Program-made: the position numbers and the translations under genes | The notes under the pieces: model-generated | What the model was told of the DNA's origin: nothing | Seen by the model: the letters and a program-made list of their open reading frames with translations, nothing else | Database searches by the model: none | Assembly: GCA_022868165.1 (NCBI GenBank) | Contig: JALHYA010000001.1 | Coordinates: 76,937-111,948 of the forward strand | Length of the DNA: 35,012 bases | Direction: 5' to 3' | From: Patescibacteria group bacterium | GTDB taxonomy: Bacteria > Patescibacteriota > Microgenomatia > UBA8517 | In this document: in pieces, positions 1-35,012 of the stretch | Layout of the letters: the number at the start of each line of letters is the position of its first letter | Position numbering within the stretch: position 1 is the first letter of the stretch

Positions 1-508
1 GAGGTAAATGCAAAATCGGTACATTAAGAGTGTGTGACTGTCCAGCGACTTTCCAAACTTCGTGAACTTTTCTATACCATAGCCCCCCGTCTTTTTTTGC
101 GAGACGAAGAAATTTTATATTCCCCGTTTCTCCGTGTTTGAGCGTTTTTCCCCAAATATTGTCCAATCTTTTTAGATAAAATCCGTCGGAGCCGACAAAA
201 GGATTATTGATAGCTTGAACAATTTCGGATTTCAAATCGGGCGGAACGATTTCGTCGGAATCGACAAAGAAAACCCACTTTCCCCGCGCTTTAGAAAGAC
301 CGTAATTTCGCTGCGTTGCAAAATCTCCCGAAAGATTTCTTTTATAGATTTTTGCCCCGTACTTCTTGGCAATCTCAACGGTTTTATCTGTCGAATAGTC
401 GTCGATTACAATTTTTTCGTCGGCAAAGGAAAGACTCCTCAAACAATTTTTGATGTAGACTTCGCTATTTTTGGTCAATATAACCGCCGAAAGATTAATG
501 TTTCGCAC
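1..508 (-). CDS. Family 2 glycosyltransferase, 3' end outside window
   Basis: Probable GT-A fold sugar transferase acting on a lipid-linked or surface glycan. The reading frame is open from a GTG at 508 to the window edge; about 168 residues are visible. They show the nucleotide-binding strand VILTKNSE (residues 9-16), IVIDDYSTDKT (33-43) and the metal-binding DxD-type FVDSDE (81-86). The pattern resembles the WaaE/KdtX-like GT2 group, whose members often modify LPS-core or similar glycans; the acceptor here is unknown. It overlaps the end of the upstream GT2 gene by 14 bases, so it is the fourth visible gene of the operon that starts at 3921. No Shine-Dalgarno is seen before the GTG, so coupled translation is likely. 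The frame stays open upstream of the GTG without a better start. Confidence 0.85.
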   Translation of the reverse strand, partial: MRNINLSAVILTKNSEVYIKNCLRSLSFADEKIVIDDYSTDKTVEIAKKYGAKIYKRNLSGDFATQRNYGLSKARGKWVFFVDSDEIVPPDLKSEIVQAINNPFVGSDGFYLKRLDNIWGKTLKHGETGNIKFLRLAKKDGGLWYRKVHEVWKVAGQSHTLNVPILHLP

Positions 509-1250
509 TTCTGTGGTTAAAAATCGGATATTTGCGGACTTCTGACTTATCCAAGATATATTTTACTAGAGTCGTAAGCGTTTCGACACCGTATTTGAAT
601 GACCTCTTGAAGTTAATAGACGAGGCTTCGGGGAAATACCTGACAGGCATTGGGATTTCGCCCATCTTAAAACCCCCATGGACAGCGGAAATCAAAATTT
701 CCTGGTCAAAAATAAAATCGTTGGAAAAACACTTATAAGGAAGCGTTTGCAAAACTTCTTTGGTATAGGCCCTAAATCCCGTATGATATTCACCCAAGTT
801 GAGTCCCAGAACAAGATTTTCAAGCAGTGTTAAAAATCTGTTCGAATAATATTTGTAAATGGGCATTCCACCTGCCAAGGCTTCGGCCCTGGAACGAATT
901 CTGTTTCCCATCATAATATCAAGCCAGCCGTCCTGAAGCGGCCGGATGAGTTCCTTGGTCATTGTCGCATCGTATTGATAATCGGGGTGAATCATAACCA
1001 CAATGTCCGCCCCCTCTTCCAATGCCTTTGTGTAGCAAGTTTTCTGGTTTCCACCGTACCCCAAATTCTTTTTGTGAACAAAAACCTTAATTCCAAGTTT
1101 CTTTGCCGCCTCCACGGTTTTATCGCGGCTGGCGTCGTCAACCAAAATAATATTTTTCTTAAATTCTTCGGGCACGTCTCTATATGTCCGCTCTACGGTT
1201 TTTTCGGCAAAATAGGCCGGCATAACAATTACTACTTTCTTATTTCTCAT
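495..1250 (-). CDS. DPM1-like family 2 glycosyltransferase
   Basis: 251-residue soluble GT2 enzyme of the dolichyl-phosphate-mannose-synthase-like type. In that family the enzyme moves a sugar from a nucleotide sugar to polyprenyl phosphate at the inner membrane face. Visible motifs are VVIVMPAYFAEKT (6-18), ILVDDASRDKT (35-45), the GYGGNQ turn (64-69) and HPDYQYD (88-94), where the metal-binding acidic residues lie. It lacks the C-terminal membrane helices of some relatives. It overlaps the membrane transferase gene upstream by 11 bases. A polyprenyl-phosphate-sugar synthase beside a GT39-like membrane transferase is a sensible donor/acceptor pair, but that link is inferred from position. 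Confidence 0.9.
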   Translation of the reverse strand: MRNKKVVIVMPAYFAEKTVERTYRDVPEEFKKNIILVDDASRDKTVEAAKKLGIKVFVHKKNLGYGGNQKTCYTKALEEGADIVVMIHPDYQYDATMTKELIRPLQDGWLDIMMGNRIRSRAEALAGGMPIYKYYSNRFLTLLENLVLGLNLGEYHTGFRAYTKEVLQTLPYKCFSNDFIFDQEILISAVHGGFKMGEIPMPVRYFPEASSINFKRSFKYGVETLTTLVKYILDKSEVRKYPIFNHRSAKH

Positions 1251-2667
1251 TTTGTTCCTTTAAAACGGCCAATCCGTCCTTTTGATAAACAATTGTCCCC
1301 GAACTTTTATCCGACAGTTTTCCCTCATAGATTGTATATTTTATTATTGCATTGTCTACGGGCTCGTTTCCTTCCAACCAAAGAAGATATCTGTAGTTTT
1401 GGGCATAATCTCCTTCAAAATAATCAAATGGTCCCACACGATGAAGAACAAATCTTTTTCCTTTTGCATCCGAAATTATGGACTGGGTGGCGGAAAGCTG
1501 CATAGAATAAGGAACGGGCGCTCCCTCGAACCATTTATTGGAAAAATAAAAATTAAGATTAATCGTCAAAAACCCTGCCAAAACCAAAATAGAAATATAC
1601 TTAATTATTCTGCTTTCTGCGGCCTCGGCCATAAAAACGGAAAAGAAAATAATGGGAAGTGGATAAATAGGAAGATAATAATGGCTCGGTGGGTCTCCGT
1701 GGACGAAAATTCCCAGGTATCCGAACAGGAAAAACAAAATTAAAATCAATATCGGCCAGTTTTTGGTTGTCTTTTTGATTTCTTCAGAAAATTTTATGGC
1801 AGCAAAGGAAAGAATAATTACCAGCATTACAAACGATAAAAGTCGATAATTCGGTGCAAACATATTTCCCACAAAGTCGTAAAGAGAAACAACATTTGCC
1901 TTTAAAACTCCTGCTGTGGCCGTATTTTTCGGATAAATCCCTAAAAATCCCGCAATTCTATAAGGAACCCATGTAAGAAGATTTACCAGCATAACAAACT
2001 TATGCTGGGAGTTATATATAAGAAACGGGATGTTGGGAATGATAAAACCCACAATTCCGTGGAAAATACTGTTTTTGTTAAAGGCTCGCTTATTGACAAA
2101 AAGGTAAATAGCCGTCGGGACCAAAAGAACAATAGGAGAAAGATGGAAGTTAAACATAACCCCGAGAAAAAGCCCTGCCCAAAACAATCTATGTCTAAGT
2201 AGAAAGTATAAGAATGGATAGAAAAAGAAAGCCGAAAGAGAAAAGAAACGGGATTCCCGAGTTAGATTTACCCAAGCGTAAGAAAAAGAGATAAGAAATG
2301 ACGAGATTGCAGCCACTCTTTCTCCGAAAAATTCCTTGATAACGATAAAATTTAACAAAATAAGCGCTGTTCCAACGAAGGCAAAGAAATACGCACCAAC
2401 AACCGGATTGAAATTAAACAGGGCGAGAATCGGTCCAAAAAGCCAATAGAATAAAGGTCCAAAGGAAAGCCAGGGATGCGAAGTCGGTGGGCCCAAAAGC
2501 GGAATTGTTCCGCTCTCAAAAGCATTCTTTATCGCCAAATAGTTGTGCCCCAATTCCCCATGGAAAACTACATTTTCCGGCAAACGATAGAATCTCAGGA
2601 AAGCGCCAATCAGCAAGGACACCAAAAGCACTAAAAACCAAAAGATTGAAGTTTTTCTTTCAGCCAT
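1240..2667 (-). CDS. GT39/ArnT-like membrane glycosyltransferase
   Basis: 475-residue polytopic membrane protein. After a first helix (about residues 8-27) comes RFYRLPENVVFHGELGHNY, the first outer loop that carries the acidic catalytic residue in PMT/ArnT (GT-C) enzymes. About ten further hydrophobic stretches follow, then a soluble C-terminal tail of roughly 100 residues. In this family the enzyme moves a sugar from a polyprenyl-phosphate donor to an extracytoplasmic acceptor. The acceptor here is unknown. The gene lies 21 bases after the flippase gene and overlaps the DPM1-like gene, which may supply its lipid-linked donor. Family assignment rests on topology and the first loop only. Confidence 0.78.
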   Translation of the reverse strand: MAERKTSIFWFLVLLVSLLIGAFLRFYRLPENVVFHGELGHNYLAIKNAFESGTIPLLGPPTSHPWLSFGPLFYWLFGPILALFNFNPVVGAYFFAFVGTALILLNFIVIKEFFGERVAAISSFLISFSYAWVNLTRESRFFSLSAFFFYPFLYFLLRHRLFWAGLFLGVMFNFHLSPIVLLVPTAIYLFVNKRAFNKNSIFHGIVGFIIPNIPFLIYNSQHKFVMLVNLLTWVPYRIAGFLGIYPKNTATAGVLKANVVSLYDFVGNMFAPNYRLLSFVMLVIILSFAAIKFSEEIKKTTKNWPILILILFFLFGYLGIFVHGDPPSHYYLPIYPLPIIFFSVFMAEAAESRIIKYISILVLAGFLTINLNFYFSNKWFEGAPVPYSMQLSATQSIISDAKGKRFVLHRVGPFDYFEGDYAQNYRYLLWLEGNEPVDNAIIKYTIYEGKLSDKSSGTIVYQKDGLAVLKEQNEK

Positions 2668-2688
2668 TAACCGTAAGTATATCCGCTT

Positions 2689-3921
2689 TCAGCCTCGTTT
2701 CAAGCTCGCAAAAATTCTAAGCACATAGAAAATAATAAGAGGTATTGTCACCAGAGAGCCTATTATTACCGAGTATCCGGTTCCGATTAAGCCATACCTA
2801 AGGGTTAAAGGAATAATCGGGATAAAAAGCCCGACGATTCCCAAGAGCGTAACCGCCGTAACATATTCCTGCTTGTTAACCGCCAGGAAAAGCGAGTATG
2901 CGCCGTTGGATATGCCTTTGACTACCCCGAAAACGGCCAGTATTTTAAGAACTGGAACTGCAGCCAACCAATTCGGGCCCAAAACCACCAATACGATTAA
3001 CCTTGCAAAAAAGAAAATAATAATTCCTGCCAACGCAATAAGCCCACCCGAAATCAGTATCGTTTTTGTGAACGCATCTTTAATCCTTTTATAGTCCCTG
3101 CCTATCTTCACATATACAGGAAAAGTTACCTTGCTCACGACATCGGAGATTTCGGAAATTGGCAGGCTGGAAATTTTGTAGGCTACGTTATAGATTCCCA
3201 AGGGACCTTCTCCCAAAAGCTTAGCCACCGTCATATTGTCCCCGTTTTGGAAAAGGAAGCTGAAAATACTCGCTCCGGTCATCCATTTTCCCCTATCTAT
3301 AACTCTTTTGGCCTTCTGGCTTTCAAATCTAAACTTTGGCCTCGGAGTAAGCATGACCCAGGAAAGAACAAGCTCCAAAGCCACTCCGGCGATAAAACCC
3401 CATACCAAAGCCCAGACGGAATGGGTCATAAGGGCCAAAGTGACAGCCACCGTAGTATCCAATAAAAGGCTTGCCAATCTAAACCAAAATTCTTTATCAA
3501 ACATTAACTCCTTCTGGAATCTGGCCTCTGCGGGATTAATAAATCCCCTCAAAAAAGGAATAATGCTGAATACCAAAAGCACGGGGTAGCTATCGGGCGA
3601 ATTGAAAAATTTGGCGACAAAAGGAGCCGACGCCAGCATCAAAAGCGAAACAAGAAGCCCTCTTAAAATAGACACAATCCAAGCCGTATCTATGTATTCT
3701 TCTATTTCCGATTTATCCTGCACCAAAAATACATTAATTCCGGTTTCGGTCACAATTTCCAGAAATCCCATTGCCAATGTGGCTATTCCGAAAACTCCGA
3801 ATTGAACTGGCAAAAGAAGGCGCGCCAAAATTGCGGTTTTGACAAAAACTAAAGCCCGATTGGCTACGCGGAAAGCTCCCACCCAGGAAACGCCCTTAAC
3901 CGTATCTTTTAGATAGCCCAC
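2689..3921 (-). CDS. Wzx-type polysaccharide flippase (MOP superfamily)
   Basis: 410-residue polytopic membrane protein that should flip lipid-linked oligosaccharide across the membrane. The N-terminus (GYLKDTVKGVSWVGAFRVANR) followed by ILARLLLPVQFGVFG is typical of the WzxC/polysaccharide-biosynthesis branch of the MOP superfamily. At 410 residues it is shorter than many relatives, but it begins and ends normally. It is the first gene of the glycan operon. The start is GTG at 3921: an ATTTTA on the plus strand (TAAAAT -10 on the coding strand, 3928-3933) lies 6 bases upstream, so a leaderless mRNA is likely and an earlier start is not needed. Confidence 0.88.
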   Translation of the reverse strand: MGYLKDTVKGVSWVGAFRVANRALVFVKTAILARLLLPVQFGVFGIATLAMGFLEIVTETGINVFLVQDKSEIEEYIDTAWIVSILRGLLVSLLMLASAPFVAKFFNSPDSYPVLLVFSIIPFLRGFINPAEARFQKELMFDKEFWFRLASLLLDTTVAVTLALMTHSVWALVWGFIAGVALELVLSWVMLTPRPKFRFESQKAKRVIDRGKWMTGASIFSFLFQNGDNMTVAKLLGEGPLGIYNVAYKISSLPISEISDVVSKVTFPVYVKIGRDYKRIKDAFTKTILISGGLIALAGIIIFFFARLIVLVVLGPNWLAAVPVLKILAVFGVVKGISNGAYSLFLAVNKQEYVTAVTLLGIVGLFIPIIPLTLRYGLIGTGYSVIIGSLVTIPLIIFYVLRIFASLKRG

Positions 3922-3927
3922 AGCTTT

Positions 3928-3933
3928 ATTTTA
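3928..3933 (-). promoter_or_regulatory. -10 box of the glycan operon, leaderless start
   Basis: TAAAAT on the minus strand, 6 bases before the GTG of the flippase gene. No convincing -35 is seen at 17 bases. The spacing puts the transcription start at or next to the start codon. It shares the intergenic region with the divergent mini-operon promoter at 3963-3998. Confidence 0.55.
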
Positions 3934-3962
3934 ATCCAAATGAACTTGGAAAGGTATCATAC

Positions 3963-3998
3963 CTATAGTTTGACTTCGAGCTTTAGAAGTGCTATATT
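3963..3998 (+). promoter_or_regulatory. Sigma70-type promoter of the three-gene mini-operon
   Basis: CTATAG (3963-3968), one base, TTGACT (-35, 3970-3975), exactly 17 bases, TATATT (-10, 3993-3998). A perfect palindrome GGTAT-C-ATACC (3953-3963) lies just upstream and is a possible operator. The CTATAG box abutting the -35 recurs at the other two tiny-membrane-protein promoters of this window. Confidence 0.8.
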
Positions 3999-4011
3999 TG
4001 TGCTCAGATTT

Positions 4012-4026
4012 GTCCCATTCGGGGAC
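4012..4026 (+). promoter_or_regulatory. 5' leader hairpin of the mini-operon
   Basis: GTCCC-ATTCG-GGGAC forms a 5-bp stem with a 5-base loop, starting about 7 bases after the expected transcription start (near 4005). It is followed by an unstructured spacer and the Shine-Dalgarno GGGAGG (4040-4045). A hairpin near an mRNA 5' end often protects against decay; that role is inferred here. Confidence 0.5.
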
Positions 4027-4050
4027 CACACATTAACAAGGGAGGAAATA

Positions 4051-4260
4051 ATGGATTACCGGAAGCTTTTACTGAATCTGGTATTCGTTCTTGGGGTGCT
4101 CATGGTGTTCTGGGTGTTTAGGCTCATTCTGCCAGAACTGGCAGCGAAGAAGCATGTGGCCGAAAACACGGTTATTCTCGTTTTCGCTTTCCTCGCTGGA
4201 AGCGCCGCTATTTACATTCTCGTCCAGCTCTATTTACACCCCGAGCGCTTTCTTAACTAG
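4051..4260 (+). CDS. Tiny two-helix membrane protein (69 aa)
   Basis: Not recognised. 69 residues with two predicted helices (about 6-27 and 39-61) joined by a short charged loop LPELAAKKHVAENT. The start at 4051 is fixed by the strong Shine-Dalgarno AGGGAGGAAATA directly before the ATG; an in-frame ATG at 3940 lies before the promoter and is rejected. It is the first of three closely spaced small genes, each with its own good ribosome-binding site. GC is higher than in neighbours (36 of 60 at 4381-4440 in the next gene against 27 of 60 at 5041-5100), which fits recent acquisition or selection for high expression. Size and topology recall bacterial small membrane proteins that modulate larger complexes, but no partner is visible. 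Confidence 0.8.
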   Translation: MDYRKLLLNLVFVLGVLMVFWVFRLILPELAAKKHVAENTVILVFAFLAGSAAIYILVQLYLHPERFLN

Positions 4261-4291
4261 CAGGGCATCGGCCTGAACCGAGGTGAAAACC

Positions 4292-4486
4292 ATGTTCGAC
4301 AAGGATGAGCGTACACCTAGCACACTTGAACTACTCAAGAAGGTCGAGGTGGAAATCCCAGACGAACTTTCGCCTTACTATCGCCGGAAGCGCAAGGGCT
4401 GTCATTCGCGCCCAAAGCCCAAGAAAGGCCAGAAGAAGCACCGCAAATCCGGATCCAAGAAGAAGGACACCCAGGCTACGGCCTGA
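4292..4486 (+). CDS. Small very basic protein (64 aa)
   Basis: Not recognised. 64 residues. The first 30 are acidic and helical-looking (TPSTLELLKKVEVEIPDEL). Residues 31-58 carry 16 Lys/Arg out of 28 in a tail with His, Gly and Ser. Such tails usually bind nucleic acid, or the acidic membrane surface, so a nucleic-acid-binding role is a guess only. The ATG at 4292 is preceded by AGGTGA (4281-4286); an in-frame GTG at 4283 lies inside that ribosome-binding site and is rejected. It lies between two genes for two-helix membrane proteins and is surely cotranscribed with them. Confidence 0.75.
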   Translation: MFDKDERTPSTLELLKKVEVEIPDELSPYYRRKRKGCHSRPKPKKGQKKHRKSGSKKKDTQATA

Positions 4487-4500
4487 ACAAGGAGGAAGCA

Positions 4501-4683
4501 ATGGACCCACTGTCTCTAGGTGCTATGGGGGTAGCATTGACCGCTGTCGGTGGCTACACAGTAGGCTTTGCCTGGCCGATCGAGCGCACACGGGCTCGTC
4601 TGCTCATCGCCCTCGGCATTGTCATCATCGTACTCGGCTCTAGCTTCGTCCTCGCCCTCGTTATCATGGCTCAAGGAGGGTAA
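4501..4683 (+). CDS. Tiny two-helix membrane protein (60 aa)
   Basis: Not recognised. 60 residues with two helices (about 5-25 and 34-56) separated by the charged turn PIERTRAR. The first helix is glycine-rich (GAMGVALTAVGG), which would allow close helix packing or oligomerisation. AAGGAGGAA sits 5-6 bases before the ATG. It is the last gene of the mini-operon, 14 bases after the basic-protein gene. It shows no clear sequence similarity to the first membrane protein of the operon, so it is not a simple duplicate. Confidence 0.77.
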   Translation: MDPLSLGAMGVALTAVGGYTVGFAWPIERTRARLLIALGIVIIVLGSSFVLALVIMAQGG

Positions 4684-4711
4684 GCCCGAGAAGCTAACAG
4701 TAAAAGGATTC

Positions 4712-4748
4712 GGCAGAGTCCTATCCCTAACAAGGGTCCTTCTCTGCC
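4712..4748. terminator. Stem-loop between convergent operons
   Basis: GGCAGAG (4712-4718) pairs with CTCTGCC (4742-4748); inside it CCCT-AACA-AGGG makes a second small stem. On the minus strand it is followed by CCTTTTAC, on the plus strand by no T-run. It probably ends minus-strand transcripts and may protect the 3' end of the plus-strand mini-operon mRNA. Confidence 0.5.
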
Positions 4749-4752
4749 AGCA

Positions 4753-5694
4753 CTACCTACTAAATATCCCCGATACAAACCCCGACATAACTGCAAAATC
4801 GCTTACAAATTGCAAAATTATTCCCCACAACCCTACTTTCCAATCCTTAAATTCAACAGAAACTTTCCTAAAAGCCCAAAAAATATAAATTACCAATCCC
4901 AGCCATACGATAGGGAAAAGGGGAGTACTAAAAAAGTATATTATGAGGCCAATTCCCAATATATACCTGGCAAAGATTGATAATGCCTTAATATTGTGCG
5001 ACGAAAGGCCTTTTTTGGGAAACAACCATATTTTTGATTTTGCATCCCCACTGGCGTATTCGTAAATTTTCTTAGCAAACTCACCTAACAAGACCGGCAT
5101 CCCCCACTCCACCAGAGCACTTTTCACGCGTGCTAGCTTTGCTCCGACCTTGATTAACCTAAAATTGAAGCCTGTATCCTCTGCAGTTTTCACGCTATTT
5201 TCGGGGAATCCCCCAACCAGTTCCCAAATGTCTTTTCTAAAAGCAATCGAGCGTGTGGAAGGAAGAAAATTTATGTCGAATTTTGAAGGCAAAACGCCCA
5301 AAAACACACTGGAGGCTTTTTGAAATGCCGTATCCCCTACCATTCGATAGAAACCGGCTACAACATCCACTTCAGGATACTCAAAGGGTTCACTAATTTC
5401 CTGAAGCCAGTCTTTATGGGCAATGCAGCCAGCATCCGTCATGGCAATAATATCATTTTTGGCCAGCTCAATCGCCAAATTTCTGCCTTGAGCAATAGAG
5501 CATTTCTGCACCAAAAGCCTGATTCTCCCGTTTTTTTTCTGAAAATGCCGGATTATCTCAACCGTTTTATCGGTAGAGCCCCCATCCACAATCACAATCT
5601 CCTCGGGTTTTTTTGTCTGCCCCAAAAGCGCCTCCAAAAGTCCCCCAATACTCCCTTCTTCGTTCTTAACCGTCCCACAAACCGATACTTTCAT
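4753..5694 (-). CDS. Family 2 glycosyltransferase with C-terminal membrane helices
   Basis: 313-residue GT2 enzyme. The catalytic domain shows VSVCGTVKNEEGSIGGLL (3-20), EIVIVDGGSTDKTVEII (32-48) and the acidic MTDAGCIAHKDWL. About 70 C-terminal residues form two or three membrane helices, as in membrane-attached GT2 enzymes that elongate surface glycans at the inner face. It starts inside the stop of the GT4 gene (ATGA overlap), so the two are translationally coupled. It is the last gene of a three-gene operon. Substrate unknown. Confidence 0.88.
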   Translation of the reverse strand: MKVSVCGTVKNEEGSIGGLLEALLGQTKKPEEIVIVDGGSTDKTVEIIRHFQKKNGRIRLLVQKCSIAQGRNLAIELAKNDIIAMTDAGCIAHKDWLQEISEPFEYPEVDVVAGFYRMVGDTAFQKASSVFLGVLPSKFDINFLPSTRSIAFRKDIWELVGGFPENSVKTAEDTGFNFRLIKVGAKLARVKSALVEWGMPVLLGEFAKKIYEYASGDAKSKIWLFPKKGLSSHNIKALSIFARYILGIGLIIYFFSTPLFPIVWLGLVIYIFWAFRKVSVEFKDWKVGLWGIILQFVSDFAVMSGFVSGIFSR

Positions 5695-6779
5695 AATGCT
5701 TCTTTATAAATTTCTAGTGTTTCTCTGGCAGTTTTTCGCCAGTTATATTTCCTAGCCTCTACTCTTCCCTTCCTTACCATTTTCGCAGATAATTTTGTGT
5801 TTGTGATAACTTTTTCAATCGCCGATGCGATTTGAGTTTCACTTCTGGGGTTTACCAAAATAGCCGCATCGGCTGCAATTTCGGGAATAGAGGCTGAATC
5901 GGACGAAATAACAGGTGTGCCTGCCACGAAACCCTCGAGAACCGGAAAACCAAACCCTTCTATCAAGGTCGGATAACAAATACAGGCGGCCGATCTAATT
6001 AAAGCCCAAAGTGTTTCCTCATTCACATAGCCGGGAAAAATTACGGCGCCACCTAGGTTTTTTCTATTTACCAGTTCTTGCAGTTTTGGCTTTTGTGTAT
6101 GGTTATCGCCCGTTATTACCAGCTTAAAATCAGGATGTTTAGCATAAACTTCCCCGAAAGCCGTTATTAAACGGTCTATGTTTTTTCTAATATCGATTCC
6201 GCCATTGTTTAAGACGTATTTCTTTTTAATAAGGCCTGGGGGAAGTTTGCCTACTCCTTTTGCTCTGGTTATTCCAGAATAAACCACGCTAATTTTGTCT
6301 TCAGGAATGCCAAACCTTTTTATCAAAATTTCCTTGGTATATTTAGAAACCGAAATTATCTTTTTTGCTTTTATGCAAGATGTTTGCATCCTTGAAACAT
6401 AAGACCATTTGGACAAAAACGGGAACTTGGCAAAGGAAAAATAGTTTTTTATTTCTAATGGAATTAGGTCGTGTACAGTTAAAACAGCGGGTACAGTGCT
6501 AAATAAAGGAACACCCACGTTGCTAGCCGCATGGAACAAATCAACACCTTCTTTTTTAAGAGCTTTCGGTAAGAGGAACTGTTCAAAAACGTAACGATTA
6601 ATGCCGCCCAAAACAACCTGCTTAATTTTCTTATATTGAATTTTAATTAGCGGCCTTTTGGAATAGAAAATTACGCATTCCACTCCTAAAGCAGCCAGCT
6701 CGGAAGATAAGTTTTTTATATATTTTCCGATTCCGACTAACTTACCCTCGGCATACCTACCATCGATTCCAACCTTCAT
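5691..6779 (-). CDS. Family 4 glycosyltransferase (GT-B)
   Basis: 362-residue retaining glycosyltransferase of the GT4 type. The N-terminal acceptor lobe begins KVGIDGRYAEGKLVGIGKY, with the glycine loop typical of mannosyl/rhamnosyl transferases. The C-terminal donor lobe has NGGIDIRKNIDRLI and the EGFGFPVLEGFVAGTPVI segment, where the E-x7-E pair binds the nucleotide sugar. Such enzymes use GDP-mannose or similar donors. It shares ATGA overlaps with the methyltransferase gene before it and the GT2 gene after it, so the three gene products probably act in stoichiometric order on one surface glycan. Confidence 0.92.
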   Translation of the reverse strand: MKVGIDGRYAEGKLVGIGKYIKNLSSELAALGVECVIFYSKRPLIKIQYKKIKQVVLGGINRYVFEQFLLPKALKKEGVDLFHAASNVGVPLFSTVPAVLTVHDLIPLEIKNYFSFAKFPFLSKWSYVSRMQTSCIKAKKIISVSKYTKEILIKRFGIPEDKISVVYSGITRAKGVGKLPPGLIKKKYVLNNGGIDIRKNIDRLITAFGEVYAKHPDFKLVITGDNHTQKPKLQELVNRKNLGGAVIFPGYVNEETLWALIRSAACICYPTLIEGFGFPVLEGFVAGTPVISSDSASIPEIAADAAILVNPRSETQIASAIEKVITNTKLSAKMVRKGRVEARKYNWRKTARETLEIYKEAL

Positions 6780-7516
6780 GTCTTTTCTGCAACAACTACT
6801 ACGTCCGATTCACCAAATATTCTTAACAAAAAGTTATCCGCATAGCTGATTAGGTTTCCAATAAACGCAAACTTGTTAGCCAACTTTACTATTATTCCCA
6901 ATGGAGGAAATATAAATAGAGATTCCCTTAAAATTCCTTCACGCTTGTCGGTATAAATTATCTTAAATCCCGAATTTTCGAACAGCCCAGTCAATCTTTC
7001 TGTTGTGTAGCGCCGTAGGTGTCCAGCCCATTTGTCGTGTTTCTGAGTTAGGCCAAGCCGAAATAACAGAGAGTTTTCTGAAGGAGCTGAGATAAATACT
7101 CTGCCCTTTTTTCTTAACAGCTGGCGAAATCTTTTTATAGCCAGTTTTTCTTTGGGAAGATGCTCTATCACCTCAGAACAAAGAATGAAATCGTATTTTT
7201 GTTTTGGAAATTTGGCTGGGAAATTCATTCTTCTGAATGAGAGTTGTCTTGTCAGACCAAATAATTTAGCGTTCTCCGCAGCTGTCCTTGTGGCATTTTC
7301 GGAAATATCTATTCCAACAACAGTTTTTCCCTTTTTGGCCAGAAAGAAGTCAATTGTTCCTACACCACAACCAATATCCAAAATCTTATTTCTTCCGATT
7401 GCGTACCGGCACGCGACTCCCAAGATGTTTCTGTAAGTAAAATTATTTTTGTCAATTATTCTTTTTTGAAGAGCAGTTATTACATGGTAAATGTCGTAGA
7501 AATTTTTCTTAGCCAT
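6776..7516 (-). CDS. Class I SAM-dependent methyltransferase
   Basis: 246-residue methyltransferase. Motif I is ILDIGCGVGTIDFFLA (45-60), followed by VVGIDIS with the acidic residue that binds the ribose, and DFILCSEVIEHL (motif IV), giving the UbiG/SAM type-11 fold. The C-terminal 50 residues are hydrophobic (FPPLGIIVKLANKFAFIG), so it may lie on the membrane. As the first gene of an operon with two glycosyltransferases it probably methylates a sugar or caps a glycan chain. The start at 7516 lies 6 bases after an extended -10 (TGATATTAT), which implies a leaderless mRNA. Confidence 0.88.
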   Translation of the reverse strand: MAKKNFYDIYHVITALQKRIIDKNNFTYRNILGVACRYAIGRNKILDIGCGVGTIDFFLAKKGKTVVGIDISENATRTAAENAKLFGLTRQLSFRRMNFPAKFPKQKYDFILCSEVIEHLPKEKLAIKRFRQLLRKKGRVFISAPSENSLLFRLGLTQKHDKWAGHLRRYTTERLTGLFENSGFKIIYTDKREGILRESLFIFPPLGIIVKLANKFAFIGNLISYADNFLLRIFGESDVVVVAEKT

Positions 7517-7522
7517 TTGCCA

Positions 7523-7531
7523 ATAATATCA
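7523..7531 (-). promoter_or_regulatory. Extended -10 promoter, leaderless methyltransferase operon
   Basis: Minus-strand TGATATTAT lies 6 bases before the ATG at 7516. No good -35 is present; the TG of the extended -10 would compensate. It is divergent to the promoter at 7563-7591. Confidence 0.6.
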
Positions 7532-7562
7532 TTTACCAAAGTTTTTTCGTTAGAAAAGTTGT

Positions 7563-7591
7563 TTGCACTTTTGTTTCATAACTTCTAAACT
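7563..7591 (+). promoter_or_regulatory. Promoter of the Pro/Thr-tail protein gene
   Basis: TTGCAC (7563-7568), 17 bases, TAAACT (7586-7591), then 5 bases to the ATG at 7597. A transcript from it would have essentially no 5' leader, and no Shine-Dalgarno is present. Confidence 0.55.
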
Positions 7592-7596
7592 AAATT

Positions 7597-8193
7597 ATGG
7601 AACAAGGCCTACATAAAAAACATAAGGACGAAGAGCCTCCTTTAATTGCTGTACGGGTAACTAACCCTGTCACCTATTTAAAAATATGGTGGAAGAAAGT
7701 AATAGGAAATGAGGGTATCTCATTTAGTTTCAAAATAAAGCCGCTTACAGCAATAGCCATTAGCGTAGTCGTTGCAAGTATCGCATTTGGGGTTGGAAGA
7801 TTTGTTATACCTTTCACTATTCCTTTTTTTGAGTCGACCAAAATATTACCCACCCCTACACCCCAACAATGGAAAGAAACAGCTTTTATCGGTACTCTTC
7901 AATATTCGACCATAACGGATAGGTACTATTTGATAGTTACTTCCTCATCTGAGGCAATTAATCTTGAAGTTCCGCAAAACATTGACCTTAAAAGCATGGT
8001 TGGCAAAAGAATTTTCGCAACAGGGAGCTATAACAAATCAATGCGCCTACTTAAAGTGGCCGACGCTAAAGATATGGAAATACTTCCTAAAAGCCCTGAG
8101 CCTGTCCCTACGACCGAGCCAACACCAACTCCAATTCCTACACCAACACCGACATTAGAACCAACACCAACACCGATTGAAAGCCCGCAATAA
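7597..8193 (+). CDS. Membrane-anchored protein with Pro/Thr-rich tail
   Basis: 198 residues, function not recognised. A basic cytoplasmic N-terminus (residues 1-48) is followed by one membrane helix (about 49-72) and an outer domain of about 90 residues with a beta-rich pattern (FIGTLQYSTITDRYYLIVTSS, then VGKRIFATGSYNKSMRLLKV). This could be a small OB-like or sugar-binding fold. The last 30 residues are PTPTPIPTPTPTLEPTPTP repeats, a typical extended cell-surface spacer and a possible O-glycosylation target. The neighbouring glycan genes make glycosylation plausible but unproven. An intrinsic terminator lies 86 bases downstream. Confidence 0.85.
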   Translation: MEQGLHKKHKDEEPPLIAVRVTNPVTYLKIWWKKVIGNEGISFSFKIKPLTAIAISVVVASIAFGVGRFVIPFTIPFFESTKILPTPTPQQWKETAFIGTLQYSTITDRYYLIVTSSSEAINLEVPQNIDLKSMVGKRIFATGSYNKSMRLLKVADAKDMEILPKSPEPVPTTEPTPTPIPTPTPTLEPTPTPIESPQ

Positions 8194-8202
8194 TTCGAAC
8201 AT

Positions 8203-8231
8203 TTGACATTAATAAAAACGTGTGCGATTAT
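8203..8231 (+). promoter_or_regulatory. Possible promoter upstream of the secreted protein gene
   Basis: TTGACA (8203-8208), 17 bases, GATTAT (8226-8231, 4 of 6 matches). If used, the leader would be about 125 bases and would include the terminator at 8280-8302. The weak -10 keeps this uncertain. Confidence 0.3.
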
Positions 8232-8279
8232 GGGCCAGGGTATATGGGCTTCGCTTTCTTCAACATAGAAAACTATATC

Positions 8280-8302
8280 AACCGCCTCTTTTGCGGTTTT
8301 TT
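8280..8302 (+). terminator. Intrinsic terminator
   Basis: AACCGC-CTCTTTT-GCGGTT followed by a run of six Ts. It should end the transcript of the 7597-8193 gene. Because it also lies before the secreted protein gene it could act as an attenuator if that gene is read from a promoter at 8203. Confidence 0.85.
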
Positions 8303-8311
8303 ATTGCTTTC

Positions 8312-8331
8312 GCACTTACACCATAAAGTGC
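8312..8331 (+). promoter_or_regulatory. Leader hairpin before the secreted protein gene
   Basis: GCACTT, 8-base loop, AAGTGC: a perfect 6-bp stem about 18 bases before the Shine-Dalgarno GGGGGG (8350-8355). The same hairpin-then-strong-Shine-Dalgarno layout is seen at the tiny membrane protein genes. Confidence 0.4.
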
Positions 8332-8363
8332 ATAAACAAAGGTGTTGAAGGGGGGTGAGAAGA

Positions 8364-9161
8364 ATGAAAAAACTAATTTCAATTTTAGGAGGATTAGTAT
8401 TGACCTTGGCTTTGGTCACTGTGGTTTCCGCAGCAAAGCCTGCTGATAATCACGCGGGTGCCGTAACCTATGGTTGGCATTTGTCTGGAGCGGTTATGCC
8501 AGTACCACCATATGGATCACTGGACATTCCTGGTTCCGATACTGCCTCAAAGTTAATTGTTAATCAACCGAACGGAAAAGTAACTACCAATGTAACTGGA
8601 GTGATGAAGGGTTTAAATCCTGACACTACTTATACCGTATACCTTTCAAATGGATATACGCCATATACTCCTCAGAGCGTGGTAGGTACATGGACATGGA
8701 CAGTATTGGGAACATATGTTCACGATATAATCATTACTACCCAAAATCCTGATGGTACATTCTCAGGAACAGGAGGATGGCCATCCGGTGGTCTTTATCA
8801 AACTACGGAAACCATTACAGGACAAATCGTAGGTAATACAGTAACTTTTACCACGACTTATTTAGGACCCTATAACCCAGGTTACACGGTAACAGTTACA
8901 GGTACTATTAATCCTGGTGGCTCCATAAGCGGTAATTCGCCATGGGCATGGAATACAAGTGCTGGTGCAGTAAAACCTGCTTTAGGCTCAACTGGCTGGC
9001 CAGGTTTGTTGACAGGGGTAAGTACGTTTACCTTTACAACCAATAGTGGGGGTGAAGGAAGTTGGCACTACAACTTTAAGGATACAGTTCTTAAAGAATT
9101 TTCTGTTTGGATTAACGGAGCTGGTGCAACAATATTGATTAGTGATTCAATATTGTTCTAA
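8364..9161 (+). CDS. Secreted Thr/Gly-rich beta-structured protein
   Basis: 265 residues, not recognised as a named family. A clear signal peptide MKKLISILGGLVLTLALVTVVSA (cleavage probably after residue 22 or 23) is followed by a Cys-free, Thr/Gly/Ser/Tyr-rich domain with alternating hydrophobic residues typical of a beta-sandwich (GLNPDTTYTVYLSNGY, TITGQIVGNTVTFTTTYLG, VTVTGTINPGGSISG). No membrane anchor, LPxTG or repeat unit is visible, so it should be exported free or loosely attached. The start at 8364 follows a GGGGGGTGA ribosome-binding site; the GTG at 8355 lies inside that site. Strong terminators lie on both sides, so the gene is a single unit. Confidence 0.85.
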   Translation: MKKLISILGGLVLTLALVTVVSAAKPADNHAGAVTYGWHLSGAVMPVPPYGSLDIPGSDTASKLIVNQPNGKVTTNVTGVMKGLNPDTTYTVYLSNGYTPYTPQSVVGTWTWTVLGTYVHDIIITTQNPDGTFSGTGGWPSGGLYQTTETITGQIVGNTVTFTTTYLGPYNPGYTVTVTGTINPGGSISGNSPWAWNTSAGAVKPALGSTGWPGLLTGVSTFTFTTNSGGEGSWHYNFKDTVLKEFSVWINGAGATILISDSILF

Positions 9162-9179
9162 TCCAAACAAGGTTTTCGG

Positions 9180-9211
9180 AACAACCCATCGGATTTTTTC
9201 GGTGGGTTGTT
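9180..9211 (+). terminator. Intrinsic terminator after the secreted protein gene
   Basis: ACAACCCATCG pairs with CGGTGGGTTGT (11 positions, one T-G wobble) around a T-rich loop, followed by TTGTTGG. It ends about 20 bases after the stop codon of the secreted protein gene. Confidence 0.8.
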
Positions 9212-9222
9212 TGTTGGTGGCA

Positions 9223-9253
9223 CGAAGTAATTCCACTTCCGAAGTGTAATCGT
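9223..9253. repeat. 31-base imperfect direct repeat, left copy
   Basis: Matches 10328-10358 at 26 of 31 positions without gaps. It contains the inverted repeat CACTTC-C-GAAGTG. The two copies bracket the zeta-like kinase and its 55-residue partner. Confidence 0.6.
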
Positions 9254-9274
9254 AAAAAACTTGCCTATCTCGGC

Positions 9275-9292
9275 TAGTTGGTCAAACAACTA
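9275..9292. other. Small hairpin upstream of the zeta-like gene
   Basis: TAGTTG-GTCAAA-CAACTA, a 6-bp inverted repeat in the otherwise empty 9254-9320 stretch. It could be a binding site or a short RNA hairpin; nothing else is recognisable there. Confidence 0.3.
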
Positions 9293-9325
9293 TTTACGCT
9301 CAAACTAATCAATATTATACCAAAT

Positions 9326-9364
9326 TTGACCCAAAACACACGTATGTTCATATATAATATGTGT
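9326..9364 (+). promoter_or_regulatory. Promoter and possible operator of the zeta-like module
   Basis: TTGACC (9326-9331) and TATAAT (9353-9358) are 21 bases apart, too long for an ideal sigma70 promoter; TATATA at 9351 gives 19. An inverted repeat ACACGTAT (9338-9345) / ATATGTGT (9357-9364, one mismatch) covers the -10 and is a good candidate operator. The ATG at 9369 is 10 bases after TATAAT, so the mRNA would be nearly leaderless. Confidence 0.5.
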
Positions 9365-9368
9365 AAAT

Positions 9369-10085
9369 ATGAGCACAATTTCAGACAAGGCTATTGAGTT
9401 TGTCAAAAAAAGTAAAAAATTGTTTGTTAATAAGTTTGCCAGCTTAGATATTTACAGTCCTGTTAAAGACCCGATAACATTTTTCATGGCTGGAAGTCCA
9501 GGAGCTGGAAAAACAGAGTATTCCAAAGGTTTTATAGAAAACATCGAGACAGAGGAAAAGGGAGCAAGAATCGTGCGAATTGACCCTGATGAAACTCGAA
9601 AAATTATACCTGGGTATACAGGCGCAAACGCTTGGGAGATACAAGCGGCGGCCTCGTTAGCAATCGAGCCCATACTGGATCATGTTCTTCACAATAATTT
9701 AAACTTTGTTCTAGATGGAACTTTTTCTAACTACGTAAAAAGTAAAAGTAATATTGAGAGATGCATAAAACATAGTAGAAGGGTTGGTATCTATTATATC
9801 TACTTGAAACCAGAGGTTGCTTGGGCATTTACAATGCAAAGGGAAAAGCTTGATGGTAGACGTATACTTTTAGAAACATTTATAGAGGATTTCTTCTTGG
9901 CAAAAGACAGTGTTCAAAAAATCAAAGATGAGTACGGCGATAAAGTCCACCTATATTTGATCTTAAAAGATGACGCGGGTACGGTCAAAAAAACGTTGTT
10001 TGAGGTTGTCAAAATTGACAGTTATATCGATAAAAAGTACAATAATAAGGACCTTGAGGAGTTATTGAAGAAAGTCCAGATATGA
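9369..10085 (+). CDS. Zeta-toxin-like P-loop kinase
   Basis: 238 residues. Walker A GSPGAGKT (42-49), the acidic IDPDETRK (71-78) after the second strand, LDGTFS (115-120) and an Arg-containing lid QREKLDGRR (157-165) match the zeta toxin/PezT fold. Known zeta toxins phosphorylate UDP-N-acetylglucosamine and so block cell-wall synthesis; some family members are instead housekeeping or chaperone-like kinases. No epsilon antitoxin gene lies upstream; instead a 55-residue ORF overlaps the stop codon by ATGA. Start at 9369 is favoured by the promoter spacing. The autoregulatory-looking palindrome, the flanking repeats and the isolation between terminator and repeat suggest a mobile or addictive module, not proven. 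Confidence 0.82.
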   Translation: MSTISDKAIEFVKKSKKLFVNKFASLDIYSPVKDPITFFMAGSPGAGKTEYSKGFIENIETEEKGARIVRIDPDETRKIIPGYTGANAWEIQAAASLAIEPILDHVLHNNLNFVLDGTFSNYVKSKSNIERCIKHSRRVGIYYIYLKPEVAWAFTMQREKLDGRRILLETFIEDFFLAKDSVQKIKDEYGDKVHLYLILKDDAGTVKKTLFEVVKIDSYIDKKYNNKDLEELLKKVQI

Positions 10086-10249
10086 ATTTCCTAGACTTGA
10101 TTAGATTCGGCAAAAAAGACAACTTCACCAATTTTTTCGATTATCCTGCCGCGAAGAGAAAAAAAATAATTGTAAGATCAGCCAGAAGAGGGGCTGAATT
10201 ACAGTTGGCATTGGTGAAAAGATACGAGATGAAGTACGGAACTAAATAA
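10082..10249 (+). CDS. Small basic protein coupled to zeta-like kinase (55 aa)
   Basis: Not recognised. Begins MNFLDLIRFGKKDNF and has a basic helical stretch AAKRKKIIVRSARRGAELQ, ending KRYEMKYGTK. Its ATG overlaps the kinase stop (ATGA), so the two proteins are translationally coupled. No other frame or strand carries a better gene. A position directly behind a zeta-like kinase suggests an antitoxin, regulator or cofactor, but it does not resemble epsilon or PezA that I can tell, and coupling after rather than before the toxin is unusual. Real gene status rests on the perfect overlap and an amphipathic, charged composition. Confidence 0.65.
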   Translation: MNFLDLIRFGKKDNFTNFFDYPAAKRKKIIVRSARRGAELQLALVKRYEMKYGTK

Positions 10250-10327
10250 CGTACTTTCTTGCGTTGCTTAACAACAATTTTCTTCAATTAAGTCTTACAA
10301 GCTAGATTGTGCGATGCCCGCCCTTTG

Positions 10328-10358
10328 CGAAGCTATTCCACTCCCGAAGTGGAAGCGT
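10328..10358. repeat. 31-base imperfect direct repeat, right copy
   Basis: Partner of 9223-9253 (26 of 31 identical). Here the core is TTCCACT-CCCGA-AGTGGAA, a perfect 7-bp hairpin, and outer CCCGCC (10319-10324) / GGCGGG (10370-10375) bases could extend it into a longer stem. Confidence 0.6.
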
Positions 10359-10398
10359 GGAATTAAATCGGCGGGTGGAAAGAATTGGAGAAAAAGCT

Positions 10399-10466
10399 GG
10401 GGTGGGGAGAGGAAACGGGACACAAAATGGAATGAATCCAAATGTGTGCGTAACTTCGCCCCACCC
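10399..10466 (-). terminator. Branched terminator of tiny membrane protein gene, copy 1
   Basis: On the minus strand GGGTGGGG (10466-10459) pairs with CCCCACCC (10407-10400), followed by CAGCTTTTTC. The large loop holds a second stem: ACACA/TGTGT (10420-10424 with 10043 offset, i.e. 10443-10447) and TGGA/TCCA (10428-10431 with 10437-10440). It starts 14 bases after the stop codon of the 10480-10695 gene. Confidence 0.65.
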
Positions 10467-10479
10467 TTTTTCGAACCTT

Positions 10480-10695
10480 TCAGTGGCTGATCTTGTGATA
10501 GCTGGCGTTCGCCTTGAGCACCATAAGGGTAACGAAAACCCCCAACATGGCAAAGCTGATGGCAAATGCCGTGCCGAGCCGCACAAGCTGCCAGACGTCA
10601 TTGATGTCGACATCAAACCCGACCCAGCTGGCGAACAGCGTCCGAATGGCCAGAATGATGGCGACAAAAACGGGAACCCAGACAAGATCTTTCAT
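10480..10695 (-). CDS. Tiny two-helix membrane protein, paralog 1 (71 aa)
   Basis: Not recognised as a named family. Two helices (about 4-25 and 42-61) joined by an acidic loop GFDVDINDVWQLVRLG. It is a paralog of the 11247-11462 product: shared positions include an Arg and Phe at the end of helix 1, Gly-x3-D in the loop, QL-x2-LG before helix 2, MLG-x-F inside it and KA-x2-S after it. Start at 10695 is set by GGAGG (10702-10706) on the coding strand. GC is high (35 of 60 at 10561-10620). It is a monocistronic unit with its own near-consensus promoter, 5' hairpin and branched terminator. High expression is likely; function unknown. Confidence 0.85.
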   Translation of the reverse strand: MKDLVWVPVFVAIILAIRTLFASWVGFDVDINDVWQLVRLGTAFAISFAMLGVFVTLMVLKANASYHKISH

Positions 10696-10701
10696 TGCAG
10701 G

Positions 10702-10740
10702 CCTCCTTAAGGTGCGAATTCCCTATTTAAGGGTAAAGGT
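10702..10740 (-). promoter_or_regulatory. Conserved mRNA leader of paralog 1
   Basis: After the -10 the leader reads hairpin CCCT-TAAAT-AGGG (10733-10721), AATTCGCACCTT, then GGAGG. From the -10 through CACCTT, 40 positions match the leader of paralog 2 with only two C/T changes near and in the hairpin, far better than the coding regions match. CCTT next to AAGG can pair weakly with the Shine-Dalgarno. Confidence 0.65.
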
Positions 10741-10776
10741 ATTCTAACATAGAAAAAATAGATATTCAACCTATAG
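10741..10776 (-). promoter_or_regulatory. Promoter of tiny membrane protein paralog 1
   Basis: On the minus strand: CTATAG (10776-10771), one base, TTGAAT (-35, 10769-10764), 17 bases, TAGAAT (-10, 10746-10741). It diverges from the extended -10 at 10802-10810; a second CTATAG (10780-10785) lies between the two promoters. Confidence 0.82.
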
Positions 10777-10801
10777 TGGCTATAGATATTCTCCCCTATT
10801 T

Positions 10802-10810
10802 TGCTATAAT
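10802..10810 (+). promoter_or_regulatory. Extended -10 promoter, leaderless start of 10818 gene
   Basis: TGCTATAAT is a perfect extended -10. The ATG at 10818 begins 7 bases later, where transcription itself should start. There is no Shine-Dalgarno and no good -35. Confidence 0.7.
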
Positions 10811-10817
10811 CTCCCAT

Positions 10818-11147
10818 ATGTCCAAACAGGAAAGGGAGACATTCGAGCCGCAAGACCCCACGGCGGAGCTCTTTTGGGAAATAGATTTAAAACAGCTTAA
10901 TTCCCTTGTGGAAGGCTTGTTTAACTACAAAAATTTTCAAAGACTCCGAGAGGACCCTGGGGGCGCTCCCCTACCTTTTGATTTTGTTGCTTATTATCAG
11001 GAAACTTGCGAACAGATAGAGTATTACCTTTTTGTGGAAAAAACCGAGGAAAAGGGAAAATTTTACCTTACCGTCTCGCGCGGAGCTTCTCCTGTAATAA
11101 GAGATATCTTAGGAAGTAATCTACCGCCTGTCAGGTTTTCTTCTTAA
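10818..11147 (+). CDS. Hypothetical soluble protein (109 aa)
   Basis: Not recognised. 109 residues, acidic, soluble, without signal peptide: MSKQERETFEPQDPTAELFW, then a helical DLKQLNSLVEGLFNYKNFQRL, a loop DPGGAPLPFDF and an alternating beta pattern QIEYYLFVEKTEEKGKFYLTVSRG. It could be a small alpha/beta domain. The ATG at 10818 is chosen because TGCTATAAT lies 7 bases before it; a GTG at 10776 lies upstream of that promoter. It is sandwiched between the two paralogous tiny membrane protein genes, which run the other way. Confidence 0.72.
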   Translation: MSKQERETFEPQDPTAELFWEIDLKQLNSLVEGLFNYKNFQRLREDPGGAPLPFDFVAYYQETCEQIEYYLFVEKTEEKGKFYLTVSRGASPVIRDILGSNLPPVRFSS

Positions 11148-11159
11148 ATGAAGAGATAG

Positions 11160-11231
11160 GGGATGGAGTGAACGGAAGCATGCTTGGAGGCAAGAAATGC
11201 CATCTAGGCACACAACCATCCACCCCATCCC
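11160..11231 (-). terminator. 3' stem-loop of tiny membrane protein gene, copy 2
   Basis: GGGATGGAGTG (11160-11170) pairs with CACCCCATCCC (11221-11231), 11 positions with one G-T wobble. The loop holds GGCA-AGAAA-TGCC (11189-11201) and the palindrome AAGCATGCTT (11176-11185). No clean T-run follows on either strand, so it may act mainly as a 3' stabiliser. It lies between convergent genes. Confidence 0.5.
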
Positions 11232-11246
11232 TTGCCCGGGAGGCTC

Positions 11247-11462
11247 CTAGTTCTGGCTCCCAATCGCCTTCGAGATGACGGCAAAAGAGAAGCCGCCCAG
11301 CATGATCAGGCTGAGACCGAAGAAGAGACCGAGTTTGGCCAGCTGTTGGCCATTGTTGACGTCGATCACTTCGAAGTTCAGCCCGAGCGCCACGAACATC
11401 CATCGGATGATGGTGAGTATGGCGACAAGCGCCACAATCCAGAGAACGCTCCGCCGGAACAT
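11247..11462 (-). CDS. Tiny two-helix membrane protein, paralog 2 (71 aa)
   Basis: Paralog of the 10480-10695 product and of the same length. Two helices (about 6-27 and 45-65) flank the loop NFEVIDVNNGQQLAKLG. The N-terminus MFRRS would put the start inside by the positive-inside rule. The start at 11462 follows GGGAGGTGAAAG on the coding strand. In this copy the leader CACCT can pair with AGGTG of the ribosome-binding site (loop TGGG), which would hide it. It lies directly behind the ferric-reductase-like gene but has its own promoter. Function unknown; a small regulator or subunit of a membrane complex is a reasonable guess. Confidence 0.85.
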   Translation of the reverse strand: MFRRSVLWIVALVAILTIIRWMFVALGLNFEVIDVNNGQQLAKLGLFFGLSLIMLGGFSFAVISKAIGSQN

Positions 11463-11466
11463 CTTT

Positions 11467-11506
11467 CACCTCCCAAGGTGCGAATTCCCTGTTTAAGGGT
11501 AAGGGT
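11467..11506 (-). promoter_or_regulatory. Conserved mRNA leader of paralog 2, SD-masking hairpin
   Basis: Hairpin CCCT-TAAAC-AGGG (11499-11487), AATTCGCACCTT, then CACCT-TGGG-AGGTG (11480-11467), which includes the Shine-Dalgarno. The 5-bp stem could make translation respond to temperature or to a binding factor. Confidence 0.55.
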
Positions 11507-11542
11507 ATTCTAACACGGAAGAATCACTATTTCAACCTATAA
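11507..11542 (-). promoter_or_regulatory. Promoter of tiny membrane protein paralog 2
   Basis: On the minus strand: TTATAG (11542-11537), one base, TTGAAA (-35, 11535-11530), 17 bases, TAGAAT (-10, 11512-11507). The TATAG box overlaps the stop codon of the ferric-reductase-like gene. Confidence 0.82.
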
Positions 11543-12193
11543 TCCAGATGGCTTTCGGAAGAGATTCCAAAGCTTATATATGCTTATTGCCGAAACCACA
11601 GCCACCGCGAACCACCAGAAATAAACAAAGGGAGGAAAGTGGGAATCGGTGCCTATAAAGTAGCTATGTATGGCAATCAGAAAAAACACGAAATAATTTA
11701 AGATATGGAACTTTCGCCAATGGTCTCTCCACCATGGTTCGGTTCTAAGAAAAACGGCTAAAACAGCCGCGCTTACCAGCCAAAAGCCCACCCTGCCAAA
11801 AGTATAAAAAAATTCGGTCCTTGTTGAGCAAAGCACGCAAAAAGCCGTAAAAACGTAGAAGGGGTCAAAAACTCTCCTTGCAAAGAAATTAAACGTCAAA
11901 AATAAGAGCGGGTGTATCACAATAAGCGCGTAGGCAATTGGCCCTTCGATGATATGAAATTTAAAAACCCAAGGCCCCAATTTCTCTATTAGTTTGGGCA
12001 TCAAACTTCCCAAAACTATCTGGAAAAAAATCATGGTAAAGGCAACGGTGCCTACAATTCTTTGAAGAAAATTCATCAAGATTGTCTTATTGGCTAAAGC
12101 TAGCTTCCATGGGGTGTCCGAAAAAACAGTGATTGGTCCCAATAAAAGTAAAACCAGCCAGACCGCAATCCAGAAATAAGATTTTTTAAACAT
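11537..12193 (-). CDS. Ferric-reductase-like haem membrane protein
   Basis: 218 residues with about six membrane helices. Two His pairs, H80/H94 and H163/H176, each 13-14 residues apart on facing helices, fit the bis-haem site of the ferric reductase-like transmembrane domain (YedZ/MsrQ, NOX/FRE). In that family it passes electrons across the membrane. No flavin or NAD domain is fused and no MsrP partner is in the window, so the electron donor is unknown. The start is ATG at 12193; a longer frame to 12232 reads through the tRNA and is rejected. The ATG lies 4 bases from the tRNA 3' end and has no Shine-Dalgarno, so it is probably translated from the processed tRNA-mRNA transcript. Confidence 0.82.
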   Translation of the reverse strand: MFKKSYFWIAVWLVLLLLGPITVFSDTPWKLALANKTILMNFLQRIVGTVAFTMIFFQIVLGSLMPKLIEKLGPWVFKFHIIEGPIAYALIVIHPLLFLTFNFFARRVFDPFYVFTAFCVLCSTRTEFFYTFGRVGFWLVSAAVLAVFLRTEPWWRDHWRKFHILNYFVFFLIAIHSYFIGTDSHFPPFVYFWWFAVAVVSAISIYKLWNLFRKPSGL

Positions 12194-12197
12194 CTGT

Positions 12198-12268
12198 GGA
12201 CGCGCCTGGATTCGAACCAGGGACCTTCGCAATGTGAATGCGACGCTCTACCGCTGAGCCACGCGTCC
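12198..12268 (-). tRNA. tRNA-Val (anticodon CAC)
   Basis: 71-base cloverleaf: acceptor GGACGCG/CGCGTCC, D arm GCTC/GAGC, anticodon arm TCGCA-TTCACAT-TGCGA with anticodon CAC, T arm CCTGG-TTCGAAT-CCAGG. All stems are perfect. The 3' CCA is not encoded (ACA follows). TAAAAT (12291-12286 on the minus strand), 17 bases before the 5' end, is a possible -10. Confidence 0.95.
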
Positions 12269-12316
12269 TATATGCTTAATCTAATATTTTAACACTTTCA
12301 TCTTTTTCACAACAAG

Positions 12317-12345
12317 TTGACACGCCTCTAATAAGCTTATAAAGT
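12317..12345 (+). promoter_or_regulatory. Promoter of the guaB-like gene
   Basis: Perfect -35 TTGACA (12317-12322). TAAAGT (12340-12345) lies at 17 bases; TATAAA (12338) would give 15. Unlike most genes here it leaves a leader of about 25-30 bases, filled by the palindrome at 12350-12371. Confidence 0.65.
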
Positions 12346-12349
12346 TAAA

Positions 12350-12371
12350 TGTAATGATTCATATCATTACA
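12350..12371 (+). promoter_or_regulatory. Perfect palindrome in the guaB leader
   Basis: TGTAATGAT-TCAT-ATCATTACA: 9-bp perfect arms and a 4-base loop, ending 5 bases before the ATG. It could be a repressor operator just behind the promoter, or an mRNA hairpin that replaces a ribosome-binding site; no Shine-Dalgarno is present. Confidence 0.65.
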
Positions 12372-12376
12372 AAAAT

Positions 12377-13441
12377 ATGGATCAGAAAATTCCTTTAGGC
12401 TTCTCATACGACGACGTTTTGCTTATCCCCCGGCGTTCAAATATCAGCAGTCGCACGGATATTGACCTTTCAACCCAAATAACTCCACGAGTTAGGCTCA
12501 AAATTCCCCTAATAAGCATCAATATGACAGACGTAACCGGAGTTGAGATGGCAATTGCCATGGCAAAAGCGGGTGGCTTGGGGCTTTTGCCCAGATTCAT
12601 CACGGCAGAGGAGGAGGCCGACATGGTTGCCAAGGTCAAAAAGGCAGTCGGGCTTGCAGCGGCTGCAGTGGGATGCAGAAACGGGGCTTTATCGCGGGCA
12701 GAAATGCTTGTAAAGGCCGGTGCCGACATTTTGACTTTGGATGTTGCCCATGCACACATGGAAAGAGCTCTTGAGGTGACCCGTGAGTTAAAACAAAAAT
12801 TCGGCTCAAGCGTTGACATCATTTCCGGAGTTGTTGCAACTAAGGAAGGCGCGGAAGATTTGTTTAGGGCAGGAGCGGATTCGGTTAGGGTCGGAGTTGG
12901 CCCGGGAACGATATGCATTACCAGACTCGTAACAGGAGTGGGAGTGCCTCAAATAACTGCGGTAGGCTGGGCAGCTGAAGCCGCAAGAAGATGGAAAAGG
13001 ACAATTCTTTGCGACGGTGGAGCAAAAAATTCGGGAGATATAGTCAAAGCCCTGGCGGCGGGGGCATCTGCCGTTGTTGCCGGAAGCCTATATGCCGGGA
13101 CCGATGAAGCGCCCGGAGAAAAAATCGAAAAAGACGGGAAAACTTACAAAGTCTACAATGCTTCGACCTCGCTGACCGAAAAGAAAAATCACCTCAAACA
13201 TATGGGCGAGAAGCTTCCTCCAAATTATTCAAAACAAATCGAAGGAACAGAAAGCATCGTTCCATATAAAGGCCGTGTGTTCGGCGTTATCGAAAACCTT
13301 ACTTCGGGAATCCGTTCAGGCCTTTCCTATTGCGGGGCTAAAAATATTCCGGAACTTTGGAAAAAAGCCAAATTTATTCAGGTTACTTCAAACGGTGTAA
13401 AAGAAAACGGCGTTCATGATGTAATCACTACTAAAATTTAG
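12377..13441 (+). CDS. guaB: IMP dehydrogenase / GMP reductase family protein, no CBS domains
   Basis: 354-residue TIM barrel. [14 protein letters not shown] (8-21) is the family N-terminal signature. [11 protein letters not shown] (173-183) carries the catalytic Cys180, [15 protein letters not shown] binds the IMP phosphate, and a tail [27 protein letters not shown] closes the barrel. IMP dehydrogenase makes XMP in GMP synthesis. Typical bacterial enzymes have about 490 residues with a CBS pair inserted after the first third; here the chain runs straight on, so it lacks ATP/GTP allostery. The flap [13 protein letters not shown] differs from both standard IMPDH and GMP reductase, so GMP reductase cannot be excluded. 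Confidence 0.85.
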
Positions 13442-13483
13442 TTATGACATCCTTGGGATGACATATCAGCGTTCAATTCATCC

Positions 13484-13505
13484 CCGCAATTGATTGCGGA
13501 GTTTT
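13484..13505 (+). terminator. Terminator of guaB nested in a larger hairpin
   Basis: CCGCAA-TTGA-TTGCGG followed by AGTTTTC. It sits inside an outer 14-bp inverted repeat (13463-13476 with 13507-13520, one G-T wobble), whose right arm contains part of the lepB -10. Confidence 0.7.
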
Positions 13506-13523
13506 CTTGAATGCTGATATAAT
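13494..13523 (+). promoter_or_regulatory. lepB promoter, leaderless
   Basis: TTGCGG (13494-13499), 18 bases, extended -10 TGATATAAT (TATAAT 13518-13523), then 6 bases to the ATG at 13530. Confidence 0.7.
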
Positions 13524-13529
13524 TATTTT

Positions 13530-14093
13530 ATGTTTAGACGTCTCGGGGCGTTTTTTTTGGATATTATCGAGGTAATCTTCATGGCACTTGCCCTGTTTCT
13601 GTTTATTTATCTCCTTATCCTTCAACCCCATAAAATTAAGGGCGCTTCAATGATGCCAAACTTTCCCGACAGCGAGTTTTTGCTGACCGATAAAGTCAGC
13701 TACCGTTTTGGCGAGCCAAAAAGGGGCGATGTCATAGTATTTAAAGCCCCGATTAACGAAAACGAAGAATTTATAAAAAGAATAATCGGTCTTCCGGGTG
13801 ACAAGGTTGAGGTTAAAAGCGGTAAGTTTTATGTAAACGACAAGCTTCTCGACGAACATGCTTATCTGGACGACAGTGTTTACACTTCGGGCGCCGATTT
13901 TTCCCAAGAGGGTACGGCTGTTGTTGTTCCGGCCGGAAAATATTATGTGTTGGGGGATAACCGTCCCCACTCGTCCGATTCCCGCTATTGGGGATTCGTT
14001 ACCAAAAAGGAAATAACAGGCCGCGCATGGCTAATTTACTGGCCGATAAATAAAATTGGGATTGTACAAAAAGTTCGGTATCCCGGACTTTGA
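13530..14093 (+). CDS. lepB: Signal peptidase I
   Basis: 187-residue membrane-bound serine/lysine protease that cuts signal peptides from exported proteins. One N-terminal helix (about 12-32), then GASMMPNF with the catalytic Ser40, RGDVIVF, FIKRIIGLPGD with the catalytic Lys83, and the box GDNRPHSSDSRYWG near the C-terminus. Length is typical of the compact Gram-positive type. It converges with parB, leaving 4 bases between stop codons. The start is fixed by the -10 six bases upstream. The secreted protein at 8364 is a likely substrate. Confidence 0.96.
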   Translation: MFRRLGAFFLDIIEVIFMALALFLFIYLLILQPHKIKGASMMPNFPDSEFLLTDKVSYRFGEPKRGDVIVFKAPINENEEFIKRIIGLPGDKVEVKSGKFYVNDKLLDEHAYLDDSVYTSGADFSQEGTAVVVPAGKYYVLGDNRPHSSDSRYWGFVTKKEITGRAWLIYWPINKIGIVQKVRYPGL

Positions 14094-14097
14094 AGCT

Positions 14098-14946
14098 CTA
14101 CTCCTCGGTAACGGATTTGTACACTTTTTGAAGTCTCTCTTCGGTTTCTTCCAATCCGCCCTTAAAAATAAATGTAACTCTTGTTTCTCTTCTCGAACGG
14201 ACAAGTCTGACTTGAGAAGTTTTTCCGTCGGAATCGGGCGTAACCTTCTTTAATGCTTCCTCCATATCGGCCTGCATTTTATCGAGTTCCTCGGAAACGA
14301 TGCGCATGGCTTCTCTTCTAGCGAGTGGAGAAATCGGCTGTTTGCTCTTGGCTTTCATGCGCCTTGCCAACTCTTCCGCGCGCCTTACGGAGCCGGATTC
14401 CCTAAGAATTATCTTGTAGGCCTCGACCATCAAAGACTGGTCGTCAATTGCGGCCAAGGCTCTGGCATGCCCTTCCGAAATAAGCCCGGACAAAAGTCCG
14501 TCTTTGAGGGCATCGGGAAGTGAAAGAAGCCTTATCGAGTTGGAAACATAGGCTACCGATTTTCCTATCCTTACGGCAATTTCGCTTGTGGTTAGGCCGA
14601 ATTCGTGCATCAATCTTTCAAATCCTTTGGCCCGATCCAAAGCATTTAAATCGACTCTTTGAACGTTTTCCACCAAGGCCATTTCCAGCATCCCTTTGGG
14701 CGAAGTTTCCCTTATTAATGCGGGAACATGGGTTAATCCACCAAGTTTTGCAGCCCTCCACCTTCGCTCACCGGCAATAATTTGAAAACCGGCGGGAGTC
14801 TTGGCAACTACCAATGGCTCCAAGATTCCGTGTTCGCGAATTGAGTCTACCAAATCGACCAAGCTTTCGGGAGTTATTGCACCACGGGGCTGAAGTGGAT
14901 TGGGTTGAAGCTGATTTATTTCTATCTGTACGACTTCTTCGGCCAT
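14098..14946 (-). CDS. parB: ParB/Spo0J chromosome partition protein
   Basis: 282 residues. NPLQPR (16-21), the CTP-binding GERRWRA (59-65) and ENVQR (93-97), and a helix-turn-helix (about 118-141, LTTSEIAVRIGKSVAYVSNSI) give the standard ParB N-terminal and parS-binding domains; the C-terminal dimerisation part is shorter and charged. ParB loads on parS as a CTP-gated clamp and works with ParA in origin segregation. No parA is next to it and I see no clear parS palindrome in the window. It follows rpmA directly with only one base between stop and start, so it shares the rpmA promoter. Confidence 0.95.
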   Translation of the reverse strand: MAEEVVQIEINQLQPNPLQPRGAITPESLVDLVDSIREHGILEPLVVAKTPAGFQIIAGERRWRAAKLGGLTHVPALIRETSPKGMLEMALVENVQRVDLNALDRAKGFERLMHEFGLTTSEIAVRIGKSVAYVSNSIRLLSLPDALKDGLLSGLISEGHARALAAIDDQSLMVEAYKIILRESGSVRRAEELARRMKAKSKQPISPLARREAMRIVSEELDKMQADMEEALKKVTPDSDGKTSQVRLVRSRRETRVTFIFKGGLEETEERLQKVYKSVTEE

Positions 14947-14947
14947 A

Positions 14948-15196
14948 TTATTTCGCTATAGACACAACAATTTTACCTAATCTTTGGCCAAATTTAACTA
15001 CTCCGCTACTTACCGCATAGAGCGTGTGGTCTCTTCCGACCTTTACACCTATCCCCGCTCCCATTTTGGTACCACGTTGTCTTACCAAAATCATTCCGGG
15101 GGATACATTTTGTCCAGTTGTGACTTTGACACCCAATCTTTTCCCTGCTGGGCTAATATGTTGTATGGTTTTACCTGTGGCCTTCTTTGTAGACAT
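14948..15196 (-). CDS. rpmA: 50S ribosomal protein L27
   Basis: 82 residues with the L27 signatures GKRLGVK (18-24), the PGMILVRQRGTKMGAGIGV segment and GRDHTLYAV. The N-terminus is MSTKKATGKT, without the cleavable extension seen in Firmicutes. L27 reaches toward the peptidyl-transferase centre. It has its own near-consensus promoter (15224-15252) in the 83-base gap after rplU, so rplU, rpmA and parB are only partly one unit. Confidence 0.96.
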   Translation of the reverse strand: MSTKKATGKTIQHISPAGKRLGVKVTTGQNVSPGMILVRQRGTKMGAGIGVKVGRDHTLYAVSSGVVKFGQRLGKIVVSIAK

Positions 15197-15223
15197 ATGT
15201 TTTAGGGAAAGAAATTCAAACTC

Positions 15224-15252
15224 AATATAAAAGAAATTTTCACAGATGTCAA
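15224..15252 (-). promoter_or_regulatory. Promoter of rpmA-parB
   Basis: Minus strand TTGACA (15252-15247), exactly 17 bases, TATATT (15229-15224). The leader to the rpmA ATG is about 20 bases and lacks a Shine-Dalgarno. Confidence 0.8.
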
Positions 15253-15279
15253 GAGTTCAGAAGTTTATAGATTGATACA

Positions 15280-15588
15280 CTAACGTTGTAACGAGATTTT
15301 CTCGATTAAAATTCTCGTGTATTGGGGTCTTGTTCCTATGTGTCTCCTGTAACGCGATTTGGCCTTATATTTGAGAACTCTTACCTTCTCACCCATCTCA
15401 ACATCTTTAAGAACTTTGATTTTTACTTTTGCGCCCTTAACCTCCGGAGTACCGACGGAAACTTTTTTCTCATCGGCAACCAATAGAATCTTAGGCATTA
15501 GTTCCTTGGCCGAAATTCTATCTACTAAAACCTCCTCTTTCTCCGAAACTTTATATTGTCTGCCTTTTATGTCGATTACGGCGTACAT
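15280..15588 (-). CDS. rplU: 50S ribosomal protein L21
   Basis: 102 residues: MYAVIDIKGRQYKVSEKEEV is the normal L21 start and the C-terminal KYKAKSRYRRHIGTRPQYT binds 23S rRNA. An upstream TTG (15597) in frame is rejected because MYAV is the family start. TTGAGT (15626-15621), 17 bases, TAAAAT (15603-15598) then 9 bases to the ATG suggests its own promoter and a nearly leaderless mRNA, overlapping the end of rodA's intergenic region. Confidence 0.95.
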   Translation of the reverse strand: MYAVIDIKGRQYKVSEKEEVLVDRISAKELMPKILLVADEKKVSVGTPEVKGAKVKIKVLKDVEMGEKVRVLKYKAKSRYRRHIGTRPQYTRILIEKISLQR

Positions 15589-15622
15589 AACTCGCAAATT
15601 TTACCCTTAAATCCGCCCAAAC

Positions 15623-16660
15623 TCAAGGCGAAATTTTCCTGGCCGATTTTGCGGCAATTCCAAGGGAAATCATTGTTGCCAAAAGCGACGAGCCTCCGGC
15701 GGAAACCAAAGGCAAAGGAACTCCGGTAATCGGCAAAATTCCCAAGTTCATTCCTATATGGACAAAAACTTGGAATAAAAGTACCGAAAAAAGTCCGGAG
15801 AGAAATGCGCGAGCCTGGGGATTTATTGCGTTTTCCATAAATTTTGTTATCCTCCAAAGAATGAAAAACTCTCCCAAAACCAATAAGATTGCACCTACAA
15901 ACCCCAATTCCTCCGCGGTTGCGGCGAAAATAAAATCGGTCTGTTTTTCTGGCAAAAACAAAAGCTGGGTTTCCGTCCCCTTCCCCAATCCCCTACCGAA
16001 AAATTTTCCGGAACCGACGGAAATCATGGATTGCAAACTGTTATATCCGCTTGCAAAAGAGGTAATTCTGTTTCTTTGATACGGAGCAAGAATCAGCCAA
16101 ATAAGGGGAATGAGTGCAATAAGCGCAGCTCCTCCATATACAAAATATTTTTTCTCTAAAGGTGAAGCGATGAGAATGCCCAAAAATCCGAATGCGGTGA
16201 GAACAGCAACACCCAAAGAAGGTTGCAAAGCGATTAGTATAAACGGGATAAAAAATAGCGCGATTGCCCGGAAAACTTTTTTAAGTCTAAGCTCCCGACC
16301 GGCCAAATAGTTTGCGAAAAACACCAATAAAAAGGGCCTGACAATTTCGGCTGGCTGGATATTAAGAGGTCCAAGTGTAAACCAACGAATTGTTCCTCTT
16401 GTAACCTGTCCGATAATTATCGGCAAAATAAGAAATATGAGACTGCCTATGTAAAAATGTCTGGAAAAAAGCGAGAGAACGTCAAAATCGATTTGGGCAA
16501 AAACAATATAGGCAATAAAACCCAAAATAACGTACAGAAAATACTGCGGAAAGATTTGCGGACTAATTGCCATCAACACCACCACTCCCAAAATAGACAA
16601 TATCGCAATACCTACAAAAAGAAGCAGATCCGGACCGAGAATGCTTGTCGTTCTTTGCAT
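15623..16660 (-). CDS. rodA: RodA/FtsW-family (SEDS) peptidoglycan polymerase
   Basis: 345 residues, about ten membrane helices. TRGTIRWFTLGPLNIQPAEI and the outer-loop motif LPEKQTDFIFAATAEELGF followed by GVPLPLVSAGGSS are SEDS signatures. RodA polymerises lipid II into glycan strands during elongation with a class B PBP. The second SEDS protein at 25883 lies in the division cluster, so this copy is assigned to elongation by context. Its ATG directly follows the TAG stop of ileS; there is no room for a leader, so coupling is expected. Confidence 0.93.
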   Translation of the reverse strand: MQRTTSILGPDLLLFVGIAILSILGVVVLMAISPQIFPQYFLYVILGFIAYIVFAQIDFDVLSLFSRHFYIGSLIFLILPIIIGQVTRGTIRWFTLGPLNIQPAEIVRPFLLVFFANYLAGRELRLKKVFRAIALFFIPFILIALQPSLGVAVLTAFGFLGILIASPLEKKYFVYGGAALIALIPLIWLILAPYQRNRITSFASGYNSLQSMISVGSGKFFGRGLGKGTETQLLFLPEKQTDFIFAATAEELGFVGAILLVLGEFFILWRITKFMENAINPQARAFLSGLFSVLLFQVFVHIGMNLGILPITGVPLPLVSAGGSSLLATMISLGIAAKSARKISP

Positions 16661-19570
16661 CTAAGAGGATTTTGTTACCCCAAAATCTCCAACGCTAATA
16701 TTGTCGGACAATGTTTTTGCCTTAATTCTTTTTAGAAGTTCTTCTTTTTTGGGTAGCCAAGGAGCCCTCACTCTAACTCTTTCGGCCAAAGTTAAGCCAA
16801 GAATTTTTCTTTCTTCCTGTATTTGTCTTATTAAATCTCTAGCCTTTGCTTCCTCTTCCAACTCCGGAGTTATTTTCGTATCCAGCGTAACTTTCAACTC
16901 TTTGCCTTTTTTGAATTTTATCTCTCTAACATTTATCTCTTCTTTCCCGACATCGACCAGCTCCGGGGGCAAATCTCCCCTTTCCGTCTCTACTTCAATC
17001 GATAAAAGCGGTTGCCTCACGGGAATTTTTTGTTCCTTCCTTTGCGCATGTGCTTTCTCGACAATTTCCCTTAGATAATTCATTCGATCGATTAGACTGT
17101 TATCTATTTCTCCACCAACTAGCGGCCATTGAGTTAGGTGAACCGACTCCTCTTTGGTTAAATTACGGTATATAAGTTCGGACATACACGGTGTGAACGG
17201 AGCCAAGAGCTTTGATAGTGTTGCCAAGACAAAATAGGCAGTTGAATAAAAGGAATTCTTTTCCTCTTTCGACTCGGCAGCAGGACCGATTCTGTCTCTT
17301 GAGCGCCTTACATACCAAAGCGACAAATCACCGACGAATTCCTCGATAAAGCCGCTGGCAGAATATGCATCGTACTTTTCAAGATACGCTGTAACCTCTG
17401 CCACGGTTTGGTTTAGTCGGGAGAGAATCCATTTGTCCAAAATTGCTAATTGCTGATTGTTAATTGCTGATTGATTTGGAGGAACCCAGCCGTCGAGATT
17501 CGCATAGGTTATAAAAAAGTTATATACGTTCCAGAGCATTAAATGAAACTTTCTTCGCGTTTCGTCGGCAACTTTATAACCGAAAAGTAGATTTTCTGCA
17601 GGATTTTGCCTTGCGTACATCCATCTCATCACATCTACCCCGATTCTATCCGCGCCCTCATTAAACTCTATGGAATTCCCCAAGCTTTTGTGCATCGCTC
17701 TCCCGTCTTCGGCAAGAAGTGTAGCGTAACCCAAAACCGTTTTAAAAGGCTCTTCGTTTTCCAAAACAACGCTCATGGCTATCATTGAGTAGAACCAATT
17801 TTTAAATTGGCCGGGAAAACTTTCGGTAATAAACTCTGCCGGAAACCATTTACGCCAACCTTCTTTGTCGTTTAAATACAAGGGCTCGCTTTTGTTGTCC
17901 AATGAAACAGTCGAATAGGGAACTATTCCCGCATCGAGCCAGGGATTCCCGACATCGGGAATTCTCTTCATCACTCCACTGCACTTGGCACATTTAATTT
18001 CAACTTCATCGATAAAAGGTTTATGAGGGCTTTTGCCTTCAAATTTGTCCCAACCCGCCGATGCTTTTTCCTTCAACTCCTCTTTACTTCCTATTACATC
18101 GAACTCTCCGCATTTTTCGCAAACCCAAATAGGAAGGGCCAGTCCCCAATAGCGCTTCTTGGAAATAAGCCAGTCGTGCATATTGTTAAGCCAATCGAGT
18201 TCCCGCTTTAGTCCGAATTTGGGAATCCAGTGAATTTTCTTTGCAACTTTCTTCATATCTTCCCTAACCGGGTCAATTGCGATATACCATTCGTCGACAA
18301 CTCTCCAAACAAGTTCGGTTTTGCATCTCCAACAGGCAGGATAACGATGAGTTACGGGTACGATATCAAACAGGTATTTGCCGCCTTCTTTTTCCTTGAG
18401 ATAATCCAGAATAATTTCTGGGTGAACTTTTGCATTTTTGCCGGAAAATTCTCCCAGTCCGCTGATGTAATTTGCTTCTTCGTCAATTAGTTCAACTACA
18501 GGAAGACCAAGTTTTTTTCCTAGCTGGAAGTCTTCGGTGCCGGCTCCGGGAGCCACATGGACCATACCCGTCCCTTCCTCCTCGCTGACCGGCAAAATCA
18601 ATGGGTCGGTAGCAGTAACCTCGTGTTTGTACTTTCCCAGAGATTTATTAATCCTTTCTAGGTCGTCGAAGGGGGATGAATATTTGAGCCCCACGAGCTC
18701 CTTGCCTTTTATCTTCTTTTCTATGGTCAATCCCAACCGTTTCGCAGCATATTCGAGTAGAAAGTACTTATTTCCGACAATATTCCCAGTCGCGACAACA
18801 TAATCCTTCTTTTCATCAACGGCAACGGCAACATTCCCTGGTAAAGTCCATGGGGTCGTAGTCCAGACCAAAAGAAATTCGTTTTTCCCATTCTTTATCG
18901 GATATTCAACATAAATCGAATCATGGGTTGTCTCTTTATAATCCTCGGTTAACATCTCGTGTTGGGAAATTGCGGTTCCGCAACGGGGGCACCAAGGAAC
19001 GGAATCATGGCCTTTGTAAATTAAACCTCGCTCATGACACTTTTTCAAAAAGTGCCAAATCATATAATTGTTTTCGTCGCTCATTGTGTAATAAGAGTTG
19101 TCCCAATCCATAAAATATCCGAGGCGTTTAGATTGCTCTGTCTGAATATTAGCGTACTTCGAAGCCCTCTGTTTGCAGAGCTCAACGAATTTTGCGATTG
19201 AAGCTTTTTTATCACCGGGGACTAAATTTTCAATATCCTTTTTGCTTTTAAGGCCCAATTCTTTTTCAACCTCTACCTCTACCCAAAGACCCTGGCAATC
19301 AAATCCGTTTTGAAAACGCTGCCTATACCCTTGCATATTTTTAAATCTTTGCCAGAGGTCCTTATAAGTTCTTCCCCAGGCGTGATGAATTCCCATGGGA
19401 TTATTTGCGGTTATCGGGCCGTCAAGGAAGTAAAAATTTTTCTTAGAAGCTTTATTTTTCTCGAGATATTTCTTAACTGTTCCTTTTTTGTACCAATCTT
19501 GGAGCACCTCGCGCTCTTTTGCGGGAAAATCTATTTTGAGATCTACGCCGTCAAAATAATTTTTGCTCAT
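16661..19570 (-). CDS. ileS: Isoleucyl-tRNA synthetase
   Basis: 969-residue class I synthetase. DGPITANNPMGIHHAWGR (50-67) holds the HIGH box as IHHA, the variant typical of the eukaryote-like (IleS2) branch; the second signature is HKSLGN (about residue 626) in place of KMSKS. Cys pairs PWCPRCG, CWRCK, CEKCG and CAKC may bind zinc. VWTTTPWTLPGN marks the editing domain. IleS2 enzymes are often mupirocin-tolerant; this is known for the family, not shown here. A 14-base tandem duplication sits in the linker at 17447-17473. TAAAAT lies 9 bases before the ATG. Confidence 0.97.
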   Translation of the reverse strand: MSKNYFDGVDLKIDFPAKEREVLQDWYKKGTVKKYLEKNKASKKNFYFLDGPITANNPMGIHHAWGRTYKDLWQRFKNMQGYRQRFQNGFDCQGLWVEVEVEKELGLKSKKDIENLVPGDKKASIAKFVELCKQRASKYANIQTEQSKRLGYFMDWDNSYYTMSDENNYMIWHFLKKCHERGLIYKGHDSVPWCPRCGTAISQHEMLTEDYKETTHDSIYVEYPIKNGKNEFLLVWTTTPWTLPGNVAVAVDEKKDYVVATGNIVGNKYFLLEYAAKRLGLTIEKKIKGKELVGLKYSSPFDDLERINKSLGKYKHEVTATDPLILPVSEEEGTGMVHVAPGAGTEDFQLGKKLGLPVVELIDEEANYISGLGEFSGKNAKVHPEIILDYLKEKEGGKYLFDIVPVTHRYPACWRCKTELVWRVVDEWYIAIDPVREDMKKVAKKIHWIPKFGLKRELDWLNNMHDWLISKKRYWGLALPIWVCEKCGEFDVIGSKEELKEKASAGWDKFEGKSPHKPFIDEVEIKCAKCSGVMKRIPDVGNPWLDAGIVPYSTVSLDNKSEPLYLNDKEGWRKWFPAEFITESFPGQFKNWFYSMIAMSVVLENEEPFKTVLGYATLLAEDGRAMHKSLGNSIEFNEGADRIGVDVMRWMYARQNPAENLLFGYKVADETRRKFHLMLWNVYNFFITYANLDGWVPPNQSAINNQQLAILDKWILSRLNQTVAEVTAYLEKYDAYSASGFIEEFVGDLSLWYVRRSRDRIGPAAESKEEKNSFYSTAYFVLATLSKLLAPFTPCMSELIYRNLTKEESVHLTQWPLVGGEIDNSLIDRMNYLREIVEKAHAQRKEQKIPVRQPLLSIEVETERGDLPPELVDVGKEEINVREIKFKKGKELKVTLDTKITPELEEEAKARDLIRQIQEERKILGLTLAERVRVRAPWLPKKEELLKRIKAKTLSDNISVGDFGVTKSS
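17447..17473. repeat. Tandem 14-mer inside ileS
   Basis: TAATTGCTGATTG occurs twice, 14 bases apart and identical over 13 bases, preceded by a partial copy (AATTGC). It codes for SAINNQQLAI in the linker between catalytic and anticodon domains and is AT-richer than the flanks. Confidence 0.7.
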
Positions 19571-19579
19571 CCTGAAGCT

Positions 19580-19609
19580 ATTTTACACCGAAAGCTTTGG
19601 AGGCCGCAA
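19580..19609 (-). promoter_or_regulatory. Promoter of ileS
   Basis: Minus strand TTGCGG (19609-19604), 18 bases, TAAAAT (19585-19580), 9 bases to the ATG. The 20 bases before the ATG closely match those before the lactate permease gene. Confidence 0.55.
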
Positions 19610-19632
19610 TGAGGACGGTTTTATTCCGGAGT

Positions 19633-21135
19633 TTATTTTGTAATAAACCAAACAACAATCGCAAGCACTATGTATATTAGACAGGGAATAATCACGCCTC
19701 TCAAAACCTTGCGCTCCTCCCCTCTGATACCTACGACTGTTTCGGCCGACAAAATATCGGCGAGCGCTATCATATTTCCCGCAGATGCTCCCACAAGTTC
19801 CAGACCCAACATTTTACTTACATTTAAACCTAAATTTAGCGCCGCGTTTGCGATAAAACTTCCAAATAAAAGATTGGAAATTGTGGCGCTTCCTGTAATA
19901 AAGCTTCCGAAGGCTCCAATAAAAGGAACCCAGACAGGCAACAGTTTAGTTTCGAACACGTCGGCAATATAATCAATTATCGACAATGCCCCCGAGGTGT
20001 TATTTCCCGAGGTTACCATTAACTGAACAACTATTGACATAAACGCAATAACCATAAAGGGTTCCAAACTTCGCAAAGCCGACGACTTGGTGATAAATAT
20101 GGCTTTTTGCTTAACCTTGTAAAAAAGAAATACCGGCAAAGCCGAAAGAATAAATATAAAGCCGGGATTAAACAGATTAAAGCTGTGCTTTATATAAGGA
20201 ATGGGAAAGGAAATTGGGCCAAGGGTAAATTTCCCCACCAGTAGAAGAATTATCAAAATTAAATAAGGCAGTATTGTTCTCAATATAGGCATTTTGGCTA
20301 TATCTACATCTTTTCTTGGGGCTCGAATAATATTTTTGGGGACAAAAATTCCCAACTTTGTTGTAATTAAGACCAAAATTATGCCTATTACACTTCCGAT
20401 TATCGAAGGAAATTCCTGTCCCAAAAAAGAAATAAAGTATGATGGAACAACAAATGCTATCCCCGACCAAATGGCAAACGGAACGGTTTCCAGAATAAAA
20501 GACTTTTTATCCTTAATCTTCAAATCCCGAGCCAAAACCCAAACCATAAATAGAGGAACAATTAACCCGGCTAAATTGAACAGGGCTGCATTTACCGGTA
20601 TTCCACTGGCGGCAATATTCTCAAAACCAATCCTGCTGGGTGTCCCTGCGGCTCCGAAGGCCACCGAAGCGCTGTTCCCCAAAAGAGCAATTATTACCGC
20701 TCCCAAAGGGGAGGCTCCCAGGGAAACTAAGATGGGGGCAACCAAAGCGGAAGGTGTGCCAAACCCTGCAGTTCCTTCTATGAAATTTTCCAAAAACCAA
20801 GCCAAAAAAATTACTTGAATCCGATAATCTGCGCAAACGTGCTCAAGAAAATAAGTAATATTGTCTATTATTCCGGCGCTTTTTGTTGTATCCAAAAAGA
20901 ATATCGCCCCAAAAATGATAAGGAAAATATCAAACGCGACGAATGCACCTTTGCCAAAGGAAGAAAAAAAATAAAAGGGAGTTATTTTCCACAAAAATAA
21001 TACCTCCAATCCCGAAAACACCAGAGTAATCAGAGAAACCCAAAAAAGTGAAGTTTTACGAACAAGTAAAAGGTATAGAAAAACGGCAAAAGGAAGAAGA
21101 GAGAAAATAATCAGCAAATACTTGGGGAACAGCAT
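19633..21135 (-). CDS. lctP: L-lactate permease family transporter
   Basis: 500 residues with about 13 membrane helices. WFLENFIEGTAGFGTPSAL, GNSASVAFGAAGTPSRIG and GSFITGSATISNLLFGSF are signatures of the LctP/GlcA lactate-glycolate/proton symporter family. Length is slightly below the usual 530-560. In a fermenting organism it would more likely export lactate than import it; direction cannot be read from sequence. It stands between the ileS and ftsZ units with its own TAAAAT box 9 bases before the ATG, so probably monocistronic. Confidence 0.92.
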   Translation of the reverse strand: MLFPKYLLIIFSLLPFAVFLYLLLVRKTSLFWVSLITLVFSGLEVLFLWKITPFYFFSSFGKGAFVAFDIFLIIFGAIFFLDTTKSAGIIDNITYFLEHVCADYRIQVIFLAWFLENFIEGTAGFGTPSALVAPILVSLGASPLGAVIIALLGNSASVAFGAAGTPSRIGFENIAASGIPVNAALFNLAGLIVPLFMVWVLARDLKIKDKKSFILETVPFAIWSGIAFVVPSYFISFLGQEFPSIIGSVIGIILVLITTKLGIFVPKNIIRAPRKDVDIAKMPILRTILPYLILIILLLVGKFTLGPISFPIPYIKHSFNLFNPGFIFILSALPVFLFYKVKQKAIFITKSSALRSLEPFMVIAFMSIVVQLMVTSGNNTSGALSIIDYIADVFETKLLPVWVPFIGAFGSFITGSATISNLLFGSFIANAALNLGLNVSKMLGLELVGASAGNMIALADILSAETVVGIRGEERKVLRGVIIPCLIYIVLAIVVWFITK

Positions 21136-21144
21136 CTTGAAGCA

Positions 21145-21150
21145 ATTTTA
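21145..21150 (-). promoter_or_regulatory. -10 box of lactate permease gene
   Basis: TAAAAT on the minus strand, preceded by TG (TGTAAAAT), 9 bases before the ATG at 21135. No good -35. Confidence 0.45.
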
Positions 21151-21169
21151 CAATAAATACTCAGAAGTT

Positions 21170-21193
21170 AGAAGTTAATGAAAATTAACTTCT
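21170..21193. terminator. Hairpin after the ftsZ transcription unit
   Basis: AGAAGTTAAT-GAAA-ATTAACTTCT, a perfect 10-bp stem between the small gene behind ftsZ and the permease gene. No T-run follows on the minus strand, so it may be a weak terminator or a 3' stabiliser. Confidence 0.5.
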
Positions 21194-21214
21194 TATATAA
21201 TGGCCCTCTTGGGT

Positions 21215-21583
21215 CTAGAAGGCTGTATCACGAAAGGAATTTTCTGATCCATATTGTGGGTGAGCATCACGTCGAATATTCTCTTCATCTTCTGTCCTTC
21301 TCGACACTTCAATTTTTGCGACAGCCTCCGTAAAATCCACCGCTTCATCTTCCCCAATGTTTAGATGGCAAATTGTTCTTAAAGCCTCAATTTTAGAATC
21401 TGTTCGGATGCGAGCGGGCGACCTTTTTACATCGCCTTCGTAATATTGAAATAAAATATCAAGAAGTATATCTTTGGCTTCTAAGGGCGTAATTAATATA
21501 TGACCTTCTTCTGATTTCCTTTGAACTAGTAAAAGTATGTCTAGAACCGAAAATGTTCGTCCTTGTTCAATAGGGTTTGGCAT
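21215..21583 (-). CDS. Hypothetical protein cotranscribed with ftsZ (122 aa)
   Basis: Not recognised. 122 residues, soluble, acidic. The N-terminal 80 residues look all-helical (FSVLDILLLVQRKSEEGHILITPLEAKDILLDILFQYYEGD) and the last 30 (RRTEDEENIRRDAHPQYGSENSF) are charged and probably disordered. It starts 14 bases after the ftsZ stop behind a very strong GGAGGTGG ribosome-binding site. Its place behind ftsZ suggests a division-related or regulatory role; that is inference from position alone. Confidence 0.75.
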   Translation of the reverse strand: MPNPIEQGRTFSVLDILLLVQRKSEEGHILITPLEAKDILLDILFQYYEGDVKRSPARIRTDSKIEALRTICHLNIGEDEAVDFTEAVAKIEVSRRTEDEENIRRDAHPQYGSENSFRDTAF

Positions 21584-21597
21584 TAAATATCCACCTC

Positions 21598-22761
21598 CTA
21601 GCGAATCTTTCTTAAAAATGCCGGAATCTCAAACTTTTCTCCAAAAACATCTTCTTCCTGCGGAGCTTCGCCTTCCCCTTCTTGCGACAAAGTTTCTTCC
21701 TCTTCCTGTTCTCCCTCTCCATTTATAGTAGTCGGAGCTTCACTGATAAATCCTTCGGGAATTGGAACTGCCTTGGGTTTGGCCATTTGGGCAATTCTGG
21801 CGCGGGTTTCGTCAAATCCCGTTGCAATAACAGTAATTCTTACCTGATCAACCAACTCCTCTTTAACAACTGCGCCAAAAATAATGTTTGCATCGGGATC
21901 TGCAGAGGCCGAAATTACTCTAGCTGCTTCGTCCACCTCAAACATTGTCAAATCGCTACCGCCTGCAATATTAAATAGTACCCCGCGTGCTCCCTCAATA
22001 GAAAGATCTAAAAGAGGCGAGGAAATTGCGGCACGGGCGGCCATCTGCGCCCTGTTTTCGCCGACTCCCGTTCCGATACCCAAAAGCGCAGTTCCCGCTT
22101 CTTTCATAATCGTTCTTACATCAGCAAAGTCGACGTTGATAAGTCCCGGAGTCGTAATAATCTCGGCGATTCCCTGCACGGCTTGGCCCAAAACGGAATC
22201 AACAACTTTGAAAGCTTCAAGAAGCGTCATTTTTCGGTCTATTACATCCATGAGCCTCTGGTTGGGAATAACAATAAGCGTATCGACATTCTCCTTGAGC
22301 TTTTCTATTCCTTCCTCGGCAATAACCATTCTTCTTGTTCCTTCAAAAGCAAAAGGTTTTGTGACAATCGAAACGGTCAGGGCTCCTGCTTCCCTTGCCA
22401 AATCGGCAATAATCGGGGCCGCTCCGGTTCCGGTACCTCCACCCATTCCCGCAGTCACAAAAACCATGTCTGAATCAACCAGAAGTTCCTTTACTTTCTC
22501 GACCGACTCTTCCGCCGCCTGTTCACCCATCTGGGGATTTCCGCCAACCCCCAAACCCTTTGTAAGTTTTTCTCCTATCTGAAGTTTTGTAGGCGCGCGA
22601 TTTGCCAAAAGTACCTGTGCATCGGTATTTATTGCTATAAACTCGACACCATTGATGTTATTCGTGTCGATCATTGAAGAAACCGCATTTCCCCCACCAC
22701 CACCAACACCAATAACCTTTATTTTGGCTATTCGGGCAGAATCCGGTTTTACGAGGGCCAT
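21598..22761 (-). CDS. ftsZ: Cell division protein FtsZ
   Basis: 387-residue tubulin-like GTPase that forms the division ring. [14 protein letters not shown] (14-27), the tubulin signature [12 protein letters not shown] (105-116) and the catalytic T7 loop NVDFADV (209-215) are intact. After a short acidic linker rich in Glu and Gln (about 350-375) comes the conserved C-terminal peptide [10 protein letters not shown], which docks to FtsA. The linker is short compared with many bacteria. TTGTAA-17-TAAAAT (22804-22776) suggests a promoter giving a leader of about 7 bases. Confidence 0.98.
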
Positions 22762-22775
22762 TTTTGCGTAGGCAG

Positions 22776-22804
22776 ATTTTACAGGGGGCAGAACTAAATT
22801 ACAA
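22776..22804 (-). promoter_or_regulatory. Possible ftsZ promoter
   Basis: Minus strand TTGTAA (22804-22799), 17 bases, TGT-linked TAAAAT (22781-22776), 14 bases before the ftsZ ATG. The -35 overlaps the end of ftsA. Confidence 0.5.
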
Positions 22805-22805
22805 G

Positions 22806-24077
22806 TCAGGGCAGAAGGTCTTTGACCATATCAATCAATTTTCCCGCTATTCCTTTTATCGGTAGTTTCAATCTTTTACTAAAAGATGTCAAGCTCTCTT
22901 TTGTGGCGGATGCCGCACCAAAGTGAATTAGTCCTATGCTTGTAGCAAAAGCCGGCGTAATTATATCGTCAATTAGTCCACCTACTCCGCGAGGTTTTCC
23001 TATTTTGACCGGAAGAGACAACATCCTTTTTGCAGAATCGGCGGCTCCTACCGTTTCCGCCCCGCCCCCCGCAATAATTACTCCGGAGGGAACCCTCGCA
23101 GCAAGATTCTCCCTTTCCAATTCCATTCTTACCATTGTGAAAATCTCATTTAATCTTGGCCGGATAATTCCCTCTGTCAAAGTTTTCTTGGAAACCTTTT
23201 TAATGTCCGGAACTCCCAAATTTGCCAAATCCATCTCGTCGGATTCTTCCTCCTTCATTTTTGCTTTCTTTTCGATATTTGATAAAGCAAGTTTTATCTT
23301 TTCCGCCGCTTCCAGCGAAACCCTAAGTCCTATCGCCAAGTCGTTGGTTATGTTTTTCGCTCCAACCGGAATAACGCCCGAGTATGCCAATGCCCCGTCA
23401 ATAAATGCGGCGATTGAAGTTGTTCCTCCTCCAATGTCGACCAAAACACAACCCAATTCTTTTTCCGTCCTAGATAGAACAGCTTCGCCCGAAGCTAGTC
23501 CCGAAAAAACCATTCCTTCGATTTCCACCCCAACTTCATTTACCGCCTTTCTCAAATTCTTCATTGCGGCGGTTGAGGCAGTAATGATATGAGTTTCGAC
23601 CTCAAGCCGCACCCCGCTCATTCCTATCGGGTCCTTCACTCCCGCCTCGCCGTCAACAATGTAATCTCGGGGAAGAACATGCACCACTTCCCTAGATTGC
23701 GGAAGGGAAATTGCGGATGCCGCTTCGATCACCCTACCGACATCTTCGGGGTTTATTTCTCCGTCGGGGTCCGAAACAGCTACGACTCCGTGAGAATTTT
23801 GCGAGTGAATGTGCGCCCCGCCAACCGAAACAAAGGCGCTTTGCAAGCTGTACCCCGCCATTCTTTCGGCAGCTTCCACCGAAGCAATGGTCGATTCAAC
23901 GGCTTCCTCAATATCAACGATCTGTCCTTTTTTTACGCCTTTCGATTCAACCGAAGACGCACCAACAATGTTCACGGAAGTATCGAAAGTGACCGGATCA
24001 ACCATCACCTGTCCTATTAAAGTGGATACTTTTGAAGAGCCCAAATCTATAGCTGCGGTTATTCTTGATTTCTGCAT
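22806..24077 (-). CDS. ftsA: Cell division protein FtsA
   Basis: 423-residue actin-like ATPase. [15 protein letters not shown] (8-22) is phosphate 1, [15 protein letters not shown] is phosphate 2 and [13 protein letters not shown] the adenosine motif; the inserted SHS2 subdomain is recognisable between them. The C-terminal [17 protein letters not shown] is an amphipathic helix that should bind the membrane and tether FtsZ. It lies between ftsQ and ftsZ, the classical order, with 44 bases to ftsZ. Confidence 0.96.
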
Positions 24078-24103
24078 AATTTTTTCTTTACCGATATTAA
24101 GGA

Positions 24104-24793
24104 TTATCGTACTACCGGATTTTTGAAACGCAAGTCGATTTCGGTTACCCCTTCAATTTTAGAGTCTTGTGCGATCTTGTTCAACCGCGACATTATTAGC
24201 CTGAGTCCTCCCAAAAGAGCATCCTTATCCCCTTCCAAAGGAAAAATCACCGTCGGCTCTTTTGTTATATCGACAACCAGACTGTCGTTGTTTATCTTTG
24301 CGCCCCTGACTTGATAAAAAGCATACATATCATAAGTTATATTCGAGGCAAAGAGAAGACGCTCGTTAATTTGTTGTCCAGGCTTGGGAAAATCGTCGCT
24401 AATCCTAACGATGGGCAAGTTCGTAGAATTTTTTATTTCCAGGGTCGTTCCGTCTTTATCCACGACGGCAAAATCGCTTGTTCCGATTTTATTCAGAGCA
24501 AATTTTCCCTTTCTAAGTATGACATCAATCCTCAGAGTGCCCGGCAGTTTATATTGAATGGAATAATCGCGCACAAAAAGGTCTTGCGAAAGAATTTTTT
24601 TGGTTCCTGCCCGGACTCGGGCCAGGCTGCCGCCGACGAACTTCTCAAGCTTTGAGTCCACCTCTTTCGGGCAGGGGCCGTATTGACTTACACAATCGAT
24701 ATTCTTAATTTTGATTAGCCTTCCCGGAAGAAAAAGTATGGCAAGCGCAAGAAAAAGAAAAATTAGAAGATATATGAGTTTTTTGTAACTCAC
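24104..24793 (-). CDS. ftsQ: FtsQ/DivIB-type division protein
   Basis: 229 residues: one helix (about 5-26, LIYLLIFLFLALAILFLPG), then a POTRA domain (RLIKIKNIDCVSQYG) and the FtsQ beta domain (ILSQDLFVRDYSIQYKLPGTLRIDVILRKG). It links the inner ring to the septal synthases outside. The two Cys in DCVSQYGPCPKEVD could form a disulphide, which is unusual in this domain. It overlaps the murG stop by 4 bases. Sequence conservation in this family is low; position between murG and ftsA supports the call. Confidence 0.88.
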   Translation of the reverse strand: MSYKKLIYLLIFLFLALAILFLPGRLIKIKNIDCVSQYGPCPKEVDSKLEKFVGGSLARVRAGTKKILSQDLFVRDYSIQYKLPGTLRIDVILRKGKFALNKIGTSDFAVVDKDGTTLEIKNSTNLPIVRISDDFPKPGQQINERLLFASNITYDMYAFYQVRGAKINNDSLVVDITKEPTVIFPLEGDKDALLGGLRLIMSRLNKIAQDSKIEGVTEIDLRFKNPVVR

Positions 24794-25890
24794 TTAGCAC
24801 ATTCCTCCATCAAATCGACAAGCTTCGCGGATGCATACACGTCGGGTTCTTTTTTGTCCTTTACTTTTTCGATAATTTCTTTCCAATTTTTCCTCGTTTC
24901 TTCCAAAAGCTCAAAAAGTTTTGATGGCGTTGCCATTCCTTGGGGCAAAATCTTAGCTACTCCAAACTCAACCGCAAGCTTGGCATTTAAAGTCTGCTCG
25001 TCCTTATAGGTCCAAGGAATGGGAATTAATATCGACGGAATCTTGGCAACCATTATCTCGGAAACCGTATTTGCACCGGCTCTTGCGACAACTATATCCG
25101 CCCTTTTATATACTCCGTCTATTTGCAGGGGGTCAATTCTTGAATATACTTCGTATCTTGCTTGAAAATCCTTCGATAGCCTTCTTTTAATAAGAAGCGC
25201 ATTTTCATAGCCCAGCTGTCCCGTCAGATGAATAACGGAATAATTTTTTAACAACTCGGGGAGAATTTCTTCAATCAGTCCGTCAACCATCAATGACCCC
25301 CTTGAGCCTCCCATGACAAAAATCGCCGGCGGATCGCCCATTTCTCTTTTCGGTTTTATCTCTGCAACCTGGGTCATTACCGGATTCCCCGTAATAACAC
25401 ATTTGTTTTTAGGGAAAAAATTAATGCTTTGCTCTCTTGCCAACGCAATTTTTGTCGCCAAAAATGCCGAAAACTTGTTGCTCCTGCCGACCACGGCAGT
25501 TTGTTCATGAAGAATGACGGGGATGCCAAATATCCTTCCCCAAAATACGACAGGAAAAGAAACAAAACCACCAAAAGAAAGGATCAAGTTTGGTTTTATC
25601 TTAGAAAGTACCACAAACGCTTGAGCAAAACCCAAAGGAATTTTTAAAATCGAAGGAATCGTCCAGATACTAAACTTTCTCTGCAGCCTTCCTGCGGATA
25701 TTGGGTGTAAAGAAACCCCCATCTTGGGAAAAATTTCTAAGTCAATTGTGGGAATCTCTTTTCCTTCAAGAGCATTTTTTGCTCCGACCCAATAAAGTTC
25801 CCAATTTTCTTTTCTTCTCAATATTTCCTCAATGGTGGCCACTGCGGTGGTTGCCGCATGGCCACCGGTCAGAATTATTCTTTTAGACAT
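24790..25890 (-). CDS. murG: MurG: lipid II synthase (GlcNAc transferase)
   Basis: 366-residue GT28 enzyme that adds GlcNAc to lipid I at the inner membrane face. TGGHAATTAVA (8-18) replaces the common GGTGGH loop 1, FGGFVSFPVV and LHEQTAVVGRSN follow, and the donor lobe has VMGGSRGSLMVDGL and ARAGANTVSEI. The altered first glycine loop is a family-internal variant. It overlaps ftsW by 8 bases and ftsQ by 4, so the three are coupled. Confidence 0.94.
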   Translation of the reverse strand: MSKRIILTGGHAATTAVATIEEILRRKENWELYWVGAKNALEGKEIPTIDLEIFPKMGVSLHPISAGRLQRKFSIWTIPSILKIPLGFAQAFVVLSKIKPNLILSFGGFVSFPVVFWGRIFGIPVILHEQTAVVGRSNKFSAFLATKIALAREQSINFFPKNKCVITGNPVMTQVAEIKPKREMGDPPAIFVMGGSRGSLMVDGLIEEILPELLKNYSVIHLTGQLGYENALLIKRRLSKDFQARYEVYSRIDPLQIDGVYKRADIVVARAGANTVSEIMVAKIPSILIPIPWTYKDEQTLNAKLAVEFGVAKILPQGMATPSKLFELLEETRKNWKEIIEKVKDKKEPDVYASAKLVDLMEECAK

Positions 25891-26968
25891 ATCTAGAGAT
25901 ATTTAAAAGTATACCAACTCCTATAAGAACCATCGTTAAAGCCGAGCCCCCGTAGGAGAAAAACGGTAGAGGAACACCCGTAAGGGGAACCAAAGCAACC
26001 ATAGAGGCAATATTCAATATCATCTGTCCGCCAATCCAGGCACTAATCCCTGTTGCCAATATCTGCGAAAATTTATCGGGGGCATGCTGTGCAATTCTAA
26101 ATGCCCTGTAGATAAAAAACGCAAAAATTATAATCAAGACCAACGCCCCCAAAAAGCCTACCTCTTCCGCAATTATCGCGAAAATCGAGTCGGTAGAAGC
26201 CTCCGGAAGAAAAAGAAACTTTTGCCGGGATTGTCCCAACCCAACACCGAAGATTCCTCCCGAACCGAGAGCCAGAAGTATCTGGCGAACATGATAATCT
26301 TTTCCCAAAGGATCGGAAGACTGCGCAAGAAATGTCATCAAACGATCCCGCCGGTAACCGGAAAAAAAAGTAACCAGGAAAGCAAGGATTCCCCCGCCGG
26401 CCACAGCACCTGCGAATAAAAACAGGTTAATCCCCGACGAAAATATTTGGGCCAGGCCTATAAAAACTACTATCAAGTCTGTGCCCAAATCCGGCTGGGC
26501 AATAATTAGAGCCGCCACAATTCCTAATGGGATGAAAAATGCCCAAAAATTCTTGTGCTTAGAAGCCACCTTAGCCAAATAGACCGCAAGCCCAAGTTTT
26601 ACAAATTCGGATGGCTGTAAAGAAAAGAAGCCCAAAGGTATCCAGCGCCTGGCGCCGTAGACTCGGGCCCCGATTCCCGGGATAAGCACGGCTATGAGGG
26701 TTAAGATGCAAATAAAGAATAAGGGTGTGGCTATCTTTTCCCAAAAAGTGTATTTGATTTTTGAAGCAATAAACATTAGAACCAAGCCCAAACCGGCCCA
26801 AACAAGTTGCTGTTTCACCAAATAATATTTGTCGTTAAAAACACTCAAGGCCTGGGGAGCCGAAGCGTCGGCGACGGCAATAAGACCCAGTACGACCAAG
26901 GCGAGTGTTACAAAAAGAAGTTTTGAATCTAACGACTGGATTTGCTTCCGGAGATTTTGTTTTCGCAC
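25883..26968 (-). CDS. ftsW: FtsW: septal SEDS peptidoglycan polymerase
   Basis: 361 residues, about ten helices. GARRWIPLGFFSLQPSEFVKL, LPEASTDSIFAIIAEEVGFLG and GVPLPFFSYGGSALT are SEDS signatures; position between mraY and murG assigns it to septation. The start is a GTG (26968). The mraY stop TAG is also the beginning of TAGAAT, a possible -10 six bases before this GTG, so an internal leaderless promoter cannot be excluded. Confidence 0.93.
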   Translation of the reverse strand: MRKQNLRKQIQSLDSKLLFVTLALVVLGLIAVADASAPQALSVFNDKYYLVKQQLVWAGLGLVLMFIASKIKYTFWEKIATPLFFICILTLIAVLIPGIGARVYGARRWIPLGFFSLQPSEFVKLGLAVYLAKVASKHKNFWAFFIPLGIVAALIIAQPDLGTDLIVVFIGLAQIFSSGINLFLFAGAVAGGGILAFLVTFFSGYRRDRLMTFLAQSSDPLGKDYHVRQILLALGSGGIFGVGLGQSRQKFLFLPEASTDSIFAIIAEEVGFLGALVLIIIFAFFIYRAFRIAQHAPDKFSQILATGISAWIGGQMILNIASMVALVPLTGVPLPFFSYGGSALTMVLIGVGILLNISRYV

Positions 26969-26977
26969 ATCTTCATT

Positions 26978-28039
26978 CTAAATTGTTGCCAACCAGAGTC
27001 CAAATATCGCTAAGATGGCTCCGGCAATCCAGGCACGCATCACAATTTTCGGTTCTTCCCATCCTATTGCTAAAAGTGCATGGTGGATGGGTGCCAGCGG
27101 TAGAATCGGGCGATGAAGAACTTTCCACCCAACTATTTGTATCGCCGACGATGCGGCCTCTACAACAAAAATACCCCCGATTACAATTAGGCCAATTATG
27201 CTGCCGGTTAAAAGACCTATCACAGCGAGCATTGCCCCAAATGACAAGGCGCCGGCATCACCGAGAAAAATCCTTGCGGGGTAAACATTGAAATACAAAA
27301 ATGCGATAACGGCCCCCATCCAGAGTGAAATAAAAATAGAAAGAGGAGTATCCAAACTACCCGCAGCGATTACTCCAAAAGCGGCCAAACAAATCAGGAG
27401 AAGTCCCGAGGCAAGCCCATCCAAACCGTCGGTAAAATTGAAAGCGTTAGTAAAGGCGACAATAACCGTGGCCGAGAAAGGAATATACCAAAAACCAAGG
27501 TTTATTACTTTGTTCAAGAGAGGAATATGGAGAATCTGCACTCCCAAATATCTATAAATTACCCATGAAATAAAAAGTGCCAAAACCCATTGGAGTCCGA
27601 ACTTTTGCTTTCTGGTCAACCCATAGGCTATTCCTAATGGCCTAATTCCTGTTCTTCCTTTTCCAAAAATCTTTACCAAGTCGTCGGAAAGACCCAAGAA
27701 CCCAAAAGAGATGAAAGTAAAAAATATGATAAAAAGCTCGATATTTAAATTGAATGAGCTTTGAATATAAACTCCGAGGTATCTTACAAGAGGAAACAGT
27801 ACCGCAAAAAGAATTGTAACAACCGAAACCAAAAGTATTCCTCCGCCTATCGGCGTTCCCGCTTTTATATCGTGAAGCTTGTCGAAAAGGGGCACTTTTC
27901 CCCTTTTCGGCGCTTCTTTTCTCCTTGTAAGCTTGAGTTTGTAAAGAAGGTCGATAAATGGAACAACCAAAACGGAAGTTATAAGGAAGGAAAAAATGAC
28001 AAGACCAAGGCTTAGCGGTAAAACGTTTGGCGTTATCAT
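26978..28039 (-). CDS. mraY: MraY: phospho-MurNAc-pentapeptide translocase
   Basis: 353 residues, ten helices. KAGTPIGGG, FLGLSDDLVK (the Asp pair that binds Mg2+), NAFNFTDGLDGLASG and FLGDAGALSFGA are PNPT-family signatures. MraY makes lipid I from UDP-MurNAc-pentapeptide and undecaprenyl phosphate. TATAAT (28054-28049 on the minus strand) 9 bases before the ATG suggests a separate promoter for the mraY-ftsW-murG-ftsQ-ftsA group. Confidence 0.97.
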   Translation of the reverse strand: MITPNVLPLSLGLVIFSFLITSVLVVPFIDLLYKLKLTRRKEAPKRGKVPLFDKLHDIKAGTPIGGGILLVSVVTILFAVLFPLVRYLGVYIQSSFNLNIELFIIFFTFISFGFLGLSDDLVKIFGKGRTGIRPLGIAYGLTRKQKFGLQWVLALFISWVIYRYLGVQILHIPLLNKVINLGFWYIPFSATVIVAFTNAFNFTDGLDGLASGLLLICLAAFGVIAAGSLDTPLSIFISLWMGAVIAFLYFNVYPARIFLGDAGALSFGAMLAVIGLLTGSIIGLIVIGGIFVVEAASSAIQIVGWKVLHRPILPLAPIHHALLAIGWEEPKIVMRAWIAGAILAIFGLWLATI

Positions 28040-28048
28040 TACTCAAAC

Positions 28049-28054
28049 ATTATA
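28049..28054 (-). promoter_or_regulatory. -10 box of mraY
   Basis: Perfect TATAAT on the minus strand in the 34-base gap between the FemAB gene and mraY, 9 bases before the ATG. The -35 region is poor. Confidence 0.5.
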
Positions 28055-28073
28055 ACTTAGTTGCGCTCCCCTT

Positions 28074-29096
28074 TCACAATCGGCGAAATACTCGTCGAAA
28101 GACCTCAAAACAATGCGTAAACCAATAAAGCAGTGAAACAGGTAAATCACGAGCGTGCAACCAATCAATTTTCTGACCTCCAAACCCTTTCTTAAACAGG
28201 GTAACACCCGCAAATCGGTGTTTTGGATTATCTCCAGGCGCAATGCCCCAGAAATTATAATATTTGCAACCGCGTTTTTTTGCTTCTCTTATTATTTGCC
28301 ACTGAAGAAAATATGAGGAAGGAATTTCGGAATATTTCGACGTAGAACCACTATGATGGTAATAAGCAGAGTCGCCGTAAAAAATGATTATTGCTGCTGC
28401 CAGTGCTCTTCCTTTATATCTGCAAACAAACATTCTCGCCTGGTTATCCTTTCCGAATGCTTTGAGTTGTGCCTTAAACAATTCTTCCGGAAAACCGACA
28501 AAACCATGTCTTGTTACTGTCTCGTTTTGTAATCTTGATAGGAGGGAAGATGACCCAAGGTCTGTGGTCTCTTCTAAAACCAGCTCTGTCTTTAGACTCT
28601 TTTTTATTAAATAACGGGTCGTTTTTCTCATTCCCCGAAGAAGAGCTTCTTCGTCGGCAGTTATATCCAAAACCCAAGTATTCTCGGCGTGCAGGTGCAT
28701 GGGAGCTGCCACAAACCCCAGTTCAGAAAACAACTTTTGCGCCTTTTCAGAATCCAATACGTCGGGCCGAATTCTTACAAACCAAGCTCCTTCTTCTTTT
28801 GCCAGCGAATAAATGGCCCCAACGACAAACCTTACAAGTTTTTTGTCTTCCCAGTCTAAGATTGGTCCCCCTGGTATAACCAAATGGGGGCCCCTTTTAG
28901 CCTTTTCCTCAATAACCAAATACACAGCTACAATTTGAGAATTTTTGAAAATTCCTATCCTAAATATCTTTTTACCTATGGCTTTGTTGGTCTCGCCCCA
29001 ATTCCACGACTGTAAAAAAGTTTGCGGATTATGACCGAGAACAAACTTTTCCCAAATTTCCTTATTTTCAATAGTCTTTACTGTGTATTTAGCCAT
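28074..29096 (-). CDS. FemAB/FemX-type peptidoglycan bridge transferase
   Basis: 340 residues, two GNAT-like halves. FLQSWNWGE, GPHLVIPGGPILDW, WVLDITADEEALLRGMRKTTRYLIKKS and a C-terminal YYHHSGSTSKYSEIPSSYFLQW-type core, followed by YYNFWGIAPGD, are typical of the Fem family. These enzymes use aminoacyl-tRNA to add amino acids to the stem peptide of lipid II. No coiled-coil insertion is evident. It overlaps the DegT gene by 19 bases. Its place beside mraY and murF supports a role in making a cross-bridge; the amino acid added is unknown. Confidence 0.92.
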   Translation of the reverse strand: MAKYTVKTIENKEIWEKFVLGHNPQTFLQSWNWGETNKAIGKKIFRIGIFKNSQIVAVYLVIEEKAKRGPHLVIPGGPILDWEDKKLVRFVVGAIYSLAKEEGAWFVRIRPDVLDSEKAQKLFSELGFVAAPMHLHAENTWVLDITADEEALLRGMRKTTRYLIKKSLKTELVLEETTDLGSSSLLSRLQNETVTRHGFVGFPEELFKAQLKAFGKDNQARMFVCRYKGRALAAAIIIFYGDSAYYHHSGSTSKYSEIPSSYFLQWQIIREAKKRGCKYYNFWGIAPGDNPKHRFAGVTLFKKGFGGQKIDWLHARDLPVSLLYWFTHCFEVFRRVFRRL

Positions 29097-30313
29097 TTTT
29101 TTACAAGTTTTATAACCTTTAACACATCATCCCTTGTTAATGAAGGGTATGTAGGTAAATTAATCGTTGTCTCCGAAAAAAGTTCCGCATTAGGACAATC
29201 TCCATGATAACCTACCAGAGACAAATCGACAGCGGGCATAATGGTACCTTTATACCAATCGCCTAATAAAATTCCATTTCTTTTTGCCTTTTTAAAAAGC
29301 TCTCCAGCCTTTTTATGTCGTATAGGAAACCTTAATAACGAGTCTTCGGCAGAATGCGGAGGAAAAATTAAGCCGGTTTTTTTCAACGAAGATGAATAAA
29401 GTTTAGAAATAGTTTTTCTGTGACTAACAAATTTTCTGAGTTTAGTAAGTTGCTTTCTGGCAAGTATTGCTAGACCGCCGGGCATTTTAGTGGGAAAAAT
29501 TGAGGGCCTGTCGCCCATCTTTTCTTCCTTATACACAGCCCGAGATAAAAGCCCGGCTTTCTGCAAAGCAAAAAGGATTATTTTGCCTATACCAGAGTTG
29601 TAGGTCGGCAGAATCAAAGAAAATGCAATAGGATGAAACAATTGTTGAAGAGTCCACAAGGTTGGGGGTCTTTTTAATTTATTTCTTAAGCTTTTTATTT
29701 TGTTATACAAATTCCTGTCCGAACAGAGCACTATTCCGCCAAAAACAGAAGATATTGTTTTATCCCGGCCGAAACTGAAAAAAGCAACGTCACCAAATGT
29801 TCCTAGTGGCTTACCCTTAAACGTGGTGCCCAAACAATGGGCACAATCCTCTATTAAAACTAGCTTATTGGAAATGCATATGTTCTTGATTTCCGGAATA
29901 TTGGCACTAATACCAAAAGTGTTTTGTACGATAACTGCCCTAGTCTTATTGTTAATTTTCTTCCTAAGATCGTCAGGAGAAATATTATATGACTCGTCTA
30001 TATCTATATATCTTGGGGTTGCACCAGACCAAAAAACAGAATTGGGTGCAGCAACACAAGTGAAGGCTTGAAGAGCGACCTCGCTACCTTTACCTAACCC
30101 GAGTGCTTTCAATATCAAATATTGCGCACTTCTGCCGCTGTTGACTGCTACTGCCTTGTACCCATTTCCAAAGACTTGTGCAAACTCCTGTTCTAAAAGC
30201 TCAACTTCTTTATCGTCATTCCATTTAAAAGGGGAAAAAAGAGTTTTTAAAGCCAACATCACGTCATCACGTTCAGTATTGGGCGAGAGAGAAATTGCTA
30301 TTGGTCTATTCAT
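29078..30313 (-). CDS. DegT/DnrJ/EryC1-type sugar aminotransferase
   Basis: 411-residue PLP enzyme. AVAVNSGRSAQYLILKALGLG, EVALQAFTCVA, LIEDCAHCLGTTFKG and FFSFGRDKTISSVFGG, in which the Lys forms the Schiff base with PLP, define the family. Members transaminate keto-sugars to amino-sugars. The start is placed at 30313 (MNRPIAISLSPN), which overlaps the murF stop by 8 bases; a longer frame to 30370 would run far into murF. It sits inside the peptidoglycan cluster rather than a glycan cluster, so its sugar may enter the wall or a wall-linked polymer; this is inference. Confidence 0.9.
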   Translation of the reverse strand: MNRPIAISLSPNTERDDVMLALKTLFSPFKWNDDKEVELLEQEFAQVFGNGYKAVAVNSGRSAQYLILKALGLGKGSEVALQAFTCVAAPNSVFWSGATPRYIDIDESYNISPDDLRKKINNKTRAVIVQNTFGISANIPEIKNICISNKLVLIEDCAHCLGTTFKGKPLGTFGDVAFFSFGRDKTISSVFGGIVLCSDRNLYNKIKSLRNKLKRPPTLWTLQQLFHPIAFSLILPTYNSGIGKIILFALQKAGLLSRAVYKEEKMGDRPSIFPTKMPGGLAILARKQLTKLRKFVSHRKTISKLYSSSLKKTGLIFPPHSAEDSLLRFPIRHKKAGELFKKAKRNGILLGDWYKGTIMPAVDLSLVGYHGDCPNAELFSETTINLPTYPSLTRDDVLKVIKLVKKWLNTQ

Positions 30314-31919
30314 TGTTGTCTGTAAGATCAAGAATACTCTGGGGGAGTCTTCCTTCAAAAAGGATAACAAACTTCTTTCGAGCGAGATCTCCTACAGACT
30401 TTCGCAATAGATTTACATTCTCGACCAATTCAAGCCTTTTTCTATCTTTGCCTAGCCCTTCGCTCATATCGCCCAAAAAATCTGTATTTGTAAGAATTAT
30501 CCTATCAATCTTGCCTTCCATTAAAGCCCCAAGTTCTTTATGAACATCTTTCGAAACCGGGCCTAATTCGATGATGCCCGAAGTAATTACCGCCTTCTTT
30601 TGCCTTGTAAAGGTTTCCAGATAAGCCAGGGCGGATTTAAATCCTGCTGGTGTTGAGTTGTAAGAATCATCAATTATATAAGAACCGTTCTTGAGCTTTT
30701 TAAGCTGCATTGTTTTCTCCGGCAAAGAAATCGTCTTGCAGCCTTTTTCAATTTCTTTCCAGCTGAGGCCTGTAATCCTCGCAACAAGAATTGCCCCGGT
30801 TAGGTTTTCTAAAAAGTGGATGCCTCTTAGGGGAGCAAAAAACTTCTTAGATTGCACACCGTCGGACACCTCAAAATATAAACCATTCTGTGTTGCCGAC
30901 ACAACTTTGGATTCCATGTCAACCTTAAAATCTCCAGACTTATTATCCGCTAGGCAGTATCCCTTAATCTTCAATTTAGCAGGTAAATTCTTAGCCTCTT
31001 GAGCTAGTTCTACGCAACCGGGGTTAGAAAAATTAAAAACGGCTGTTCCATTTGGCGGTAAAGCCTCTATGAGCTCGAATTTTGTCTTCTTTATATTTTC
31101 TAAACTTCCAAAAAGAAAAAGGTGCTGGGCTTCTATCCCCGTAATTACTCCCATTTTAGGCTTCACAATATCAGCCAACACTTTCACTTCCCCCCTTTTA
31201 TATGCCCCCATCTCAGCAATGAAATATTTGGTTCCTTTTTTCAGATTCTCTAGAATATTTAAGGCTATTCCAAATTCCGTATTTTGGCTTCCGGTGGTCT
31301 TTACTATTTGATATTTTTCCGACAAAAGATGGGCAATAAAATCTTTTGTGGTAGTTTTTCCATAACTTCCCGTTACTCCAATTACGAAGGGACGGATCTG
31401 ATTAAGCTTTCGTTTTGCTTCTGCGATTTTCTGCTTTTTTGCTCTCTGAGAGATTATCCCAGTCCAGCAAATACCCATCGATATCCCCAAGATCAAGAAA
31501 ATCTCACCGAAAAATAAACTCGAGTATATATTTATCTTTGGGAAAAATTGAACAAGCAAAATTGGTATTAAAACCAAAAAGCCACCTGAGGCTAGGATTG
31601 AAAGTGCTCTTTGTGTAAAAATCGGTCTACGCAAACGTCTGCTGAAAATTTCGTAAATAGTTCTGAAATCAAGAAACAAGAAGGCTGCCAAAACTAAAAT
31701 GCCCAATTCAGTTACAAAAATTGATGCTGCAAGCAGAGCTACCTTAAGAGCAACAATTGCAAAATCTAAGTCCGACCTACCATCCGTACTCCTGAATAAA
31801 AGATTGAATCTATCGTATCTGTATTCCTTAACCTGCCACCAATAAGTCCATACCAAAACTTGCCTTGCGGCCTGCGGCAGCCAAACGATAAGTAGAATTA
31901 GACCAAAGTAAGGAACCAT
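30306..31919 (-). CDS. murF: MurF-like ligase with N-terminal membrane domain
   Basis: 537 residues. Residues 1-160 form about five membrane helices (LILLIVWLPQ, FAIVALKVALLAASIFV, LVLAAFLFLDF, FLVLIPILLVQFF, IFLILGISMGICWTG). The Mur ligase follows: ATP loop GVTGSYGKTTT (181-191), TEFGIALNIL, IAEMGAYKRGEV, then DDSYNSTPAGFKSAL in the C-terminal domain, typical of MurF. MurF adds D-Ala-D-Ala to the UDP-MurNAc-tripeptide. The usual MurF N-terminal substrate domain is missing and replaced by the membrane part. It overlaps the hydrolase gene by 22 bases and the aminotransferase by 8. Confidence 0.9.
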   Translation of the reverse strand: MVPYFGLILLIVWLPQAARQVLVWTYWWQVKEYRYDRFNLLFRSTDGRSDLDFAIVALKVALLAASIFVTELGILVLAAFLFLDFRTIYEIFSRRLRRPIFTQRALSILASGGFLVLIPILLVQFFPKINIYSSLFFGEIFLILGISMGICWTGIISQRAKKQKIAEAKRKLNQIRPFVIGVTGSYGKTTTKDFIAHLLSEKYQIVKTTGSQNTEFGIALNILENLKKGTKYFIAEMGAYKRGEVKVLADIVKPKMGVITGIEAQHLFLFGSLENIKKTKFELIEALPPNGTAVFNFSNPGCVELAQEAKNLPAKLKIKGYCLADNKSGDFKVDMESKVVSATQNGLYFEVSDGVQSKKFFAPLRGIHFLENLTGAILVARITGLSWKEIEKGCKTISLPEKTMQLKKLKNGSYIIDDSYNSTPAGFKSALAYLETFTRQKKAVITSGIIELGPVSKDVHKELGALMEGKIDRIILTNTDFLGDMSEGLGKDRKRLELVENVNLLRKSVGDLARKKFVILFEGRLPQSILDLTDNNE

Positions 31920-32617
31920 TTTTCTATTTCCGTGGCCAGCTCGACCGGCCTTTCATAAGGCAACCTATGCCCTTCGTTATCAAATACCACCAATTTTGAC
32001 TTCGGGAGTGCCTTTTGAAGAAAATATGCTGCCGATACAGGGGTCATTCTATCTTCTCTACCCCATAAAATTAGCGAGGGAACTTTAATTCTCGGCACAA
32101 TCTTTTTTAAATTTTCGGAAACAACTTTCTTAAATACTTCTCTCATTACTCCAGTAGTTTTTTCGTAATCGTGTTCCCGCGCTACACCGTAAATAATTTT
32201 TCTGAAAAGTTTCGCCAGGGGAGGATACAAAAGAAAAATCCTTCCAATTTTTGAAAGAACGGAAAAGACAATCCTTTTAGCCAAGCTGGCCCTTGAAAAG
32301 CCCGCCGCAGCGCATAATATCATTCCTTTCAATCTTTTCGGTTCGCCCAATGCCAACTTAACCGCAATTCTTCCCCCAAACGAATGTCCAAACAAAAAGA
32401 AATCCCCGCTCTTAAAATAACTGTTGGCTTTGTTTAATACAAAATCGGCATAGTCATCCAAGCTCCAAGCCTCCTTCGGTGGCGGAAGATCAAACCCTGG
32501 GAGTTTTAAAATCAGAACCTTCCATCCTATTTTTTTAAGCTCCAGAGAAAGCTTCAGGAGCTTTCCGCCCCGAGCTCCCCAGCCGTGAATTAATAAGATA
32601 TTTCTAGCTTTATTCAC
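31898..32617 (-). CDS. Alpha/beta-fold hydrolase
   Basis: 239 residues. HGWGARGGKL (11-20) is the oxyanion loop, GHSFGG (77-82) holds nucleophile Ser79, WGREDRMTP the acid and NEGHRLPYE the base of the catalytic triad. Substrate unknown; a deacylase, lipase or peptidase acting near the wall are all possible. The start is GTG at 32617: TGCTAAAAT on the coding strand lies 6 bases upstream, so it opens the transcription unit that includes murF, the aminotransferase and FemAB, and its mRNA should be leaderless. Confidence 0.88.
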   Translation of the reverse strand: MNKARNILLIHGWGARGGKLLKLSLELKKIGWKVLILKLPGFDLPPPKEAWSLDDYADFVLNKANSYFKSGDFFLFGHSFGGRIAVKLALGEPKRLKGMILCAAAGFSRASLAKRIVFSVLSKIGRIFLLYPPLAKLFRKIIYGVAREHDYEKTTGVMREVFKKVVSENLKKIVPRIKVPSLILWGREDRMTPVSAAYFLQKALPKSKLVVFDNEGHRLPYERPVELATEIEKWFLTLV

Positions 32618-32623
32618 GCTAAC

Positions 32624-32632
32624 ATTTTAGCA
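32624..32632 (-). promoter_or_regulatory. Extended -10 of hydrolase-murF operon, leaderless
   Basis: Minus-strand TGCTAAAAT, 6 bases before the GTG at 32617. -35 region weak. Confidence 0.6.
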
Positions 32633-32669
32633 TTATGAGCCGTAAAAATAAGTCCCGCTTGACTGCATA

Positions 32670-32678
32670 TGCTATAGT
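32670..32678 (+). promoter_or_regulatory. Extended -10 of the 32686 gene, leaderless
   Basis: TGCTATAGT, 7 bases before the ATG at 32686; same layout as at 10802-10810. It is divergent to 32624-32632. Confidence 0.62.
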
Positions 32679-32685
32679 ATATGAC

Positions 32686-32994
32686 ATGCAATCAGAACGA
32701 GCGAATTCACTTCATTCACAAGTTGAGGCATTCGCGGAAGAACTCCGGTCAAACCCCGATGTGGTGGGCGTTTGGATACGTCTTGATCTCGAGAACCATG
32801 GCAATGAAATAGTCGTACATGAGAAAGCTGACCAATCAGCAGAAGCGACGATTTTCGGGCCTAGTGGGGAGAGGGAAACATTCCAAGGAAGAATTGTGCC
32901 CAAGAGACTCAATAGAGGATATGCTATTAGGCAAGAGTTTTTTGTGGCCAGCGCGGGAAAAAGGGAGATTCTTCTTAGGGAAGGAGAATTTTAA
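32686..32994 (+). CDS. Hypothetical protein (102 aa)
   Basis: Not recognised. 102 residues, soluble: an amphipathic helix LHSQVEAFAEELRSNPDVVGVWIRL then a beta pattern (GNEIVVHEKADQSAEATIFG, EFFVASAGKREILL). The ATG at 32686 is preferred over one at 32635 because the extended -10 TGCTATAGT lies 7 bases before it; the upstream ATG lies before that promoter. Cotranscribed with the 33021 gene 26 bases downstream, both running against the surrounding wall-synthesis operon. Confidence 0.7.
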   Translation: MQSERANSLHSQVEAFAEELRSNPDVVGVWIRLDLENHGNEIVVHEKADQSAEATIFGPSGERETFQGRIVPKRLNRGYAIRQEFFVASAGKREILLREGEF

Positions 32995-33020
32995 TCCTCG
33001 TGTCTTAATGAGGCTAAAAC

Positions 33021-33272
33021 ATGAGCACAGAAAGAGTAAACCGGTTCCCTCTAGCCCTATATCTAAGGCCTCTAGGACCTCAGGGGCCCCTCATAGGAAT
33101 CAAAATTACAGAGATAGGCGATATTATTGCTCTTGATACTGCGATGGGAGAATTAATGTTGGAGGAGAGAAAAACCGTAAATGGAATCCTTAGAGCTACA
33201 GAAAGAGCAGGTTTGGAAATTGTGGACAGTAGCCAACTCCCTGACCAACAAAAACTAGATTCTATTGACTAG
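33021..33272 (+). CDS. Hypothetical protein (83 aa)
   Basis: Not recognised. 83 residues. The core PLALYLRPLGPQGPLIGIKITEIGDIIALDTAMGELMLEERKT looks like a small beta barrel followed by a helix. TGAGGC 7 bases before the ATG can serve as ribosome-binding site. It is the second gene of the two-gene plus-strand unit. Its 3' end overlaps the murE end by 11 bases in convergent orientation, so the two transcripts are antisense to each other there. Confidence 0.7.
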   Translation: MSTERVNRFPLALYLRPLGPQGPLIGIKITEIGDIIALDTAMGELMLEERKTVNGILRATERAGLEIVDSSQLPDQQKLDSID

Positions 33273-34461
33273 TTATTTTACTTAGAGCGCCTTCGGCGAT
33301 CTTTTTATCGCCCCAGGGCAACTCTTTGTCTCCAAAAGCCATACTTTTCTCCGGCCCTTTTCCGCAAATTACAACTATGTCTTCTTTCTTCGCCAGCTTT
33401 GTAATGGCAAATCTTATTGCTTCCTTTCTGTCTTCTATTCTATAAACCTTACCTCGCTCTTTTTTTGCACCCTTAACCATAGCATCAATTATCTTATTCA
33501 CATCTTCATGTCTTGGGTCTTCGGCAGTAAAAACCGAAATATCGGCGAGTCCAGAAGATATCTTACCCATCATGGGCCTTTTTTCTATGTCTCTTTCTCC
33601 TGCGCAGCCAAAAACCGATATCAATTTCCCCTGTTTTCTTTTTTGGTTTTTGAGAACCTTAAGAACCTTTTCCAATCCATTGGGTGTATGAGCAAAATCG
33701 ACTATAACCCTAAATCCCTTTTTATTTGGGATTTCCTCCATTCTTCCCGGAACACCCGGAAAAGCTTTAATTCCTTTTACAATATCCACTTCGCTAATTC
33801 CCAACTCTTGGGCTACCTTAATTGCCGCCTCCGAATTTAGAAAGTTATACGGCTCAGGAAATCTTTTTATAATGGCCTGCTTTAATTTGTACGATAACTT
33901 TTCGTCAGGATAAGACATAATTTTTATTTTTCTCCCCGAGGATTTAATAATTTTCGCGATTTTATTAAATGAATGGTCTGTTCGATTTAATACAGCAATT
34001 TTTGATGACGTAAAAAGTTTAGCCTTTGCCTCTACATATTTTTTGAAGGCCTTGTGATAATCGAGGTGTTCATGGGTGATGTTTGTGAGAACTCCGACGT
34101 AAAAATTGCATCCCAGAACTCTAAATTGGTCGAGCCCATGCGAACTTACTTCCAAAATCATATACTCGCTTTGTTTGTCCCCAGCTTCTCTTAGGAGTTT
34201 TTGGAGAAGGAATGGATCTGGTGTTGTAGTATGAAAACCAGTCTCAATCTTTCTGGTTCCGATAATTGCACCCACAGTAGAGATCACTGAGACTTTCTTG
34301 CCAGCTTTATTAAGAATGTGATAAATGAGATTGACTGTAGTTGTCTTTCCGTCTGTCCCCGTAACACCTATCACTTTCAATTTCCTTGCCGGATATCTAT
34401 TTACGGCAATCGCAATTAAGGCATAGACAAGTTGCCGGGCCTTCTTGTGAATCAAAAACAT
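33262..34461 (-). CDS. murE: MurE-type UDP-MurNAc-tripeptide synthetase
   Basis: 399 residues. ATP loop IGVTGTDGKTTT (31-42), FHTTTPDPFLLQ, LEVSSHGLDQFRVLGC, TNITHEHLDYH and VFTAEDPRHEDVNKI are MurE signatures. It adds the third stem residue to UDP-MurNAc-dipeptide. The family's usual about 90-residue N-terminal substrate domain is reduced to about 25 residues, with one hydrophobic stretch (LVYALIAIAV). EDPR stands where mDAP-specific enzymes have DNPR, so the residue added is open. The start is put at 34461, 8 bases after TGATAGAAT; the frame continues to 34551 but reads through that promoter and the divergent gene. Confidence 0.9.
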   Translation of the reverse strand: MFLIHKKARQLVYALIAIAVNRYPARKLKVIGVTGTDGKTTTVNLIYHILNKAGKKVSVISTVGAIIGTRKIETGFHTTTPDPFLLQKLLREAGDKQSEYMILEVSSHGLDQFRVLGCNFYVGVLTNITHEHLDYHKAFKKYVEAKAKLFTSSKIAVLNRTDHSFNKIAKIIKSSGRKIKIMSYPDEKLSYKLKQAIIKRFPEPYNFLNSEAAIKVAQELGISEVDIVKGIKAFPGVPGRMEEIPNKKGFRVIVDFAHTPNGLEKVLKVLKNQKRKQGKLISVFGCAGERDIEKRPMMGKISSGLADISVFTAEDPRHEDVNKIIDAMVKGAKKERGKVYRIEDRKEAIRFAITKLAKKEDIVVICGKGPEKSMAFGDKELPWGDKKIAEGALSKITSQ

Positions 34462-34469
34462 CGCAGCAT

Positions 34470-34478
34470 ATTCTATCA
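34470..34478 (-). promoter_or_regulatory. Extended -10 of murE
   Basis: Minus-strand TGATAGAAT, 8 bases before the ATG at 34461. It overlaps nothing coding if that start is right and lies just beside the -35 of the divergent promoter. Confidence 0.5.
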
Positions 34479-34480
34479 GA

Positions 34481-34509
34481 TTGACTATTCCGGACCTTGA
34501 TTTTATAAT
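34481..34509 (+). promoter_or_regulatory. Near-consensus promoter of the 34516 gene, leaderless
   Basis: TTGACT (34481-34486), exactly 17 bases, TATAAT (34504-34509), 6 bases to the ATG at 34516. This is the clearest leaderless arrangement in the window because both boxes and the spacer are near consensus. Confidence 0.8.
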
Positions 34510-34515
34510 TTTGCG

Positions 34516-34836
34516 ATGCCGGAACGAAACGAAAGCAAAATTCCCGAACATTTAATGCCGCTTTTTGAAGCAGAAAATGTACACGAAATCCTCAACACGG
34601 CAATGGGTCTAATAACCTTTAGTTCTTTATCGGATCAAAAAGACCTGTTAAGTAATATACATTTCTTAAGCATCGTCAATAGCGCTCTTCTTGAAATGGA
34701 TGAGGCTAGGCCGGAGGTTCTAGAACGCATTGTTCAAACATTCGCTGAACCATTAAGAGAAACTGCGAAATTAAGACTAGAAAAAATGATTGACGATACC
34801 TCTTCTAGCTCTCCGGCTGAATCCCAAAGTACATAA
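34516..34836 (+). CDS. Hypothetical helical protein (106 aa)
   Basis: Not recognised. 106 residues, acidic, predicted all-helical: EHLMPLFEAENVHEILNTAMG, FLSIVNSALLEMDEARPEVLE, VQTFAEPLRETAKLRLEKMI, ending in a Ser-rich tail. The promoter six bases upstream fixes the start. It lies between ftsI and murE on the opposite strand and its 3' end overlaps the ftsI end by 32 bases, so convergent transcription could couple the two. The leaderless promoter and coding-like composition make it a real gene rather than a shadow. Confidence 0.75.
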   Translation: MPERNESKIPEHLMPLFEAENVHEILNTAMGLITFSSLSDQKDLLSNIHFLSIVNSALLEMDEARPEVLERIVQTFAEPLRETAKLRLEKMIDDTSSSSPAESQST

Positions 34837-35012
34837 AAAGGTCTTTGGCTATGGAGTACCACAAAGGGGCGGCCGTTTCGGAAGCCCAAGGGGAGGTTTT
34901 CGGCTGCTGAAGAGTCACCAGCATAATAAACTTCGGCTTGTCGAAAGGAGCAAAACCTATAAAAGATGCAATCGTGTTTTCGGGATCGTAATGTCCAGCA
35001 ATAGGAATTTGA
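34805..35012 (-). CDS. ftsI: FtsI/class B penicillin-binding protein, C-terminal end
   Basis: Only the last 68 residues are inside the window. HYDPENTIASFIGFAPFDKP followed by FIMLVTLQQPK and AAPLWYSIAKDLFMYFGIQPES is the usual end of the transpeptidase domain of FtsI/PBP2 proteins. The active-site Ser, SxN and KTG motifs lie outside. It cross-links septal peptidoglycan made by FtsW. It would be transcribed before murE but the divergent gene and promoters between them show that murE has its own transcription start. Confidence 0.88.
   Translation of the reverse strand, partial: QIPIAGHYDPENTIASFIGFAPFDKPKFIMLVTLQQPKTSPWASETAAPLWYSIAKDLFMYFGIQPES

Follow-up and report, generated by a model that had tools for sequence, protein, structure and literature searches.

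What is the function of the short word, here called the TATAG box, that stands against the -35 hexamer of three units of small genes in the window (the whole stretch of DNA analysed, 35,012 nucleotides, part of contig C5 of an 821 kb Patescibacteria genome of the Microgenomates group, in 25 contigs and 94% complete)? The first-pass annotation had read the three units as a coregulated regulon of highly expressed small membrane proteins, possibly an undescribed stress or envelope system. The analysis below points to an undescribed gene switch, one that would also act on many genes other than those for tiny membrane proteins.

The three units of the window

The boxes were located by direct reading and exact pattern search, and the core promoters and the second CTATAG by direct reading, as follows:

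3962-3969, plus strand: unit 1 box CCTATAGT, abutting the -35
3970-3998, plus strand: unit 1 core promoter TTGACT-N17(TGC)-TATATT, with TTGACT at 3970-3975 and TATATT at 3993-3998
10770-10777, minus strand: unit 2 box ACTATAGG, the reverse orientation of CCTATAGT
10741-10769, minus strand: unit 2 core promoter TTGAAT-N17(TGT)-TAGAAT, with TTGAAT at 10769-10764 and TAGAAT at 10746-10741
10780-10785, unstranded: second CTATAG, in the divergent region common to unit 2 and the leaderless-type ORF 10818-11147 (plus strand)
11536-11543, minus strand: unit 3 box ATTATAGG, one mismatch to ACTATAGG
11507-11535, minus strand: unit 3 core promoter TTGAAA-N17(TGT)-TAGAAT, with TTGAAA at 11535-11530 and TAGAAT at 11512-11507

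The box, the -35, the spacer of exactly 17 bases and the -10 were thus read in all three units where they had first been described. All three also have an extended -10 (TG-N-TA; TGC in unit 1, TGT in units 2 and 3), a feature absent from the first-pass annotation. The further claim that no other promoter carries the box held for the exact pattern inside the window and failed elsewhere in the genome, where variants exist. Opposite unit 2, the ORF at 10818-11147 encodes a 109-aa orphan and its ATG lies 7 nt after its -10 TATAAT (10805-10810); the operator region at 10770-10785 may be common to this ORF and unit 2.

The transcribed parts of the units are listed below; leader hairpins were identified by direct reading and folding.

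4012-4026, plus strand: unit 1 leader hairpin GTCCC-ATTCG-GGGAC
4051-4260, plus strand: unit 1 first gene, 69 aa, two hydrophobic helices, GC3 0.61, orphan
4292-4486, plus strand: unit 1 second gene, 64 aa, basic C-terminus, without a hydrophobic helix
4501-4683, plus strand: unit 1 third gene, 60 aa, hydrophobic, without a Pfam match
4684-4760, plus strand: unit 1 3' stem-loop region, fold -19.6 kcal/mol
10721-10733, minus strand: unit 2 leader hairpin CCCT-TAAAT-AGGG
10480-10695, minus strand: unit 2 gene, 71 aa, two helices (model helices 6-26 and 34-70), GC3 0.73
10394-10475, minus strand: unit 2 long 3' stem-loop, fold -48.7 kcal/mol
11487-11499, minus strand: unit 3 leader hairpin CCCT-TAAAC-AGGG
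11247-11462, minus strand: unit 3 gene, 71 aa, two helices, GC3 0.80, paralog of the unit 2 gene
11156-11231, minus strand: unit 3 long 3' stem-loop, fold -50.6 kcal/mol

The three small ORFs of unit 1 form an operon; the other two units contain a single gene each. The leader hairpins with 5-base loops, the strong Shine-Dalgarno (SD) sites and the 3' stem-loops reported for the units were recovered in every one of them. The description of their products as two-helix proteins applies to the first genes (69, 71 and 71 aa) and not to the basic middle ORF of unit 1. The combination of strong promoters, strong SD sites and high-GC3 genes would fit high expression. The unit 2 and unit 3 proteins are paralogous, with 37% identity, and their leaders and promoters are 84% identical across 67 nt. 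Because these units are tandem duplicates, they were counted together, and the independent cases are two, not three.

Searches with the 71-aa and 69-aa proteins returned no relatives beyond their own genome, only weak matches (E 0.001-0.01) over about half the length, and Pfam gave no usable match for the unit proteins. A two-sequence AlphaFold model of the unit 2 protein consists of two helices (pLDDT 73, pTM 0.40) and was too poor for a fold search. The Rfam scan of the window returned tRNAs only.

Distribution and placement of the box

The 821 kb genome of origin contains the exact pattern once at each of the three units and nowhere else. The reversed control pattern occurs twice, so the own-genome count alone is weak evidence. 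Only unit 1 carries the box among the near-consensus promoters of the genome (n=17), and the six intergenic copies of CCTATAG do not exceed the Markov expectation of 8; the word is found in one spacer and directly after one -10. The box was rarer among other genes (7/439) than among high-GC3, SD-led genes (4/24, p = 0.0014), a comparison in which the 4 include two genes of the finding itself and some of the 7 are divergent neighbours with one common site. Boxes of the form CCTATAA were located with a profile built from relatives: two belong to further TTGA promoters, and a third site is weaker. They precede a tandem pair of 46-48 aa proteins, a 104-aa ORF and, for the weak match, a 155-aa protein. 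The tandem pair (locus L068, contig C14, about 9850-10281) lies behind a CCTATAA-TTTGAC promoter and has the motif GQGLVEYA, from which we take these proteins to resemble Flp-type pilins.

Among 286 Patescibacteria genomes, the pattern CCTATAG-N-TTGA-N19-TANNNT gave 42 matches vs 4 for reversed controls, and 22 genomes were positive. A stricter pattern retrieved 81 stretches from 84,980 species genomes: about 60 were in Patescibacteria (mostly Levy-, Woese-, Gottesman- and Daviesbacteria and WWE3) and 19 carried titles from outside the group, about the chance level; all others were titled as Patescibacteria or were untitled bacteria, of which several proved identical to genomes of the class. 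Matches in metagenome-assembled genomes are subject to their assembly. When one mismatch was allowed in the 187 genomes of the class, about 200 matches were obtained vs about 30 controls, and the changes were structured: CCCATAG, CCTATAA, or a missing first C combined with a final G. The last base was G in 12/17 sites that had lost the first C vs 1/42 otherwise, and this variant is best read as the site in reverse orientation, ACTATAGG, which is the orientation of unit 2 and, with one mismatch, of unit 3. Among 150 promoters picked solely by TTGACW-N17-TATAMT, without regard to the box, 28 contained CTATAG, CCATAG or CTATGG, vs 2.4 expected from column shuffles; some copies lay upstream of the -35 and others within the spacer.

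With the box placed between the -35 and the -10, 83 matches were found vs 5 controls, nearly all with a normal spacer though the pattern allowed much more; with only the box and the -10 fixed, the summed matches were about 280 vs about 110 controls. The gap between box and -10 was allowed to range from 4 to 34 nt. In 49 of the 148 listed placements it was 22-23, which sets the box against the -35 as in the window units, and in 29 it was 4-6, directly upstream of the -10. The -35 hexamers beside the box mostly match the consensus at 4-5 of 6 positions, and are more often perfect when the box sits 2-5 nt further up. By this reading of the sequences, CCTATAGT is the element; it can be used in either orientation and favours two slots, one abutting the -35 and one just upstream of the -10. 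The imperfect -35 beside the box leans towards activation and the spacer slot towards repression.

The first-pass annotation had named random occurrence before unrelated genes as an outcome that would count against it. The motif proved far from random and lies in promoters, and the genes behind it are diverse. The data support the box as a real, conserved regulatory element, and the three units very probably share a regulator.

Genes behind the box

Gene calls in relatives were made with our own simple rules on SD sites and length. Of 143 box promoters, 75 lead to SD-led genes (mean GC3 0.52 vs local GC 0.42, median 123 aa). At another 43 the ATG follows the -10 by about 8 nt (GC3 0.32, median 231 aa); helices are few in this second group (n=42). 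Outside the genome of origin, short (80 aa or less) two-helix proteins make up 3 of 56 SD-led targets, and any helix at all was predicted in 22 of these 56 vs 334 of the 948 genes of the original genome. What stands of the proposed regulon is therefore the control element common to the units, and not a membership confined to small membrane proteins. The 112 downstream proteins scanned for families included three DEAD-box helicases, a few methyltransferases, two cold-shock-domain proteins and many single matches; the remainder we take to be mostly orphans. Across genomes, the box recurs in the promoter spacers of genes for SLT-like secreted proteins and for Xer-like (XerC/D-like) recombinases; both assignments come from sequence motifs.

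A 5' hairpin was found in 19 of 59 SD-led leaders of relatives vs 7.3 in shuffles: it is only moderately common there, a common but not defining part of the design. Two order-level relatives (L048, L050) have box promoters before GC-rich secreted proteins of about 200 aa that are similar in layout. Many box genes in relatives of the class start 5-11 nt after the -10 without an SD site (for example L165, L174, L201, L217 and L233), which suggests that leaderless transcripts are common in Microgenomates. At four other loci (L160, L176, L213, L234) the box promoter is followed by 100-300 nt without a clear ORF; such stretches are possible undescribed RNAs, and the Rfam scan of these loci gave no match except tRNAs elsewhere in L176.

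Boxes also occur in groups of two or three, 10-25 nt apart, in ORF-free stretches of up to about 1.3 kb (L384, L388, L389, L393, L394, L400-L403). These lie near yebC-like or xer-like genes and often contain CGTGAAA words, GATATAGTTTGATATAG and a DnaA-like box. The resemblance to oriC led to a replication origin or DnaA-type box being considered; it was rejected, as GC skew runs monotonically through the clusters in three genomes.

Interpretation and comparison with known systems

Because the word is short, tolerates either orientation and has two docking slots on core promoters, it is read here as the operator of a regulator. The TATAG box is probably bound by a putative regulator that recognises a specific DNA sequence and would be shared by much of the Microgenomates lineage and a few neighbours such as WWE3. 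From the sequences we infer that this protein acts with the housekeeping holoenzyme: it would recognise CCTATAGT in either orientation, tolerate the variants CCCATAG and CCTATAA, and dock on housekeeping-sigma promoters in the slot abutting the -35, the case in every unit of the window, or immediately before the -10. In the -35 slot it would lie next to sigma region 4, recruiting or blocking; in the spacer slot it would more simply be a block to polymerase. In the genome of origin, the three units would be members of its regulon, with the site in units 2 and 3 inherited by tandem duplication. A bolder version, in which a lineage-wide regulator, confined to Microgenomates and their relatives and unlike those described in bacteria, uses one octamer to activate at the -35 and repress in the spacer, and controls fast-evolving accessory small secreted or membrane proteins, RNA helicases, cold-shock-domain proteins and Xer-like recombinases, is doubtful.

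Counted against the operator are the rarity of the box in its own genome and its sharp abutment to the -35, where polymerase or sigma may make direct contact. If the box were wholly such a contact, so that the primary sigma or the alpha C-terminal domain read it as an upstream extension of the -35 without a separate regulator, its sharp placement in many genomes and the one sigma match in the genome of origin would be accounted for. The same octamer, however, has a second favoured slot by the -10 and occurs in reverse orientation, and most strong consensus promoters lack it, which makes this reading unlikely. A dedicated alternative sigma factor for the box is unlikely and was rejected: the 94% complete genome has one Sigma70_r2 match, and the count is the same in several other genomes with the box. 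Nor does the box serve as an extra -10 (TATAGT), a word that the reverse-orientation sites and the CCCATAG variants do not contain.

The dedicated regulon of highly expressed tiny membrane proteins, for stress or envelope, draws on the two-helix proteins behind all three exact sites of the genome, on the CCTATAA variant at the Flp-pilin-like pair and on short two-helix targets in a few relatives (L051, L023, L179). Such targets are scarce elsewhere, helices are not clearly enriched, and the box also stands before genes for DEAD-box helicases, cold-shock-domain proteins, methyltransferases and Xer-like recombinases; the regulon in this narrow form is quite improbable. A target of a DNA methyltransferase or a site of a nucleoid protein, acting epigenetically, would suit a near-palindromic short word usable in both orientations, but the genome of origin has no genome-wide excess of it and two sharp placements relative to the promoter are unexpected for a methylation word, leaving this very improbable. 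Least credible of all is that chance and tandem duplication suffice, an ordinary sigma-70 promoter having been duplicated along with its gene: the 84% identical leaders of the paralogous units 2 and 3 and the two control matches in the genome speak for it, and at the level of the lineage it is refuted by an enrichment of at least tenfold across unrelated genera and genes. Duplication alone accounts for units 2 and 3 and not for the lineage data. Spread by phages or plasmids was also rejected, as the 50 matches in a viral collection do not exceed a rough chance expectation.

To our knowledge, gene regulation in Patescibacteria, few of which have been cultured, is almost undocumented, and a search of open-licence papers found no description of the box and no promoter or operator study for the group. 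With a short word as the mark of a regulon in dozens of genera, phylogenetic profiling has a starting point for finding the regulator. The box also lets anonymous orphan genes be grouped by shared control, and would help to pick out real small genes in these genomes.

Among known systems, UP elements and extended -35 elements share with the box a position directly upstream of the -35. UP elements are A-tract rich and confined to that side; the box is not an A-tract, is sequence-specific and also occurs downstream of the -35. Simple repressor operators in core promoters, such as LexA-type boxes, resemble it as short near-palindromes that lie within the spacer or abut the hexamers, with varying position and in either orientation, and the box likewise overlaps the core promoter at variable places. 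Its sequence differs from the GAACNNNNGTTC type, which these genomes contain as a separate element. Palindromes of the form GTGAACNNNNGTTCAC fill the spacer of consensus promoters in four cases (G078, G377, G057, G081) and are LexA-like operators distinct from the CCTATAGT box. Class II activator sites (CRP or FNR at about -41.5; lambda CI at PRM) also abut or overlap the -35 on its upstream side, with little variation in distance, as the box does in its peak at a gap of 22-23, and the adjacent -35 is often imperfect in both. The box differs from them in the centre of its octamer, near -39, in half-sites much shorter than those of CRP and FNR, and in its second slot within the spacer, with a peak of its own at a gap of 4-6.
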